Shown here: piece after piece, positions 1 to 64,000 of the stretch
Numbering within the stretch: position 1 is the first letter of the stretch
How the letters are laid out: each line of letters opens with the position of its first letter
Source: Aequorivita vladivostokensis
Lineage (GTDB): Bacteria; Bacteroidota; Bacteroidia; Flavobacteriales; Flavobacteriaceae
Direction: 5' to 3'
DNA: 64,000 nucleotides
NCBI RefSeq assembly: GCF_000952855.1
Contig: NZ_JSVU01000002.1
Coordinates: forward strand, 186,001 to 250,000
Made by a program: the position numbers and the translations under genes
The notes under the pieces: generated by a model
Databases searched by the model: none
What the model saw: only the letters and a program-made list of their open reading frames with translations
What the model was told of the DNA's origin: nothing

Positions 1-6
1 TGACAA

Positions 7-930
7 ATGAAAATTGAAAAGAATAAAATAGTATTCGCTTCCGTCCTTGCGGTAGTGTTGATCTTCATTATAACCTATTCGATCACGGTGCTATCGGATG
101 ATGAATCTGAAACCGAAAGCTTAACGCAAACCGCTGTACCGGAACTGGATGAAAACCAGAAAGAATACACAACAAAATTGGAAGCGATTGATGCCCTAAA
201 AGAAGTTAGGGAAACCAATGCTCCAAGTATTTACGATGAAAAGAATCTCGATTCCCTGGGTTTTTATGACCCTGATTTTATGGATAAAGAAAAAGTTAGG
301 ATTGTAGATAGTATTTATAAACACAACAAAATCAACTATTCAAAAGATACCTATGTGGTTCCTGAAAGGTATCGAAGGAAGCCAAAAGTGGACGAGGATT
401 CCATAATCGCGGAAAAAGATGAGGCCATTGCCCTAAAGGAACTGGGACTGGAGCACCAACTGTTTTTTGCATCCGATCCAATGGTTAATCCCAAAATAGG
501 CCTCGCAAATACCGATGCGGAAATATTTGTGGAAGTTGACGGAAACCAAGTGGTAAAAACGAATTATCGTCTACGAATGCGCTTGCTAAAAGATGCATTG
601 ATAAATGGAGTGAAAGTTTCAAAAAATACGCCCGTCTTTGGTTTTATAAGCTTCAAGCCAAATCGTGCTCTAATTGAAATTGAAAACATTAATCACCGTC
701 CAGTAAAACTAAAAGCATTTGATCTTCAAGACGGAAGTGAAGGGATTTATGTGGAAAACAGTTTCCGAGCTGATGTGAGCCGCGAGGTCGTGGATGACAT
801 TGTGGGAGATATCAATATAGCAGGGGTTCCACAGGTTAGTGGAATCCAAAAAGTATTTCGAAAGAACCAAAGAACGGTCAAGGTTACCGTGACCAATAAT
901 TACAAACTCATTCTAAAACCAGCATTATGA
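7..930 (+). CDS. traM: Conjugative transposon protein TraM
   Basis: A component of the Bacteroidetes-type conjugation (type IV secretion) apparatus, thought to span the envelope in a VirB10-like role. The protein has a short cytoplasmic start, one membrane segment at about residues 8-28, a charged low-complexity linker, and a conserved C-terminal domain (about 150-307) ending in a region typical of TraM (FRADVSREVVDDIVGD, then a basic segment). The stop overlaps the start of traN by 4 bases (ATGA), so the two are translationally coupled. At 307 aa it is shorter than the Bacteroides TraM proteins I know of, mainly in the linker. The assignment rests on the C-terminal domain and on traN following it. 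Confidence 0.88.
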   Translation: MKIEKNKIVFASVLAVVLIFIITYSITVLSDDESETESLTQTAVPELDENQKEYTTKLEAIDALKEVRETNAPSIYDEKNLDSLGFYDPDFMDKEKVRIVDSIYKHNKINYSKDTYVVPERYRRKPKVDEDSIIAEKDEAIALKELGLEHQLFFASDPMVNPKIGLANTDAEIFVEVDGNQVVKTNYRLRMRLLKDALINGVKVSKNTPVFGFISFKPNRALIEIENINHRPVKLKAFDLQDGSEGIYVENSFRADVSREVVDDIVGDINIAGVPQVSGIQKVFRKNQRTVKVTVTNNYKLILKPAL

Positions 931-1760
931 AAAATTCAATCTTATTGGGAAGTTTAATTTTTGCAAGCTTCTTTATGGAGGCCCAAAACACGGCCCCGCT
1001 CGACACCATTTTTGCCAACGACAAAAAGAACGTAGCCCTCTTTTTTCCGAACCCTATTCGACAAGGAATTACGGGTGCGGATAATTTTGTTTTCACATAT
1101 AATCGAGAAAAAGAACAATACTTTGGATTGCTCCAGGCCAAGCCCGGAAAGGCAAGTAATCTGCTCGTAATCAATAAAAATGGCTCAATTTTTTCGTATA
1201 TTGTAAGCTATAGGGAGCAATTGAAAAAGCTGAATTATTTTGTTCCACAGTCGGAAAGTATTGGCTTTGAGCAACCAAAATTTACAGAGGGTTCCGATTC
1301 TACTAATGTTGCCAATCTGTTCACGGACAAAACATTTTACTACGAAAGGTTTTGCTCTTATCTGTTGACCAGAAAACAAAAAATCGGGAGCATCCAAAAA
1401 CGCAAGAATGGTATAGTTCTGAGTTTGGAAAATATAGTTTTTGATAAGGAAGAGCTCTATTTCGTTATCAAAATCGAAAACAAGTCTTCATTGGATTACG
1501 ATCTAAATTTCTTGGATATTTCGACACAAACAAGAAAGCAGGGAAAAAAGAAATCAATACAGCGAATTTCACAGCTTCCTAATTTTAAATACGATGTTCC
1601 TACGAAAGTTGCCGAGAAACAAATCAAAAGAATGGTTTACGTTCTACCGAAGTTTTCAATGAGCAATGACAAAATGGTAGTTTTAGAACTGAATGAAAAA
1701 AATGGAGAACGAAATATAAAATTGAAAGTCTCAAATAAATATATCAATAACCCAAATTGA
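927..1760 (+). CDS. traN: Conjugative transposon protein TraN (DUF4138)
   Basis: A conjugation apparatus protein of the TraN/DUF4138 family, exported to the periplasm or outer membrane and probably VirB9-like. A signal peptide is visible (residues 1-19, cut after FFMEA). It is followed by the typical start of the mature domain: a strand, the phrase DKKNVALFFPNPIRQG, and a beta-rich stretch up to about residue 125. The C-terminal half is a second beta domain with many lysines. It overlaps traM by 4 bases and is followed 7 bases later by a lipoprotein gene, so it belongs to the same transcript. No truncation is seen. Confidence 0.88.
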   Translation: MKNSILLGSLIFASFFMEAQNTAPLDTIFANDKKNVALFFPNPIRQGITGADNFVFTYNREKEQYFGLLQAKPGKASNLLVINKNGSIFSYIVSYREQLKKLNYFVPQSESIGFEQPKFTEGSDSTNVANLFTDKTFYYERFCSYLLTRKQKIGSIQKRKNGIVLSLENIVFDKEELYFVIKIENKSSLDYDLNFLDISTQTRKQGKKKSIQRISQLPNFKYDVPTKVAEKQIKRMVYVLPKFSMSNDKMVVLELNEKNGERNIKLKVSNKYINNPN

Positions 1761-1767
1761 AACTGAA

Positions 1768-2130
1768 ATGAAAGATCTAGCCCTAATACTCTTACTTTTT
1801 GTTGGTGTCGCCTGTTCCCAAAAATCCCTATCCCCTTCTGAAACTGCCAAAGTTGTTGTTGAAAGTTTCTATAACAAGGACAATCAAAAACTGAGCGAAT
1901 ACACTACTGTTGAGAGCTATCAATCATTTATGAGCATTCAAGATATAATGACCGCCAACACTTCTGGAAAATCTAATTTTAAGGTTTTGCAAGAAAAAGT
2001 GGATGGAGATATTGCTTGGATTCAGTTTTCTACTTCGTTTGAGGAGAAACCTGAGACTTTTAAGTTAATAAAAGAAAATGGACGATGGAAAGTTGCGGAG
2101 AAGGGATTGCGGGAGAAGGGGCCGTTTTAA
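1768..2130 (+). CDS. Small DUF4878-like lipoprotein
   Basis: A 120-aa predicted lipoprotein. The N-terminus is a signal peptide ending in a lipobox (VGVAC, Cys16). The mature part resembles the DUF4878/NTF2-like fold: an opening helix (SPSETAKVVVESFYNKD) and a last strand with ENGRWKVAEKG. The function is unknown; relatives commonly lie at the end of Bacteroidetes tra operons. It starts 7 bases after traN and is the last gene of the conjugation operon here, since the next gene begins 100 bases downstream after an AT-rich gap and belongs to the defence cargo. Confidence 0.75.
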   Translation: MKDLALILLLFVGVACSQKSLSPSETAKVVVESFYNKDNQKLSEYTTVESYQSFMSIQDIMTANTSGKSNFKVLQEKVDGDIAWIQFSTSFEEKPETFKLIKENGRWKVAEKGLREKGPF

Positions 2131-2230
2131 GATGTTGTTCTACAAATCGTTTATAACTTCCAATAAATAAGCACTACGGCAAAGAGTAAACTTCTTAATT
2201 TTATAAGCTCAACACATTAGTTAGGCTTAT

Positions 2231-4162
2231 ATGTATCTATCATTTCTAAATATTAAAAATTTCCGTGGTATAAAGGAAATGTCTTTAAATTTTAATAAAA
2301 GCATCAATATTCTCATTGGTGAGAATGGAAGCAATAAATCGACCGTTATTGATGCCATAAGGTTACTTTATAATATGGGTGAGCCGTTGCGGGATATCTC
2401 TGTTGGATTTAGTGATTTTCACGAAACCATCATTAAAGACCCCAAAGGGAATATTTCAATTTCCAAAGAAAATTTAATCACAATATCCTTTGAATTCAGA
2501 GGTCTTTCTGCTTCACAAAAAGGTGCGCTCTATGAATATATGGTCATTGACCCTGAAGATGATACTAATGAATATGCTAAAGTAACGTTAACATATGAAA
2601 ATAAAGGTGGTAAATATCCTATATCATCATACTACACAGGTAATTCAGAAGGACAAAAAGCAGATTTTAATACTTTCGAAATTTTTCAGCATTATTATTT
2701 AAGCGGCTTAAGAGATAGTACACGCGATTTGTTAAGTAGTCGAGGGAATGTTTTAGGAAGAGTTATTAAGAGGCGTATTGAACAAAATGAATCTGAAGCT
2801 ACTATTGAAGATATTATGACACGAGCCAATGATGAACTATTGCAACAGTCGGAAGTTTCAGATACCAGAACTGGGGTAAATGAAAATCTTTCAGGTATCT
2901 ACCAAAGATTTAAGGACAACCAAATTGGTCTGCAAATCGAACAATCTAAAACAGAATATATTGTAAATGCTATTAAACCGTTTTTACCCCATAACAGAGT
3001 ATCTCTATCTGGGGACGGATTTTCCCTTTGGCAAAATAGTTTAGGACAAAACAACCTTATATATATCGCTACAGTACTTGGGGATATAAAAGAACAGATT
3101 AAGGACAATAAAATTCCTCATTTTGCATTGCTTATTGAAGAACCGGAAGCTCATCTACATCCTCAACTTCAATTAAGCCTTTACGGTTTCTTGAGAGATT
3201 CAAGTACTTCAAAAAATAGTCAATTATTTATAACATCGCATTCTCCGACATTGACCTCGAAAGTACCTTTAAAAAACCTAATTCTATTGGATAGCCAATC
3301 TTTCAGTTTAAGCGAACAGTTTGAAGATAGGGAAAAAGAAAACATTGTTGAAGATACCCTAAAGAATAAAAAACTTACAACTGCTGACTTCAAAAACAGA
3401 CAAAAGCAGTTAGAAAGGTACATTGATGTGACTAAATCACAACTGCTATTTGCAAAAGCTATACTTTTTGTTGAAGGGATTTCAGAAGAATTATTGATAT
3501 CGGCCTTTACGGCCGTGGAAAAATATCGTTTGGAAGATTACCGAATTGAACTTGTAAATATTGGTGGCACCAGCTTCTATCCGTTTATACACCTATTTAA
3601 TTCTAAGCAATCAAAAAAATCCATAGACAAACCAGTTTCAATATTAACAGATAATGACAAGTTTCCAAACTCAAAAAGAAAGGAATTTTCATTCAATAAA
3701 TTAATTGCTGATAAATATGCAAAACTGGATGAATTAGACGCATCAATTCAAGGTGCTGCATCCTCATCAAGAATACCCAATATCGTATCATCAATAAATG
3801 GCAAAACCACCATTAAAATTTTCCCTGCTGAAAAAACATTGGAATATGAGCTGGCATTAGCGAATGTTCCTAAAGCAAAAAGCGAAATTGAAAAAAATTT
3901 CCTGTTTAAATATATTAAGAAAATAAGGCCAGAAAAAGTAGTTGCAATATCAGACTATCTTGTGACCATTACTACAGATGACCTTACAGAAGACCAAAGA
4001 AGAAAAATAGCTATTCTTCTCTGGAAATCCTTTCCTTCCAAAGGAACTTTCTCTCAAAATTTCTCATTGTATTTACTTAAGAACTTAAAACGTGCACGCA
4101 AATCATTTGTGATTCCCAAGTACATTTTGGATAGCCTTGAACATTTAAAGCAAGGTTTATGA
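2231..4162 (+). CDS. gajA: OLD-family ATPase/TOPRIM nuclease, Gabija GajA-like
   Basis: Probable defence endonuclease of the class 2 OLD family. An N-terminal ABC-type ATPase half has an FRGIKE-type opening and a P-loop at residues 30-38 (GENGSNKST). An ABC Walker B region (LLIEEPEAHLHP, about 299-310) and the switch motif ITSHSP follow. The C-terminal half is a TOPRIM domain with the glutamate motif LFVEGISEE (about 410) and the acidic TDND motif (about 472). The next gene is a UvrD-type helicase overlapping by 4 bases, which is the Gabija (GajAB) arrangement. In Gabija, GajA cuts DNA and is held off by ATP. The P-loop is odd: Asn35 stands where the last Gly of GxxxxGK[ST] is usual. At 643 aa it is longer than the Bacillus GajA I know (about 580). 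Confidence 0.8.
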   Translation: MYLSFLNIKNFRGIKEMSLNFNKSINILIGENGSNKSTVIDAIRLLYNMGEPLRDISVGFSDFHETIIKDPKGNISISKENLITISFEFRGLSASQKGALYEYMVIDPEDDTNEYAKVTLTYENKGGKYPISSYYTGNSEGQKADFNTFEIFQHYYLSGLRDSTRDLLSSRGNVLGRVIKRRIEQNESEATIEDIMTRANDELLQQSEVSDTRTGVNENLSGIYQRFKDNQIGLQIEQSKTEYIVNAIKPFLPHNRVSLSGDGFSLWQNSLGQNNLIYIATVLGDIKEQIKDNKIPHFALLIEEPEAHLHPQLQLSLYGFLRDSSTSKNSQLFITSHSPTLTSKVPLKNLILLDSQSFSLSEQFEDREKENIVEDTLKNKKLTTADFKNRQKQLERYIDVTKSQLLFAKAILFVEGISEELLISAFTAVEKYRLEDYRIELVNIGGTSFYPFIHLFNSKQSKKSIDKPVSILTDNDKFPNSKRKEFSFNKLIADKYAKLDELDASIQGAASSSRIPNIVSSINGKTTIKIFPAEKTLEYELALANVPKAKSEIEKNFLFKYIKKIRPEKVVAISDYLVTITTDDLTEDQRRKIAILLWKSFPSKGTFSQNFSLYLLKNLKRARKSFVIPKYILDSLEHLKQGL

Positions 4163-5973
4163 AATTAGATATTAATCCAGAATTACAAGCATATTTTGAT
4201 GTGCGTGGAAAGGTGGTGTTGAATGCTTGTCCTGGTGGTGGCAAGACTACTGCAATTGCCCAAAAAATAATAAACCTTGAATCAGAATACAGGGACTTGT
4301 ATGGCAAATACTCTGGTATTGCTTGTTTGTCATTTACCAATGCGGCAAAGGATGAAATCAATAAAACATATACAAATTTATGTAATCAATCACTTCAATA
4401 TCCCCATTTGGTGAGTACTATTGACAGCTTTATCAATTTATATATAACACTTCCATACTATTATCTTTTAGAGAGAAATTTTGCAAGACCCCAAATTTTA
4501 GAGAACAATTCACGATTAGATTCCTTTTGGAAAATAAAATATAAGAACAAAAGCGGAAAGTTAGTTGATGGTATTACTCAAAAGATGAATACTTTTAAGG
4601 CAAGGGACAATCGTAGCGTGTATTTTTTGTATCCACCTTCTCAAATAAGACTTGAACCTAATGGAAGTTATTCAGTTAACGGAAACGCTCCTTCAGCAGA
4701 AAAAGTGGACTTAAACGTTTTTAAAGACTATTGTACCTATATTAAAAAATGGCAATTTGAAAAAGGTCTTATTACGACTAATGATTCAGCATTTATTGCG
4801 TACACACTTTTAAGAAAAAATCCAACTATTGCCGAATGGCTTGTAAAACGTTTCCCGCACATTATTATTGATGAAGCACAGGATAATTCTTTATTGCAAC
4901 ATCAAATATTTGAAGTGTTAAACGAACAAGGCTTAAAGAATATAGAATTTATCGGCGACCCCTATCAAAGCCTTTATGAATTCAGGGATGCGAACCCTCA
5001 ATTATTTATAGATAAATTCAATCATCAAGATTATGAGGGTTTGAATCTTACCAATAACAGAAGGTCTTCACAGCATATTATTGATTGTTTTTCACTATTG
5101 AGACCTTTAACAGAGAGAACGATTAAAAGTGCTTGCAAGGAAAACTTAAACGAGCCAATCCTAATTTATCGTTACAAAACAGAAGGCAAAAGCAGTGTCA
5201 TCAACCATTTTGAATCTCATTGCAATTGGAAAGGTTTTATGGATAAAAAAGTTGTTGTTAGGGGAAATACAGTAAGAAACAAAATGCTTGGTAGAGATGC
5301 CCTACAAAAACCTTGGCATAATGATTTGGCTTATAATCTGATTACGGCAAAAATCGAATATGAAGATAAAAATTTAAGAGACGCAATTAATATTGCTCGT
5401 CACATAGTCATCGATTTAGAGAATCCAGAACTCTCATATTCCGAAAGAGCCCACTTACGAGCAGACCTCAAAACGAACTATAATTTTAATGCGAGACTCA
5501 TAAAATTTATTCGGAAGTTGCCTAATCTCTCGTATTCTGTCAGAGATTGGTCAACCAAATGTCCTAAATATGTGAAAGATGCCTTGGGTTTAGATTATGA
5601 TATAGATTTCGGTTTGAAAAGAGCTTCAAAATATTTAGATAAATCCACGCTCGATGAACCCGTTTCTGACCACTTTAATCGTGTTGACATTGATAAAACG
5701 AGTACTTTAACTACTGTGCACCAAGTCAAGGGAAAAACACTTGATGCGATACTTATATTTTTCGATGAAAACAACCATATTCAAAACATAAACTTCAGAG
5801 ATATTGAACCAGAAAAGGAAGGTTTTATTTCTGAAAAAAAACGAATTATTTATGTTGCTATGTCAAGACCAAAACATTTATTGTCTATGGCATTTCCAGA
5901 GAAGATTACAGAAAAACAGTTGAAGGAAAGGTTTGGCAAAAGCATAGTAATTCTCAATTCTGAAGATTTATGA
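4159..5973 (+). CDS. gajB: UvrD/PcrA-like superfamily 1 helicase, Gabija GajB-like
   Basis: The second Gabija component. SF1 helicase motifs are present in order: Walker A at residues 24-31 (CPGGGKTT), Walker B (IIIDEAQDNS, about 234-243), the GDPYQSLYEFR motif III region, TVHQVKGKTLDAILIF (about 518), and the motif VI region YVAMSRPKHLL near the C-terminus. In Gabija, GajB is thought to sense DNA ends or nucleotide state and to activate GajA. The start codon overlaps the stop of the OLD gene (ATGA), so the pair is translationally coupled. At 604 aa it is larger than the GajB I know (about 500), with extra sequence between motifs III and V. It ends 24 bases from the stop of the convergent gene on the other strand. 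Confidence 0.8.
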   Translation: MKLDINPELQAYFDVRGKVVLNACPGGGKTTAIAQKIINLESEYRDLYGKYSGIACLSFTNAAKDEINKTYTNLCNQSLQYPHLVSTIDSFINLYITLPYYYLLERNFARPQILENNSRLDSFWKIKYKNKSGKLVDGITQKMNTFKARDNRSVYFLYPPSQIRLEPNGSYSVNGNAPSAEKVDLNVFKDYCTYIKKWQFEKGLITTNDSAFIAYTLLRKNPTIAEWLVKRFPHIIIDEAQDNSLLQHQIFEVLNEQGLKNIEFIGDPYQSLYEFRDANPQLFIDKFNHQDYEGLNLTNNRRSSQHIIDCFSLLRPLTERTIKSACKENLNEPILIYRYKTEGKSSVINHFESHCNWKGFMDKKVVVRGNTVRNKMLGRDALQKPWHNDLAYNLITAKIEYEDKNLRDAINIARHIVIDLENPELSYSERAHLRADLKTNYNFNARLIKFIRKLPNLSYSVRDWSTKCPKYVKDALGLDYDIDFGLKRASKYLDKSTLDEPVSDHFNRVDIDKTSTLTTVHQVKGKTLDAILIFFDENNHIQNINFRDIEPEKEGFISEKKRIIYVAMSRPKHLLSMAFPEKITEKQLKERFGKSIVILNSEDL

Positions 5974-5997
5974 ATTTACCATCGGTTGAAACGTAGA

Positions 5998-7689
5998 TTA
6001 TTCAGGAAGCACATCCCTAAATTTATCAACAAGTAAGGCTGTGGGAAATTTATATTCCTGAAATCGATTCCCAATTGGCGATAATCTATTGTAAAATGAT
6101 TCATTGGCCTGTTTCATTGCTTCTTGCAAGTTAGGGCTATTGATTTTAGCAACCTTGTTCATTTTTCTATGGTGGTCATCAACTATATCCTTCAAGTGAA
6201 AATCTTTCTCCCTTAAATGTGGCTGCCAAAAAATGAGAGTATCTATATCAATAAAGGTTAAATTCTTAATGAAATCAGGATTGTATTTGTTGCCTAATTT
6301 TTCTTTAACAAGTTCCAAATGCCACTTGTTAAGTGTATAATTCATCCCAAGAATTTCAAATATTCTATCGCTGACGATTAAAATAGGATAAATAATTAAA
6401 TTTTCAATTTGATTTGCATATTCATCATACTTAAAGTCATTTTCCACAATCTGTTGAATTGAGTTTACGAGCTGCCCTATACCAACTGCGCGGTCGCCAT
6501 CGTCAAGAAATTTTTTCTTTAAAAGCTTTTTAATATCATCAATGTCCGATGAACTTTTGATTCCAGCTGCTACAAGAACATCTTTATTTTCAAAAAGATA
6601 AATGGTATTTGAGTGACGTGAGTAATAGTCAGGCTCATTGTCTTTTGTATTTACCTCTTGTCGTTTTACCATATAATCCCAATGAAAAATATCATCAAGT
6701 ACTCGTTTCATTAAAAATTCCTCGGAAAATTTAGTATTGTAGAAGCTAAAGAACGAACCGTCCTTCGGTGGAAGGTTGTGATGTGCATTGTATGCATCTT
6801 TCAAAATAAATCGAACACTTTTAAAAAACTTGTCCACCACAAAAAAATAATCAATGAATGAAAATGTTTTTTCGTCAATTTTATAAATGGGATAGTTCTT
6901 TAGGTTCGTAAAATCAGAAGATTCATCAATTTCTGCAGACGCAAGTGTGTTTAAAAAGCGAATGTGTTTGGCTTTTTCTGGAACGAGTTTATAAACCTTC
7001 TCATATTTCATCTTAAATACTGTCGCAAGAAGTAATTTGACTTGCTTTTTTAAATCTGCAATGTTTACTTCTTTGAAGTTTTTACACAAGGCTACTTCCA
7101 AATATTGGTATTCCTTCTGTGATGCTAAAAATTCTAACAAGTATTCAAATTTGACAATCGTGGTGTAAAGTAATTTTCCAAATTCCCAATCCGTATTTGA
7201 ATAAAGGCCAATGTCCGCAGATGAAAATGCCATCGTAATGGCCATATCCGCCATCTTATCGACATTGTCCTGTGAATTGCCAAAATTCTGTTTGATATTG
7301 ACTTCTTTATTGATAATAAGAAACGCTTTGAAAATATTGATTTCATCGGAATCTTTGTCACTGTTCTTGTTCTCATCCAACAATGTTTTCCGATTGGCTA
7401 AAATGATTTCTGCCAATCTCAAGCTTGCTTCTCGGGAAACTACTTCCGGTGGTTCTGGAAGTTTATTTTCTCTACCATATTTCTTAACTCTCTGGATGAT
7501 ATCCCATTGTATATCTTGATTATTAAAAAAATTATCAAAATTAGGTGCAGGAACAATATTGTTAAACCCAATAATTCCTAAAAGTGTTGGTGCTGAAACC
7601 AGTTTTAAATATTCTAAAACAGTATTTGGTTTTTCTTCGGGAAAAACATTTTCAAATTCTAATCTTTGTACAGTTTTTATAATACTCAT
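5998..7689 (-). CDS. Uncharacterised protein with a C-terminal PD-(D/E)xK-like motif
   Basis: I do not recognise a named family. The protein (563 aa) opens with an FPEE motif (residues 16-19) and a long helical N-terminal half. A domain from about 265 carries YPIYKIDE, then EPDYY and LFENKD, giving Asp354 and Glu367-x-Lys369, the layout of a PD-(D/E)xK nuclease core. Further on are YPILIV (strand) and FIDIDTLIF. The same blocks in the same order occur in the 585-aa protein at 24161-25918, so the two are homologous but strongly diverged. The gene is preceded by a GIY-YIG-like gene 9 bases upstream in its own transcript. Nuclease activity is inferred; only the motif is seen. The setting is a defence island. 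Confidence 0.6.
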   Translation of the reverse strand: MSIIKTVQRLEFENVFPEEKPNTVLEYLKLVSAPTLLGIIGFNNIVPAPNFDNFFNNQDIQWDIIQRVKKYGRENKLPEPPEVVSREASLRLAEIILANRKTLLDENKNSDKDSDEINIFKAFLIINKEVNIKQNFGNSQDNVDKMADMAITMAFSSADIGLYSNTDWEFGKLLYTTIVKFEYLLEFLASQKEYQYLEVALCKNFKEVNIADLKKQVKLLLATVFKMKYEKVYKLVPEKAKHIRFLNTLASAEIDESSDFTNLKNYPIYKIDEKTFSFIDYFFVVDKFFKSVRFILKDAYNAHHNLPPKDGSFFSFYNTKFSEEFLMKRVLDDIFHWDYMVKRQEVNTKDNEPDYYSRHSNTIYLFENKDVLVAAGIKSSSDIDDIKKLLKKKFLDDGDRAVGIGQLVNSIQQIVENDFKYDEYANQIENLIIYPILIVSDRIFEILGMNYTLNKWHLELVKEKLGNKYNPDFIKNLTFIDIDTLIFWQPHLREKDFHLKDIVDDHHRKMNKVAKINSPNLQEAMKQANESFYNRLSPIGNRFQEYKFPTALLVDKFRDVLPE

Positions 7690-7698
7690 ATTTTCAAA

Positions 7699-8256
7699 TT
7701 AAGAATGTTTTCCAGTAATAGGTTTTAAGATACGTGCAAATTTAAGTTCAAAAACAGAAACTAAATCTTCCATCTCTGGTTCAAATTGATATGCGTGTAA
7801 TCGTAGCTTTAAATTTAGAGGTCTTGCCCAATGATACAATTGAAGACCTTGAGTACGCACTACTTGATAATAACCCAAATGCTGTATTACCCTTCCCCAA
7901 AAGTTACGCTTGACTTTTCCAACATACAGTATATTTGAATCCCTTGAATATTTTGATTTTAAAGCAGGAACTGATTTGGCTTCAATGGAATGTTTATATT
8001 CTGAAATGGCATTTCTTACATCTTCATTTGTAGTAGGCGGTAATATTTCAAACCAATATAAAACTGGACCGATAAGTGTTCCAAGAATATCAAATAATTC
8101 TTTGTGCTCTTCGGACTGTCTTATATCCGTAAGATTCCAGTCTTGAAAAAGCGAACAATCAAAATCGTATTGAAAATAATCTTTAGCACCATTCTCACTC
8201 ACATTGTGTAAATGCCCTATTAATTTATTGGCTGTTTCTTTTAATTTTTCATTCAT
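7699..8256 (-). CDS. GIY-YIG nuclease-like protein
   Basis: A 185-aa protein with the layout of a GIY-YIG nuclease. There is a first strand (GPVLYWFEI, residues 63-71), a second motif ILYVGK (109-114), an arginine in a helix (Arg122 in WGRVIQHLG), and a C-terminal catalytic-type glutamate with the conserved end (Glu170, then KPITGK 178-183). The spacing between the two strand motifs is longer than usual, and the first motif is poor, so activity is not assured. It lies 9 bases upstream of the ExK protein gene and 13 bases downstream of the DUF4238 gene, so the three look like one - strand transcript. A joint DNA-targeting role is an inference. Confidence 0.6.
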   Translation of the reverse strand: MNEKLKETANKLIGHLHNVSENGAKDYFQYDFDCSLFQDWNLTDIRQSEEHKELFDILGTLIGPVLYWFEILPPTTNEDVRNAISEYKHSIEAKSVPALKSKYSRDSNILYVGKVKRNFWGRVIQHLGYYQVVRTQGLQLYHWARPLNLKLRLHAYQFEPEMEDLVSVFELKFARILKPITGKHS

Positions 8257-8269
8257 AAATTAACGTTAA

Positions 8270-9345
8270 TTAAGTTCTTTTTGATTTCCATAAATGGCTT
8301 TTATCCATTTTGACCCATTCAACTATTTCTTCATTTCGGTAGTCATCCATACCAATATTGGGTTTCTTTTTTTCAGCGTTAGACGTAAGTTTAAAAAAAC
8401 TAAAATCCGGATTAAAAAGATGTTCTAAATAGTATGAAAGCAATAGAACTTTATTGGGTTTTGAAGCATCCCTAATCGTTTCATTTATGTATGTGTCTTT
8501 TTTGTGGAATATACTCTCTTTTGACAATGCTTTGATATTTTCTAATTGTTCGATTTGACCAAAATAGAGGATTTTATCTGCTGAAATGGCTTGTAGAAGA
8601 TTGATGTAATTTATATCGTCTATGCTTTCTATTTCTACCTTCCTTGCCTTCATATTAATTGTATCATATGCCCAAGAATCGTAGAACATCAAACAAAATT
8701 TGGGATGAATTGGGAAAAATATGATTAGACCCTTGCTTAAAAGCCCTCCATTATTGGGATAACTCTTTTTAGCTAAATGTATAGGATTAAATTGAACGAA
8801 CGGATTATCTGATATGATGAAATCCTTTTCTGTTCTGTTTTTCAACAAAACCAAACTTAAATCGCTTGTGACAACCCAATTATCCATATTATATGCCAAG
8901 TTAAAAGCGGCAGGTTCGGGATGTACAATTCGGTTTGTCGATAAGTCAATCTTACTTAATTCTTTATCATATTTCGCAACTTTCTTGAATGCCGAATTGA
9001 TTCTTTCTTCAGTATTGTGAATACTGGCTTTAGTTCTAAAAGCATACATCATCACAAAATGAAGTAGAAAGGAATTAGCTTTTGTTTTTTGTTCTGGTAG
9101 TTTTTCTTCAGATATAATATTTTTTATTGCCTCTGAAGCTTTGCATTCACTGTGGGAAAGAAAATCCTCAAAGGCTGTGTCGACACCATAAAAATAGCTT
9201 TCTTGCGCCTGTGATTTAATTGGCGCGTTTTCAACTGTTTTATTAGTCTTCTTATTATGAAGGTGGATTACTTTATTATTTGATTTTTGGGAAAAATTGC
9301 GCAAAAGAAATTGTGAAATAAAGTGCTGCTTTTTTTATTTGCCAT
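8270..9345 (-). CDS. DUF4238 family protein, frameshifted near the start
   Basis: DUF4238 proteins are uncharacterised and common in defence islands. The core shows the family hallmark FIISDNPFVQFNP in the first half and FFPIHPKFCL after it. The open frame starts only at a TTG at 9304, but the family N-terminus (QHFISQFLLRNFS) is readable upstream in the same frame. It can be joined to an ATG at 9345 (MANKK...) only by adding one base to a run of seven A (T on the + strand, 9330-9336). The natural gene is therefore about 358 aa and is broken, or phase-variable, or affected by a sequencing error. The downstream neighbour is the GIY-YIG gene. Confidence 0.7.
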
Positions 9346-9348
9346 AGT

Positions 9349-10329
9349 CTAATTGATGTCCCATTTAACTTCTTTTAACCTTGAACCAATCTTCATCAAT
9401 GATTGCAAAACATCCTTTTCATCAGGAAGTTCGCCGATTAGCAATTCCTTGAAAGAAGTTGAATAGGTTTTGCTTAAAGTTGCCCAAACCTTCTCCGTTT
9501 CACTAAAAAACAACGATTCTGATGGGTGTTTGGACAGCCATTCTTTGTCATTAGGTATCGCCTTGTCATCATCTTTTCCAACTTGTATAAGCATCGTTTC
9601 AAAATCATCTGATTTTAAAAATGCAGAAATTCTCTTTGCCTGTAGCAATTGATGCAGATCATAGGTATGTCGGACTTTATTAGCCAAATCCTCCAAAGGG
9701 TTTTCGGTATATGAAAATCTGACCAGGCTTATTATCTTTTCGCAAAAAGTACGCTCGATAATGATTACATTTACCTTAAAAGGTTCAAGTTGGTATTCTT
9801 TGATAAGGTCTGGATTATTGGTTGTGGCAATAAATTGTGTAATCATTGAATGTATTTCTACCTTTTCAGAAGGATGTGAATTCCCCAGACTTGAAACTTC
9901 TAATACAATTTGATCCCTCACTTGTCCATATGTTCCTTTAACACCTACTTTGTCATAACCATAGACCACTTTTCTAATCTTCCCACGTTTGTTTTCCAAT
10001 GGGTGGTTGGGAATGACGGTCATAACCGTTCCTACAACATTGGTTACTTTTTTTAGTTTTCGTTTTAACGAATTGTCTGTTTCATCTTCCTCCTTGATAA
10101 CCACTAAATCAATATCTTCTGAAAAGCGGTCGATAATACCGAAACACTTGGAAAGAGACGTTCCGCCTTTAAAAACAGTAATATCTATGGAATTGGCATC
10201 CGTAAAAATTTGTTTTAGGGCAAAAGTTACCCAATAGTCCTTTTCGATATAGACTTCGGAAATTCCAAAATGTTGTGCGGTTGCTACGATAGCACCCTCA
10301 AAGGCATCTTTATAGTTGTGTAATTTCAT
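9349..10329 (-). CDS. AbiEii/AbiGii nucleotidyltransferase toxin
   Basis: Toxin half of a type IV toxin-antitoxin/abortive infection system. The nucleotidyltransferase signature is clear: FKGGTSLSK followed by RFSEDIDLVV, giving the metal-binding acidic pair, at about residues 53-77. AbiEii toxins transfer nucleotides to cellular RNA acceptors (tRNA in studied members) and arrest growth. The gene (326 aa, normal length) starts one base inside the stop of the antitoxin gene upstream (10329 shared), so the two are coupled. The gene order antitoxin then toxin matches AbiE systems. The frame is intact. Confidence 0.88.
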   Translation of the reverse strand: MKLHNYKDAFEGAIVATAQHFGISEVYIEKDYWVTFALKQIFTDANSIDITVFKGGTSLSKCFGIIDRFSEDIDLVVIKEEDETDNSLKRKLKKVTNVVGTVMTVIPNHPLENKRGKIRKVVYGYDKVGVKGTYGQVRDQIVLEVSSLGNSHPSEKVEIHSMITQFIATTNNPDLIKEYQLEPFKVNVIIIERTFCEKIISLVRFSYTENPLEDLANKVRHTYDLHQLLQAKRISAFLKSDDFETMLIQVGKDDDKAIPNDKEWLSKHPSESLFFSETEKVWATLSKTYSTSFKELLIGELPDEKDVLQSLMKIGSRLKEVKWDIN

Positions 10330-11054
10330 TAGACGATGTTCCAGTTTGAGATAGTAGGCAATGTATTTTGAGATATTCCAAATTCATAACTGCTCAAATA
10401 ATTAATGGTTTCTTTAAGTGACTCGCTTAATTGGTCAAATGAAAGAACTTCAAGAATTGCGCCTAACAAAGCCCTTACCTTTGGCGGATAGGCTTTTGCA
10501 AAATTGGTCAACTTCTCTTTATCTTCATCCGAAAGGTTATCAATCTTTTTCTTTAGAAAATCAACCCCTATCTTTTGATCCATATCTGGAATGTACTTGA
10601 AATCCTTTATTACGTCCAAAAGTTGCAACAATGGTACATTCTTTCTTGTAACAGGAACGTAACTCTTGGCCGGTTTTATAATAAGGCTCCCAATTTTTGT
10701 CTTTATCTCTTTATCCTTACTTGCCAATCTCACAACGTTAGGAACTTGTGTGGTCAAGCCAAGTTGATTGTATAATCGAACTCCGGTTATGTAAGCAATC
10801 TGTTTATCGTTTTCAAAGAGGTAATTTTTAAGCAATACATCTTCTCTCGGTTTTAGTTCGCCAAAAACTGTTTGCTTGGGCTTATAGTACATCCCATTTT
10901 TATATCTCTTGATAACTCCATTAGCAACCAATCGGCTTAAAGCTTTAGCTGCAGCAGAAAATTCACTTTGAGGAATAGACAAAGTATCGTATGTAAATAC
11001 TTCTCCAGTATCTATACGAGCAACTTTTGTTTTTATGGATGTTGTTATATTCAT
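10329..11054 (-). CDS. AbiEi-type antitoxin (DUF6088)
   Basis: Antitoxin of the type IV pair. The N-terminal part (residues 1-75) is a winged-helix-like DNA-binding region with the AbiEi features (VFTYDTLSIP, ALSRLVANGVIKRYKNGMYYKP). The C-terminal part (about 80-240) is the antitoxin domain seen in DUF6088 proteins. AbiEi proteins counter the nucleotidyltransferase and also repress their own promoter. Consistent with that, a 16-bp inverted repeat overlaps the promoter just upstream (see 11065-11095). It shares one base with the toxin gene. Confidence 0.85.
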   Translation of the reverse strand: MNITTSIKTKVARIDTGEVFTYDTLSIPQSEFSAAAKALSRLVANGVIKRYKNGMYYKPKQTVFGELKPREDVLLKNYLFENDKQIAYITGVRLYNQLGLTTQVPNVVRLASKDKEIKTKIGSLIIKPAKSYVPVTRKNVPLLQLLDVIKDFKYIPDMDQKIGVDFLKKKIDNLSDEDKEKLTNFAKAYPPKVRALLGAILEVLSFDQLSESLKETINYLSSYEFGISQNTLPTISNWNIV

Positions 11055-11064
11055 TTTTCTGTCA

Positions 11065-11095
11065 CAAAGATAATAAATGTTGTCTTATATGTCAA
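11065..11095 (-). promoter_or_regulatory. AbiE promoter with overlapping inverted repeat
   Basis: Read on the - strand, a -7 box TATCTTTG (11065-11072) matches the Bacteroidetes consensus TAnnTTTG. A TTG lies 20 bases upstream as the -33 element, 10 bases before the antitoxin ATG. The -33 region is part of an imperfect palindrome at 11080-11095 (TTGTCTTATATGTCAA). A repressor bound there would block the promoter, which fits AbiEi autoregulation. The binding is inferred. Confidence 0.6.
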
Positions 11096-11224
11096 GTTTT
11101 TTCCATTATTTACTTGACCAATAGAGACAATAACTGTTCCACTATTAGTTTCTCTATGTATATCATTAGGTTTTTATGCTGTTGGAAAGTTTTTATTTGC
11201 AGAAAGAAAAAATTTGTCTATATC

Positions 11225-12937
11225 TTAATCTTTTTCGCCATCCTTTATACCTACAATTGTTTTAATAATTTCATCCAAATCATATCCTTTGTCCGCATAA
11301 ATTAAAACGCATTTATGTTTTTCACAAAGTTGCTTTTTCCTTTTATCTCTTTCTACATTTCTTTCAAAGGCTTTTTGGCCACCAAAAAACTCAATAGGCT
11401 CATAATGTTGAGCTCCTTGATATTCAATTGCAACGTTTAGACTTGGAAGATAAATGTCTAAATGTTGACGACCAAGCCATTTTGGCGAAGCGTGATGGAT
11501 GACTTCATCATCTTTAAAATAGTCTGAAATTCTATAAAAAAGCTCTGTTTCGCTAATCCACCCTTCCCCAACTTTTGGCATCCCAATTTCTTCACGAAAT
11601 GCGTCTTCCGCAAGTTTTAATATTATTCTGAATTGATTGAATATCGATTTTTCTACAACGTGGGGAATTGAATTGACATAGCCAGCTTGGGCCTGGAAAT
11701 CATCAATTCCTTTATAGTGTTTATATTCGGCATTTGACAAAAAGAAATCTTTGTAATATTCAGCTTTGTACTCGGAAATTGTCTTTGTTTTTTGTGTTTG
11801 CAAAAACCCTAAAAATGACCTTTTTGTTTTTAGGTCAACAGTTCTTTCTATTTTAATGGGTTCGCCATCTTGGAAAAATAAATCAAAAAATTTACTTCCT
11901 TTCTCCTGTTTATACATTTCAATCTGCTTGTCGGCAAATGGTTTGATGTCATTGATATTACTTTGACCGAATTCTGTTAAATGACTGTAGCCCCCAAGTT
12001 TAATGATAAGTTCTCCATTGAGAAGTTCACGATTGAGTTTTTCTTCATATTCAAGAATAGTATCAATACTGATATATTCCTTTTGATTAATTAACTCCCA
12101 AGATTTCTCATAATCATTGGCGCTTTCCAATTGTTTGATTACAGCAGACTTTCCATAGGATTTCGTTTTAGGGTAATAGGCTGCAAGATTGTCTAAATGA
12201 TTTTGTAACTCCTTGATGTTCGAGTTATGATTTTCCAGCAAATCATAAAAAAGGATAAACGTATAGTTATCATTTCCTTTCACATCAATATATTGATGGT
12301 TAAGAAAATGCTGCTTGTAGATTCTGTAGAATTTTGCTTGTTCGGGATTTGCTTCCCTTATCTCGCTGTATGAATAAATATATTTATGATTCCAGTGTGG
12401 TATTGGATTTTCATACTTATAAAATCCCATTTCGCTTTTTGGAACTAATTTCTCTCGTTTTTTGCAGTCATTCCAAAATTTGATTTTCCCTTTTACTGTT
12501 ACTTTCGAAAGGTCAACTTCTTTCTCAATCCTTTTTGGCAGGTACAAATCTCCGCCCACAAATTCCAAATAGCCCAAGTTTTCAATTTTGGTATCTCTTA
12601 AACTCACTTTGCCACCAACTTTCTTTAAAGCACCTAAATCTTGAATATTTGAATAGCGTAAAATCATATCTCCGCCTACAAATTCCAATTCATTCAATGA
12701 TTTGAGGTTAGAATATGTGGTAAATGAGCTGATGAAAAAATTATTTTTGACCTCTTTTAAATTTCCAAGACTTTCAATGCCTGCATCACTAAATCCAAGA
12801 AACCCGTTTACTTTTTCTACACCATCCAGACTTTTTATAGTTTCTCCCCTAACAATAACGTCTGCATTAATTTCATTCGATTTGATGATTTTCTTCAGAT
12901 CATCGTATGTAAATATATCAGTGGGATTGTAACTCAT
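11225..12937 (-). CDS. Leucine-rich-repeat protein fused to a Vsr/DUF559-like endonuclease domain
   Basis: A 570-aa protein with two recognisable ends. Residues about 25-165 are short repeats of about 20-22 residues with the pattern L..L..V.G...L..., resembling bacterial leucine-rich repeats. The middle is helical and unassigned. The C-terminal 100 residues look like a Vsr/DUF559-type PD-(D/E)xK nuclease: HLDIYLPSLNVAIEYQGAQH, with Asp494, Glu505 and Gln507, then a basic helix (RDKRKKQL) and VLIYAD. Repeat-nuclease fusions of this sort suggest target recognition joined to DNA cutting. It stands alone as a transcript between the AbiE pair and the next unknown gene, in a defence island. The function is inferred. 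Confidence 0.65.
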   Translation of the reverse strand: MSYNPTDIFTYDDLKKIIKSNEINADVIVRGETIKSLDGVEKVNGFLGFSDAGIESLGNLKEVKNNFFISSFTTYSNLKSLNELEFVGGDMILRYSNIQDLGALKKVGGKVSLRDTKIENLGYLEFVGGDLYLPKRIEKEVDLSKVTVKGKIKFWNDCKKREKLVPKSEMGFYKYENPIPHWNHKYIYSYSEIREANPEQAKFYRIYKQHFLNHQYIDVKGNDNYTFILFYDLLENHNSNIKELQNHLDNLAAYYPKTKSYGKSAVIKQLESANDYEKSWELINQKEYISIDTILEYEEKLNRELLNGELIIKLGGYSHLTEFGQSNINDIKPFADKQIEMYKQEKGSKFFDLFFQDGEPIKIERTVDLKTKRSFLGFLQTQKTKTISEYKAEYYKDFFLSNAEYKHYKGIDDFQAQAGYVNSIPHVVEKSIFNQFRIILKLAEDAFREEIGMPKVGEGWISETELFYRISDYFKDDEVIHHASPKWLGRQHLDIYLPSLNVAIEYQGAQHYEPIEFFGGQKAFERNVERDKRKKQLCEKHKCVLIYADKGYDLDEIIKTIVGIKDGEKD

Positions 12938-13018
12938 TGATTATATTCAATTTTAATTCGTGTAATTAACCGGTTGATCAGCTTGTTTATAATGACTCTT
13001 TTTCAAGCTGTAGAAAAC

Positions 13019-13927
13019 TTACTTGGAACTGTCTCCATTGTATGTGATGCTTTCACAATTTATAATGTCATTCAAATATGCCAATAGCCAAATCGTAATT
13101 CCTGTTTTGACTTTTAAGCTTCTTACTTGATTTTCGGTAATACCAATATTTGGTTGGTGAACATTACATAAAATTGAATAGCAATCACATATATATTTTA
13201 TTTCATTTTTAGTAAAGTCCTCCAACATACCAAATTGAAATTGTGATGTAAAGAACTCAATTTTTTGTTCTCTATTTATTCTGACGTGGATTAGTTTTTG
13301 CTTGCCATTTTTGAATTTACGAAATTCCTTTTCAAACATTTCAGAATCTTGCAATTTCTGCATTGGTGCCAAAACATTGTCAATTAGATATTCTAAAATT
13401 GTTCTCAAAGAAATTAGACAATGTCTTAATCTGTCAGGATTTGATTTACTTTCAAGAGCATAATTTGCGCCGAGCCAAAGATTTTCAAGTCCAAGTTCTT
13501 GTAAATATGGAATCAGATTTTCATTCAAAATTTCTTCCTTGGCATTTATATCTTCATCAGTCAAATCACTAACTAAACTCTCTTTAAATTCCTCGGCAGA
13601 TTTCAAATTTAGAATTTCCAAATCAGTTATAAATCCAAATTGTAGCTCAGGATTGTTTCTTAATCGCTTCCCAATTCTCCCTATTTCCCTTAAACTTTCG
13701 AGTAATTTAGAATTCATAAATGGATTAAACTCTGGAAAATTAAATTTTGGAAAATTGTAGATGGGAATGTCCATTTTCGGAAGAAGAGCTTTGAGTTTGT
13801 TCTGTGTATCAATCATTTGGCATAGATTTTCGGATATAATAAACCGATTGGCTAATTTTGTCATTTCCGATAGCTTTGAATTCATTCCTGTGAATTTTGA
13901 TATTTTATCAAAAGTGGTTTCTTGCAT
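13019..13927 (-). CDS. Uncharacterised protein of the defence island
   Basis: No confident family. The protein (302 aa) has a helical N-terminus with repeated FP(E/K)FNP-type phrases (about 55-75) and no membrane segment. The C-terminal half contains a helix NPDRLRHCLISLRTILEYLID (about 165-186). This resembles the helical domain of proteins tied to HEPN-like or pPIWI-associated nucleases, but key residues cannot be assigned by eye. It is the last cargo gene before the mobilisation genes and is read the same way as the LRR-nuclease gene 81 bases downstream, so the two may share a transcript. Confidence 0.5.
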   Translation of the reverse strand: MQETTFDKISKFTGMNSKLSEMTKLANRFIISENLCQMIDTQNKLKALLPKMDIPIYNFPKFNFPEFNPFMNSKLLESLREIGRIGKRLRNNPELQFGFITDLEILNLKSAEEFKESLVSDLTDEDINAKEEILNENLIPYLQELGLENLWLGANYALESKSNPDRLRHCLISLRTILEYLIDNVLAPMQKLQDSEMFEKEFRKFKNGKQKLIHVRINREQKIEFFTSQFQFGMLEDFTKNEIKYICDCYSILCNVHQPNIGITENQVRSLKVKTGITIWLLAYLNDIINCESITYNGDSSK

Positions 13928-14020
13928 TACTTATAATTATTTATATTCTAACAAATATAAGTTTTTACAACCCCCTTTTAAAGCCCAAATTATTGACAAT
14001 TGTTAACACAGATCTTTATT

Positions 14021-15610
14021 TCATTTAAAAATCGACCGAACCTCATCATAAACCCGTTCAAAGTTTTCTTCCAAATCCGCATCAGTATAATTATGGGTTT
14101 TGGCAGGTAATCGTCTTTCAATTTTGGAAAGTTTAAACTGCACCTTTTTATCCTCTCCATCCGCAAAGGTTATAAACTCTCCCTGTTTAAGTCTAAAAAA
14201 TACATCTGCCCTAATCTTTGACACTTCTCGTTCACCTGTAGTGATTCGGGTGTCAAAATTCAGGTTATGTCCTCGGTTCACACTTGTGGTTTCCTTTTTG
14301 ACTATTTCAAAGAAACGCTCGTAATATTTGGCGGTGTCCGGGTCGTTTACCTTTCCAAAGAATTGATAGGACAAATTGCTTAAGATTGCCTTGCTCGCCT
14401 TGTCGCCATACATCATATCATTCTGGATCTTGTCCTGCATCACGTAAATGGTCGCAATATCATAGCTCCGCAACGTTGCGGGGATTCGGTGCATATTCAG
14501 CAATCGAATCGTGGGCGCTTCCTCCATCAATAGGAATGAGGATTTTGAATTCCGAACACTCATTTGTTTTGTTATAGTATGGATTATGGTTGCGATAATT
14601 GATGAATAGGCCGTTTCATATTTTGGATTATTTACAACTGATATGATAGTGGGTTTATCCTGGCTATTGATATTGAGCGGCACATTATCAGCGGAAAGCA
14701 CCATAAAAATACGCTTAGTGCTTATCTTTTTGAGCGCATTGGCCAACGTGCTTTTAACGCCTGCGGTCTGTCGGTCAGATTCCTTGCCACTGATGAAAGC
14801 GTCTGCCATTGCTCTGGACGTTGTATTTGAACTTAAAAATGCGGTTAGACTATCTGTGTCCAATAGTTGATAAATCGCAATCAGATGTGGTAATGTGCAG
14901 TATTGGGGATAGGATGTCCGCAGTTTCCAAATCAAGCCACCAATAAGGCCTTCTGCTGCATCATTAAAGAATTTACTCGTTCCTGAAGTTCCGGATTCTT
15001 TTTGTTCCAATAGATTCTCGATAAGCACCCTTGCCACTTCATTCACACTTTCTTCATCCTGCATATATTGAGGTGCAATTGGATTCACTCGGTCAAAAAT
15101 CTCATCAAAAGAGATGACCCGAAATTCTATCCCCTTTTTTTGAAACAGCGGATATGCCATTTCGGTAATTTCAAAATGCTTGTAATCGTGGATCAAACCG
15201 CAAAAAGAGTGAAAACTAAAATGCGACAGAAAGTTGAACACCACGCTTTCCGTCTTCCCGCTTCCAGCAGACCCTATGATGGAAGCTCCACGTTTGATAT
15301 TGTTGATTTTAAACGGCCTTCCCTTTGTCTTAAAATGAACCTGGTATTTATCATTCAGGTTCCGTGATTGATTGCTTTTGTGAAGAAATACATAGCATAC
15401 CGTATTTATCAAAAGTAGCGGACAAAATAAGGTAAGTAGATAAAATATGAAGTCTGAATTCGTTTTAAAATAAAACAATATTGTAAAAGAACTAATCAGT
15501 AGTACGACATTTATAAAAAAAGCAAATCGCGTCAGTTTAAACAGCGCATAGAAAAAAATGCCCATTCCAACAATCAATGTTATTATTACCGTAAAACTTT
15601 GTGTACCCAT
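14021..15610 (-). CDS. Type IV coupling protein (TraG/MobC-like)
   Basis: The DNA-pumping ATPase that links the relaxase-DNA complex to the conjugation channel. Two or more membrane segments lie in residues 5-75. A Walker A motif is at 113-120 (GSAGSGKT), with a Walker B-like strand followed by a glutamate pair (SFLLMEEAP, about 350) and a conserved TraD/TraG C-terminal part (AILSNLSYQFFGKVNDPDTAKYYE). At 529 aa it is short, as usual for the MobC coupling proteins of Bacteroidetes. It follows the relaxase gene by 4 bases and is the last gene of the - strand mobilisation operon. Confidence 0.85.
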   Translation of the reverse strand: MGTQSFTVIITLIVGMGIFFYALFKLTRFAFFINVVLLISSFTILFYFKTNSDFIFYLLTLFCPLLLINTVCYVFLHKSNQSRNLNDKYQVHFKTKGRPFKINNIKRGASIIGSAGSGKTESVVFNFLSHFSFHSFCGLIHDYKHFEITEMAYPLFQKKGIEFRVISFDEIFDRVNPIAPQYMQDEESVNEVARVLIENLLEQKESGTSGTSKFFNDAAEGLIGGLIWKLRTSYPQYCTLPHLIAIYQLLDTDSLTAFLSSNTTSRAMADAFISGKESDRQTAGVKSTLANALKKISTKRIFMVLSADNVPLNINSQDKPTIISVVNNPKYETAYSSIIATIIHTITKQMSVRNSKSSFLLMEEAPTIRLLNMHRIPATLRSYDIATIYVMQDKIQNDMMYGDKASKAILSNLSYQFFGKVNDPDTAKYYERFFEIVKKETTSVNRGHNLNFDTRITTGEREVSKIRADVFFRLKQGEFITFADGEDKKVQFKLSKIERRLPAKTHNYTDADLEENFERVYDEVRSIFK

Positions 15611-15614
15611 AACT

Positions 15615-16664
15615 CTAAATTCCTATTGAACCCGATTTAATGGCCACTTCAACCCCTCTTTTTAAATATCGAATGGTTTTCAATGCAACTTGAACCTTAT
15701 TGGTGGGAAGGCTTGCAATGGGCACACCCGATTTCCCAATAATCTTAAAGGCAATGGCTTTTTCGCTTGCTGGCAACCCCAATAAAACTGAAAAATAAAG
15801 CTTTGGGGTTTTGATAAAATCTTTTTTCGATTGATAGGATTCCGCATAGTTGCGTTTATAACCGAAAGTGGAATCGAAAGTTTTTTCAGCTTTGGTAAAA
15901 AATGAATCCCTATCGAAGCCACGCTTCACCATCTTTCCATTCATATTTACATCCGAAACTTTGTATTTGCTCCCTGGGGAAAGACTGACGGAATTGGAAG
16001 CATCCTTCCGACTGACTATGAGGTGAATGTGGCTTTGGTTTCCCTCTTTCTGCATTCCCTGTACGATCCGTTTCCCATTTTGTTGGTGTGGGGCGCTGGC
16101 TTCAAGTTTAGCTATTTCTGATTTTAATTGTTTGATATTTCCAGTGAGCTCGCCATTTTCTATCTTCCAAATCTCCTTTTTTAATTTAAGTATTTTGGTC
16201 GCAAAGGGTTGGTTCTCCCTCACCTGCCTATCCGTTCCCTTAAAGGTTCTTTGGTGTTCTATCTTTGCGAAGTACTTTATATCATCAACAGTAATCGGTT
16301 TCCCGTTTATCTCACGATTGAAGGAACTGGCATAATCTTGCATTATGGCCCGGGTATATCGTTTCAAGTCCTCACTGCTATTCTGCAATTTTCTCAGCTC
16401 ATACTTACTTGGATTTACGGTAATCGAATAAAATTTGGGTTCCACTTTTTTGAGTTTTGCCGTATTGGCATCAATCTCTTTGATGACACTTTCAGCGTTG
16501 ATTTTATCGGAATACTGATTGAAAAAATGTTCCATTCCTGCCTGTCCGGCAGGCAGGCCATCCTGTTCCAAGCCTTGGTTTTCCTTCTCCAGATACTCCA
16601 CAAATTCTGCAGCACTTTGTGCATAGGTCTTACCCAATTTCTGGGCTGTTATCGTGATATACAT
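15615..16664 (-). CDS. mobB: Relaxase/mobilisation protein MobB (BtgB-like, DUF5712)
   Basis: The relaxase that nicks DNA at oriT and leads strand transfer. The family start is clear (MYITITAQKLGKTYAQSAAEFV), and a histidine-rich motif (HIHLIVSRKD, about 212-221) is the expected metal-binding HxH region. Length (349 aa) is normal. Residues 37-43 (LPAGQAG) are an insertion: they are encoded by a GC-rich palindrome unlike the rest of the gene (see 16537-16557), in a loop between two helices. The frame is kept. The gene lies between mobA (11 bases upstream) and the coupling protein gene. Confidence 0.85.
   Translation of the reverse strand: MYITITAQKLGKTYAQSAAEFVEYLEKENQGLEQDGLPAGQAGMEHFFNQYSDKINAESVIKEIDANTAKLKKVEPKFYSITVNPSKYELRKLQNSSEDLKRYTRAIMQDYASSFNREINGKPITVDDIKYFAKIEHQRTFKGTDRQVRENQPFATKILKLKKEIWKIENGELTGNIKQLKSEIAKLEASAPHQQNGKRIVQGMQKEGNQSHIHLIVSRKDASNSVSLSPGSKYKVSDVNMNGKMVKRGFDRDSFFTKAEKTFDSTFGYKRNYAESYQSKKDFIKTPKLYFSVLLGLPASEKAIAFKIIGKSGVPIASLPTNKVQVALKTIRYLKRGVEVAIKSGSIGI
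16537..16557. repeat. GC-rich palindrome (PAGQAG-encoding element) inside mobB
   Basis: A 21-bp perfect inverted repeat with arms CCTGCCTG and CAGGCAGG and a 5-base loop (TCCGG). It is strikingly GC-rich against its AT-rich surroundings. Read on the - strand in the gene's frame it encodes P-A-G-Q-A-G. Palindromes of this type encoding PAGQAG occur scattered in many bacterial genomes, including inside genes. This copy looks like an in-frame insertion in the relaxase. Confidence 0.7.
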
Positions 16665-16675
16665 TTATAATGGTT

Positions 16676-17074
16676 TTATAGTTCGTTATTGGTATGTTTC
16701 TTCTCTTGGAATCGTATTTCATTTTTTTTAATCGGAATCTCCTTTTCCAAAATGAGTGGCTTCTTGGTAGGTTCCAATTCTTCAAAAAGCGATTTCATCA
16801 TTGCGACCGTAGGCTTGGTTTGGTTCTTTTCTATGTCCTTCATAATGGCAATGACCCCATTGATCCTTTTCTTTATCAAAGTTTCCAATGTCTGCATTTT
16901 AGGCCCGATGGATTCATTGGGCGAAATCCCATTGTCCTCAAAAAAATCGAGCATCAGAAGCAAGACCATCGATTGGGATCTGGACATTTTCTTGCAAAAC
17001 CGTCTAAATTTCACGGCCACGGAAGCCTTGATTTTCAAGGTCTCAAACCGTTCTTTTTCAAACCCTTTATCCAT
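16676..17074 (-). CDS. mobA: Mobilisation accessory protein MobA (BfmA/BtgA family)
   Basis: A DNA-binding partner of the relaxase. The family signature is present (RFETLKIKASVAVKFRRFC, then SQSMVLLLMLDFFE), with a helical C-terminal part. The open frame extends upstream to 17149. I place the start at the ATG at 17074 (MDKGFEKERFE, 132 aa) because homologues begin there and the extra 25 residues would run into the repeats of the presumed oriT. The gene sits directly next to that region, as expected for an auxiliary protein that binds oriT. Confidence 0.8.
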   Translation of the reverse strand: MDKGFEKERFETLKIKASVAVKFRRFCKKMSRSQSMVLLLMLDFFEDNGISPNESIGPKMQTLETLIKKRINGVIAIMKDIEKNQTKPTVAMMKSLFEELEPTKKPLILEKEIPIKKNEIRFQEKKHTNNEL

Positions 17075-17408
17075 CCTTTTTAGTAAAAAATTTCCCTGAT
17101 TTATTGCGCCGACGTGTGTTTTTAGTAAAAAATCAATTCTAAAATCCAAATATTCGAAAAGGAATTAATTGATTTTTAATTGTTTGCAAAACAACAAAAA
17201 CCGAAACATCGCGCCAGCGTGTTACCCTCTTGCTATTCCTTTTCGTCCAGCTCGCTGGACCAAAAAAATACCATTACACCTGAATGTAATGGCTTATTTA
17301 CTGACTGAAATGAAACTTGATTTTTTTAAGATTTTAAAAATGAAATTTTGTAAGTATTACCAAAGAAGAAATGAAATTATTGAGAAAAATGGAATCAGTT
17401 TAAAAACA
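17075..17408. other. Candidate origin of transfer (oriT) upstream of mobA
   Basis: About 330 non-coding bases with dense repeats. A 15-bp direct repeat TTTTTAGTAAAAAAT occurs at 17077-17091 and 17119-17133. An 11-bp inverted repeat AAAAATCAATT/AATTGATTTTT lies at 17128-17138 and 17167-17177. A perfect hairpin GTCCAGCTCGCTGGAC is at 17245-17260, and CCATTACA/TGTAATGG at 17271-17278 and 17285-17292. A short motif GCGCC..CGTGT is repeated near 17106 and 17211. Such arrays next to mobA/mobB are where oriT lies in Bacteroidetes elements. No nick site can be assigned from the sequence. Confidence 0.55.
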
Positions 17409-17434
17409 AAGACCCTTGAAAATTCAAAGGTCTT
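17409..17434 (-). terminator. Hairpin terminator, usable in both directions
   Basis: A stem AAGACC/GGTCTT with inner TTGAA/TTCAA pairs. On the - strand it is followed by TTTGTTTTT and lies about 20 bases past the stop of the last gene of the ssb operon (17457). On the + strand it is followed by a long T run (17439-17450). It would separate the ssb transcript from the oriT region. Confidence 0.6.
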
Positions 17435-17456
17435 GTGCTTTTTTTGTTTTTAAGAT

Positions 17457-17654
17457 TTAAATGACAAATACAAAATCATAGCTGTAAAGATTCCGCTGTG
17501 CTTCTTCTTCCAGCATCTTTTCAAAATCAATGTGATTTTCATCGGCGTACCTTCGGATATCATCCCCAAACCGTTCCTCTATTTCCTTTTTGGAGTTTTC
17601 AAGAAGTTGGTTTTGGGTCTCTTCGTTCAAGTTTGAATAATTAAGATAAATCAT
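17457..17654 (-). CDS. Small acidic ICE-associated protein
   Basis: A 65-aa protein of unknown function (MIYLNYSNLNEETQNQLLEN...), acidic and helical, with no membrane segment. Proteins with this opening are frequent in Bacteroidetes conjugative elements next to ssb and DUF6876 genes. It starts 18 bases after the DUF6876 gene and is the last gene before the terminator, so it is in the same - strand operon as ssb. Confidence 0.65.
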   Translation of the reverse strand: MIYLNYSNLNEETQNQLLENSKKEIEERFGDDIRRYADENHIDFEKMLEEEAQRNLYSYDFVFVI

Positions 17655-17672
17655 AACTTACATTTTAAAATC

Positions 17673-18053
17673 TTAATATTCACTTGGCAACAAGAGGGTA
17701 TTGTCGATAAAATAAAGCCGGAGTTCATCCAATGGAAAATCCGTTGCCCTATATTTATGGGTTTCCAAAACGGTTCCATTTCCATCGCCATAAGTGATGG
17801 TTGCCTCGCAGCCCATTTTTTGCTGTTCCTCCTCCGATAATCTCTTAAAGTCAATGGTTATGAAATAGCTTTTTTGCATTAGGCTCTTCGCTATTATCGA
17901 GGTGTCCGTTACCAACCAAAAACATTCAGCTGCTTCCACCAGATACTTAATTCCATTGGTAAATCGGGTGCGTGTCAGTGGGATTTGATAGAACATATCC
18001 GTTCCAGAAAAATGTTGCAATCCCTGTTTTATTTCGTTAACTTGTGTTTTCAT
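17673..18053 (-). CDS. DUF6876 family protein
   Basis: A 126-aa cytoplasmic protein of the DUF6876 family, unknown function, typical of Bacteroidetes conjugative elements. Visible family features are the start (KQGLQHFSGTDMFYQIPL), the middle (YLVEAAECFWLVTDTS) and the acidic end (FPLDELRLYFIDNTLLLPSEY). It lies between ssb and the 65-aa gene in a conserved small-gene cluster. The name rests on recognition of the sequence pattern. Confidence 0.75.
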   Translation of the reverse strand: MKTQVNEIKQGLQHFSGTDMFYQIPLTRTRFTNGIKYLVEAAECFWLVTDTSIIAKSLMQKSYFITIDFKRLSEEEQQKMGCEATITYGDGNGTVLETHKYRATDFPLDELRLYFIDNTLLLPSEY

Positions 18054-18135
18054 TATACATTTATTTAAAAGTGTTTAATAATCAAATAAGAGGGCGCTAC
18101 TTTCGAAGGGAACGCCCTCTTACATTTTACCGCTG

Positions 18136-18489
18136 TTATTCAGCGTTTCCGTTGTCCTTGGTTCCGAGCAACAGGATTTCATCGGCTACCACTTCGGTAA
18201 CGTATCGCTTCTCCCCTTTTTCGGTCTCATAGGAACGGGAGGTCAATTTGCCCTCAATGGCAACTTCCTTTCCCTTGCCCACGTATTTCTCAACGATTTC
18301 GGCAATCTTGCCCCAGGCAACAATATTGTGCCATTGGGTGTTCTGCACTTTCTCGCCCTCTGAATTTTTATAAAACTCATTGGTTGCAAGTGAAAAGTTC
18401 GCGACTTTCTTGCCGCTCTCAAGGGTCTTGGTCTCGGGGGCATTGCCCACGTTCCCGATCAGCTGTACTTTGTTTTTTAGTGTACTCAT
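18136..18489 (-). CDS. ssb: Single-stranded DNA-binding protein
   Basis: SSB coats single-stranded DNA made during transfer and replication. The OB-fold is complete (NKVQLIGNVGNAPETKTLESG, NTQWHNIVAWGKIAEIVEKYVGKG, EGKLTSRSYETEKGE). I set the start at the ATG at 18489 (MSTLKNKVQ, 117 aa), which is where SSB proteins begin. The same frame stays open to 18756, but that part is not SSB. The acidic C-terminal tip of chromosomal SSB is reduced here to DNGNAE, as in many element-borne copies. Confidence 0.88.
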   Translation of the reverse strand: MSTLKNKVQLIGNVGNAPETKTLESGKKVANFSLATNEFYKNSEGEKVQNTQWHNIVAWGKIAEIVEKYVGKGKEVAIEGKLTSRSYETEKGEKRYVTEVVADEILLLGTKDNGNAE

Positions 18490-18756
18490 GATTGAAAAAA
18501 TTAAGATTAAAATTCCATCCGAACCCTTCGGACGGTTTGCGTTTGTATTTTTTTGGAGTGATTTACTTATTATATCCAGAGCGTTTTCCTTTTTTTGTTT
18601 TTTTAACTTTGTTTCCGCTTCCCTTTTATTGATTTCGTAAGATTCCATAATTTCCGTTTTAGATTTACTTCCCATAGAGCCGTCGCTGTTACCTTTTTTT
18701 GTTGCTGATACATTTTCAATATTTGGAATTAATAAGGACTTATAAAAGGGAGGCAC
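18490..18756 (-). other. Open in-frame stretch upstream of ssb
   Basis: The ssb frame continues upstream without a stop for 89 codons. The predicted peptide is lysine- and glutamate-rich (KREAETKLKKQKKENALDII) and partly helical. It could be a small unrecognised gene, a leader, or chance. I do not count it as part of SSB. Confidence 0.3.
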
Positions 18757-18901
18757 GACCGGTTATGCAGTCTGTTTAACTTCCAAATGTTGGTATTTTG
18801 CTGTCAAAAAAAGGTAGGGACAGTGGCGGATCGGGGGGTTTCTAAAGGACGTATGTGAAATACTAAAATCAAGGGAAGTGGGAACAAATGCAAAAATGCG
18901 A

Positions 18902-19045
18902 ATTCCGACCGGGCGGACTCCGTTCACAATTTCGGCTTGCAATGGAGTGTTCCGTTCCGGCGGAGCGGATCGGGTTAGCGAAATGGAGAGCGGAAATTGG
19001 GGACGGTGTCCAAGACCTATTTAATGAAGCTCTTTACCCGAAATG
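18902..19045. repeat. Non-coding repeat, copy A, left of the helicase cassette
   Basis: A stretch of about 145 bases that reappears diverged at 22939-23094, in the same orientation. Shared blocks include ATTCCGA....GCGGACT, TTCACAATTT, AAATTGGGG, GTCCAAGAC and TGAAGCTCTTT.CCCG. The rest of the 18757-19190 gap holds no convincing gene; it also contains a repeated GCGGA/CGAAATGTAG motif suggesting a folded RNA or repeat-rich DNA. Confidence 0.65.
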
Positions 19046-19190
19046 TAGCTTTTCGCGAAATGTAGAGGAATGGGCTGAAGGATAAACAAACTTTATAACC
19101 CAATCAATTCATTTAAGTCCATTATTATTTATGAATTTCTTTTCAAAATAATTTTACCCTAAATTAAAAGAATAAAGCTTTTTTATTTTA

Positions 19191-22100
19191 TTACTTGCTA
19201 CTTATTATTTGCAAATTAACATCGCCTACTGTAGCAAGGTAATGGCTTGTTGTAGCTAACAATGATAAAATACTATCTGAAGCATTTACTTTTGATAACG
19301 ATGGCTGGACTATGTAAATATGAAACTTTGTATCAAGATTCCATTTAACAGCTGTGAGAAGCAATTCAAGCTCTTCTTCTGTACCTTTTATAAGTCTTGA
19401 GCATTCTTTATCTTTTTCTTTTTTAATTATTCGCTTAAAGAGATGAACAAACAATTCTTTTCCTTCCCTATATTTCCAGTTTAAGGATTTTTGCGCTTGA
19501 CCACAGACTTGATAAAAATTGTCAATGTTATTACCTACTTTACCGCCTTTCGCATATTTCAGATGAAATAGATGTATATCTATTTTTCCTTCTGATTTGT
19601 TTATGGCCACCACGTCGGCAATTTCCCCTGAACCGTCGTCGTCATAAATTATGTCGTAATCATCTTTTATCTTCTGAATGAATTGATATTGAATAGAATC
19701 TTGAATATAGGGTGCAATGCCCATTGATTCCTTATTCAAAGACACACCATCCCAATTCCAACTCTGTAATAAATCCTTGTCGAAATTTTCAACTGGGTCT
19801 TTTGGTTTGAAATAATAATTTAATTCAAGTTGTGAACCGTCTGCAAAAAAGATTATAGGATGAAAGTCATTTAAAAATTCTTCTAATTTCTCAACTTTAC
19901 TGCCATAGCTCACAGTTGCATCATCGTTACCAATTTTTACTATTTTACAATTTGGCACAGGGACACCATCAAGTAATTTTGAACCTAAAATAATCTCAAA
20001 TTCTATACTTAAGTCATCACAATCCCAAGAAAATTTGATTGGATTTTCAACTTTTGTATCAATTATATTCAATTCAGAATTGGATAAGTCATATGTTTTC
20101 TGATTACTTTTTATTTTGAATGAATATCGGTGTTCTGGATGCCTATAAATTTCAGCATTCCAATCTACAGCTATTGGAAGTGTATTTGTTGGACGACTTG
20201 TAATAACTATTGGAATGATAGTGTTTTTTAAAAATATATTTGGATTAATAGTGTCATTGATAAGTATGCTTCCTAAATTTTCACACCAATCATTCAATTC
20301 TTTTAAATTACCTCGAAGATATGCCCAGACTTTACCTTTTACAGAGCAACCTATGGAAACCTGCTCGCCTGAAGTATATCCAGTACCGAAAGCATTGTTC
20401 TTCTTTAATGTTCCTTGTTCAAGCTGTTTTATTCCATCTTCTACATTTTTACCAAAAAAAGATTGATAGCTAATATCTTGACCAATTCCTTTGCGGCCAC
20501 CAAAATTATAAAGTCTCAATCGTTTAACATCGTGAAAAACTCTAAAAACATTCATTCCGTTTATAATTGAATTTGGCTCATTGAAAATAGCATTTATCAA
20601 TTTTTCACTTTTTAAAGATTTGAATGATGTATGAATATATGCCAGGTTACTTTCCTTCCTTTTATCCCAATGCACTACCAATAATTCCCATTGCAAATTT
20701 TTAACTGAATCAAAAGTTCCCCAATCTGTCCTTCCAGTTTTACCTAAAATGACCACCAAAGTTTTCTCATTATCGTTTACATCACTGAATTGATGCTCAT
20801 AAGATTCAATATTTGCAATACCTTCCTTCCAATTATTTGGATTCCATTGTTCACAAGTAACCTTATAAACTACGGCACTCAACGCTGGACTAATTGATTC
20901 AAAAGGTATTTCAGATTCTTTCAAATTCTTAAAACCTCCTAAAAACGTTTGAATATCAAGTTGACTTTTGGTTGCTCCTTCACTTATTTTAGGAAGTAAT
21001 GCATTCCAATCACTTCCTTTGGCATAAAGTTCATCAAGTTCTTGCTGTATAGGTGGATAAGCTGTATTCGTTATGAATGTTGCGTCCCCAATATTATTTC
21101 CAGATGTTCGTGTAAATCTTCCGATAAATTGAAGCATAATTGGAATACTTTGTCGGTCATCGTGGATGGCTGCAATTTTCAATTCTGGTAAATCAAACCC
21201 TTCGCCAAGCATATCAACACAAACAATTATTCTATGCTTTAAAAGTTTTATATTCTCTATTTTCTGTTTCAGTCCCGCAATTCCTGTATATACCAAAACA
21301 GGGGATAAATCAGAATGTGTGGAATAAAATTTAAAAACCTCTTTTGCTCTATTTTTCGTTTTGCATCTTGCAAGTAGTGCGTGGTTTAAATTTTTCGACA
21401 AATCTTCCCTTAAAACAGAAATTGCTTTTTCTGCAATCGCTTTATCGGCGCTTTCAATATTATATTCCCTTATTGGTTTAAATACAATTTTTTTGTAATA
21501 GCCTTGTTCCTGTGCTGCTTTTAAAGAGAATTCAAATATGAACTTTCCATCGAGCTTCTTCTGGTCATTTCTAAAAGGTGTAGCAGTAAATAAAAACACT
21601 TTATTTTTATCGAATAAATCAATAAAATCTCGCCAAGTTTTAGCTTCCGAATGATGCGCTTCATCAATGAAGTAATGAGAAAAAACATCACTCATTGTTG
21701 CCTTCTGGGCTTGTTCTGAACCCGATAGAATGCTCATTGTAGTAACAACTACATTTACATTTGAAAGAAATTTTTGAAGTTCGTCCTCACTCTTAAACTT
21801 TTTCGTAATTAATCCCACAATTGGATTCAATGCACTTGCGGCAACTATATTAAAATCTTTGAGCAAGCCAAGTGTAAAAAACTTTTTGAATATTTGCTCT
21901 CTTAAAGCGTCCGATGGAACTGATATAAGCAACTTCTCGCATTGATTGGCAATTAATGCTGAAATCATTGTTTCAGTTTTACCTGTTCCTGTTGGCATAA
22001 CAACAATTCCTTTATCGCTCTGATTTTGTATATGCGATAATATTGAATATAAGGCACCAAGTTGTGGTGGTCTTAAACCATTTATATTTTTCTCTAAATC

Positions 22101-22451
22101 TTCTTTTATAAAATGAAAATTTCCAAACCACGATTCTTTTACCTCTGACGGACTTTTTATAGATATGGAAGGATGCTTTATCCATCGTGTAATTGGAAGT
22201 TCTGAACGAATAAAGTCTTTTTTGGTTGGCTTTTTTGACGCTAATAATACATACTCAATCCCAGCTGGAACTTTAAGTTTTTTATCTGTTGATACCAACA
22301 TTCTATTTCCATTTGAATTAAAAATAAATGGCACTTCACTTTCCAACATACAGTTTTGGAAACTCGTTGCACCTGAAAAAAACTGTTTAGCAATATTTCC
22401 ATTTTTTTCGTAATGGTAATACTCCACATCTGGGGTCAATACTGTAATCAT
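19191..22451 (-). CDS. SF2 DEAD/DEAH helicase with a C-terminal nuclease-like region
   Basis: A 1086-aa protein. The helicase core is complete: a Q-like motif (LRPPQLGAL, about 126-134), Walker A (MPTGTGKTE, 152-160), DEAH (263-266), TATP (289-292) and motif VI QFIGRFTR (441-448). The long remainder is beta-rich. Near the C-terminus GEIADVVAI (942-950) and HLFHLKYA (960-967) resemble a PD-(D/E)xK core (Asp946, Lys965) in which the usual Glu is His963. Such helicase-nuclease proteins are common in phage-defence and restriction-like systems. An XRE regulator lies 18 bases upstream in the same transcript, and the pair is enclosed by two copies of a non-coding repeat. The exact system is not identified. 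Confidence 0.75.
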   Translation of the reverse strand: MITVLTPDVEYYHYEKNGNIAKQFFSGATSFQNCMLESEVPFIFNSNGNRMLVSTDKKLKVPAGIEYVLLASKKPTKKDFIRSELPITRWIKHPSISIKSPSEVKESWFGNFHFIKEDLEKNINGLRPPQLGALYSILSHIQNQSDKGIVVMPTGTGKTETMISALIANQCEKLLISVPSDALREQIFKKFFTLGLLKDFNIVAASALNPIVGLITKKFKSEDELQKFLSNVNVVVTTMSILSGSEQAQKATMSDVFSHYFIDEAHHSEAKTWRDFIDLFDKNKVFLFTATPFRNDQKKLDGKFIFEFSLKAAQEQGYYKKIVFKPIREYNIESADKAIAEKAISVLREDLSKNLNHALLARCKTKNRAKEVFKFYSTHSDLSPVLVYTGIAGLKQKIENIKLLKHRIIVCVDMLGEGFDLPELKIAAIHDDRQSIPIMLQFIGRFTRTSGNNIGDATFITNTAYPPIQQELDELYAKGSDWNALLPKISEGATKSQLDIQTFLGGFKNLKESEIPFESISPALSAVVYKVTCEQWNPNNWKEGIANIESYEHQFSDVNDNEKTLVVILGKTGRTDWGTFDSVKNLQWELLVVHWDKRKESNLAYIHTSFKSLKSEKLINAIFNEPNSIINGMNVFRVFHDVKRLRLYNFGGRKGIGQDISYQSFFGKNVEDGIKQLEQGTLKKNNAFGTGYTSGEQVSIGCSVKGKVWAYLRGNLKELNDWCENLGSILINDTINPNIFLKNTIIPIVITSRPTNTLPIAVDWNAEIYRHPEHRYSFKIKSNQKTYDLSNSELNIIDTKVENPIKFSWDCDDLSIEFEIILGSKLLDGVPVPNCKIVKIGNDDATVSYGSKVEKLEEFLNDFHPIIFFADGSQLELNYYFKPKDPVENFDKDLLQSWNWDGVSLNKESMGIAPYIQDSIQYQFIQKIKDDYDIIYDDDGSGEIADVVAINKSEGKIDIHLFHLKYAKGGKVGNNIDNFYQVCGQAQKSLNWKYREGKELFVHLFKRIIKKEKDKECSRLIKGTEEELELLLTAVKWNLDTKFHIYIVQPSLSKVNASDSILSLLATTSHYLATVGDVNLQIISSK

Positions 22452-22469
22452 ATAGTCAGATTTTATAAA

Positions 22470-22769
22470 CTACTCATTTTGATTGGTCAATTTCTTGATT
22501 TTTTCTTCAGCGATTTTGAGGATTTCCTCACTATTCGTTTCATACATTATCATATCAACAATCTTATCAGCCATCCAGATTTTTATCAACTCAATTTTAT
22601 TTTCATTTAAAGCGGTTGCCAAAGCTTCCACTTGCTCTTTTCGGGCTTTGCGTGTGCCACGTTCAATTTTACTTAATAAAGCTGTATCGGTATCCATTTG
22701 TGATGCTACTTCACGAAGTAATAAGTGCTTTTGTTCTCGCAATTTCCTAATGTATTCGCCAAACGTCAT
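22470..22769 (-). CDS. XRE-family transcriptional regulator
   Basis: A helix-turn-helix regulator of the Cro/CI type, residues about 1-60 (FGEYIRKLREQK, then ASQMDTDTALLSKIERGTRKA). The C-terminal part is helical and may dimerise. I choose the ATG at 22769 (MTFGEYIRK, 99 aa) over the longer frame from 22793. HTH proteins of this family start there, and a palindrome likely to be its operator (22781-22804) would otherwise overlap the coding start. It is first in the operon with the large helicase and probably controls it. Confidence 0.8.
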   Translation of the reverse strand: MTFGEYIRKLREQKHLLLREVASQMDTDTALLSKIERGTRKARKEQVEALATALNENKIELIKIWMADKIVDMIMYETNSEEILKIAEEKIKKLTNQNE

Positions 22770-22780
22770 TTTAGATATAT

Positions 22781-22804
22781 TTAGACTTGTCAATATTTGT
22801 CTAA
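22781..22804 (-). promoter_or_regulatory. Inverted repeat upstream of the XRE gene
   Basis: TTAGAC and GTCTAA form a 6-bp perfect inverted repeat with a 12-bp spacer. TTGTC occurs twice within it at a 10-bp step. It lies 12 bases upstream of the chosen XRE start, a usual place for an autoregulatory operator. Binding is inferred. Confidence 0.45.
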
Positions 22805-22823
22805 TTTAAGAAAAGTCAGCTAA

Positions 22824-22948
22824 ATGAAAGGAAAAAGATATAAACAGTTGTTAACAGAGATCGAAAGCGAAAAAGATTTAAGCAAAAAAAGGAAACCTAC
22901 AACTTGATTGCAGAAGCGATACAAAACGCAGAAATGATATTCCGATGA
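22824..22948 (+). pseudogene. Small frameshifted open frame
   Basis: An ATG at 22824 opens a short frame (MKGKRYKQLLTEIESEKD...) that stops early after seven A (22884-22890). Adding one A joins it to a second coding-like segment (ETYNLIAEAIQNAEMIFR) ending at 22948. The result would be 41 aa. It may be a small element gene that has decayed. It points away from the XRE gene, and its end lies within repeat copy B. Confidence 0.35.
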
Positions 22949-23094
22949 AGCGGACTTAATTCACAATTTTTGTTTGGAAATGAAGCGTCCCATCCCAGTC
23001 CCGAAGTTTTGGGGCGGGAAGGGCAAGTGGAATGCAAAACCAAAATTGGGGTTGGGTCCAAGACTTTTTGTAGTGAAGCTCTTTCCCCGGAATG
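22939..23094. repeat. Non-coding repeat, copy B, right of the helicase cassette
   Basis: The second, diverged copy of the sequence at 18902-19045. The best block, from AAATTGGGG to the end of the copy, keeps roughly four of five bases over about 52 positions. Both copies are followed further on by ATGAATTTCTTT. The 559-base gap 22770-23352 otherwise contains a large inverted repeat (23195-23266) and a G-rich tail, with no convincing gene besides the small frame at 22824. Confidence 0.65.
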
Positions 23095-23194
23095 GAATGA
23101 AGCGGGAATGTGCTTAACGTATTTTAAATGAATTTCTTTGTAGGGAATCTTTTCCAGAATAGACTTATTTTCTGGTTTTTGCGCAAAGGCAAAA

Positions 23195-23266
23195 AGTACT
23201 GGGTGTAATTACATTAACCAAAATCTATTTGTCACTATTGTTTTATATGTAATTACAGCCTGTACT
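23195..23266. repeat. 20-bp inverted repeat with 32-bp loop
   Basis: The arm AGTACTGGGTGTAATTACAT (23195-23214) matches the reverse complement of 23247-23266 at 18 of 20 positions, including 10 perfect pairs next to the loop. It could be a miniature inverted-repeat element, a structured RNA or a terminator for converging transcripts. No T run follows it, so a simple terminator is unlikely. Confidence 0.5.
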
Positions 23267-23352
23267 GCGCGGAAGTGAAGGCTCTTGGGAATGAATGAGT
23301 GTAGGCACGGAACGAGTGAATGAGTAAGTGCCGAAGGTGGGGCATAATAACT

Positions 23353-24150
23353 TTAATCTTTTATTAAAGTGAGATTTTTAAAATCAAGTAATAATTGTCG
23401 GTCGTTATCAATATGTTTCCAGTCTTTAATGTTTTCCTGAATTTGTGTAAGATAATTATTATATTTTTTCTTAAGCCATTCGTGTTTAGTAATGACACTA
23501 TTTGAATTAGAGTTCAACCCAATCTCTATCAGGCTTTTCAATTTTTTTAAATATGGGACTAAATCATAATTTGGTTCATCCAATTCGTCATTAGCCTGTG
23601 TAATATAATCTATGTAATAAAAACCATCATCATCTAAAGATAGACAACTCATTATGCTTTCAGTCTCATCTTCCAATGAATTATGAGGCATCCTATATTC
23701 CTTGCCAATCTCAATAACTTCCTCACTTATAATAATTCTTGGGTCAATCGCTTTTTGGGACTCAAGAATGTAAGCATCCACAAGTGCAGGTCCAAAAATA
23801 TGATTTTCTGTATGCAACAGTTTGCCTACGCTCACACCGCCTCTGGTCAAATATCCGTTATTTGCAAGTTCAAAAGCAATATGAAGCAAATCAATTAGAG
23901 AATAAAACACTTCGCTTGTTTCCTCAATTCTAAATGATATTACAATAGAATCAGAAAACTGTGTTACCATTTTCGATTTTGAAATGCCACTATCATATTC
24001 TATTAAAATTTTATTGGCGATATCAATAATTTGTTTTATGCTCTTTATTTTATCCTCGACATCATTTCCAGAATCATCAACAGTAGAATCAATATGCGAT
24101 TTAAAACCTAAAATATCTATAAAGCAACAAATACGGTATTCATAATTCAT
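23353..24150 (-). CDS. Protein with a class III nucleotide cyclase-like fold
   Basis: A 265-aa protein whose N-terminal 145 residues follow the class III cyclase pattern. There is a first strand with an acidic residue (CFIDILGF, Asp12), a helix, a hairpin with a second acidic residue (QFSDSIVISF, Asp67), and the strand RGGVSVG (103-109), then FGPALVDAYILE. The two aspartates stand where cyclases bind metal. The other catalytic residues cannot be confirmed. Uridylate and cytidylate cyclases of this fold make the signal in Pycsar defence, but the neighbour here is not a known Pycsar effector: it is the ExK protein gene 10 bases upstream, in the same transcript. The function is inferred from fold and place. 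Confidence 0.5.
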   Translation of the reverse strand: MNYEYRICCFIDILGFKSHIDSTVDDSGNDVEDKIKSIKQIIDIANKILIEYDSGISKSKMVTQFSDSIVISFRIEETSEVFYSLIDLLHIAFELANNGYLTRGGVSVGKLLHTENHIFGPALVDAYILESQKAIDPRIIISEEVIEIGKEYRMPHNSLEDETESIMSCLSLDDDGFYYIDYITQANDELDEPNYDLVPYLKKLKSLIEIGLNSNSNSVITKHEWLKKKYNNYLTQIQENIKDWKHIDNDRQLLLDFKNLTLIKD

Positions 24151-24160
24151 AATGAAAATT

Positions 24161-25918
24161 TTATTTTGTGACTACACTTATCATTTTCTCCAATAATTCT
24201 GTTGGTTTTGGCCTTCTAAATTTGTCGTCAATTTTGTTATCGAGGTAGTGGGCGAAAGAGGCATAGCTCTCACTAATAATATCGTCAACTTGTTGTTGGT
24301 TTTTGAAGCGGTGGTTTTTCAAATTTATATTCAAATACTTGGTATGGTATTCCAACAGACAATCTTCAAAAGAAAGTTTGCGGGTTTCAAAAAAGTGGCT
24401 GTTATAAATTAGAGTGTCCATATCTATAATGATAAGACTTCTTACATTTTCTACATTCAAACCTTCTTTATTTAAAATTGTGAGTGCATTTTTAAACCAC
24501 CCATCAATTAGCTTATTCATTCCTGGCGTATTGAACATTCTGTAATGGACAATTAATATTGGATATATATGGGCTTTTTCAGAGGGTGCGTTTTTATCAA
24601 ATGAAAGTGATTGGGTCAATATCTCTCTTATGGTGTCTTTAAGTTGCAACACTGCTTTAGCCTTGCCTTTTTCATTTTCTACAAAGGTTATTTTAAGCTT
24701 TTCCAATACTTCATAATAGTTGGTAGATTGCTTTATTTCCTTTCCTAAAAGAACATCCTTCGATTCAAACAAAAATATTCTTTTGCCATTGCGCACATAA
24801 TAATCCGGTGCTCCTTCAAACTCTGCATCCAATTCCTTACCGGACTTTTGTATAAATCTATTACCAAATATCTTCTTAAGTGTTTGATTCAATAAATATT
24901 GTTCAGAAAATTCTAAATTTTTAATGCCATAAAGGTTTTTTAACTGTTGGTTTTCCGGAAGCGTGGCATTGATGTCCTTAAAACGAAAATACAAGCCTTT
25001 GTAAATCATTTCCACCACAAATAATGGATAGATAATTCTATATTTTCCTTCATCTATTTTATAGAGCGGATAACTTCGAGTTTTGGTAAAATCAAAATCG
25101 GTTAACCTTTCATCATCCAGTTTTATATGTTTCTCAATAAACAATGAGAGTTCTTCCTGCTTGTCAGCCTCCAGATGTATTTCAGTTTGAGCCTCTCTTT
25201 TTGCGGTTAGCACGGGAAAAACAATACCCAATAATTTATGAAGATACTTCTTGAAATTTGGGACATCATAATAATTATAAAATGCCTTGATTAGATGCTC
25301 GCTACCTTGAAATGATTCTAAAAACTCAAAGAAACTGTAGGCTTTCAAAAATTGACAGTAAAACACCTTATTTATTTGGTAGTCTGTAATATCGAAACTG
25401 TGCAGATTATTTCCTATGAAAAAATTCGTGAGATTGCCATTAATATCATATTCCTTAAAATTTTGTGCTAAATCCTTACCTCGTTCCGTAATTGTTTTTT
25501 GATTGAAAACAGTGTAGGCCTTGAAAAAATTGATTTCAATATCTAAAAATTCCTCTCTGCTATATTCCTTATTATCAAATTCGGCTGGATTATCGTAAAC
25601 GTACTCAAAATAGGTAAGACTACTCATTGGATATAGGACTTCAAAACTTTCTATATCGAAATCATTTTCCCTTGCAAAAATTACCATCCGTTTATAAACA
25701 CTATCTGCAAATTGAAAATTGGCTTCTGAAAAATATTCTGGCAAAAAGCCTGTAAGACCAGAAAATTTAGAACCGCTATTTTTAATTCCCAATAGAAAAG
25801 AACCCATTAACAATCGCATATCCTTGCCTAAATCCTTCAAATAATGGTCTATGGATTTTTGTTCTTCTTCAGGAAAGCAGACCTCGAAAGTTAATGGCAT
25901 TTTAATTGTTACACCCAT
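24161..25918 (-). CDS. Uncharacterised ExK protein, homologue of the one at 5998-7689
   Basis: A 585-aa protein sharing all main blocks with the 563-aa protein: FPEE near the start (16-19), YPLYKIDE (283-290), PDYY with Asp372, LFESKD with Glu385-x-Lys387, then YPILIV, GMNKLIDGW and IIDMDTLIY. The D...ExK spacing fits a PD-(D/E)xK nuclease core. The N-terminal half is long and helical. The frame starts at 25918; an internal ATG at residue 7 is also possible. It is followed after 10 bases by the cyclase-like gene. The homologue instead pairs with a GIY-YIG gene, so a shared core seems to be used with different partners. Nuclease activity is inferred from the motif. Confidence 0.6.
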   Translation of the reverse strand: MGVTIKMPLTFEVCFPEEEQKSIDHYLKDLGKDMRLLMGSFLLGIKNSGSKFSGLTGFLPEYFSEANFQFADSVYKRMVIFARENDFDIESFEVLYPMSSLTYFEYVYDNPAEFDNKEYSREEFLDIEINFFKAYTVFNQKTITERGKDLAQNFKEYDINGNLTNFFIGNNLHSFDITDYQINKVFYCQFLKAYSFFEFLESFQGSEHLIKAFYNYYDVPNFKKYLHKLLGIVFPVLTAKREAQTEIHLEADKQEELSLFIEKHIKLDDERLTDFDFTKTRSYPLYKIDEGKYRIIYPLFVVEMIYKGLYFRFKDINATLPENQQLKNLYGIKNLEFSEQYLLNQTLKKIFGNRFIQKSGKELDAEFEGAPDYYVRNGKRIFLFESKDVLLGKEIKQSTNYYEVLEKLKITFVENEKGKAKAVLQLKDTIREILTQSLSFDKNAPSEKAHIYPILIVHYRMFNTPGMNKLIDGWFKNALTILNKEGLNVENVRSLIIIDMDTLIYNSHFFETRKLSFEDCLLEYHTKYLNINLKNHRFKNQQQVDDIISESYASFAHYLDNKIDDKFRRPKPTELLEKMISVVTK

Positions 25919-25990
25919 ATTCTATAAAACATACCTTCATTTCTAACTTTTAATTTAACAATAGATTTTCTACCCACCTTTTCTACCCAC

Positions 25991-27370
25991 TTAAGGAAGT
26001 ATGTAATTAATTTTCCAATGGCCACCTTTTGCTCCACCCATTCTTTCAATAAGACCAATATCTTTTAGAGCATCAATATTATTATCAATGGCAGTAGGAC
26101 TTAAGCCTATTATATCTTCAAGTTCTCTTTTAGAAACTTTATTATCTTTATGAATAGCTCTAATAATTCCAACTCTATTATCAGTAAGATTATCTACCCA
26201 CTTATCTACCCACTTATCAAAATCAAAAGGTCTTCTAAATGTAACAGTAAATATACCTTCAGTATTAAATTCAGGTGGCGTTAAATCTTCTTCTACCATT
26301 AAATCCCTCATTCTACTGATACCAGAACCTACTTGTTCTACCATTCTAATTCTTTCAAATAGACCAAATATCAAAGGATTTCTACTTAAACTTCTTTTTC
26401 CAAATTCATTTTTAGGAATGCCACTAACAAGTCCGCCAGGATTTGAAACTTCAACTCTATCAGTAAAAACTTCAATGGAAATACGCGCACCTTTATCATA
26501 ATAATCTCTATGTGCCAGCGCATTGATGATTGCTTCCTTAAACACTGTTTCGGGAATTTCCCAGAGTTCCTTACGTGGCTGTGAACCTACACCCTCAATA
26601 TCATATCGAACATTAAGCTTTGTTTTAAGCCAAGCCATCGCTTGAAGGAATTGTTGATATAGCGTTCCTGCCATTGTCTTATCATCAACAATGTATCTTT
26701 TGTCAATACCATCCAAGGCAATACAACGAATTACTGCTTTTTCAAAAAACGTTTCGGGGTTTTTTGCGAAAAACAAAGCGGCACCATTTTTAAGATAACC
26801 TTCTTTTGTAATCAGTTTAAGATTTTGAAAAACCTGCTCATTGGAAATCGTGGAATTTAAACCTGCCAAATCCCTAAACTGAATAATATTGGCATCAGGA
26901 ATATCTTGTACTATATCAATGGTTTTACAGGGTGCTTCATCGAAATATATTTTATCGGCCTGTTGAAAAAAATCCCTCATTTCCTCAACCGTTGTTAGTT
27001 TTTGGGAATTAGGGCCTTGGCGTACATAAATAGCACCCGAAAGTACATAAGGTTTGCTTTCGCCCGAAGGCACTTCAATTAGCACCAACTCTTTACCATC
27101 AACCTCTAACGGATAGATTTCACAATGTAATGCAGGTGTTATTTCGTTTATTGAATTTTGAAGTGCAGAGTGCTTTGCATTATTGAAAGTAATTCCTTGA
27201 ATAACATTATTGTCATCCACACCTAATAAAATAGTGCCTCCTGCTGCATTGGCAAAGGCACAGATTTCTTCTGTGACCTCTTTGACCTTGTTTGGAATAT
27301 TTCTCTTGAATTCCACATTATAGCCCTCTCCAGATGCAATCAAGGATTTTATTTCAACGGTGCTTAACAT
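25991..27370 (-). CDS. Schlafen-type AlbA_2 / ATP-binding protein
   Basis: A 459-aa protein with three parts. Residues about 10-125 are the AlbA_2 (Schlafen-like) domain (YNVEFKRNIPN, FANAAGGTILLGVDD, YVRQGPNSQKL). Residues about 265-385 are a GHKL-type ATP-binding domain (EAIINALAHRDYYDKG, DRVEVSNPGGL, GSGISRMRDLM). The last 60 residues are a winged helix (VSKRELEDIIGLSPTAI). The family is usually called transcriptional regulator or helicase-related; many lie in defence regions. A hinge DKWVDKWVDN before the winged helix comes from a repeated 12-base unit. The gene is 72 bases upstream of the ExK gene and may be co-transcribed with it. Confidence 0.8.
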   Translation of the reverse strand: MLSTVEIKSLIASGEGYNVEFKRNIPNKVKEVTEEICAFANAAGGTILLGVDDNNVIQGITFNNAKHSALQNSINEITPALHCEIYPLEVDGKELVLIEVPSGESKPYVLSGAIYVRQGPNSQKLTTVEEMRDFFQQADKIYFDEAPCKTIDIVQDIPDANIIQFRDLAGLNSTISNEQVFQNLKLITKEGYLKNGAALFFAKNPETFFEKAVIRCIALDGIDKRYIVDDKTMAGTLYQQFLQAMAWLKTKLNVRYDIEGVGSQPRKELWEIPETVFKEAIINALAHRDYYDKGARISIEVFTDRVEVSNPGGLVSGIPKNEFGKRSLSRNPLIFGLFERIRMVEQVGSGISRMRDLMVEEDLTPPEFNTEGIFTVTFRRPFDFDKWVDKWVDNLTDNRVGIIRAIHKDNKVSKRELEDIIGLSPTAIDNNIDALKDIGLIERMGGAKGGHWKINYILP

Positions 27371-27494
27371 AACTATTGTGATAACTATGGATGATTCACA
27401 AAGCTATTGAAATTGTTTTGGTTATTTATTTTTAATTTTCTTTAGTACAGTATTTCAAGGTTAATTTAAATTACCAGATACTCTAATTAAAAAA

Positions 27495-28394
27495 TCAATA
27501 GTGTGGCAGCTCGCCGTTATCTTTTATATTAGTAACGTAATTAAATAGGTTTAAATCGATGGTAATCCAATACTCTTTTTCAGCTTCAACTTTTTGTTTA
27601 AGACCCTTGATTATTTTTAAGGATAAATTTCTAAAATCTTCTACTACTTGAGCTAAATCGTGTTCATAGAGTTCGTAATAGTCATCTTTAAAAACCTGTT
27701 TGCTTTTTAATTTCAACTCTCTTAAAGACAGAATTGGATGCTCAATTAATAAATAATCAGCAATAAAAAAGTAATTTCGATGCATCGCTTCAAAAAAGAT
27801 TAAATCCACAGATTCTATGGGCAAATGATAATCCCTGTAACTATGCTCATCTTGAAAATTATGATAATGTTCCAATGTTGATAAGAATGTTTTTATTTCA
27901 TTTTCAAAGAGATTTCTTGAATCTTGAAAAGCATATCTCAATCTGAAAAGTGATGATCCCGCTTTTTTATCAAAAAAGTCCATATCTTTTGATATAGAAT
28001 AATTAAAGGTCTTTTGCTTAGCGAAAGCAAAAAAATTCTTTTTTATGAAATTTTTGACTGAAATAAAATACATTTCTTTTTTTTCATTGTCCGTCACACA
28101 GAGAAATACTGGTACTGGAAAGTGATACCAATAATTACTTGTCGATATTTTTATATTGGAAATAGTCAATGTATTATCCAAATTCCAATTTATATTCTCT
28201 TTAGATTTGAGTTGTATTGATGCTAAATCTCCTGTTAATTGATTTTTCTCATTTACCAATTCTACATAACAGTCGATACCATAATCTCTTTCAGTAACGT
28301 CCCTAACTATCCAATTATCCGGAATGTGGTTTGCAAATATTTTGAACGATGTTGATTCAGAAATATGTTGAGGTACTCTTTGTGGTAATTGCAT
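27495..28394 (-). CDS. DUF4365 family protein (PD-(D/E)xK-like)
   Basis: A 299-aa protein. The N-terminal domain (residues 1-130) has the DUF4365 features: an opening helix, DYGIDCYVEL (about 38-47) and IQLKSKEN (about 60-67), which together give a D...QxK nuclease-like core. The remaining part is helical and unassigned. DUF4365 proteins are common in bacterial defence islands and are presumed to act on nucleic acid; activity is not shown. A gene remnant (28408-28602) ends 13 bases upstream in the same direction, which may have been its former partner. Confidence 0.7.
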   Translation of the reverse strand: MQLPQRVPQHISESTSFKIFANHIPDNWIVRDVTERDYGIDCYVELVNEKNQLTGDLASIQLKSKENINWNLDNTLTISNIKISTSNYWYHFPVPVFLCVTDNEKKEMYFISVKNFIKKNFFAFAKQKTFNYSISKDMDFFDKKAGSSLFRLRYAFQDSRNLFENEIKTFLSTLEHYHNFQDEHSYRDYHLPIESVDLIFFEAMHRNYFFIADYLLIEHPILSLRELKLKSKQVFKDDYYELYEHDLAQVVEDFRNLSLKIIKGLKQKVEAEKEYWITIDLNLFNYVTNIKDNGELPHY

Positions 28395-28407
28395 ATATTT
28401 CTATTTA

Positions 28408-28602
28408 TTATTTTTCTTCTTCCTTAAAAATTCTGGGTTCCATATTGAAATGCATAATAATAATTATTTTGGAAGCGGTGTTCAAAAATAAAATTAAATG
28501 CTTATTTAGAATATGCCTTTTAACTATTTTTCCTAAATCTTTCTCCGAAAACCAAATCAATGTTTTATCCTGTGGGAAAACATTAACAAAGTACAGGCAT
28601 CC
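28408..28602 (-). pseudogene. 3' remnant of an unknown gene
   Basis: A 64-codon open frame on the - strand that lacks a start codon and reads like the end of a protein (YFVNVFPQDKTLIWFSEKD, then a helical, hydrophobic stretch, ending RIFKEEEK). Upstream the frame is closed by a TGA and the sequence no longer looks coding. It ends 13 bases before the DUF4365 gene. Probably the last third of a lost gene; the family is not recognised. Confidence 0.45.
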
Positions 28603-28901
28603 TCAAATTGGGGGTACGATGTATTTATTAATCGGTTGAAATTTTAATGTATCGCAGAATCCATATTATAAAGACAGGTACTCTTAAATAATTAACCTAG
28701 AGATAGTTGGCGTCGCATCAAGTTATGAGAGGTAAGAATTGAAATAATTGTTGGGTGGAGCATAAACTTGAGGTTTGCTGTTTTGCCTATCATCAATTAC
28801 ATAAAAGATTTAAAGTCAGTGGTAGGTTTACAATGTTATAAGAGTGTAATTAGGTTGTTCTTATTATAACATATAACATTCGTCGAAAGACCTAACATAT
28901 T
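28603..28901. other. Gap without a recognisable gene
   Basis: About 300 AT-rich bases between the cargo island and the metal-resistance island. An imperfect hairpin TGTTATAAGA/TTCTTATTATAACA lies near 28840-28880 and could end transcripts. No gene, tRNA or clear attachment site was seen. Confidence 0.4.
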
Positions 28902-29676
28902 TCAACTGATTGGTTTTTGATTAAAACACTTCACTAACATTCTATAAAGTTCTGGATGTTTCTTTTTAAGCAAGTCTGGACGCTCAAAAAAATACTCTGA
29001 AGCTACCGCAAAGAATTCTGCTTGGGTTTGTACCACCATATTTTCGGATATCAGAATGATTGTCGTTTATGGCTTCCATTTCCTTATGGATTAAATTCAG
29101 CCAAGGTATTGCATATTGATGTTCTAATAATCGTTCTGGAACGCCATCCGTACTATCATCCAGCTTATCAATAAGGTGCACAAACTCGTGTATGCCCGTA
29201 TTACTTTTATCGGTTGTATTTTTAAAACCGTGGTACAATGCTTTTTTAGATAAAATCATTTGCTTCTCAAAACGTCCGTTCCCTACTATTCCACCAATAC
29301 TGCGTGAGTTATCCTTACTGCTAAATTGTATATCTTCATTAAAATTATCTGGATACAAGAGGATGCCACTTAAATTAGTGTAATGCCATTCTTTAAAACC
29401 AAAAACAGGAATTACCGCACTTGCTGCAATTAAAATTTTGTCTAATTCTTCCAATTCAAACTGTACTCCATCTATATAAACCTCACTTAAAAACTGCATC
29501 ATTCTTTGTTGAAAAACAAGTTGCCTGCCTTTAGAAAGATTTTCATAATAAAGAACATTCTCCATTAATAATTTGTGCCAATGCTCTGGAAATGGCTTTA
29601 CACTATGCCGTTTCGCTTTTCGATAAAAATGAATAGCAAACAGAAGAATTACAACCAAAATTAAAATATAAACCAT
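28902..29676 (-). pseudogene. mtfA: M90 zinc peptidase MtfA, frameshifted near the C-terminus
   Basis: MtfA is a cytoplasmic-side zinc peptidase of the M90 family. The N-terminus has one membrane segment (1-18). The zinc motif is visible as HEFVHLIDKLDDSTDGVP, which gives the HExxH-like pair and a downstream acidic residue. The open frame ends at 28984 with a tail that does not fit. In the next frame the family end is fully readable (AEFFAVASEYFFERPDLL, then HPELYRML) to a TGA at 28902. Removing one base from a GGG run on the + strand (29024-29026) restores a 257-aa protein of normal length. The gene is broken or affected by a sequencing error. It lies just downstream of the copper genes. Confidence 0.8.
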
Positions 29677-29690
29677 ATTATACCGAGGTA

Positions 29691-29903
29691 TTAATCTACA
29701 GGTTCCGCTTTAAAGCCTACTTTTTGCAATGTAGCCTTTACATCTTCTTCTGAAGCACCATCGCTTTCTACTGTTAGAATTTTATCTGGGTTGGCGGTAT
29801 CCACCTCCCAACTTTCTACACCTTCTTGCTTGTTTAAAAAAGGGGTCACTTTTGATACACAACCACCACAATTGATATTTGTTTTAAATTTTAAAGTTTT
29901 CAT
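29691..29903 (-). CDS. HMA-domain copper chaperone
   Basis: A 70-aa heavy-metal-associated domain with the metal-binding motif NCGGC (residues 11-15). It probably carries Cu(I) in the cytoplasm to the ATPase encoded 23 bases upstream. The fold length is normal (ferredoxin-like, about 70 residues), and the gene is in the same - strand transcript as copA. The second Cys and a Lys-Val follow the pattern of CopZ-like proteins. Confidence 0.85.
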   Translation of the reverse strand: MKTLKFKTNINCGGCVSKVTPFLNKQEGVESWEVDTANPDKILTVESDGASEEDVKATLQKVGFKAEPVD

Positions 29904-29926
29904 TGTATTTGAATTTATAATTAATA

Positions 29927-32185
29927 TTAAAGTTTTACTCGTTTAAGCCTTAAACTATTTAGAACTACAGACACGCTACTGAAAGCCATTGCCATTCCTG
30001 CTATCATTGGGTCTAATAAGAACCCATTTACTGGATACAAAACGCCTGCTGCAATTGGAATACCAATGAGATTATAGATGAATGCCCAAAATAGATTCTG
30101 ACGTATGCCCAACACAGTTCTTTTTGATAGTTCCAATGCTTTGGGAATGGATTGCAAATCTGACGTTATCAATGTCATCTTTGCAACATCCATTGCAATG
30201 TCCGAACCTTTTCCCATTGCGATGCTTACATTGGCCTGCGCCAAAGCGTGGGAATCGTTGATACCATCACCAACCATAGCCACTGTTTTTCCATCAGCTT
30301 GTAATTTCTCAACAAAAGCTGCTTTCTCCGAAGGCATTACTTCGCCTTGATAATTTGTTATTCCTACTTGTTTTGCGACAGCAGATGCGGTTTTATTATT
30401 ATCTCCTGTAAGCATATAGACCTCAATGTCTCGTTCTTGAAGCGTTGCTATGGCCTTTTTTGAAGTTTCCTTAATCTCGTCTGCAATGGCGAGTATCGCC
30501 AGCACTTGCTTTTCATTACCAAAGAAAATAACTGTTTTCGCTTGCTCTTCGAGACTTTCTGCTGTTTGCATTAAGGAAGCGTCGATTTGAATATTTTTCT
30601 CAAGCATTAATTTATGGTTTCCAACATAGTATTGTGAACCATTTTCTGTTTGAGCTTTTACACCCATTCCTGTAATACTTTCAAAAAAAGCAATTTCAGC
30701 TTTTTCAATATTTTCATCTTTTAAGTGATGGACTACCGCTTCCGCCAAAGGATGTTCTGATTGTGCTTCTATTGCCAAAAGAATTTGTTTGTATTGATTT
30801 TGATTTTCAAGTTTATCCATCCAAAGTATATCAGTTACTAACGGTTTCCCTTCTGTAATTGTGCCTGTTTTGTCGAGAATGACCGCATTCACTTTATGAC
30901 CGAGTTCTAAACTCTCGGCATCTTTTATAAGAATATTGTTTTCTGCACCTTTACCAATACCCACCATAATGGCAGTAGGTGTTGCCAAACCTAACGCACA
31001 AGGACAGGCTATAACCAATACTGCTACAGATGTCAACAAGGCTTGTGAAAATGCATTATCGCCTGCAGCCGACATCCAAACAATAAAGGTAATAACAGAA
31101 ATCCCTAATACAATCGGAACAAATATTCCTGCGATTTTATCGACCAGTTTTTGCACAGGTGCTTTGCTTCCCTGTGCTTCCTGAACCATTTTTATGATTT
31201 GGGAAAGCAGGGTTTCGCCACCTACTTTTTCAGCAGTAAATTGAAAGCTACCTTTTTGATTTACAGTTCCTGCAAACACCTTTTCATCCTTTATCTTTTC
31301 TACGGGAACGGGTTCTCCTGTAATCATACTTTCGTCAACATAAGAACTTCCTTTAGATACCAATCCGTCAACAGGAATTTTCTCTCCGGGTTTTACAAGA
31401 ATAGTTTGCCCTACCTGAACAGATGAAATGGGGATTTCAATTTCTTCGCCATTCTCAATAATCTTTAATGTTTTAGGTTGTAAGCCCATCAGTTTTTTGA
31501 TGGCTGAAGAGGTATTGGATTTCGCTTTTTCTTCCAATAATTTTCCCAAGGAAATAAAGGTTATAATGACCGTAGCGGCTTCATAGTATACGTGAGGCTC
31601 AATACCACGACTCAACCAAAATTCAGGAAAGAGGGTGTTGAAAACACTGAAGAGAAAGGCAATACCTGTGCTCAAGGCGACCAAGGTATCCATATTCGCC
31701 TTGCCACGTTTGGCCTGTTTGAAAGCATTGATAAAAAAGCTACGACCGAACCAAAATAAAACTGGAACGGTCAACACCAACGATATCCATTTTCCGGGTT
31801 CCCAAGCCATAAAGAACATTCCCAGAATAAAAATGGGCAGCGTTAAAATGGCTGACCAAATAGTGCGATTTTTTATGTCTTGATAATGCTTTTGCTGTAG
31901 TTCTTGTTGTACTTCCGAAGGATTCTCCGCATCAATGATAATATCATAGCCAACTTCGCGAAGTGCATTTTGAAGCTGATTAGGACTCAACTCTTTGTCG
32001 TACTCTACAAGAACAGAACTGCTCGCAAAGTTTACGCTTGCATCAAATACACCGTCTGTGTGTTTTAACACAGATTCAACACTCGCTGCACACGATGCGC
32101 AGGTCATTCCTGTAACTGGGAATGATTCTTTTATTCCTTGCTTATGGTTTTTCTCTTTGGTTTCAAATATGTTAATTGTCTCCAT
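29927..32185 (-). CDS. copA: Copper-exporting P1B-type ATPase
   Basis: An inner-membrane Cu(I) exporter. One N-terminal HMA domain has GMTCASC (Cys29, Cys32). Eight membrane segments are expected. The transport motif is CPC in [13 protein letters not shown], the phosphorylation site [11 protein letters not shown], the P1B histidine-proline motif SEHPLAEAV, and the hinge [11 protein letters not shown]. The usual Cu residues NxxxYN and MxxSS near the last two segments are also seen ([27 protein letters not shown]). At 752 aa it has normal length. It pairs with the HMA chaperone just downstream. A palindrome 12 bases upstream (32197-32215) may be an operator. Confidence 0.92.
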
Positions 32186-32196
32186 AGTCCTATTCT

Positions 32197-32215
32197 AATT
32201 TGCACTCTGCAAATT
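32197..32215 (-). promoter_or_regulatory. Palindrome upstream of copA
   Basis: AATTTGCA and TGCAAATT form a perfect 8-bp inverted repeat with a 3-bp spacer, ending 12 bases before the copA start. The place suits a repressor or activator site. In addition TTTGCTGAAT is repeated nearby (about 32250-32275). No regulator can be assigned. Confidence 0.4.
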
Positions 32216-32307
32216 TCAGGATTAAAAGACTTTAATGTATTATGTTATTTGCTGAATGATTTGTAGAATTTGCTGAATTCGGTTCATCTATTGCAAAAGC
32301 GTTGTAT

Positions 32308-32490
32308 CTAAACAGATATAAAATACTTTAGGAACTGTAAGAACAGTACAAAGCAGATTAACAGGATAACAACGATTAGAATACCAATCCAAATTATTTT
32401 ATCTTTTTTGGTAATGCTATTTTTTACAGACGGTACTTTAGTGTTTTTTTTATTTCGTCTATCTCGTCTATTTCGTCTATTTTCTAACAT
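32308..32490 (-). CDS. Small basic single-span membrane protein
   Basis: A 60-aa protein with a highly basic N-terminus (RRNRRDRRNKKN), the phrase ITKKDKII, and one membrane segment (about residues 33-57). Its pattern is shared with two other small genes in this metal island: the frameshifted one at 32580 and the one at 49075. The function is unknown. A role in metal ATPase or efflux-pump assembly would fit the location, but this is a guess. Confidence 0.6.
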   Translation of the reverse strand: MLENRRNRRDRRNKKNTKVPSVKNSITKKDKIIWIGILIVVILLICFVLFLQFLKYFISV

Positions 32491-32579
32491 AGAATATCAT
32501 TTTTGCTATGAACCAACCAACCAATCAACCACTTCCACTTCATCTGCTGTAACCCCAAAAATTATATTCTCGCAGTTAA

Positions 32580-32748
32580 TCAATGCTTATGAATATTCCC
32601 TTTTAGCACAAAATAGTATAATAGGAATGCGGTTATTACCACAAAGATTATTGCAAGAATCCCATTGAACTTATCTTTTTTTTGTGATTTTGTTATTCGA
32701 TGATTTACTAACCTTTTTATTTCTTTTATTTCTCTGTTTTTGATACAT
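32580..32748 (-). pseudogene. Small basic membrane protein, frameshifted in an A run
   Basis: An ATG at 32748 opens MYQKQRNKRNKKVSKS..., which stops early within eight A (T8 on the + strand, 32676-32683). Removing one base restores ITKKDKFNGILAIIFVVI and a membrane segment to a TGA at 32580 (55 aa). The basic start, KKDK phrase and membrane segment match the small proteins at 32308 and 49075. It lies just downstream of the Zn/Cd ATPase gene. Broken, slippage-expressed, or a sequencing error. Confidence 0.55.
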
Positions 32749-32760
32749 CGTTTTTGATTA

Positions 32761-34716
32761 TTACCATTTCATCTTCTGTAATCTAACAGCATTTAAAATA
32801 GCCAACAAAGCCACTCCTACATCTGCAAACACAGCCTCCCACATTGTCGCCAGGCCTCCTGCACCCAAAACAAGTACCACAGCTTTTACTCCAAAAGCAA
32901 GCGCAATATTTTGATATACAATACGTCTGGTTGAACGACCAATTTTAATAGCTTTTGCAATTTTGCTCGGTTGGTCTGTTTGGATGATAACGTCTGCCGT
33001 TTCTATCGCTACATCACTTCCCAAGCCGCCCATTGCTATACCAACATCGCTTACTGCCAATACTGGGGCATCGTTGATGCCATCGCCAATGAAAGCTACT
33101 CTTCCGTCATTTCGGGACATCAATTTTTCGACTTCGTTCAATTTATCTTCTGGAAGCAATCCGCCTTTTGCGGTATCGATGCCCATTTCTTTTGCGACTT
33201 GTTGCGTAATGGAATCCTTATCGCCTGAAAGCATTATGATTTTGGAAATTCCTGATTCCCTAATTTGCTTAATGGCTTCGTGTGCATCATCCTTTAGCTC
33301 GTCTGCAATGATTACATAGCCTGCAAATTTGCCTTCAATGGAAACCATCACGATAGATTCTACAATGTTGTCGGTTTCAGATGGAACTTCGATATTGTTT
33401 GAAATCATCAATGGTTTATTCCCAACCAATACGGTTTTGCCGTTTACTGTTCCCTTTAAGCCTTTTCCTGCTACTTCACTTACTTCGGAAGCTTGAAAAT
33501 CTTCGCCATCGGCTTTATAATCCATAATTGCTTTGGCAATGGGATGGGTAGATTGTTCTTCCATCGCCATTAGGTATTTCATAAATTCAGGTTCTTTCCA
33601 GCCAATGGCTTTTATTTCTTTGATTTTAAAAACACCTTTGGTTACAGTTCCTGTTTTGTCCATAACAACGGTATTAACCTTCGTCATTTCATCCAAATAA
33701 GATGCGCCTTTGAACAAAATCCCGTTTTTTGAAGCTGCTCCCAATCCACCAAAATAGCCCAACGGAATAGAGATAACCAAAGCACACGGACAGGAAATAA
33801 CCAAGAAAATCAATGCTCTATACAACCAATCGCTAAAGACATAATCGTCCACAAAAAAGTAAGGTAGAAATGTCAAGGCAATTGCCAAGAATACCACGAT
33901 AGGCGTATAGATTTTTGCAAACTTTCTAATGAACAATTCGGTCTTTGATTTCCGTGCGGTGGCGTTTTGCACCATATCCAAAATTCTTGTAATAGAACTA
34001 TCCTTAAATTCTTTAGTAGTTTTTATTTCAATTACACCGTCCAAGTTTATGCTTCCAGCAAATACTTTTTCGCCTTTTGCAATGGTATCAGGTTTGCTTT
34101 CGCCCGTTAATGCTGCGGTATTGAACGAGCCTTTTTCGGACAATAAAATACCATCTAAAGGAATTTTTTCGCCCACACGTACTTGCACTTTTTCGCCAAT
34201 AGCAACGGTTTCGGGATTTACAGAAACATAATTGTTGTCCCGATAAACCAAAGCTTCATTGGGTCTTACATCCAGTAATGCCTTGATGCTTCCTTTGGCT
34301 CTTTTAACCGCGGCACTTTGGAATAATTCGCCTACCGCATAAAACAACATTACTGCCACACCTTCCGGATATTCGCCAATGGCGAATGCACCTATGGTTG
34401 CGATGGACATCAATAGAAATTCGGTAAAGAAATCGCCATTTTTGATGCTGTTCCAACCTTCCTTTATCACAGGAAAACCTACAGGAAGGTATGCGACTGC
34501 ATACCAGACGATACGTATCCAATCTTTAAAAAATGCTACGTCAAAATAATCCATCGCAATGCCAATAATCAGCATTACAAAGCTGAAAATTGCTGGTACA
34601 TAAACTTTAAATTTCCCTATGCTTTCTGCGCTGCTTTGGTTGTGGGCATCATTGCGCTTGTGAGTATCTGAAGAAGTTTTATTCAAATCTCTTAAATTGA
34701 CTTTCTTTTTTTTCAT
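32761..34716 (-). CDS. Zn/Cd/Pb-type P1B ATPase
   Basis: An inner-membrane metal exporter. No HMA domain is present; the N-terminus is a short basic stretch with some histidines (DTHKRNDAHNQ). Membrane segments start at about residue 37. Motifs: CPC in LVISCPCALVISIPLG, the phosphorylation site DKTGTVTKG, STHPIAKAI, and GDGINDAPVLAVSDVG. The sequence after CPC (GYFGGLGAASKNGILFKG) is typical of ZntA/CadA-type ATPases. Length 651 aa, normal for a form without HMA. It is upstream of copA and the small membrane protein genes on the same strand; which metals it moves is inferred from the family. Confidence 0.88.
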   Translation of the reverse strand: MKKKKVNLRDLNKTSSDTHKRNDAHNQSSAESIGKFKVYVPAIFSFVMLIIGIAMDYFDVAFFKDWIRIVWYAVAYLPVGFPVIKEGWNSIKNGDFFTEFLLMSIATIGAFAIGEYPEGVAVMLFYAVGELFQSAAVKRAKGSIKALLDVRPNEALVYRDNNYVSVNPETVAIGEKVQVRVGEKIPLDGILLSEKGSFNTAALTGESKPDTIAKGEKVFAGSINLDGVIEIKTTKEFKDSSITRILDMVQNATARKSKTELFIRKFAKIYTPIVVFLAIALTFLPYFFVDDYVFSDWLYRALIFLVISCPCALVISIPLGYFGGLGAASKNGILFKGASYLDEMTKVNTVVMDKTGTVTKGVFKIKEIKAIGWKEPEFMKYLMAMEEQSTHPIAKAIMDYKADGEDFQASEVSEVAGKGLKGTVNGKTVLVGNKPLMISNNIEVPSETDNIVESIVMVSIEGKFAGYVIIADELKDDAHEAIKQIRESGISKIIMLSGDKDSITQQVAKEMGIDTAKGGLLPEDKLNEVEKLMSRNDGRVAFIGDGINDAPVLAVSDVGIAMGGLGSDVAIETADVIIQTDQPSKIAKAIKIGRSTRRIVYQNIALAFGVKAVVLVLGAGGLATMWEAVFADVGVALLAILNAVRLQKMKW

Positions 34717-34748
34717 TAGTTTGATAATAATTTTATTTTAATTCACAG

Positions 34749-35291
34749 TTATTCCAATCTCAACACCAATTGCGCAAACTGCACTTCTATGGTATCATCG
34801 ATACCCTCTATTAAGAAATCCAAACCAGTATTTGAAACCAATAATTGTCCGGTTGCACTTATCAAGCAGGACATACTTACTCCTTGTTCTATATGGGTAA
34901 TGGTTGCTTTAAATTGTGATTTAAAGGATTTACCTTGATAAGTAACATCTATCAGCCAATTAAAGTTGATAGGGTCGTGCCGTTTTGATAAAAAATCCTG
35001 TGATGGAATAGTGCCCGTGAACCGAAGCATCAAAGGGGCTTCCTGCTGTTGTAAAATGGTATTGATTTCAGGAATATCTGTTGATAAAGTCTTAAGGTCG
35101 AGTACACCATTAACCACTTTGGAATCATAATCAAGATATAAGGCCAATTTATGGCTTTCTGCCTTGACGGGTTTAGAGTTAACCAAAGTCATCATCATAA
35201 TATGACCTTCTTCAGTTGTATAAATTTTTTGGGCGTTTACTTTATAATAACTAACCAACAAGATTATTAAAATACAATGTTTAACATTCAT
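34749..35291 (-). CDS. YceI-like periplasmic protein
   Basis: A secreted beta-rich protein of the YceI type, lipid-binding lipocalin-like fold in known members. I place the start at 35291 (MNVKHCILIILL..., 180 aa) because a signal peptide then runs directly to a cut after VNA. The open frame extends to 35360 with a poor N-terminus. Family features are the opening strands (KIYTTEEGHIMMMT), HKLALYLDYDS and the phrase RHDPINFNW. Its relation to metal resistance is unclear; it sits 32 bases upstream of the Zn/Cd ATPase gene in the same direction. Confidence 0.65.
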   Translation of the reverse strand: MNVKHCILIILLVSYYKVNAQKIYTTEEGHIMMMTLVNSKPVKAESHKLALYLDYDSKVVNGVLDLKTLSTDIPEINTILQQQEAPLMLRFTGTIPSQDFLSKRHDPINFNWLIDVTYQGKSFKSQFKATITHIEQGVSMSCLISATGQLLVSNTGLDFLIEGIDDTIEVQFAQLVLRLE

Positions 35292-35461
35292 AATATCCAT
35301 CTTTAATTGTATAATTAAAAAAAAGCAGCTTCTACTTTTGCTTTTAATGCTATTAATCATTTTGCTTTAAGAAGCATCATAAAAGCTGCCTGCTATTAAT
35401 TAAGTTTTCACTTAATTTATTTTAAATAAAAAATTTCACTCTTTCACATAACCACTTACCG

Positions 35462-35728
35462 CTATTTATTATCTATATCCTTTTCTCTTTTACCGAAATA
35501 ATACATCAGAGCAACACTTGCACCTAATAGTCCAAACAGAATATTCTCGAAAATTTGATTCCCATTGATATTCACAATTTCAATGAAATTATTTATTAAA
35601 TATAGCCACCAATTAATTTCATAATTCTGACTGCTAATCGTGAAAATTGTTATCCCCAAAGGTTGAAGGATAAAAACACCTATGGCAAACCCAATTAGTA
35701 TGGTAATAAGAATATTCTTTTTATTCAT
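35462..35728 (-). CDS. Small membrane protein
   Basis: An 88-aa protein with two predicted membrane segments (about residues 7-30 and 60-80) and a charged cytoplasmic end (FGKREKDIDNK). No family recognised. It starts 24 bases after the SpoIIAA-like gene and so probably shares its transcript. Confidence 0.5.
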   Translation of the reverse strand: MNKKNILITILIGFAIGVFILQPLGITIFTISSQNYEINWWLYLINNFIEIVNINGNQIFENILFGLLGASVALMYYFGKREKDIDNK

Positions 35729-35752
35729 CGTCTGTCTTTTACGGAAGTAAGC

Positions 35753-36112
35753 TTACTGGCTCTCAATCCAACTTTTGGCATCTTCCTTTTGGTCTATATT
35801 GAAATACTTAATTTCGGCGTTGGTAAAAGGCTTCATAAATTGGGTTATCCATTCTTGCCATTTTTTATCTCCTACCATTGCTATTTTTTCATAGTCTCTG
35901 GCGTGGGCCGTATCCATTTTGAGGTCTTCCCATAAACTAGGCAAGTCCCAACCCGTAAAATTGTCCATCTCAAAATACCAACGAACCTTCATCCCCTTGT
36001 CCAGTATAGCGTGGATAAGTGGATGGATTTTTTCGATGTCTTCTTTTCTCAATTTGCCCGAAGCTTTTGTTGCAACAATATTTTTTTCCTTTAACTCAAT
36101 TATCTGTAACAT
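35753..36112 (-). CDS. SpoIIAA/STAS-like protein, copy 1
   Basis: A 119-aa protein of the SpoIIAA-like (STAS fold) family. The pattern is a first strand (MLQIIELKEKNIVATKASG), a helix (EKIHPLIHAI), WYFEMDNFTGWD, and the end KYFNIDQKEDAKSWIES. Known relatives are cytoplasmic and of unknown role. A second copy occurs at 40744-41094 next to the P1B-4 ATPase gene. This copy lies between a small helical gene and a small membrane gene, in the transcript of the APC permease. Confidence 0.75.
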   Translation of the reverse strand: MLQIIELKEKNIVATKASGKLRKEDIEKIHPLIHAILDKGMKVRWYFEMDNFTGWDLPSLWEDLKMDTAHARDYEKIAMVGDKKWQEWITQFMKPFTNAEIKYFNIDQKEDAKSWIESQ

Positions 36113-36135
36113 TTTATATAGTTTTTAATTAATTA

Positions 36136-36312
36136 TTATCCTTCTAAATCGTAAAACCATTCTTCAGCCATTACAATTGCTTTTTTGATGGCCTTTTCTT
36201 TTGAAAAGTCTTCCTTTTCGATTAATTCTTTCGCAATTTCAATTGCCTTTTTTCTTACCGATGGATTAAGGGTGTCAAGCTCTGCTCTAAATTCTTCAAA
36301 TGTCCAGTCCAT
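36136..36312 (-). CDS. Small helical protein
   Basis: A 58-aa acidic/basic helical protein (MDWTFEEFRAELDTL..., ending MAEEWFYDLEG) with no membrane segment. The start is the ATG at 36312, 10 bases after the stop of the APC permease gene, so it is read in the same transcript. The codons and the compact fit between two genes support a real gene. Function unknown. Confidence 0.65.
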   Translation of the reverse strand: MDWTFEEFRAELDTLNPSVRKKAIEIAKELIEKEDFSKEKAIKKAIVMAEEWFYDLEG

Positions 36313-36322
36313 AAAAAATATA

Positions 36323-37639
36323 TTAGTGGTTAAACAATTCCTTTTCCTTTTCGGGGTCTATATCTTTTTTTTCTCTTTTATCCAAAAAATAATCCAGCAA
36401 GATACCTACTACAATCGCTCCCACAAACGCGGCATAAACTTTCCAATCAAATTGTATGACCAAAGAGAGGCTTATGATTATCGCCAAAATTGGCAGTATC
36501 GGAACTTTCCCAACAGATAAAGGAACTTTAAAGGGCCTGTCTTTATCTGGTGCTCTGAAACGCAATACGATAAGGGCAATGTTCACGGCGACAAAGACGA
36601 GCAACGCACCCAATGACGACATTCCCGCTACGATTTTAATATCGCCCAATAGCATAAAACCCGCAACTGCCGCCATAACCACAATGGTAGTAACCCACGG
36701 CACTTTATGTGCATTGGTTTTGGTCATAAATTTCGGAAGTTCGCCCACGCTTGCCATTCCAAACAGCAGCCTGCTGATAGAGATAATACCGCTAAAGGCC
36801 GCATTGGCAGTAGCAAAAAGTGCTGCGACCGCCAATGTCACGGGCAACCAACTGTTGAGATTTGATGCCGCAAGTGAAAGTGGCGAATCTACTTTTGCCA
36901 GTTCTGACGGGTCGGCAATGTTAAGTACCGTAAAAGCTATGAGCAGATAGATAACGGTTGTAAAAACCATTGTCAGTAGAAAGGCACGAGGAATGGTCTT
37001 GCCAGGGTTTTTTACTTCAGAACCCAATGCAGCCATATGCTCAAAACCTGTATAGACAAAAAACAAGGTTGCGGTAGCCGCCAAAGTACCGGAAAAGGAT
37101 TCAACTTTAAAAAATTCAGCCTTTGGCGGGCCAGTTTCTGCAAGCCCGACCACAATAAGAATGAACAATCCCAAAAGTTGTATGCTAACCATTATAATAT
37201 TGGCAGTAGATGATTGCTTGATTCCCGTAATGCTTATCAATGAAAGAATTATCAATACGCCATAACTTATCAATAGGGAAGGCACACTAAAAAAAGTGTT
37301 GAAATAACCTGAAAAGGCCAGCAATACAGCGGCTATCGTGGCAGAACTGTGAAAGGCAATTGTCCAGCCAGTGAGAAAGGAAGGAATGTCAATTTTCGGA
37401 AACGCTTTGCGTACAAAAATGAATTCGGCACCTGCATTGGGATAGGTAGAGGATAACTCTGCATAAGACAATGCCGAAACGCTGGCAGCAATTGCAGCGA
37501 AAACAAAACTCAACCAAAGGTCGGTACCTGCTTGTCCAGCTGCTGCGCCTATGACAGTATATATTCCTGCACCCACGATAGTGCCTACTCCATAAAAGGT
37601 AAGGCGAATTGTTCCCAATGATTTTTTTAATTCTGCCAT
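36323..37639 (-). CDS. APC-family amino acid permease
   Basis: An inner-membrane transporter of the amino acid-polyamine-organocation family. The first segment has the signature GVGTIVGAGIYTVIGAAAG (about residues 17-35), and about 12 membrane segments follow. The substrate cannot be told from the sequence. At 438 aa it is a normal length. It is unusual in a metal-resistance island; here it sits downstream of a Fur-family regulator gene and upstream of the SpoIIAA-like gene, so it may be under metal control. Confidence 0.85.
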   Translation of the reverse strand: MAELKKSLGTIRLTFYGVGTIVGAGIYTVIGAAAGQAGTDLWLSFVFAAIAASVSALSYAELSSTYPNAGAEFIFVRKAFPKIDIPSFLTGWTIAFHSSATIAAVLLAFSGYFNTFFSVPSLLISYGVLIILSLISITGIKQSSTANIIMVSIQLLGLFILIVVGLAETGPPKAEFFKVESFSGTLAATATLFFVYTGFEHMAALGSEVKNPGKTIPRAFLLTMVFTTVIYLLIAFTVLNIADPSELAKVDSPLSLAASNLNSWLPVTLAVAALFATANAAFSGIISISRLLFGMASVGELPKFMTKTNAHKVPWVTTIVVMAAVAGFMLLGDIKIVAGMSSLGALLVFVAVNIALIVLRFRAPDKDRPFKVPLSVGKVPILPILAIIISLSLVIQFDWKVYAAFVGAIVVGILLDYFLDKREKKDIDPEKEKELFNH

Positions 37640-37720
37640 AATATTTTTTAAGTTAGAGAAGGTGGAAGAAACCTGAACCTGACCATTGGACCCAAGGGTT
37701 CAGAATTCTGAAACTTCCAT

Positions 37721-38158
37721 CTAATATTTTTGCCTGCATTTTTCACATATTCCCTTTAATATCAGGTTCACATTTCTCACTTCATAATCGTCTGGCAAGC
37801 TTTCTTTCGATATCTTATTCGGTAAACAGATTGTTCTTCTGCAATCGGTACAATGAAAATGCAGATGTAAATCTATACCGTATTTATCTTTGGCGTTTTC
37901 ATCAGAAATAGCATATTTTGCCACTCCGACCCCATCATTAATCTGATGAATCAGCCCTTTATCCTCGAAAATCTTGAGATTTCGATAAAATGTCGTTCTG
38001 TTTGCTGTTTTATTGGTTTCGCTCTTTTGAACAAAAGCCTTTTTCAAATCGGAAAAGGACACGGCACTTTGCTTCCTTTTCAGGAACTTGTATATCTTCA
38101 ACCTCATTTGAGTAGGTCGAATACCGTGATTTAATAGTATCTTTTCCGTTTTAGTCAT
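37721..38158 (-). CDS. Fur-family metal-responsive regulator, copy 1
   Basis: A 145-aa winged-helix repressor of the Fur/Zur type. The DNA-binding part has GIRPTQMRLKIYKFLKRK and TTFYRNLKIFEDKGLIHQI. The metal part has LHLHFHC and two Cys pairs (HCTDC, CEKC), one likely a structural zinc site. It starts 50 bases downstream of the P1B-4 ATPase gene and probably controls metal efflux; which metal is sensed is not clear. A second Fur gene is at 41139-41570. Confidence 0.88.
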   Translation of the reverse strand: MTKTEKILLNHGIRPTQMRLKIYKFLKRKQSAVSFSDLKKAFVQKSETNKTANRTTFYRNLKIFEDKGLIHQINDGVGVAKYAISDENAKDKYGIDLHLHFHCTDCRRTICLPNKISKESLPDDYEVRNVNLILKGICEKCRQKY

Positions 38159-38208
38159 TGCAATATTAATTCAAAAGCAAACCCTTTTTTCAAAACATAT
38201 ATTTGATG

Positions 38209-40737
38209 CTATTTCTTATAAGCCAAAAGCCTTAACGCATTAAAAACCACAAGTAATGTTGAGCCTTCGTGGATGACCACTGCAATACCGATATTGGCCC
38301 AACCCATAATGGTCGATGGGATAAGCAATGCCACAATACCGAGGCTTACCCAAAGGTTTTGCTTGATAATTGCCTTTGCCTTCCTGCTCAAGCCTATGGC
38401 AAAGGGCAGGGTTTCCAATTTATCGGCCATTAGGGCAATGTCTGCAGTTTCCAAGGCCACATCACTGCCCGCTGCACCCATTGCGATACCTACTGTGCTG
38501 TTTGCCATTGCAGGGGCATCGTTCACACCGTCGCCTACCATTGCGACTTTGGATTCCTGTTCTTTTAATTTTTTAATGGCATCTACCTTTTCCTCTGGCA
38601 ACAGGCTTCCCCAGGCATCGGTCAACCCAATTTCTTTAGCAACGGCATCGGCAACCTTTTGATTATCCCCGGTTAGCATTATCATCCGCTTGATACCGAT
38701 TTCCTTTAATTTTTTCAGTGTTTCCTTGGCCGCTTCCCGTGGGGTGTCCATCAGGGCGATGATACCTATATATTCTTTGTTCCTTCTTATGAGCATCGTA
38801 GTATTTCCACCACCTTCAAGTTCTTTTACTTTATTCGATATATCTTCGGATGGTTTTGCTTCATCGAGGTCTTCGTACAAGTCAAGGTTTCCAATATAGA
38901 TTTTATCCTTGCCCGAAGAAGCTTTGATACCTTTTCCGAGAACTGCTTCCAAATCTGACGCATCGATAATATCAGTACCTTTCAGACGCTCTTTCCCATC
39001 CCTTACGACGGCTTTGGCCAAAGGGTGGTCGCTCAAGTTTTCAACGGCAACGGCTATCTTTAACAGTTCATTTTCTTCAATATCCCCCAATGGTACTACT
39101 TCGGTAAGTTTGGGCTTGCCTTCGGTAAGCGTGCCTGTTTTATCAAAAGCCAAAGCGGTTATGACCCCTAAATCCTCAAGTGGTCGCCCACCTTTGATGA
39201 GCACGCCGCCACGTGCTGCCCTTGCCACACCGCTCAATACGGCACTTGGTGTTGAAATGGCCAGTGCACAGGGACTTGCAGCTACCAATACCGCCATTGC
39301 ACGATAAAAGCTGGCACTAAACGGTTCGTCAATGACCAGAAAGGCAAAGAGTAGGATACCAACCAGTATCAGTACGGATGGCACAAAGTATTTTTCGAAC
39401 TTATCGGTCAGCAGTTGCGTGGGGGACTTCTGGGTCTGTGCCTCGTTGACCAATTTGACCAGTCGGGACAGGGTAGAGTCTTTGGCTTCTTTGATTACCT
39501 TTATTTCCAGCGTGTTATTACCGTTGATAGTTCCGGCAAATACCCGATTTTCATCCTTGATATCATCGTCTGCCGAATAGTCCCTGCCTGTATCTTCCAC
39601 GGGAAGTTTATCCACGGGTACACTTTCCCCAGTAATAGGGGCCTGGTTTACACTGCTTTTTCCGTTGACCACGACGCCATCTGCGGATATTTTACTATTG
39701 GGCTTGACCACTATAATATCGCCAATACTCAATTGCTCAATTCCAACTTCTTCGGTCTTGCCATCTTTTTTAAGCAATGCTGTTTTTGGTGCAAGGTCTG
39801 CAAGCGCAGCAATGCTTTTTCTTGCTTTGTTCATTGCGTAATGTTCCAAGGCGTGCCCAAGGCTAAATAAAAACAACAACAGTGCACCTTCTGCCCATTC
39901 TCCCAGAATGGCGGCACCAATGGCAGCGACCAGCATTAAAAAATCAATTTCAAAACCACCCTTGGCCACAGTTTGAACCGCTTCCTTGGCCGTAAAGAAA
40001 CCACCGAAAAAGTACGCGCCAATGTACAAAGTAAGACTGACCCAATCCGGGATGGATTCCACATAAGAAAGCCCGAAACCTATCCCGAGAAGTGCCCCAC
40101 AGATAATGGAAAAAATAAGCTCCGTATTTTTACCGAAAACCCCACCGTGGGCGTGCTCTTCTCCTTCCTCGTGGGTCTCGCCCTCCTTGTGCTCGTGGCC
40201 CTCTGTGGAAGTTTGCTCTTTAGTATCTTCCTTCTTTGAACGTTCCTGTTTTTTTTTGGATGCTTCGGTGTAATTATTTTCGTTTGAAGAACTCCGCTGA
40301 ACCTGAAGGTCTTCCTTTTCAATCTGTTTACTTATTTCATCAAAATTTGTTTGCTTTTTATCAAACTCAAGGCGAACCATTCCAGAGGCCGAAACGGAAG
40401 CCTCCAAAACCCCATTGATTGCCAAAAGGCTTTTCTCTATGGAACGTGCCTGTCTTGTATGTCTGATTCCTTTTACCTTAATGAGCAAATGCCCATATTT
40501 TTCGGTAATCTCGGCACCTGTCTGTTCTGCGAGGGATTGAATGCGGTCGATGGAAATGATATCGGGGTCATAATGAAAACAGAGCTGTGGCGTGGCATCT
40601 TCTTTTATATCTGCAACGTGCACTTTTTCGATGCCCTCTTTAGCCTGTAATTCTTTTATAAGCCGTTCAACACAAGTATCTTTTTCGTTAGGAACTTGCG
40701 GAAGGATTACCGGGATTTTTAGCTGTAGTTTTTTCAT
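38209..40737 (-). CDS. P1B-4-type metal ATPase with a His/Glu-rich N-terminal region
   Basis: An inner-membrane metal exporter. The transport motif is SPC, not CPC (LVAASPCALAISTPSAV, about 488), and the last segment carries HEGSTLLVVFNALRL (from about 823); both mark the P1B-4 (CoaT/CzcP; Co, Zn, Fe) group. Other motifs: DKTGTLTEGKP, SDHPLAKAV, GDGVNDAPAMANSTVG. Oddly, the N-terminus is long: two ferredoxin-like HMA-type repeats without CxxC (about 1-150) and a region rich in His and Glu (HEHKEGETHEEGEEHAHGG, about 175-197). Many P1B-4 enzymes lack an N-terminal metal domain. At 842 aa it is longer than that group. Metal specificity is inferred. Confidence 0.85.
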   Translation of the reverse strand: MKKLQLKIPVILPQVPNEKDTCVERLIKELQAKEGIEKVHVADIKEDATPQLCFHYDPDIISIDRIQSLAEQTGAEITEKYGHLLIKVKGIRHTRQARSIEKSLLAINGVLEASVSASGMVRLEFDKKQTNFDEISKQIEKEDLQVQRSSSNENNYTEASKKKQERSKKEDTKEQTSTEGHEHKEGETHEEGEEHAHGGVFGKNTELIFSIICGALLGIGFGLSYVESIPDWVSLTLYIGAYFFGGFFTAKEAVQTVAKGGFEIDFLMLVAAIGAAILGEWAEGALLLFLFSLGHALEHYAMNKARKSIAALADLAPKTALLKKDGKTEEVGIEQLSIGDIIVVKPNSKISADGVVVNGKSSVNQAPITGESVPVDKLPVEDTGRDYSADDDIKDENRVFAGTINGNNTLEIKVIKEAKDSTLSRLVKLVNEAQTQKSPTQLLTDKFEKYFVPSVLILVGILLFAFLVIDEPFSASFYRAMAVLVAASPCALAISTPSAVLSGVARAARGGVLIKGGRPLEDLGVITALAFDKTGTLTEGKPKLTEVVPLGDIEENELLKIAVAVENLSDHPLAKAVVRDGKERLKGTDIIDASDLEAVLGKGIKASSGKDKIYIGNLDLYEDLDEAKPSEDISNKVKELEGGGNTTMLIRRNKEYIGIIALMDTPREAAKETLKKLKEIGIKRMIMLTGDNQKVADAVAKEIGLTDAWGSLLPEEKVDAIKKLKEQESKVAMVGDGVNDAPAMANSTVGIAMGAAGSDVALETADIALMADKLETLPFAIGLSRKAKAIIKQNLWVSLGIVALLIPSTIMGWANIGIAVVIHEGSTLLVVFNALRLLAYKK

Positions 40738-40743
40738 TTTTTA

Positions 40744-41094
40744 CTATTTTTTTATCCATTCTTTGGCATCGTCTTTTTCTTCTGGCTTATAAAATTTTAT
40801 ATGAGCTTCTGAAAAAGGAAGCAATGCCTCGGTAAATTGCTCCTGCCATTTAACGCTACCCACTAAAGCAACACGCTTTAAATGCGTTTCATTCGGAAGA
40901 TTTAATTCAATGCCCTTCCAATATGCGTTTGCCGTCCAGCCTTCAAAATTATGCATTTCGATGTACCAAGAAACTTCCTGATATGCAGTTATATGTTCTA
41001 TTAAGACCGGTATCAAGTTTTCATAATCCTTGGCATCCAGCTTATTCTCTGCCACCATATATACAGTAGCCTCTTTTTTATAGATTGATATCAT
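40744..41094 (-). CDS. SpoIIAA/STAS-like protein, copy 2
   Basis: A 116-aa relative of the protein at 35753-36112. Shared features are the long central strand (SWYIEMHNFEGWT), RVALVGSVKWQEQFTEAL and the end KPEEKDDAKEWIKK. It ends 6 bases upstream of the P1B-4 ATPase gene and starts after the Fur gene at 41139, so the three appear to be one transcript: Fur, SpoIIAA-like, ATPase. A link between this fold and metal sensing is not known. Confidence 0.75.
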   Translation of the reverse strand: MISIYKKEATVYMVAENKLDAKDYENLIPVLIEHITAYQEVSWYIEMHNFEGWTANAYWKGIELNLPNETHLKRVALVGSVKWQEQFTEALLPFSEAHIKFYKPEEKDDAKEWIKK

Positions 41095-41138
41095 TGCTCA
41101 TTATTTATAAATGATAATTGAATTTAAAAACCAAAAGT

Positions 41139-41570
41139 TTAATCCAGATTGTCGCTGCATTTTTCGCAAATGCCCTTTACCACCAGGTTAATGTCCTCGG
41201 TAATGTAGCCATCAGGCAAGCTGATATGCGGGATTTTATGCTCTGTTAAACAGACCGTTTCATTACAGTTGTTGCAATGAAAGTGCAAATGAAGGTCGTT
41301 GCCGACCTCGCACTCACAATTCTCTTCGCAAAGGGCGTATTTTATAACACCTGTCCCATCCTCAATTTGATGCACAATACCTTTTTCTTCAAACGCTTTC
41401 ATAGTCCTAAATAGGGTGCTTCTTTCACTGACCTTAAAATCCTTTTCCAAATCGCCAAGACTGATGGCTACCTTTAATTCCACCAAACGTTTATAAGTCA
41501 TTAGGCGCATAGCCGTAGGTCGTATCCCTTTGCTTTCCAGTAGTTGGACTATTTTTTCCATTTGCAACAA
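41139..41570 (-). CDS. Fur-family metal-responsive regulator, copy 2
   Basis: A 143-aa Fur-type repressor (GIRPTAMRLMTYKRLVELK, STLFRTMKAFEEKGIVHQI). Metal-site features are LHLHFHCNNC and CEKC, plus an extra acidic-cysteine loop CEENCECEVGN not seen in copy 1. The two copies are clearly related but differ over much of their length. It starts 6 bases after the PII-like gene ends and likely controls the pump genes on both sides. Confidence 0.88.
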   Translation of the reverse strand: MLQMEKIVQLLESKGIRPTAMRLMTYKRLVELKVAISLGDLEKDFKVSERSTLFRTMKAFEEKGIVHQIEDGTGVIKYALCEENCECEVGNDLHLHFHCNNCNETVCLTEHKIPHISLPDGYITEDINLVVKGICEKCSDNLD

Positions 41571-41576
41571 AGTGTT

Positions 41577-41915
41577 TTATAGGTCGTACCGTTTTAAGGA
41601 ATCTCCAGTTTTAATCTGAAAGGCATCTTCAATATTTGCTATATAAATAATACCATCTCCAGGCCCGTCGGTTTTGGCGTTGGCTATAATTGTTTCAATG
41701 GCCGCTTGGGCTTCCTCATTTTGGCAGACCAGTTCCAACTTAACCACTGGACTATCTGTCACGTGAAAATCCAGCGACGGTCTTGCACCTTTTGACTTGA
41801 ATGCGCCAGTGCCTTCTGCTTGTGAAAGGGTCATACTTTCAAATCCATTATCTGATAGTGCTTCAATGACTCTTTGGATTCGGTTCGGTTTTATAAATGC
41901 TTTTATTTCCTTCAT
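41577..41915 (-). CDS. PII-like protein
   Basis: A 112-aa protein of the PII/GlnB-like fold (MKEIKAFIKPNRIQRVIEAL, KTDGPGDGIIYI). The T-loop lacks the tyrosine that is uridylylated in GlnB, so it is not a classical nitrogen regulator. PII-like proteins next to Czc-type RND genes are known in other bacteria, and a metal- or nucleotide-linked role is suspected. It lies between the periplasmic adaptor gene and the Fur gene, in the same direction. Confidence 0.85.
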   Translation of the reverse strand: MKEIKAFIKPNRIQRVIEALSDNGFESMTLSQAEGTGAFKSKGARPSLDFHVTDSPVVKLELVCQNEEAQAAIETIIANAKTDGPGDGIIYIANIEDAFQIKTGDSLKRYDL

Positions 41916-42030
41916 ATTATTAATTTTTTAAATTTTTAATCGATTTTGAACCGAGCCTATTTTCTAATTTTTAACTAACTAATTAAGACGATAAACAAAC
42001 TCGGAATCAAAATCTTTGATTATTATTGAA

Positions 42031-43284
42031 TTAATGTCCGTGTTCCAGTTCGCCTTTAACCATTTCCGAAGAGAGGTTATAAGCTCCGTTTATGACAACT
42101 TTGGCGTCCTTTGAAACTTCGGCAGGAAGATTGACTTCAACAAAGCCCAAATCAGTTAGTCCAACCGTTACGGGTACCATTTTAAATTTCATTTTGTTCG
42201 CTTCCATTTCTTCATCTTCATCCAAAATAAAAATAAAGGATTGCTCGCCTTCTTTTATAATGGCAGCTTCCGGTACGGCAAAACCTTTTTTCTCGCCCTG
42301 CACTATGCGTCCTTCCACGTACATACCCGGCAACAGGTTTTTATCCTTGTTCTCAATATCTGCCAAAACTTCCAATGCTTTTGGGTCAGTATTGAAGGTT
42401 TTGCCAACAGACCTAACGGTTGCCTTAAGCAGTTCATCTGGACGAGAAGCCGTTGAAAAATATATCTGTTGCCCTTTCTTGATTTGCTTTATGTCCTTCT
42501 CATATACTTTAAAGTTTACATAAATCTTTGAATTATCGCTTATTGAGAACATTTTGGATTGTTGTGCCACATAATCGCCCAGACTAATCATTACTTCATC
42601 CACATAGCCACTTATGGGTGTGGTAATGGGAACTGCGGAATATATTTGGCCTTCAGCCACCTTGTCCGGGTTGATGCCCAACAATCTCAATTGGGACCGC
42701 AAACCATTGACACTGGATGTTGTGGAACGAAATTTTGACTGTGCCATCTGAAATTCCTTGCCAGAAGAAACACCTTTGTCATAAAGGATCTGCTTGCGCT
42801 CAAAATCCTGTTTCAAAAAGACCAGTTCGTCATTTTTTTCCTGATAATCCTGTTGCATTGCAATGATATCTGGATGCTCAATATACGCAAGCACCTGTCC
42901 TTTGCTTACATTATCTCCTGGCACAACTTTTATGGAACTCACATTTCCACCAACAAACGGACTGATGTTCGCCTTGTCCTGTGGGTAAAGTTCCAGCGTT
43001 CCTGTTACCTTAATGTTGTTCCCTAAATTTCGTTCCTCCAGAGGTTTCATTTCCAAACCGATGGTTTCGGCCTGTTGCTTTGTAAGTTCTACAACGCCTT
43101 CTTCCTCACTATGGCCTCCTTCTTCTTCGTCGTGACCTTCTTCGCCGTGTGCATCTTCGCCAGCAGCTTCGGTTTTTGATACGCCTTCAGCTTCGTTATG
43201 CCCAAGTTCAGATTTTTGGCCATCGTTACAACTCATAAACATAAGTGCAAATAATACGGTACTTACTAATAGTATATTCTTCAT
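42031..43284 (-). CDS. czcB: Czc-type RND periplasmic adaptor (membrane fusion protein)
   Basis: The adaptor that links an inner-membrane RND pump to an outer-membrane channel. I place the start at 43284 (MKNILLVSTVLFAL..., 417 aa), giving a signal peptide and lipobox (LMFMSC, Cys19). The open frame extends 16 codons upstream into the pump gene. A His/Glu-rich stretch (HGEEGHDEEEGGHSEEEG) follows the lipobox and may bind metal. The domains are lipoyl-type (GNNIKVTGTLELYPQ), a coiled coil (about 140-200) and beta-barrel parts. The pump-channel fusion gene ends 16 bases upstream. Confidence 0.88.
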   Translation of the reverse strand: MKNILLVSTVLFALMFMSCNDGQKSELGHNEAEGVSKTEAAGEDAHGEEGHDEEEGGHSEEEGVVELTKQQAETIGLEMKPLEERNLGNNIKVTGTLELYPQDKANISPFVGGNVSSIKVVPGDNVSKGQVLAYIEHPDIIAMQQDYQEKNDELVFLKQDFERKQILYDKGVSSGKEFQMAQSKFRSTTSSVNGLRSQLRLLGINPDKVAEGQIYSAVPITTPISGYVDEVMISLGDYVAQQSKMFSISDNSKIYVNFKVYEKDIKQIKKGQQIYFSTASRPDELLKATVRSVGKTFNTDPKALEVLADIENKDKNLLPGMYVEGRIVQGEKKGFAVPEAAIIKEGEQSFIFILDEDEEMEANKMKFKMVPVTVGLTDLGFVEVNLPAEVSKDAKVVINGAYNLSSEMVKGELEHGH

Positions 43285-43300
43285 TTTTCTTCTTTTTATA

Positions 43301-46300
43301 TTATAGATTACCCAACTGATATTGTACCTCAATAGATTGTTGGTTGTATTGATTGATGTATTCCAAATGTGTTTGCTTTATCCTGATGGCACTGTTAAGG
43401 ATGGTTATATAGTTCACATAATCTATTTCGCCTTCCTTGGATGCCAGTTCTGCGGTTGTTATTTGTTCTTCCGCCAAAAGCAATGCGCCTTCTTCATAAT
43501 ACTGCAATATTTTCCGTGTTTTTTCAAGGGATTTGAACAATTGCGACACCCTACTTTCAGTGGTTGCCTTTTGCTCCAAATATTGATTCTCTGCGACCAT
43601 TGCATCTGCCTTGGCTGCCTTTACCCTTGATTTCTGCGGAAAGAACCACAACGGAATACTGATTCCTGCCTGATAGGTATTGAATCCCGAAACATCATCC
43701 ACAACTTGCCGTCCGAACGATAAATTAAATTTCGGTAGGAATTGGGATTTTTCAACGCCCACATTTGCTTTACTTACTTCGGCGTTCTGCAACGCATATT
43801 GCAACATTGGGTTGTTTGCCACCGAGGTTGAATCCAACGTTGCCATAAAATCCAATGGCTCGTAAAAACCATCAACTGTTTCGATGGTTTCATCCGTTCC
43901 CAAATATTGTTTTAAGGCATGTTTGGCAATTTCAATATCGTCATAGGCTTGTTGCCTTAACACTTGAATCTGTTGAAATTCGGAAGAGGCTGAAATAAAT
44001 TCCAGCTTACCTGTTTCTCCAGTGTCATAACGAAGTTGGGCAGCGGTCTTGAAATTGGCATAAATACTGTCCAATTGGTCTGCAAAACGCAACTGTGCCT
44101 TGTAATAATTAATTTGGTCATAGGCTTGCATCACATTGCGTACCAACTGTTGCTCACTCGCTACGTAAAACTTCTCTCCCAAAACAATACGCTCTTTATA
44201 AAACTTGGATTTTGAAAATCCCGAAAGCAAGTCAATGTTGCCCTGTTGCACACCAATGGTTGTCTGTACCCCGGGAAGATTATTTCCATATTCTTCCTTT
44301 CCCGTGAAAACTTGGGTGCTACCAAGGTCAAAACTGGTGCCTTTCATAGCCTTTTCCCTTTCAATAAACGCTTCACTTTCCTTAAGCGATGGATAATTCT
44401 GTTTTGCCAAAGCGATGGCCTCATCTACGGTCAAGGTTTTAGGAATTGTGCCATCTTGATTGGTGTCTTGGGCCACCGCAGTTCCGGAAGCCATCAAACC
44501 ACCCACCATCAACAATACGGTTACAATGTTCGTGGATTTGTTGATATAGCTTACACCTCCATCAGTATTGTTTCGTTCCTTTCTTGATTCCAACCAATAA
44601 TACAATACCGGAAGGACTACAAGGGTTAAAAACGTGGCCGTAAGCAATCCACCAATCACTACTGTTGCCAATGGTCGCTGTACCTCGGCACCTCCCGAGG
44701 TAGAAATCGCCATTGGGATAAAGCCCATAATGGCCGCCGTTGCGGTTAGCAAAATTGGTCGTAACCGTTCGTGTGTTGCTTCGTATATTCGTTTCTTTAA
44801 GTCTGTCATTCCACTTTCTTTTAATTCGTTGAATTTGTTTATCAGTACCAAACCGTTCAATACCGCAACTCCAAAGAGCACGATAAATCCGACTCCTGCT
44901 GAAATACTAAAGGGCATTCCCCGTATCCAAAGCGCAAACACGCCACCAATGGCCGCCAGAGGCACTGCCATATAAATCATTACCGACTGCGAGAACGAGC
45001 TCAATGCAAAATAGAGCAATATGAATATCAGAAAAAGTGCAATAGGTACTACAATCATCAATCGGTCTGACGCACGTTGCAGGTTTTCAAACGAACCTCC
45101 GTAGGTTACAAAATAACCTGGTGGCAGTTTCACTTCCGTTTCCAGTTTTTGCTGAATTTCCTCGACCATCGATTTTACATCTCGCCCACGAACATTGACT
45201 CCTACCGAAATACGACGCGAGGTATTGTCCCTTGAAATCTGCATTGGACCGGGTTTGTAACTGATGTCCGCTACTTCCTTTAACGGTACTTGGGCACCAT
45301 TTGGTAAATCGATATATAGATTTTTAAGGCTGTTGATGTCCTGTCTGAAGTCCTTCGCCAAACGAATGACCACATCAAAGCGTTTTTCGCCCTCAAAAAT
45401 CACACCTGCCGCTTCTCCTGAAAAGGCGGCACTTACATAATCATTCAGCTTGTCAACGGTTACACCGTACTGTGCCATTTTTGCACGATTGTATTCCACG
45501 GTCATTTGTGGCAAACCACTCGTAGCTTCCACATTGAGGTCGGCCGCTCCGGGAACGCTTCTAATGACCGCTGCGATTTCCTGAACCTTGTCTGCCAATA
45601 CGCCCAAATCTTCTCCATACAATTTAATGGCCACGTCCTCGCGAACACCCGTAAGCAGTTCGTTAAAACGAAGTTCCACAGGTTGCGTAAACACGAAATT
45701 TACACCGGGAACAACTGAAATTTTTTCCTGTATTTTTTCTATAAGTTCTTCTTTGCTATCTGCGGAAGTCCATTTGCTCTTATCCTTTTCAAGAATGATA
45801 TAGCTATCTGCAATATCCATAGGCATTGGGTCTGTCGGTATTTCGGCCACACCAATCCTTGAAACTACCGTTTTTACTTCTGGAAATTCATTGATTAAAT
45901 TCTGAAGTTTTTTTGAAGCCTCAATGGATTCTGTAAGACTACTCCCTGGTTTTATCAAGGCCTGAAATGCAATATCGCCCTCATCAAATTTAGGTATGAA
46001 TTCGCCACCCATATTGCTGAAAATAAATCCTGCAATCAATAGCAGCCCAACCGCACCAATAATGACACCAGCCCTAAAGCGAAGTGCGAAATTGAGCAAG
46101 GGCACATACGCCCTGTTCAACCCTGACATTATTTTATCACTGAACCTGTCAATCCTGTTTTCAAATTTGGCGAACCAACTGTTCTGATTTCTGGCAGGTT
46201 TTAGGAACATTGACGAAATCATTGGTACATACGTAAGGCACAGGATAATCGCTCCCAAAACCGCAAATCCGAAAGTAAATGCCATTGGACGGAACATTTT

Positions 46301-47716
46301 TCCTTCTACACCAGTTAAAAAGAGAATCGGTGTAAATACGATAAGGATAATAAGCTGACCGAAAAAAGCCGAATTCATCATCGTGCTTGCCGATTCATAG
46401 GCTATTTCATCCATTTCTGGCTGGCCAATGGCGGTTGTGGTTTTCTTCATCCGTTGATGGATGTGAAATACCATTCCCTCCACAATAATAACTGCGCCAT
46501 CCACGATGATACCAAAATCGATTGCCCCCAAGGACATTAAATTTGCCCACACCCCAAATTGTTTCATCAAGATAAATGCAAACAGTAATGATAAAGGGAT
46601 TACCGAAGCTGTAATTAATCCACCACGGAAACTTCCCAAAAGCAAGACCAAAACGAAAATCACAATCAATGAACCTTCAATAAGGTTTTTTTCAACGGTG
46701 CTTGTGGTCCTTCCGATAAGTTCACTTCTACTTAAAAACGTATCTATGTAAACGCCTTCCGGCAGGGATTTTTGTATTTCTGCAATGCGCTTCTCCACAT
46801 TTTCGACCACGTTACCAGGGCTTTCTCCTTTCAGCATCAGTATTTGTCCCCCAACAGTTTCGTGTCCATCTTGGGTAAACGCACCATAGCGCACTTGATT
46901 CCCATAGCCCACTTTTTCAGCGACATCGCGCACTAAAACAGGGCTTCCGTTTTGTGTGGTTACAACGGTGTTTTCCAAATCTTCAAGGCTACGCGCCAAA
47001 CCTTCGCCACGAATGAAATTTGCTTGGTGGTTTTTTTCAATATAAGCACCACCAGTATTGGCATTGTTTACTTTCAGGGCTTCAAAAACCTGATTCATTG
47101 TAATGCCAAAACTTTTTAATTTATCAGGATTTATGGCAACTTCATATTGTTTCACATAGCCTCCAAAAGCATTGACCTCGACCACTCCTGGAACTAATGC
47201 CATTTGGCGTTTTACAATCCAATCTTGAATAGTACGAAGCTCCATTGCATCGTATTTATCTTCGTAGCCCTCTTTTAGTTTTAGGGTGTATTGGTAAATT
47301 TCGCCCAGACCTGTAGTTATTGGTGCCATAAATGGCGTACCAAAGCCTTCAGGAATTTCTCCAGCAACTTCGGTTAATTTCTCTTGCACCAATTGCCGGG
47401 GAAGATAAGTGCCTGCCTCGTCCTTAAAAACAATGGTAACTACAGACAACCCAAAACGAGACACCGAACGCAGTTCGATAACATCAGGAAGATTTGCCAT
47501 TGCCAATTCTACCGGATAGGTTACAAATTGCTCAATATCTTCAGTACCTAAATTTGGGGCAACTGTAATAACCTGTACTTGGTTGTTGGTAATATCGGGT
47601 ACAGAACCCAGATTTATAGTGGCCATAGACCAAATGCCCGTACCTACAAGTGCCACTATAAAGAGCCCAATAATAAACTTGTTATTAATGGAAAATGAAA
47701 TGATTTTGTTAATCAT
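43301..47716 (-). CDS. czcA: Heavy-metal RND pump fused to an outer-membrane efflux protein
   Basis: A 1471-aa fusion. Residues 1 to about 1040 are a heavy-metal RND permease with 12 expected membrane segments. The motif DFGIIVDGAVIIVEG in segment 4 (about 395-410) marks the Czc group (Zn, Co, Cd). After a linker comes a signal-peptide-like segment (STNIVTVLLMVGGLMASGTAVAQ, split here as NIVTVLLMVGG and TAVAQ), and from about 1110 to the end a TolC/CzcC-type outer-membrane efflux protein with two repeats of long helices. It could be cut at the signal site to release the channel, or stay fused. Such fusions are known in Bacteroidetes. It is upstream of the adaptor gene. Confidence 0.85.
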   Translation of the reverse strand: MINKIISFSINNKFIIGLFIVALVGTGIWSMATINLGSVPDITNNQVQVITVAPNLGTEDIEQFVTYPVELAMANLPDVIELRSVSRFGLSVVTIVFKDEAGTYLPRQLVQEKLTEVAGEIPEGFGTPFMAPITTGLGEIYQYTLKLKEGYEDKYDAMELRTIQDWIVKRQMALVPGVVEVNAFGGYVKQYEVAINPDKLKSFGITMNQVFEALKVNNANTGGAYIEKNHQANFIRGEGLARSLEDLENTVVTTQNGSPVLVRDVAEKVGYGNQVRYGAFTQDGHETVGGQILMLKGESPGNVVENVEKRIAEIQKSLPEGVYIDTFLSRSELIGRTTSTVEKNLIEGSLIVIFVLVLLLGSFRGGLITASVIPLSLLFAFILMKQFGVWANLMSLGAIDFGIIVDGAVIIVEGMVFHIHQRMKKTTTAIGQPEMDEIAYESASTMMNSAFFGQLIILIVFTPILFLTGVEGKMFRPMAFTFGFAVLGAIILCLTYVPMISSMFLKPARNQNSWFAKFENRIDRFSDKIMSGLNRAYVPLLNFALRFRAGVIIGAVGLLLIAGFIFSNMGGEFIPKFDEGDIAFQALIKPGSSLTESIEASKKLQNLINEFPEVKTVVSRIGVAEIPTDPMPMDIADSYIILEKDKSKWTSADSKEELIEKIQEKISVVPGVNFVFTQPVELRFNELLTGVREDVAIKLYGEDLGVLADKVQEIAAVIRSVPGAADLNVEATSGLPQMTVEYNRAKMAQYGVTVDKLNDYVSAAFSGEAAGVIFEGEKRFDVVIRLAKDFRQDINSLKNLYIDLPNGAQVPLKEVADISYKPGPMQISRDNTSRRISVGVNVRGRDVKSMVEEIQQKLETEVKLPPGYFVTYGGSFENLQRASDRLMIVVPIALFLIFILLYFALSSFSQSVMIYMAVPLAAIGGVFALWIRGMPFSISAGVGFIVLFGVAVLNGLVLINKFNELKESGMTDLKKRIYEATHERLRPILLTATAAIMGFIPMAISTSGGAEVQRPLATVVIGGLLTATFLTLVVLPVLYYWLESRKERNNTDGGVSYINKSTNIVTVLLMVGGLMASGTAVAQDTNQDGTIPKTLTVDEAIALAKQNYPSLKESEAFIEREKAMKGTSFDLGSTQVFTGKEEYGNNLPGVQTTIGVQQGNIDLLSGFSKSKFYKERIVLGEKFYVASEQQLVRNVMQAYDQINYYKAQLRFADQLDSIYANFKTAAQLRYDTGETGKLEFISASSEFQQIQVLRQQAYDDIEIAKHALKQYLGTDETIETVDGFYEPLDFMATLDSTSVANNPMLQYALQNAEVSKANVGVEKSQFLPKFNLSFGRQVVDDVSGFNTYQAGISIPLWFFPQKSRVKAAKADAMVAENQYLEQKATTESRVSQLFKSLEKTRKILQYYEEGALLLAEEQITTAELASKEGEIDYVNYITILNSAIRIKQTHLEYINQYNQQSIEVQYQLGNL

Positions 47717-47834
47717 AAAAAAAGTATTAATTCAGTTTAAACATCGCAATGCAAAGAGATGCAAAGCGTTTATGATGCGACACTTACTTTGAAAAGCATC
47801 ACGATAGGATATAACTATCCTTTAAAAAACTGAA

Positions 47835-48230
47835 TTATACTTTAGGGGGTTGGAAAAGCGATTCCAGATATCTCGAAGTGAAGTTTACTTTATGTAAGTT
47901 AAATTGTTCTTTCCCTTCAAACCTTAATTGATTAGTTAAAGCTAAATTGTTGTTCTCAATCATTAACACTAAAGGGTGGCAACATTGCTGATGGGAATGG
48001 ATTGGTGTATTCTCCTTATCTGGGTTATGATGATGCTCTTCATTTTTTGCATCATTGTCAACGTAATCTTCAACTACATATTCAAGGAAAGAGTCGCCAT
48101 AAACTTTATGGTCTTGATAATGTGTTATAATATTTGAGATTTCTTTAATTGGGCCACAAAAGTCCATATCAATGCTAATTCCTTGAAAAAAGGATAGAAA
48201 CGACATTGATATGGAAAAGAATATTTTCAT
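47835..48230 (-). CDS. Small exported His/Cys protein (HYC_CC_PP-like)
   Basis: A 131-aa protein with a signal-peptide-like start (1-19) and the scattered conserved residues of the Bacteroidetes HYC_CC_PP family: THYQDH, an acidic-His stretch (NEEHHHNPDKEN), a CC pair (HQQCCHPL) and PP near the end (LFQPPKV). The family has no known function but occurs next to heavy-metal RND operons. Its His and Cys suggest periplasmic metal binding. It precedes the pump gene by 118 bases in the same direction. Confidence 0.65.
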   Translation of the reverse strand: MKIFFSISMSFLSFFQGISIDMDFCGPIKEISNIITHYQDHKVYGDSFLEYVVEDYVDNDAKNEEHHHNPDKENTPIHSHQQCCHPLVLMIENNNLALTNQLRFEGKEQFNLHKVNFTSRYLESLFQPPKV

Positions 48231-48289
48231 AAAGTTTTACAAATATACAAATTAATAGATGCACAGGTTGTGCAAAGATTATTCAGATG

Positions 48290-48499
48290 TTAGCAACAAT
48301 ATTTATTTTCTTGAATTGGTGGACAAGGAACTGTTCCATAAGAACAAAACACACAACAATCTCCATCATAAGGCTTCAAGACTGTTTTACAATTCTCACA
48401 CTCGTAAAAGAATTGACAAGCGTTTGTTGGCATCTCTTCTACTTTTTTGTGTCCGCAGTTTGGACAGGTAATCTCTGATTTTAATTGAATTTTCATCAA
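48290..48499 (-). CDS. Small Cys-rich zinc-ribbon-like protein
   Basis: A 69-aa protein with three CxxC groups: ITCPNCGHK, ECENC, and GDCCVFCSYGTVPCPPIQ. The GDCC..CSYG..PCPPIQ motif is typical of a small flavobacterial family found near metal genes. The cysteines suggest bound zinc or copper. Its start overlaps the stop of the AraC-type gene by 4 bases (ATGA), so the two are coupled. Confidence 0.75.
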   Translation of the reverse strand: MMKIQLKSEITCPNCGHKKVEEMPTNACQFFYECENCKTVLKPYDGDCCVFCSYGTVPCPPIQENKYCC

Positions 48500-49062
48500 A
48501 TCTCATCTAATGACTTACGGTTTTTATTAGTACTTTTTTTAAATTCCGAAGGGGTCATTCCTGTTAGCTTTTTAAACTGATTGCTTAAATAAGCGACGCT
48601 ACTGTAATTCATTCTGAAGGCTATTTCACTCAAGGTTAATTCATCATAAACTATTAGTTCCTTGACACGTTCAATTTTTTGGTTGATGATAAATTGCTCA
48701 AAAGTGATACTTTCTACGGACGAGAAGAGTGCACTTAAATATTTATAATCAAGATGTATGTTGTCGCTTACATAATCTGCCCATTTAATGTTCAGTTCGC
48801 TGGATGAGTGATGAATTTTATCTACAACCAATGTTTTCATTTGTTCAATAAGTTGGCTTTTACGGTCGTCAATCAAACTAAATCCTGAATTTTGAAGCAC
48901 TTTGGAAAGACCACTTTTGGTCTTGGCATTTAATGAAGAGACTAATTTAACCTCTCCCAATTTGATAGAAACATACGGTATTTCAAGTTGTTCCAAAATA
49001 TTGGATACTGCCGAGATGCATTTTGGGCAAACCATATTTTTAATATGGATAGTCTCATTCAT
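48496..49062 (-). CDS. AraC-family regulator with an N-terminal HMA-like domain
   Basis: A 188-aa regulator. Residues 1-65 resemble an HMA ferredoxin-like domain with the metal-binding pair MVCPKC (Cys12, Cys15). Residues about 85-185 are an AraC-type double HTH (FEQFIINQKIERVKELI, LSEIAFRMNYSSVAYLSNQFKKLTG, split here as ...SVAYLSNQFKKLTG). The combination suggests a regulator that senses copper or another soft metal itself. It lies between the small Cys-rich gene and a small membrane protein gene, downstream of cusB, and probably controls the metal genes. The metal is inferred. Confidence 0.82.
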   Translation of the reverse strand: MNETIHIKNMVCPKCISAVSNILEQLEIPYVSIKLGEVKLVSSLNAKTKSGLSKVLQNSGFSLIDDRKSQLIEQMKTLVVDKIHHSSSELNIKWADYVSDNIHLDYKYLSALFSSVESITFEQFIINQKIERVKELIVYDELTLSEIAFRMNYSSVAYLSNQFKKLTGMTPSEFKKSTNKNRKSLDEI

Positions 49063-49074
49063 ATAATACTTGTT

Positions 49075-49251
49075 TCAAAATAATGTTAATCCAGATTTGT
49101 ATAGAGAATAATAAACAGCAGCTATTGCTGCAACAACAAAAATCAATACTATTACAACGAAAGCTATAATTTTATCTTTTTTTGAAATATCACTTTTAGG
49201 TTGATGTTCCTTCCTTTCATTTTTTCTTCTATTTCTTCTGCTTTCACTCAT
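49075..49251 (-). CDS. Small basic single-span membrane protein
   Basis: A 58-aa protein with a basic N-terminus (SRRNRRKNERKE), ISKKDKIIA and one membrane segment. I choose the ATG at 49251 (MSESRRNRR) over the frame start at 49275 because the two relatives begin at the same point. It is the third member of the small family at 32308 and 32580. It lies between the cusB-like gene and the AraC gene. Confidence 0.6.
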   Translation of the reverse strand: MSESRRNRRKNERKEHQPKSDISKKDKIIAFVVIVLIFVVAAIAAVYYSLYKSGLTLF

Positions 49252-49324
49252 TATCGTTCGCCGTGATAAAACCAAGATTGCTCTATGGTCTTATTCAGAT
49301 TACTTGATTAATCCGTATTTCATT

Positions 49325-51136
49325 TTATTGTAATGTTGCTTTTACCTCTCCACAGGTTTTCATAGCCTCTCCATAATATGGGTTTCGCACCTCTTTTTCT
49401 AAACTTATCCAATAAGCACCCTTATCGTTATCTGCCATTGGACAAAACTGGATATATACATTTTCGTTAACCCCAAAAAGTTGCACACTACTTATCATAT
49501 GCGCAGATAGATGCTTAAAATGTCCTCTTTGCGTTGCGATATCTGAACTGTTCTCAATAGCATTAGCAGAGGTCTTTAGTTCTTTCTGAATGGTCATCCA
49601 ATGGTTATGTGCTTTTTCATCAGATAATAATTTCATATCTACTTTTTTCAAGGATTGGTTTATTTGGTTTCCTGCTTCTTGTGCATTTTTGGCATCATCA
49701 TTTACCAATGCATCTTTTAAAAGGATATAATCATCAAAAACCTGTTTTAACTGATTTTGAAATTTGTTTGATACTTCAATTCTTTCGTTCATTTCTGTAT
49801 GATTGGTTTTATTCATTTTATCTCCAGTATTATTTTTATCTCCCTCCATTCCCAAATGTCCTTCGTGGCCTGTCATTGTTTTGCCGCCTGTTGCATTCAT
49901 CATACTTTTTTTACCTTGTAGTTGTGCAGCAGCATCAACTGTAAATGTTCCGTTTGTAACTACCTCTTCGCCGTTGGAAAGGCCTTCTGTAATAGTATAA
50001 ACATCGCCGTTTTTATTTCCCAAGGTTACTGCTCGCATTTCAAAAACGGGTTCGTTGGGATTGGTTTTTACATACACTAATGAGCGTTCGCCTGTCCACA
50101 TTACCGCAGTAGCCGGAACGGTTATTTGTGTTTCCATGTTATCACTACCTTTTGTCATTGCCACTTTTGCAGTTACAAACATTCCTGGCTTTAAAATATC
50201 TTCTTTATTGTTCAATGTGGTCCGAACCGAAACTGTTCTGGATTTCGTATTTAAAACTGGGTCAATAAACGAAACAGTTGCCTCAAATTCCTTGTTGGGA
50301 TAAGCGTTGGTAGTAACAGTTATTTTCTGTCCTTCCTTTAATTGTGAAATTTGACGTTCGTAGGCATCAAACATCGCCCAAACGGTTCCCAAATCGCTTA
50401 CTTTTACAATGGGCTGGCCTTGCTTTACATAGTCGCCTTCTTCTGCTATTTTTTGGGAAACTGTACCCGAAACCGTGGCATATATTGGAAAATTTTCCCG
50501 CACTTTGCCAGAGCTTTCAATTTGATTGATTTGGGTTTCAGAAAGTTTCCATAGTTTCAATTTGTTGCGGACAGCTTTATACAATGCAGGTTGTGATTCC
50601 TTCATACTTGCTGCTGTCAACAATTCCTGCTGTGCGGCAACAAGTGTTGGTGCATAAATAGTTGCCAATAATTGCCCTCTTCGCACTTCCTCGCCTGTGA
50701 AATTGACGTTAAGTTTTTCAATACGGCCTTCAAAATAACTTGCTTGAACTGCATTGGCCTCTTCGTTCGCCATAATCTTTCCTGAAAGTTGTATTGTATT
50801 TTCATCTGTTCCTGAAACATTTCCAACAATGGTGGTTTGGATATTCGCCAATGCCATTGCATTGTCGCTCATTTTTATTTCGTTCATTGCGAGTCCTTCT
50901 GCGCCAGTTTCGGCGGGAATTAAATCCATTCCGCAAATTGGGCAGTCGCCTGGTTCGGGTTGCATAATCTGTGGGTGCATTGAACAGGTCCACATTTGTT
51001 TTTCCATTGTGGAATTCTCGGTCATATCAGAAACGTTTTTGGTGTTTGCTGAACCTTCTGCTGAACGGCCAAAAAAGACGTAGCCCAAGACCAAGCCTAT
51101 GGCCAAAATTGCGATGTAAATGATGTATTTTTTCAT
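49325..51136 (-). CDS. cusB: Cus-type RND adaptor with heavy-metal-binding and DUF3347 domains
   Basis: A 603-aa periplasmic adaptor of a Cu/Ag efflux pump. It has an N-terminal membrane anchor (1-23) and a heavy-metal-binding domain with Met/Cys ligands (WTCSMHPQIM...CPICGMDL, about 48-72). The adaptor core follows: lipoyl and barrel parts with GRIEKLNVNFTGEEVRRGQ and IYATVSGTVSQKIAEEGDYV. After a His/Met-rich linker (about 415-445) the C-terminal DUF3347 domain carries FCPMADNDKGAYWISLE and ends NPYYGEAMKTCGEV. The pump and channel it serves are probably the ones at 59456-64000, since no other Cus pump is in this window. Confidence 0.85.
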   Translation of the reverse strand: MKKYIIYIAILAIGLVLGYVFFGRSAEGSANTKNVSDMTENSTMEKQMWTCSMHPQIMQPEPGDCPICGMDLIPAETGAEGLAMNEIKMSDNAMALANIQTTIVGNVSGTDENTIQLSGKIMANEEANAVQASYFEGRIEKLNVNFTGEEVRRGQLLATIYAPTLVAAQQELLTAASMKESQPALYKAVRNKLKLWKLSETQINQIESSGKVRENFPIYATVSGTVSQKIAEEGDYVKQGQPIVKVSDLGTVWAMFDAYERQISQLKEGQKITVTTNAYPNKEFEATVSFIDPVLNTKSRTVSVRTTLNNKEDILKPGMFVTAKVAMTKGSDNMETQITVPATAVMWTGERSLVYVKTNPNEPVFEMRAVTLGNKNGDVYTITEGLSNGEEVVTNGTFTVDAAAQLQGKKSMMNATGGKTMTGHEGHLGMEGDKNNTGDKMNKTNHTEMNERIEVSNKFQNQLKQVFDDYILLKDALVNDDAKNAQEAGNQINQSLKKVDMKLLSDEKAHNHWMTIQKELKTSANAIENSSDIATQRGHFKHLSAHMISSVQLFGVNENVYIQFCPMADNDKGAYWISLEKEVRNPYYGEAMKTCGEVKATLQ

Positions 51137-51154
51137 AATAGTTATAATTAAGTA

Positions 51155-51178
51155 GGTCTCGACTACGCTCGACCAGAC
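51155..51178. repeat. Short interspersed palindromic repeat
   Basis: A motif of the form GGTCTCGA..TACGCTCGACC with GTCT/AGAC ends. Sequences of this type (TCGACT.CGCTCGA) are scattered in flavobacterial intergenic regions. It lies just upstream of the cusB start. Confidence 0.45.
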
Positions 51179-51192
51179 AATTTATCTGTACG

Positions 51193-51234
51193 AACCTAAT
51201 AGGTTTTATCCCGAAGTTTCGGGACTATTAGGTT
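51193..51234 (-). terminator. Nested hairpin between the DUF305 and cusB genes
   Basis: The arms AACCTAATAG (51193-51202) and CTATTAGGTT (51225-51234) pair perfectly. Inside them CCCGAA/TTCGGG (51210-51223) forms a second hairpin with a GT loop. It is 13 bases past the stop of the DUF305 gene on the - strand. It could end or weaken that transcript or protect its RNA end. No clear T run follows, so termination is only possible. Confidence 0.45.
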
Positions 51235-51246
51235 GGATATTCAACA

Positions 51247-51729
51247 TTATTTTGCTGCTTGCAAACGCTTTATCATATCTTTCATTTCCCCTATTTCTTT
51301 ACGCTGTGCCTCGATAATATCATCTGCCAACTTTCTGACTTCTGGGTCTTTGATATCTGCTCTTTCACTTGTTAAAATTGCGATGGAATGATGGGGAATC
51401 ATTGCTTTCATCCAGAGTATGTCGCCAATGATTGGGCTTTGAGCTCTAACCAAGCCAAGTGCGCCGACAAACAAGATTAAACTTCCCAATAAAATAGCGA
51501 TGTTCTTTTTCTTGTTTTGATACATTTTACGCGTAAAAAACCACATTATGATTGCCATTGCCGCAATACCCAAGCAACTCATATAGAACCGTGTTAGGCT
51601 AAAATAAACGTGGTCAATTGAATAAGTGTTAAGGTACATTGTAATGTACATTGCAATAAATGAGGCGGCAAGCATCAAAATGAATTTTGTGTAATTGCCT
51701 TTGCTTTCGTGTTGATTTGAATGTTCCAT
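51247..51729 (-). CDS. DUF305-family protein with membrane segments
   Basis: A 160-aa protein. Four hydrophobic stretches cover about residues 14-105. The end is a DUF305 helix pair with conserved Met/His (MKAMIPHHSIAILTS, then RKLADDIIEAQRKEIGEM). DUF305 proteins, such as CopM, bind copper or other metals in the periplasm. The Met-x-x-Met and His-His residues are kept here. It is in the same direction as the PepSY gene, 20 bases downstream of it. Confidence 0.78.
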   Translation of the reverse strand: MEHSNQHESKGNYTKFILMLAASFIAMYITMYLNTYSIDHVYFSLTRFYMSCLGIAAMAIIMWFFTRKMYQNKKKNIAILLGSLILFVGALGLVRAQSPIIGDILWMKAMIPHHSIAILTSERADIKDPEVRKLADDIIEAQRKEIGEMKDMIKRLQAAK

Positions 51730-51749
51730 TGTTTTCGGGTTTTTAGTTA

Positions 51750-52469
51750 TTATTTACTTATTTTCTTCTTCTTTATTTTTCTGATTGTTGGCGATGATAT
51801 GTACCATAGCAGGAATCCGCTTAACACAGTAATCAATCCCAGAAGCGAAAATGCCCTTAATACAATAGTATTAAAGTTGTCGCGCGTGTCATAGTCCATT
51901 GTGTGGGTCATCCATAAAAAATCGAACCAACGCCACGCTCGATGCCTTACCGTCTGGAATTTTCCGTCGGTTACCGATATATAAGCCTTCAATGCCTCAT
52001 CTGTATCATACGAAATAACGTAAGCTGGCAATAGTTTTTCCCGATATTCGTGATAGTCGTCCACTTCGGTTATTTTTTTGATGTTTGCCACTTTTAAACC
52101 TTCTTTCATATAATTTTTGGCTACCGACAAGGCTTCTTCTTCCGAAATATCTTGTTTTGCTTCCCCAGTTTTTGCACTATACAATTGTTTATTGTTAACC
52201 CAATAATAAGGCTCGTTGTTGATGTCCCTAATTTCGATACTTCTTATGCCTTCGGCATTATGCATTTCTGAAGGACTTATTAGATTGTTGAATGTTTTTG
52301 GCACATAATCCAGGTTGCGAAATTCGTCGCCGTGGATGTCGTCTATATTCGTCCAACTGAAGTACATTCCGCTGATGGTCCAAAACAAGAATTGAATCCC
52401 CAAAAAGAGCCCCAAATATCTGTGGGTCTTTCGTATTTTGATTGCTGTTTTTCTGTTGACCATAGTCAT
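51750..52469 (-). CDS. PepSY-domain membrane protein
   Basis: A 239-aa membrane protein of the PepSY_TM type. It has one membrane segment near the start (19-37), a large periplasmic part with PepSY-like EEALSVAKNYMKEGLKV (about 135-151), and a second membrane segment near the end (about 208-228). The motif RKTHRYLGLFLGIQFLFWTISG at the start is typical. Related proteins are thought to handle metal or electron transfer at the membrane. It lies between the permease and DUF305 genes. Confidence 0.75.
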   Translation of the reverse strand: MTMVNRKTAIKIRKTHRYLGLFLGIQFLFWTISGMYFSWTNIDDIHGDEFRNLDYVPKTFNNLISPSEMHNAEGIRSIEIRDINNEPYYWVNNKQLYSAKTGEAKQDISEEEALSVAKNYMKEGLKVANIKKITEVDDYHEYREKLLPAYVISYDTDEALKAYISVTDGKFQTVRHRAWRWFDFLWMTHTMDYDTRDNFNTIVLRAFSLLGLITVLSGFLLWYISSPTIRKIKKKKISK

Positions 52470-52496
52470 AAATTAGTTTTGTTTAATTAAAATCAT

Positions 52497-53720
52497 TTAG
52501 TTCACAAAAAATTTAACTATCAATCCTCCAGCAAGCCAAACGTAGCTTACCAATGCAGCATATTTAAGTATATTTTCCAAAAGTTGACTTTTGGGTGCCA
52601 TTTCCTTCATTTGTTTTACATCTTTCCTTTTGAAAAATCCGAGATATATTAAAAAACCTGAAAGTGCCAAAAAGGCTATGTTTAAATAGAAGGTATAATC
52701 TAATTTAAAGTATTCGCTATTTTGAATTTTTACTTGTGATGGGTCTGGAAGAAGGCTCAAAAAATCGAATGAATAATGCAGAATAAGTGATGCGCCAATC
52801 AATGCCATAAACAGTAAAAACAGGATGAAGAGCGACATTTTCCAACCATAATATTTGGCATTGATACGCAATATTGGAAAAACGACCAAGTCACTAAATA
52901 TGAATGCCATAACACCTGCAAAACTTACACCTTTACCAAACAGCAACGCTGCTAATGGAATATTTCCCATAGAACCAATAAACGTCAAAAATGCTGCAAT
53001 AGGCCCAACTATTATATGTTCTAAAATTTCAAAAAATGTAAAATCGGTCTTGCCATTCCCACTATTGATGAATAAGGTTTGAAAGAACGAATCGGGGACG
53101 AAAGCCGCTACGATTCCTGCAATAGTAAAGCCAACGGTTACGTCCTTCCATACCATTTTCCATTCCATTCCGTATTGTTTGGAAACTTTTGCCCAACCTT
53201 TTTCAGATTGAATTTTCTTTTTCCACGACTTTGATTCGTCCATATCATCGTCGTCCTTATCCTTTAGATTTTTTCGGGCGTTTTCTATGAGTTTTTTTGG
53301 GTTTATCACTCGTATCAATAGCCACGAAATGAGAATCAATAAAATTCCGCCGACATATTCGCCCACTATAAATTGCCAACCAAGAAAGATGGAAATGATG
53401 ATACCCAGTTCAATAACCAAGTTGGTGGAAGCCAATAAAAAGGCAATTGACGACACAAAACTTGCGCCTTTTTTAAAAAGGGATTTAGTTGATGCCAAGG
53501 CCGAAAAGCTGCACGAACTGCTGATAAAGCCGAAAAATGTTCCGAGTAAAACACCTTTACCTTCATTTTCACCCATCGTTTCTTGCATCTTTTTTTCGGT
53601 TACAAAAACCTGAATCATACTGCTTATAATATAGCCAAGTGCAAACGCCCAAAGTGCCATCCAGAAAAATCCTGTTGTTGTGAAGGCTGCTTCTGCCCAC
53701 TGTTTTAGAAAATCGTTCAT
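52497..53720 (-). CDS. Permease of the DUF318/ArsP-like family
   Basis: A 407-aa inner-membrane permease with about 10 expected segments. Conserved residues include FFGFISSSCSFSA (about 68-80), with two serines and a cysteine, and the second half repeat LLFGKGVSFAGVMAFIFSDLVVFP. The central cytoplasmic part is charged (KDKDDDDMDESKSWKKK). Relatives export arsenicals or other metal-related substrates. The substrate here is unknown; the surroundings favour copper or zinc. Confidence 0.78.
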   Translation of the reverse strand: MNDFLKQWAEAAFTTTGFFWMALWAFALGYIISSMIQVFVTEKKMQETMGENEGKGVLLGTFFGFISSSCSFSALASTKSLFKKGASFVSSIAFLLASTNLVIELGIIISIFLGWQFIVGEYVGGILLILISWLLIRVINPKKLIENARKNLKDKDDDDMDESKSWKKKIQSEKGWAKVSKQYGMEWKMVWKDVTVGFTIAGIVAAFVPDSFFQTLFINSGNGKTDFTFFEILEHIIVGPIAAFLTFIGSMGNIPLAALLFGKGVSFAGVMAFIFSDLVVFPILRINAKYYGWKMSLFILFLLFMALIGASLILHYSFDFLSLLPDPSQVKIQNSEYFKLDYTFYLNIAFLALSGFLIYLGFFKRKDVKQMKEMAPKSQLLENILKYAALVSYVWLAGGLIVKFFVN

Positions 53721-53773
53721 AGACTAATGGTTATTACTTTTAGTACTTTCATAATTTTAGTTTTGAAGGTTGG

Positions 53774-54334
53774 TTATTTATTGTCAACGTGTATTCTATT
53801 AATGTTAGCAATGCCAAAGACAAGGACCAAAAAGCTCAAGAAAATTTCCATCATCACTAAAATTTTCCCCGAGATTGAAATCGGCACAATATCTCCATAG
53901 CCAACCGAGGAAAAAGTTATCAAACTGAAATAGATAAATTCAAAAAACTGAACCAAAAATGAACCATTTAGCGTTGTACTCGACTTGTAATTTTCAGGAT
54001 TCAAAATATACAAAGCGTGATAATCTGCCGTGAAAGAAAAAATAATCAAAACAATTAACACAGCAAATAATGTTAAGACGTGCGCAAGCTGGTGGCTTTC
54101 GTCTATAATTTTAGCCAACTGTATGAACGTGAGCCGAACTATAAAAATGGTCTTGAATAAGGCCAAAGCCACAATTAAAAGAGACAGAAATAAGCTGTCG
54201 GAATCCTCACCAGCCCATAGAGTATAACTTAAGGATAATACAATGACTATACTTGCAGTAAGTAATACCTTTTTAAACAGTTGTTCATAAAATCCTGTAT
54301 TTTTAGATGTTTCTATCGTGTTCTCTATAGCCAT
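53774..54334 (-). CDS. Ion channel with a potassium-type selectivity filter
   Basis: A 186-aa protein of the ion-channel type. Several membrane segments are seen (about 26-48, 50-70, 90-105) and a pore region with SVGYGDIVPIS (about 144-154), close to the TVGYG filter of potassium channels, followed by a last membrane segment. It lies between the permease gene and a small Cys-rich gene. Why a channel lies in a metal operon is unclear; membrane potential control during metal stress is a guess. Confidence 0.78.
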   Translation of the reverse strand: MAIENTIETSKNTGFYEQLFKKVLLTASIVIVLSLSYTLWAGEDSDSLFLSLLIVALALFKTIFIVRLTFIQLAKIIDESHQLAHVLTLFAVLIVLIIFSFTADYHALYILNPENYKSSTTLNGSFLVQFFEFIYFSLITFSSVGYGDIVPISISGKILVMMEIFLSFLVLVFGIANINRIHVDNK

Positions 54335-54348
54335 TTTTACTTATTTTC

Positions 54349-54483
54349 TTATCTAAATAATTGAAGTGCCAACGCACCACCAACTATTAAGATTAGTATG
54401 GTGCATATTATATAATTGAGCCATTTTTTAACAACTGACTTTTCAGTTGTGTTTTGACAATCGTCTTTGCAACATTCTTTCAA
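54349..54483 (-). CDS. Small Cys-containing single-span membrane protein
   Basis: A 44-aa open frame with a cluster of cysteines at its start (KECCKDDCQ) and one membrane segment (about residues 25-40). No ATG is found; the likely start is the TTG at 54483 (LKECC...). It ends 14 bases before the ion-channel gene start. Cysteines on a membrane peptide next to copper genes suggest metal binding. Small and without an ATG, so it is uncertain. Confidence 0.4.
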   Translation of the reverse strand: MKECCKDDCQNTTEKSVVKKWLNYIICTILILIVGGALALQLFR

Positions 54484-54766
54484 TGTTAAATTTTTTTTTT
54501 TAAAATTCTATTAACAATACTTGAAAATGAGAGGCAAACTTCTATTAACTAATACACCAACCAATATGTTTACCCCTCAAAATCAAGCACACTTCTCTTC
54601 TTCATATTTCTCATTATGCCTGCACGCGGGAAGAATTTCACTAACTATTAAACTTATTTTCCTTCCCACGACAGGACTTGAAAACCATTCATATGCCAAT
54701 ATCATCATACAACCTTCTGTTAACTAAAAACCAGAACATTGAAAAGATTTTTTTAACAAGGAATAT

Positions 54767-55327
54767 CTATTGAATAGTTTTTTGAACTTTCCCACATTTT
54801 AGCATTTTACTGCCGTAGTAAGGGTTTCTAACTTCGTTACTTGTACTTAACCAAGCACTTCCTTTATCATACATTGGACAGAATTGCTCATAAAGCGTAT
54901 TTTTTGTCCCTGTAATAGCAACCATATCTGTAATATCTTTGCTCAAGGTTTTGAAATGCTCACGTTGATGGTCTATGGGACTTTCAGAAATATGTTCTGC
55001 GTGTTCGGTGGCATCTTCTATAATATCGGCAAGTTCTTTTTGTTCTTCTTTGGTATAACTTTTCGTATCAAAAGCCTTTAGTGAGGCCATTAGTTTAGTT
55101 CCAGCTTGAGCTGCTTTTTTTGTATCATCGCCTACCAATGCATCTTTCAGCATAAAATAATCGGTAAGAACTGCTTCAGCCGCTGGATTCATTTTGTCCA
55201 TTTTCATCGAACTATGGTCCCTTTTCATATCGCCGTGCTCGTGGCTCTTTTTTTCTTTTTCCTGTGCGTTGGTAAAAGAAACTGCTAACAATAGCATTGC
55301 TGCTATACTCATTTTTAAATTTTTCAT
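54767..55327 (-). CDS. DUF3347-family exported protein
   Basis: A 186-aa secreted protein. A signal peptide (1-21, cut after TNA) is followed by a His/Met-rich linker ([19 protein letters not shown], 19 residues) and the DUF3347 domain (about 60-186), with [30 protein letters not shown] and CGKVQKTIQ. The same domain is at the C-terminus of the CusB-like protein and in the lipoprotein at 55801, so it occurs three times in this island. It probably binds copper in the periplasm. Confidence 0.82.
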
Positions 55328-55347
55328 CTTTTTTTATTTTAAATTAA

Positions 55348-55800
55348 TTATAAACTATCTTTTAATTGTGTTATAAAACTGATTAATTCTTCTGTTTCTG
55401 CTTCTGAAAACTTTGCGTCTTTATGTATCAAAACGTAAGAATTCAAAGGCATTTCTCCGCTTTCAATCTGCTTGATAATAGACCTCAACTTACTTGCCTT
55501 TCTCCGGCTTGACAATGAATCCCATTCGTTGAAGTTAAGTTCAGCTTTTCCTTCTTTAATATGGTCTTCCAAAAACCAGGCAACAGGTTGAATTTTATTA
55601 TACCAAGGATATTGTGTGTTATTACTGTGGCAATCATAGCAGGATGTCTGTAACTTATTTTGAATAGTTTCTGGGACATTATTGACCAGCATAAAATCGG
55701 TTGATGGAACAATGTCACTATGGTTGCGTGTAGTGGGAACAAATTGAATCCCTACAAACGCTAACAATACTATTATTGCTATGATTTTTACTATCCTCAT
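55348..55800 (-). CDS. Haem-binding-domain (cytochrome c-like) protein
   Basis: A 150-aa protein with a signal peptide or anchor (1-20) and a cytochrome c-type motif CYDCH (residues about 54-58) followed by NTQYPWYNKIQP. The pattern matches the small haem-binding domain family. It is probably attached to the membrane and faces the periplasm, where it could pass electrons during copper oxidation. It starts directly where the stop of the DUF3347 lipoprotein gene ends (no gap), so the two are tightly linked. Confidence 0.82.
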   Translation of the reverse strand: MRIVKIIAIIVLLAFVGIQFVPTTRNHSDIVPSTDFMLVNNVPETIQNKLQTSCYDCHSNNTQYPWYNKIQPVAWFLEDHIKEGKAELNFNEWDSLSSRRKASKLRSIIKQIESGEMPLNSYVLIHKDAKFSEAETEELISFITQLKDSL

Positions 55801-56403
55801 TTAATTGATTTCCTTTTGAACTTTTCCACAATTCAACATCCTACTTCCATAATAAGGATTCATTACATCTTTACTGGTGCTTAACCAAGCACTACCACCA
55901 TCGTACATTGGACAAAACTGCTGGTATAAAGTGTTTTCTGTTCCAGTAATGGCAACCATATCGGTTACATCTTTACTCAATATTTTAAAATGCTCTCTCT
56001 GATGGTCAATGTCACTTTCAGAAATATGTTCTGCGTGCTCTACAGCATCCTCAATGATATCTTTTAAATCGGATTTTTTGGGGTCTGCATATTTTGAAAT
56101 GTCAAGATTGCCGAAACTTTTTGCTAGCGTGGCACCAAGCTCTTTTGCTTTAGCATTATCATCTGCTACCAGAGCATCCTTAAGATTGAAATAGTCATTT
56201 AATACCATTTGCGAATTGCCATCTCCGGTCATAGCCATTTCTTTTTTATCGTCATCGTGATGACCATCACTGTTATCGTGATTCATTTCTGAATGGTCTT
56301 CATCAGTGCTATTTTGTTCTTTGTTGTTGTCTTTACAAGACATTACTGTTACGGTTATAAATGCTATCGCAATTATACCTAATGTTGATTTTAATTTGCT
56401 CAT
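55801..56403 (-). CDS. DUF3347-family lipoprotein
   Basis: A 200-aa lipoprotein (lipobox VMSC, Cys23). A His/Asp-rich stretch ([20 protein letters not shown]) precedes the DUF3347 domain, which matches the protein at 54767 closely ([47 protein letters not shown]). It probably holds copper at the membrane surface. The haem-binding gene follows without a gap, and the DUF302 gene lies 58 bases upstream. Confidence 0.82.
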
Positions 56404-56461
56404 TTTGTTTTAATTTAAGTTTGTGTTTATTAATTATTATTACTGCTTTTTGACAAGGGTC

Positions 56462-56848
56462 TTATAATTTCTCAATGACGTTTTCAAGCATTGCAGTTAT
56501 TTCACTGGCAACCTCGTTCAATCTTTCATTTTTTACAGCCTGCATTGATGCCATTGGGTTTACGGCCGCAACTTCAATGATACCTGTTTCGATTTCCTGT
56601 ACTATAACATTACAGGGCAACATCGTTCCAATCTTATCTTCTGCCTGTAAAGCTTTGTGGGCATAGGGAGGATTACAAGCTCCAAGTATCCTATATTTTT
56701 TAAAGTCAATACCCAGCTTTTTCTTTAGTGTTTCTGTTACATCAATTTCTGTTAGGATTCCAAAACCTTCTTCCTTTAATCCTTGTGTCACTTTCTTGAT
56801 GACCTCTTCAAAAGTTCCATTGATTGTCTTATTAAAATAATAGTTCAT
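56462..56848 (-). CDS. DUF302-family protein
   Basis: A 128-aa cytoplasmic-looking protein of the DUF302 fold (KKVTQGLKEEGFGILTEIDV, ILGACNPPYAHKAL, MLPCNVIVQE). Two cysteines (GACNPP and LPCNV) stand at conserved sites. Known relatives are uncharacterised; many lie near sulfur or copper genes. It starts 4 bases after the SHOCT gene ends, so it is in the same transcript. Confidence 0.82.
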   Translation of the reverse strand: MNYYFNKTINGTFEEVIKKVTQGLKEEGFGILTEIDVTETLKKKLGIDFKKYRILGACNPPYAHKALQAEDKIGTMLPCNVIVQEIETGIIEVAAVNPMASMQAVKNERLNEVASEITAMLENVIEKL

Positions 56849-56852
56849 ATTT

Positions 56853-57041
56853 TTATTTTTTTAAATTAATTCCTTGTTTTCTCTCTTCATATTCTTCCTT
56901 GGATATTTCGCCTTTGGCAAACCGTCTGTTCAAAATTTCCTCTGGACTTTCTCTCTTGAGGATTTTGCTTCCCTTTTTATCTGCATATAGGATAATCCCC
57001 AAGACAATTACTCCCAAAACAATCATCCACGCGTACATCAT
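56853..57041 (-). CDS. SHOCT-domain membrane protein
   Basis: A 62-aa protein with one membrane segment (about 3-20) and a C-terminal SHOCT domain (SPEEILNRRFAKGEISKEEY). SHOCT domains are short helical modules that may help oligomerise. It starts 18 bases after the multicopper oxidase gene ends, in the same transcript. Confidence 0.8.
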   Translation of the reverse strand: MMYAWMIVLGVIVLGIILYADKKGSKILKRESPEEILNRRFAKGEISKEEYEERKQGINLKK

Positions 57042-57059
57042 AACTTTAGTTTTTAACTA

Positions 57060-59390
57060 TTAAAATCTCACGGATAAACCACCACCTGCACCAAAACGGT
57101 TGTCGTAGCTCGCCATCAATGAGAAGTTTCGTGATAGGAAATATTCGATACCTGCGTTCCAAACAACTTCCTTTGTAAAATTGTCGTCAGCTGGAAGGTC
57201 ATTTACCCACCCAAAATCTGCTTGGTATTCATAACTGCCAAAAATGGCCGTTCTTGGGAAAATGAGGATTTCACGGCTCAAACTTATCTGTGGACGCAAC
57301 TTGTTGTCAATACGCACATCGAGATTGAATAGATAGGGCGTCAAAAATCGGACCCCAGCAATGGCTGTAGTAGAAAGTTCATCCAAACTGTCTTCCATTT
57401 CATTCTCGATATTTACACCACCAAACACCCTTAAATAATCGTGCAGATAACGTTCGTAGGTTATTTCTGCTTCCAAATTTTGATTCCAACCATACTCGGC
57501 CATTATATTGAACTGGTTGCGAATGTTTGAAGTTACAAAGTTAAATTCCGTCATATGCGATGCCGCATCCACCATTGCCCAAGTGTAATATTTATCTGCC
57601 TCGGTAATCAAACCGCTTATGGGATATCCGTTCAAACGGTCATCCCTCGGCGTGTCATAGCTCATAACCCTTGCCATCCCGCTCATCATATGATACAGGA
57701 TGTGGCAATGGAAGAACCAATCGCCGTACTCGTTACCGTAGAACTCAATGGTCACTTCGCCCATTGGAGGAACGTTGACCGTATGTTTTAATGGCGAATA
57801 TTCTCCATTCTTGTTGATGACCCTAAAAAAGTGGCCGTGAAGGTGCATTGGGTGGTGCATCATCGTGAGGTTGTTAAGTGTAATCCTGGTAACTTCCTTA
57901 TGGTTTATTTTAATCTGGTCGGTTTCCGAAAGGGGTACTCCGTTCATACTCCAGATATAGCGGTTCATATTTCCGGTAAGGTTCAATAGGATTTCCTTTA
58001 CTGGAATATCTTTAGGATAGGTTGTTTTTTCGGGCGATTTTAGGTAATCGTAATTATATTCTGAAAACATTTGCATTCCCTCCATATCATCCATTTCTTT
58101 TTCATCCAAATCCATTTTGGAATGGTCCATTTTCTTCTTACTTGTGGAATCTTTGGACATATTCATATCCATTTTTTCATCTTTCATTGCCATCTTTGAG
58201 TGGTCCATTTTGGAATGGTCCATTGACATTCTGTCCATTTGCATCCCATATTCCTCTTTCATCTCATAGCGTTCATCTTTCTTTGGCTGGAATTTTAAGG
58301 CGTGTGCTCCCATTTTCATATCCATCTTTGCCATTTGCTGCATCATTTTTATCTTGTCTGGCCGCGGAACTACTTCCGCAGGTATCACTTTACCATTTCC
58401 AATAAAGGCAGTTGCCGTGCCCGACCCATCCTGTGCCATTGCACGGAACTCAATTTTGCCATTTTCGGGGATGGTGACTATAAAGTCATAGGTTTCAGCG
58501 ATGGCAATGAAGGTTTTATTTTTTTGGATAGGTGTTACATCCAGTCCATCCGCAGCAACCAATGTGGGCATTTCACCACCAAAAGTCATCCAAAACTGGG
58601 TAGAGGCCGAACCGTTGATGATGCGCAACCTCACTTTTTCGCCTGTCTTAAAATCGGGATATTCGGGATTTTGCTGACCGTTTACCAAAAAGGCAGGATA
58701 ATAAATATCCGCTATATCGGCACCTTCCATCCGTTGTCGCCAAAAATCAAGCTGTGCACCAAACGCTCCACGGCCTATTACTTGGTTCAATGGTGTTGAC
58801 GTTCCTTTTTTCATTCCGTACCATTCGTTGCCACGCTTTAGGTTTCGTAGTACATTCATCGGTTTTTCGTTTGTCCAATCGGAAAGCATTAAGACCAAAT
58901 CTGTTTCATAATCCAAGATTTTTTCTTTTGGATTAATAACAATAGAACCAAAAACACCGCTTTGTTCCTGCAACATCGTGTGCGAATGGTACCAATAGGT
59001 ACCAGCCTGTGCTATTGGAAATTCATATTTGAAAGTTTCGCCTGGGCGAATGGGCGGTGTGGTCAAATAGGGAACACCATCGAAAAAATTTGGGATGATT
59101 ATTCCGTGCCAATGGACGGAAGTTTCTTCATCCATTTCGTTTTTCACATAAATGACGGCGTATTCGCCTTCTGTAAATTCCAGAATTGGGCCTGGAATGC
59201 TTCCATTTACCGTCATTCCTTTTACATCTTTTCCAGCTTTATTAACCATTTCTTCCCTGATGGTCAAGGTATATTCGCGAATAGGACGGTTTTCAGCATT
59301 TCCTTCTTTGGATGGTTCAAAAATGTTTTGGCTAAAAACAGTTTGACATCCCATTAACATTAGAAGTAATATGTATTTTAATTGTTTCAT
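57060..59390 (-). CDS. Multicopper oxidase (PcoA/CopA-type) with a C-terminal beta-barrel-like extension
   Basis: A 776-aa periplasmic or outer-membrane oxidase that can convert Cu(I) to Cu(II). A signal peptide (1-20) precedes three cupredoxin domains. All copper ligands are present: HWH (93-95), HSH (135-137), HHPMHLHG and HCHILYHMMSGM. A Met/His-rich stretch (repeats of MDHSKM, about 385-450) is typical of the PcoA type. Unusually, from about residue 570 on the protein has a further domain (SHMTEFNF, AEITYERYLHDYLRVFGG, RPQISLSREILIFPR), ending in a Phe, which looks like a CopB-type outer-membrane barrel. That would anchor the oxidase at the outer membrane. A TolC-type gene lies upstream and a SHOCT gene downstream. 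Confidence 0.85.
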   Translation of the reverse strand: MKQLKYILLLMLMGCQTVFSQNIFEPSKEGNAENRPIREYTLTIREEMVNKAGKDVKGMTVNGSIPGPILEFTEGEYAVIYVKNEMDEETSVHWHGIIIPNFFDGVPYLTTPPIRPGETFKYEFPIAQAGTYWYHSHTMLQEQSGVFGSIVINPKEKILDYETDLVLMLSDWTNEKPMNVLRNLKRGNEWYGMKKGTSTPLNQVIGRGAFGAQLDFWRQRMEGADIADIYYPAFLVNGQQNPEYPDFKTGEKVRLRIINGSASTQFWMTFGGEMPTLVAADGLDVTPIQKNKTFIAIAETYDFIVTIPENGKIEFRAMAQDGSGTATAFIGNGKVIPAEVVPRPDKIKMMQQMAKMDMKMGAHALKFQPKKDERYEMKEEYGMQMDRMSMDHSKMDHSKMAMKDEKMDMNMSKDSTSKKKMDHSKMDLDEKEMDDMEGMQMFSEYNYDYLKSPEKTTYPKDIPVKEILLNLTGNMNRYIWSMNGVPLSETDQIKINHKEVTRITLNNLTMMHHPMHLHGHFFRVINKNGEYSPLKHTVNVPPMGEVTIEFYGNEYGDWFFHCHILYHMMSGMARVMSYDTPRDDRLNGYPISGLITEADKYYTWAMVDAASHMTEFNFVTSNIRNQFNIMAEYGWNQNLEAEITYERYLHDYLRVFGGVNIENEMEDSLDELSTTAIAGVRFLTPYLFNLDVRIDNKLRPQISLSREILIFPRTAIFGSYEYQADFGWVNDLPADDNFTKEVVWNAGIEYFLSRNFSLMASYDNRFGAGGGLSVRF

Positions 59391-59455
59391 TTTTAAATAT
59401 TTTTTTTATAATTAATCTAAATCTCTCAAACCTCTTATCTCTTTAAATCAAAGTT

Positions 59456-60691
59456 TTAATTGGTTAAGTAATTTATGATTGTTGATTGAACATAATAAGT
59501 CTTGACCGATTCTATTTGGTTAATCTGAAATTTCAGTTGCAACTCTTGAATGTCCAAAACATCATTGAAATCAATCGTTCCTGTTTCATAATTTTTGATA
59601 AGAATTTCTTCGGCATCTTTGGCTTGTTTTAGGTTTTTGGATTGTGTATCGTAACTTATTCTTGCGGAATTTCTATCATAAATTGCTTTTGAAAGCATAG
59701 TTTGCAAGGCATTTAACCGTTCTTCTTTTTGTGAAGTGATTTCTTGCTGTTTCAACTGGTTCTGCTTGGTCTGGCTCTTGTATTTATTGTTGAAAATCGG
59801 TATGGAAAGCGTTACCATCGGCATCAGTATATCCTTGCCGTTATCTATAGGATTCATATCGGTTCGTTCTGAAACTGGGATATAGTCCAACCCAAAACCG
59901 ATCATTGGGCTGCTTTCTTTTTTATTTAACAGTTCCGACTTTGAGACGGATTCGTAGAGCTTATCATATTTGGTAAGTTCTGGATGTACTTTTAGGTTTT
60001 CCTCGGAAATCATTTCGGTTCCTAAAGGCATTTTGGGTTCTGAAACTACTACCACAGTCATATCACTTTCTCTATTCAAGAGATTGTTGAATACAGCCTG
60101 TTCAGCCAAAAACTGCTGTTGCAGGACTTCCTTGGACTGCTCCAATTCATTCTGCCTAATCTGCAATCGCAATACGGAAACTGCCGATGCCTTGCCCACT
60201 TCCAGAGACGTCAATGCCAAACGTTCGTAAGTTTCCAACAATTGAACGTTCTTTTCCAACACTTCCTGTTTAGCCTTGTTCGCCATTAAGTTGTAATAAG
60301 ATTGAGAAACCGATAGGACGAGTTTACGTTTGGCAATGACCAGTTCTTCGTATTGTGCAGCTGCCATAGAATTCATATAATTTTCCCTTGCCGTAATGGT
60401 GCCAAACCAGGGAATCATCTGTTTCAATGAAAATCTTGCACGTTGGGCCCCGACCCTTGTTTCTGGTTCGCTCACAAAATAGCCTGCACTTACCTCTGTG
60501 TTCGGCAACCAATTGGCCTCATTCACTTTTTCGGCAGCAATGCCATATTGAAACTGAACTTTTTGAATTTCGGGGCTGTTGGCAATGGCTTCGTCAATAT
60601 AGGTCTTTAAATCTTGACTGTAGCTATTGAGAGCCGAAAGACATATTCCCAAAAACAAGACGAATTTTATATGTATTTTACCTTTTTTCAT
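59456..60691 (-). CDS. TolC-family outer-membrane efflux protein
   Basis: A 411-aa outer-membrane channel subunit with a signal peptide (1-26, cut near SYSQ) and two repeats of long alpha-helical segments. These regions (LKTYIDEAIANSPEIQKVQFQ; EVGKASAVSVLRLQIRQNELEQ, given in part) are typical of the TolC/CusC type. It starts at the last base of the CusA-type stop (one base shared), so it is coupled to the pump gene. Length is normal. Confidence 0.85.
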   Translation of the reverse strand: MKKGKIHIKFVLFLGICLSALNSYSQDLKTYIDEAIANSPEIQKVQFQYGIAAEKVNEANWLPNTEVSAGYFVSEPETRVGAQRARFSLKQMIPWFGTITARENYMNSMAAAQYEELVIAKRKLVLSVSQSYYNLMANKAKQEVLEKNVQLLETYERLALTSLEVGKASAVSVLRLQIRQNELEQSKEVLQQQFLAEQAVFNNLLNRESDMTVVVVSEPKMPLGTEMISEENLKVHPELTKYDKLYESVSKSELLNKKESSPMIGFGLDYIPVSERTDMNPIDNGKDILMPMVTLSIPIFNNKYKSQTKQNQLKQQEITSQKEERLNALQTMLSKAIYDRNSARISYDTQSKNLKQAKDAEEILIKNYETGTIDFNDVLDIQELQLKFQINQIESVKTYYVQSTIINYLTN

Positions 60692-63600
60692 TATTCAATA
60701 GTTATAGGTTTTGATTCGTTTTTCAGCCTCTTCTTCGCCATCCGTTCCTTTTTCCAGCTATAAAGCACGGGCACAAGGAAATACGATGTGGTATCGAGCA
60801 GCATTCCGCCGAAGATGGGAATGGACATCGGTATCATAATATCACTTCCTTTTCCTGTGGAAGTCAAAACTGGCAAGAGTGCCAAAATGGTCGTGACCGT
60901 TGTCATCAAGCACGGACGGATCCGTTTTGAAGCCGCTTCCAACGTGGATTTTCTTATTTCCGCCTTATCCGTTGGGTCGTTTTTATCGAAGGTTTGTGTA
61001 AGATAGGTTGCCATTACCACACCGTCATCAGTAGCGATTCCGAAAAGCGCAATAAAACCTACCCAAACTGCCACACTCAAATTGATGGTTTTTATATTGA
61101 AAAGGTCTCGTAGGTTTTCGCCAAAAAAGTTAAAATTCAAGAACCAATCCTGGCCATAGAACCAAATCATTACAAAACCACCTGCAAAGGCGACAGTAAT
61201 CCCTGTAAACACCATTAAGGTGGTAGAAACCGAACGGAACTGGAAATACAATATCAAAAAGATGACTGCAAGTGCCAAAGGCACAATGATGGATAGTGTT
61301 TTTTCTGCACGTAATTGATTCTCATAAGTTCCAGTAAATTTATAACTGATGCCCTTTGGCATTACCAACTCGCCACTATCAATTTTTTTCTGAATAAGTG
61401 CCTGTCCATTTTCCACGACATTCACTTCGGCAAAACCGTCCAATTTGTCAAACAGCACATAGCCCACCAAAAAAGTATCTTCACTTTTGATGACTTGTGG
61501 GCCTTGTTCGTATTTAATGGTCGCCAACTCACTCAAAGGGACAGGACTACCTTTTTCAACAGGAACATAGATATCTTTCAAATCTGACGGGTCGCCACGT
61601 AGTTCCCTTGGATAGCGCACCCGAACGCCATAACGTTCCCTGCCTTCCACGGTTTGGGTCAGTACCATTCCGCCAACGGCTACTTTCAGCACATTTTGAA
61701 CGTCCTCGATGGTAATTCCGTAGCGTGCTAATTTTGTTCTATCAATATCTATGAGCAAATAAGGTTTGCCCACGATGCGGTCTGCAAAAACGGCTTCCTG
61801 TTTTACGCCTTCGGCCTGTTTCAGTATATCTTCCAATTGTACCCCAAAGGCTTCAATCTGTTCTAAATCCTGACCTTTAACCTTTATGCCCATTGGTGCG
61901 CGCATTCCGGTTTGCAACATTACCAAACGAGTTTCGATGGGTTGCAATTTTGGAGCTGACGTAACGCCTGGCAATTTCGTAACCCTTACGATTTCGTTCC
62001 AAATATCATCTGGAGAAGTAATTTCTGGTCGCCAGTTTCGGAAGAACTCGCCGTCGTCATCCGGAATCAATTTTTCTGAAGATACATCGACAGTAACAGA
62101 CACTTTCTTGCCATTCCTTCGTGCATTTTCTGTTTTTTTAGGGCCCACGGGATTATTAGGGTTTTCAATTAGACTACTATCCTTCTTTATAAAAAACCCA
62201 TCGTCATCTACCCTAAAGCGTTGTCGCTTCCCTTCTTTCAACATATATTCCTTTTTATATTGAATGACATTTTCGTACATTGACAAAGGTGCAGGGTCGA
62301 GTGCGGATTCCGTCCGGCCCGATTTTCCGACTACAGTTTCGATTTCGGGTATGCTTGCCACGGCCATATCCAGTTGCTGTACTACACGTTTGTTCTCTTC
62401 AACGCCTGCGTGGGGCATAGAAGTTGGCATCAACAAAAATGAGCCTTCATTGAGTGAGGGCATAAACTCCTTGCCCGTATTTTTGAAAATGATAAAACCA
62501 AAAATCAACAAGGCTGTTGGAATGGTCAAGAACAAAAGTCTGTTTGCGAGTGCCCATTTTAAAATTCGGGTATAATATTTTTGGAAAATGGAAAAAACAC
62601 CTAAAAGACCAAAGCAGATAATGCCTACAAAAAGTAGATTCCAAAACACGCTTTTATCGACTCCTAAAGGTCGCCAATATTCTGCCAGAAGAAAAACAAT
62701 AGCAGCTACGGAAAGGTAGATATTAATAAGGTTTGAGCGTTTGTGGGACACTTTGTCGCGCTGCTTTGCAAATGCCACAAGACCAAATGCAATCAAAATA
62801 ACACCTATCCAATGTGCGAAAATTACTGCTATAAACCCAGCCAGAATCAAAAGGCTATTGATACCGTAATTGGTGTTTTTATGAATGTTCCTGTTTTTAA
62901 AGAAAATCGCTGCGAATGGCGGAATTATAAAAAGCGCTATGATTATGGATGCTGTAAGCGCAAATGTTTTTGTAAAAGCCAAGGGACGGAACAATTTACC
63001 TTCGGCACCAATCATCGTAAATACAGGGATAAAACTGATGATTGTGGTCATTACGGCAGTCACGATAGCTCCCGAAACTTCTGCCGTGGCGTTGTAAACA
63101 ACAGTGTTTATCGGCAATTTTTTATCATCCTCATCCAGATGCCTGATGATATTCTCTGCCAGAATAATACCCACGTCCACCATTGTGCCAATGGCGATGG
63201 CAATACCCGAAAGTGCCACGATATTTGCATCTACACCAAAGAATTTCATTGCAATAAAAACCATCAGCACTGCAACGGGCAAAAGTCCCGATATTAAAAT
63301 GGACGCCCGAAGGTTGAAAACCATTACGATGATGACCAAAATGGTAATGAGGATTTCCAAAGTCAATGCTTCGTTGAGCGTTCCAAGGGTTTCCTGAATC
63401 AGTTCGGTACGGTCATAGAAAGGAACAATGGTTACTTGTGAAGTTCTACCATCGGCCAGTACTTTTGAAGGTAATCCTTTGCTCAATTCCGCAATCTTTT
63501 CCTTTACATTAGTGATGACTGCCATCGGGTTTGCGCCATAGCGCGCCACAACGACCGCTCCCACAACTTCTGCCCCTTCCTTATCCAAAATGCCACGGCG

Positions 63601-64000
63601 GGTGGCAGGACCAAGCGTAACATTGGCAATATCACTAATCTTTATAGACGTGTAATTTTCAGAGGTTACAACGGCGTTTTCAATATCGGCCACAGATTTT
63701 ACATAACCCAGACCACGCACGAGATATTCGGCCTGGTTTATTTCCAAGGTCTGTGCGCCAATATCCCTGTTGCTTTCCTTTACCGATTTTACGACTTGGG
63801 CAAGCCCGATGTTGTATTGGCGCATCAATTCTGGATTGACGTCTATTTGGTATTCCTTGACGTAACCACCGATAGATGCCACTTCTGAAACACCACTGGC
63901 AGATGCCAAGGCATATTTCACATAATAATCCTGAATACTCCGCAATTCTTGTAAATCCCAACCACCTGTAACGTTGCCATCTTTGTCCCGCCCTTCTAGC
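60691..64000 (-). CDS. cusA: Cus-type Cu/Ag RND pump, N-terminus outside the window
   Basis: The inner-membrane pump of a copper/silver efflux system. The gene enters from the right edge: the frame is open to 64000 (LEGRDKDGNVTGGWDL...). About 1100 residues are present. The group-4 HME motif is seen (ALSGIAIAIGTMVDVGIILAEN), with several membrane segments before and after it. Met and charged residues lie in the periplasmic loops. A polar insert about midway (FRVDDDGFFIKKDSSLIENP) is unusual and adds length. The stop shares one base with the TolC-type start, giving the order cusA, tolC, multicopper oxidase. Confidence 0.9.
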   Translation of the reverse strand, partial: LEGRDKDGNVTGGWDLQELRSIQDYYVKYALASASGVSEVASIGGYVKEYQIDVNPELMRQYNIGLAQVVKSVKESNRDIGAQTLEINQAEYLVRGLGYVKSVADIENAVVTSENYTSIKISDIANVTLGPATRRGILDKEGAEVVGAVVVARYGANPMAVITNVKEKIAELSKGLPSKVLADGRTSQVTIVPFYDRTELIQETLGTLNEALTLEILITILVIIVMVFNLRASILISGLLPVAVLMVFIAMKFFGVDANIVALSGIAIAIGTMVDVGIILAENIIRHLDEDDKKLPINTVVYNATAEVSGAIVTAVMTTIISFIPVFTMIGAEGKLFRPLAFTKTFALTASIIIALFIIPPFAAIFFKNRNIHKNTNYGINSLLILAGFIAVIFAHWIGVILIAFGLVAFAKQRDKVSHKRSNLINIYLSVAAIVFLLAEYWRPLGVDKSVFWNLLFVGIICFGLLGVFSIFQKYYTRILKWALANRLLFLTIPTALLIFGFIIFKNTGKEFMPSLNEGSFLLMPTSMPHAGVEENKRVVQQLDMAVASIPEIETVVGKSGRTESALDPAPLSMYENVIQYKKEYMLKEGKRQRFRVDDDGFFIKKDSSLIENPNNPVGPKKTENARRNGKKVSVTVDVSSEKLIPDDDGEFFRNWRPEITSPDDIWNEIVRVTKLPGVTSAPKLQPIETRLVMLQTGMRAPMGIKVKGQDLEQIEAFGVQLEDILKQAEGVKQEAVFADRIVGKPYLLIDIDRTKLARYGITIEDVQNVLKVAVGGMVLTQTVEGRERYGVRVRYPRELRGDPSDLKDIYVPVEKGSPVPLSELATIKYEQGPQVIKSEDTFLVGYVLFDKLDGFAEVNVVENGQALIQKKIDSGELVMPKGISYKFTGTYENQLRAEKTLSIIVPLALAVIFLILYFQFRSVSTTLMVFTGITVAFAGGFVMIWFYGQDWFLNFNFFGENLRDLFNIKTINLSVAVWVGFIALFGIATDDGVVMATYLTQTFDKNDPTDKAEIRKSTLEAASKRIRPCLMTTVTTILALLPVLTSTGKGSDIMIPMSIPIFGGMLLDTTSYFLVPVLYSWKKERMAKKRLKNESKPITIE

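Follow-up and report, generated by a model that had tools for sequence, protein, structure and literature searches.

The window, a stretch of 64,000 nucleotides from Aequorivita vladivostokensis, carries a pair of minus-strand genes that we read, with a probability of about one half, as a two-gene anti-phage cassette, in which a nuclease effector (EXK) is combined with an exchangeable accessory protein of cyclase fold (CYC) and which travels as cargo of Bacteroidota conjugative elements. This account is preferred over the rival explanations discussed below. EXK (585 aa, positions 24161-25918) comes first and CYC (265 aa, 23353-24150) follows on the same strand, with 10 bases between the stop codon of EXK and the ATG of CYC (24151-24160), a gap of equal length in five related cassettes (L009-L013). 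Both reading frames and their spacing are as given in a preliminary description of the region, and the single operon proposed there is matched by the operon-like arrangement; the two genes are probably co-transcribed. A record from A. echinoideorum contains the pair with 99% identity to that of the window. Both genes are under purifying selection, with dN/dS values between the window and L012 of 0.064 for CYC and 0.069 for EXK at dS values of 1.4 and 1.9, respectively; against L013, a dN/dS of 0.14 was obtained for CYC, while the dS of EXK lies beyond estimate.

Judged by its sequence profile and its predicted structure, CYC has a class III cyclase fold with both metal-binding aspartates. By alignment, these correspond to Asp12 (24115-24117, minus strand) in the motif FIDILGF and Asp67 (23950-23952, minus strand) in QFSDSIV, which are present as previously described, as is RGGVSVG (residues 103-109). 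In a set of 48 dereplicated CYC sequences, D67 is kept in 48/48 and D12 in 46/46, two further rows being gapped at the latter position. The hhalign comparison of CYC with cyclases gave a score of 57.4 (P 5.4e-8), whereas reversed alignments scored 11.8 and 13.2 and none of 50 column shuffles exceeded 23.0; together with the structure model, these controls rule out a chance motif. The cyclase fold suggested earlier for the 265-aa protein was thus borne out, and the attempt to refute it by a predicted structure lacking that fold failed. The transition-state asparagine and arginine of class III cyclases (N-x3-R, in the helix after the second motif) are mostly missing, Asn being found in 5/48 and Arg in 3/48 sequences; in the window CYC these positions are occupied by V124 and I128. 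Past the cyclase-matching stretch, CYC continues in C-terminal helices that include a conserved Lys222.

Scanned alone, the window CYC hit only two chance-level Pfam entries below the cut-off, and no match was obtained in NCBIfam and PADLOC at E <= 1. Among its relatives, Pfam Guanylate_cyc was weakly matched by two of 23 members (best E 0.0053) and PADLOC PDC-M15B by one of 14 (E 0.014). All 23 members matched phrog_23933 and 19 of the 23 phrog_21097; both entries, which carry no function, represent the same family as CYC. PDB profile matches to Ika8/Ika4 were dropped because they were short and to repeat proteins, and adenylate cyclases came up there with weak scores (best E 0.046 and 0.11). 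PycC entries were absent among the 50 matches listed for the CYC model, but these are nearly tied, so that the absence carries no weight.

For EXK, the preliminary description of a nuclease-type protein with Asp372 and Glu385-x-Lys387 (24758-24805, minus strand) holds. In an alignment of 18 EXK-family sequences, which includes both members of the window and excludes partial relatives, residues E339, P371, D372, R376, E385, K387 and Q425 are invariant, comprising the E...PD...ExK active-site set of PD-(D/E)XK nucleases. The C-terminal domain is predicted to be FokI-like with the PD-(D/E)XK nuclease core fold, in a model that is weak overall (pLDDT 60.5) and has no confident N-terminal part, the first 180 residues being mostly below 50. 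EXK alone matched zero families in Pfam, NCBIfam and PADLOC at E <= 1, Pfam held no relevant family for the 18 family members scanned, and the EXK profile found no sequence match among PDB chains; the FokI and Nt.BspD6I cleavage domains and Upx (9wuf), which count among its closest known counterparts, could not be connected to it by these searches. At the sequence level, the 18 members showed neither cNMP-binding nor TIR domains, nor any further effector family (Pfam, E <= 0.1).

The window contains an EXK paralogue of 28% identity without a CYC gene (5998-7689, minus strand), located between Gabija and AbiE genes and preceded, at a distance of about 10 bases, by a 185-aa gene. Among the loci listed, look-alike 340-aa proteins overlap the end of CYC-less EXK genes in L055 (7673-8698) and L056 (7688-8704); the L055 protein has no PADLOC match and only a weak one in Pfam. 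EXK proteins paired with CYC are not longer than solo ones, which have the same layout and length.

Within the genus, a survey of 28 genomes found EXK in seven, CYC in six and the adjacent pair in five. All six intact close EXK copies (five genomes, one with two copies) have CYC behind them at an unchanged distance. The seventh close copy (G403) is frameshifted, its DNA match stops 32 bases into CYC, and the remnant adjoins two reading frames that we read as IS21-type istA/istB. Two distant members, a CYC in G405 and an EXK in G396, are each unpaired in the survey. When 20 kb of the window were compared with 16.8 kb of L012, the DNA match was confined to the two genes, beginning one base ahead of EXK and stopping where CYC ends; in L013 it covers EXK, CYC and 56 further bases, with a second match of 374 bases elsewhere, and L009-L011 have longer flanks in common with the window.

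Three different gene sets are found upstream of the pair. In the window, an AlbA_2/Schlafen-type protein (25991-27370, minus strand; no match in L012 and L013) lies just upstream of EXK and a DUF4365 protein (27495-28394, minus strand; no match in L011-L013) further upstream. L012 has IetA-IetS at this place, as identified by PADLOC, and L013 an AbiE-type pair, very similar to the AbiEi/AbiEii-type genes of the window (9349-11054, minus strand) and nearly identical to them in the residues shown. A Gabija pair, GajA-GajB (2231-5973, plus strand; PADLOC E 1e-285 and 4.5e-105), and, in our reading, conjugation genes are also carried by the window, in agreement with the defence setting implied by the preliminary description. 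The conserved cassette, the changing upstream sets and the presence of GajA-GajB, AbiE and conjugation genes therefore identify the EXK-CYC pair as a cargo unit in defence regions of mobile elements. A ResIII-type helicase (1086 aa) and the HTH gene upstream of it (19191-22793, minus strand) find no counterpart in L009, a locus that is otherwise similar.

Outside the genus the families were found apart, so that the conserved pairing expected earlier holds inside Aequorivita and fails beyond it. In 395 Bacteroidota genomes, EXK was detected in 15 and a CYC-profile match in 41, the latter including some ordinary class III cyclases; with the two lists taken as the same 395 genomes from matching handles, only the genome of the window (G000) is on both, at about 1.6 expected by chance. 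Of all fetched loci, 18 contain both families; these all belong to Aequorivita, several representing one place more than once. EXK without CYC occurs in 34, among them the broken G403 copy and some overlapping places, and CYC-profile matches alone in 115, some of which may be repeats or ordinary class III cyclases. No fetched locus outside Aequorivita has an adjacent EXK-CYC pair. In Hymenobacter plasmids, EXK lacks an adjacent CYC in both regions examined, out of eight records. In one such record, NZ_CP110140.1 (L182), an EXK occurs together with a distant CYC, the two genes lying at 3371-4129 and 90418-92106; it is given as linear and, if circular, the two would flank a copper-transport cluster. 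Viral contigs yielded CYC relatives in 23 cases and an EXK relative in one, neither protein matched phage records, and one distant CYC gene had no DNA match in E. coli genomes. The CYC of L069 carries an internal stop.

The nearest CYC found outside the genus, in L174, shows 61-64% identity to the Aequorivita proteins and has a different partner. The gene ahead of it, at a distance of 17 bases counting the stop codon, encodes 1265 aa and matches Upx over its C-terminal third (E 1e-29); the element in which this CYC sits has downstream DNA matching that of L012 and L013. Phylogenetically, the L174 protein clusters with the CYC of L013 among the EXK-paired proteins, with support of 93/92, under the tool's mark for firm support. 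A common sequence of EXK and the Upx-like partner was considered and rejected, as hhalign scored 17.9 compared to 18.0 for the reversed protein.

We further compared upstream genes over 67 non-redundant CYC loci (excluding loci below 3.5 kb, reading frames of at least 420 aa and copies of at least 95% identity), with stop codons counted in the gaps and genes of fetched loci taken as simple longest-ORF calls. A same-strand gene of at least 100 aa lies within 160 bases upstream in 32 of them, four of these genes being EXK; the other 35 have none, which suggests that CYC may act alone. Nine of the 28 non-EXK genes, chosen by eye and without a background rate, were scanned with HMMs (the L153 gene with Pfam only), and eight matched families of restriction or defence type: Upx, DrmMI, ZorD, Septu-like PDC-M62B, HsdS, GmrSD_N/HEC-05, DUF1016, which we take to be a nuclease family, and AbiEii. 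The ninth is ParA, with a weak PDC-M28B match, and several of the remaining upstream genes look like phage genes or spurious reading frames. In L179, a PDC-S18 gene lies 193 bases upstream of CYC. On Rhodobacterales plasmids, CYC directly follows AbiEii in L016 (5977-6816) and L119 (4977-5816; AbiEii by annotation), and in three viral contigs (L076, L083, L084) it touches or nearly touches a ParA-type gene. Since many of the remaining loci have phage, RepABC-plasmid, copper-gene or ordinary chromosomal surroundings, CYC can apparently also stand alone. The occurrence of CYC relatives after several different anti-virus genes hints at a common helper role.

These distributions bear on the most serious rival, namely that CYC and EXK are two independent single-gene defences which share a transcript, travel together and each act on phage alone. 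Each family occurs without the other outside the genus, many viral contigs and plasmids carry CYC with no defence-type gene beside it, and the two Hymenobacter regions show EXK without an adjacent CYC, all as expected from independence. However, gene order and the 10-base gap are conserved, the pair has been kept despite very high synonymous divergence and three upstream sets, and CYC stands at the end of several defence operons. We regard independence as a serious possibility, though less probable than the cassette.

A second rival follows the model of Pycsar, which consists of a class III cyclase (PycC) with two metal-binding aspartates and an effector, PycTM or PycTIR (PMC11224242). Infection would lead CYC to make a cyclic nucleotide, which would be bound by the N-terminal part of EXK and switch on the nuclease. 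The EXK-CYC pair resembles Pycsar in that a protein of predicted class III fold adjoins a putative effector in a defence region, and in the two aspartates. In contrast to Pycsar, the effector would be nuclease-like rather than of TM or TIR type and, by sequence, has no Pfam cyclic-nucleotide-binding domain; the window CYC matches no PADLOC model, and most CYC proteins lack the Asn/Arg pair of canonical class III sites, PycC's own residues lying outside this comparison. A cUMP or cCMP product is a feature of Pycsar, whose cyclase and effector are regularly paired across genomes, while EXK and CYC are not obligate partners. The lack of a Pfam binding domain and, in most CYC proteins, of the transition-state pair, the layout and length shared by solo EXK proteins, the separate occurrence of the families and the other partners of CYC, including that in L174, all argue against the dedicated cyclase-to-nuclease signalling pair envisaged at first, and we regard it as unlikely. 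Least probable is a catalytically idle CYC that holds EXK off until infection as an inhibitor or immunity-type partner: the missing transition-state pair, the position directly downstream of EXK and the joint damage of both genes in G403 would fit, but the invariant aspartates point to metal-dependent chemistry or binding, and EXK genes outside the genus persist without a neighbouring CYC.

Other known systems share single features with the pair. Like class III nucleotide cyclases, CYC has the predicted fold, the two aspartates and an R-x-G-I-x-x-G motif with the following helix; it differs in the altered pair and the additional C-terminal part with Lys222, and, unlike class III cyclases and DUF2652, it has no Pfam family of its own. 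DUF2652, whose members are cyclase-like and have a changed transition-state pair (PMC4886424), provides a precedent. With Panoptes, in which OptS contains an mCpol domain and OptE is a membrane effector (PMC12657218), the EXK-CYC pair shares the two-gene unit of a nucleotide-signal enzyme fold and an effector, the pair here combining a class III fold with a nuclease instead. Upx is matched by the L174 partner and not by EXK. Neither a CYC-EXK pair nor a protein of cyclase fold serving Zorya, DISARM or Septu as an accessory appeared in the titles and abstract openings searched, and the single mention of nucleotide cyclases in the passages covered of PMC10952713 refers to CBASS and Pycsar.

In the preferred account of a defence cassette, EXK would be the effector, its N-terminal part sensing something made during infection and its FokI-like domain, to judge from active site and predicted fold, cutting DNA. 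EXK could probably act without CYC, because the family members found outside Aequorivita have none adjacent. CYC, whose accessory role we infer from gene context, appears to have joined several different defence operons; it may bind or convert a nucleotide and thereby tune or license the neighbouring effector. In our view, it would not signal in the manner of Pycsar, by a cyclic pyrimidine that acts on a receptor of its own. As a broader and more tentative proposal, CYC could be the founder of a family of cyclase-fold accessories in unrelated defences (nuclease EXK, Upx-like, Zorya, DISARM, Septu-like, AbiE and restriction systems), exerting a common nucleotide-based control by non-canonical chemistry, for example by sensing the nucleotide pool or serving as a decoy of it.

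The analysis points to a two-gene nuclease cassette that is open to experimental testing and to a group of cyclase-like proteins whose metal sites are intact and whose catalytic pair is altered. If the broader proposal is true, one cyclase-fold protein would serve as an exchangeable control part for many anti-phage systems, adding a new layer to bacterial immunity and giving a function to the phage protein families phrog_23933 and phrog_21097.
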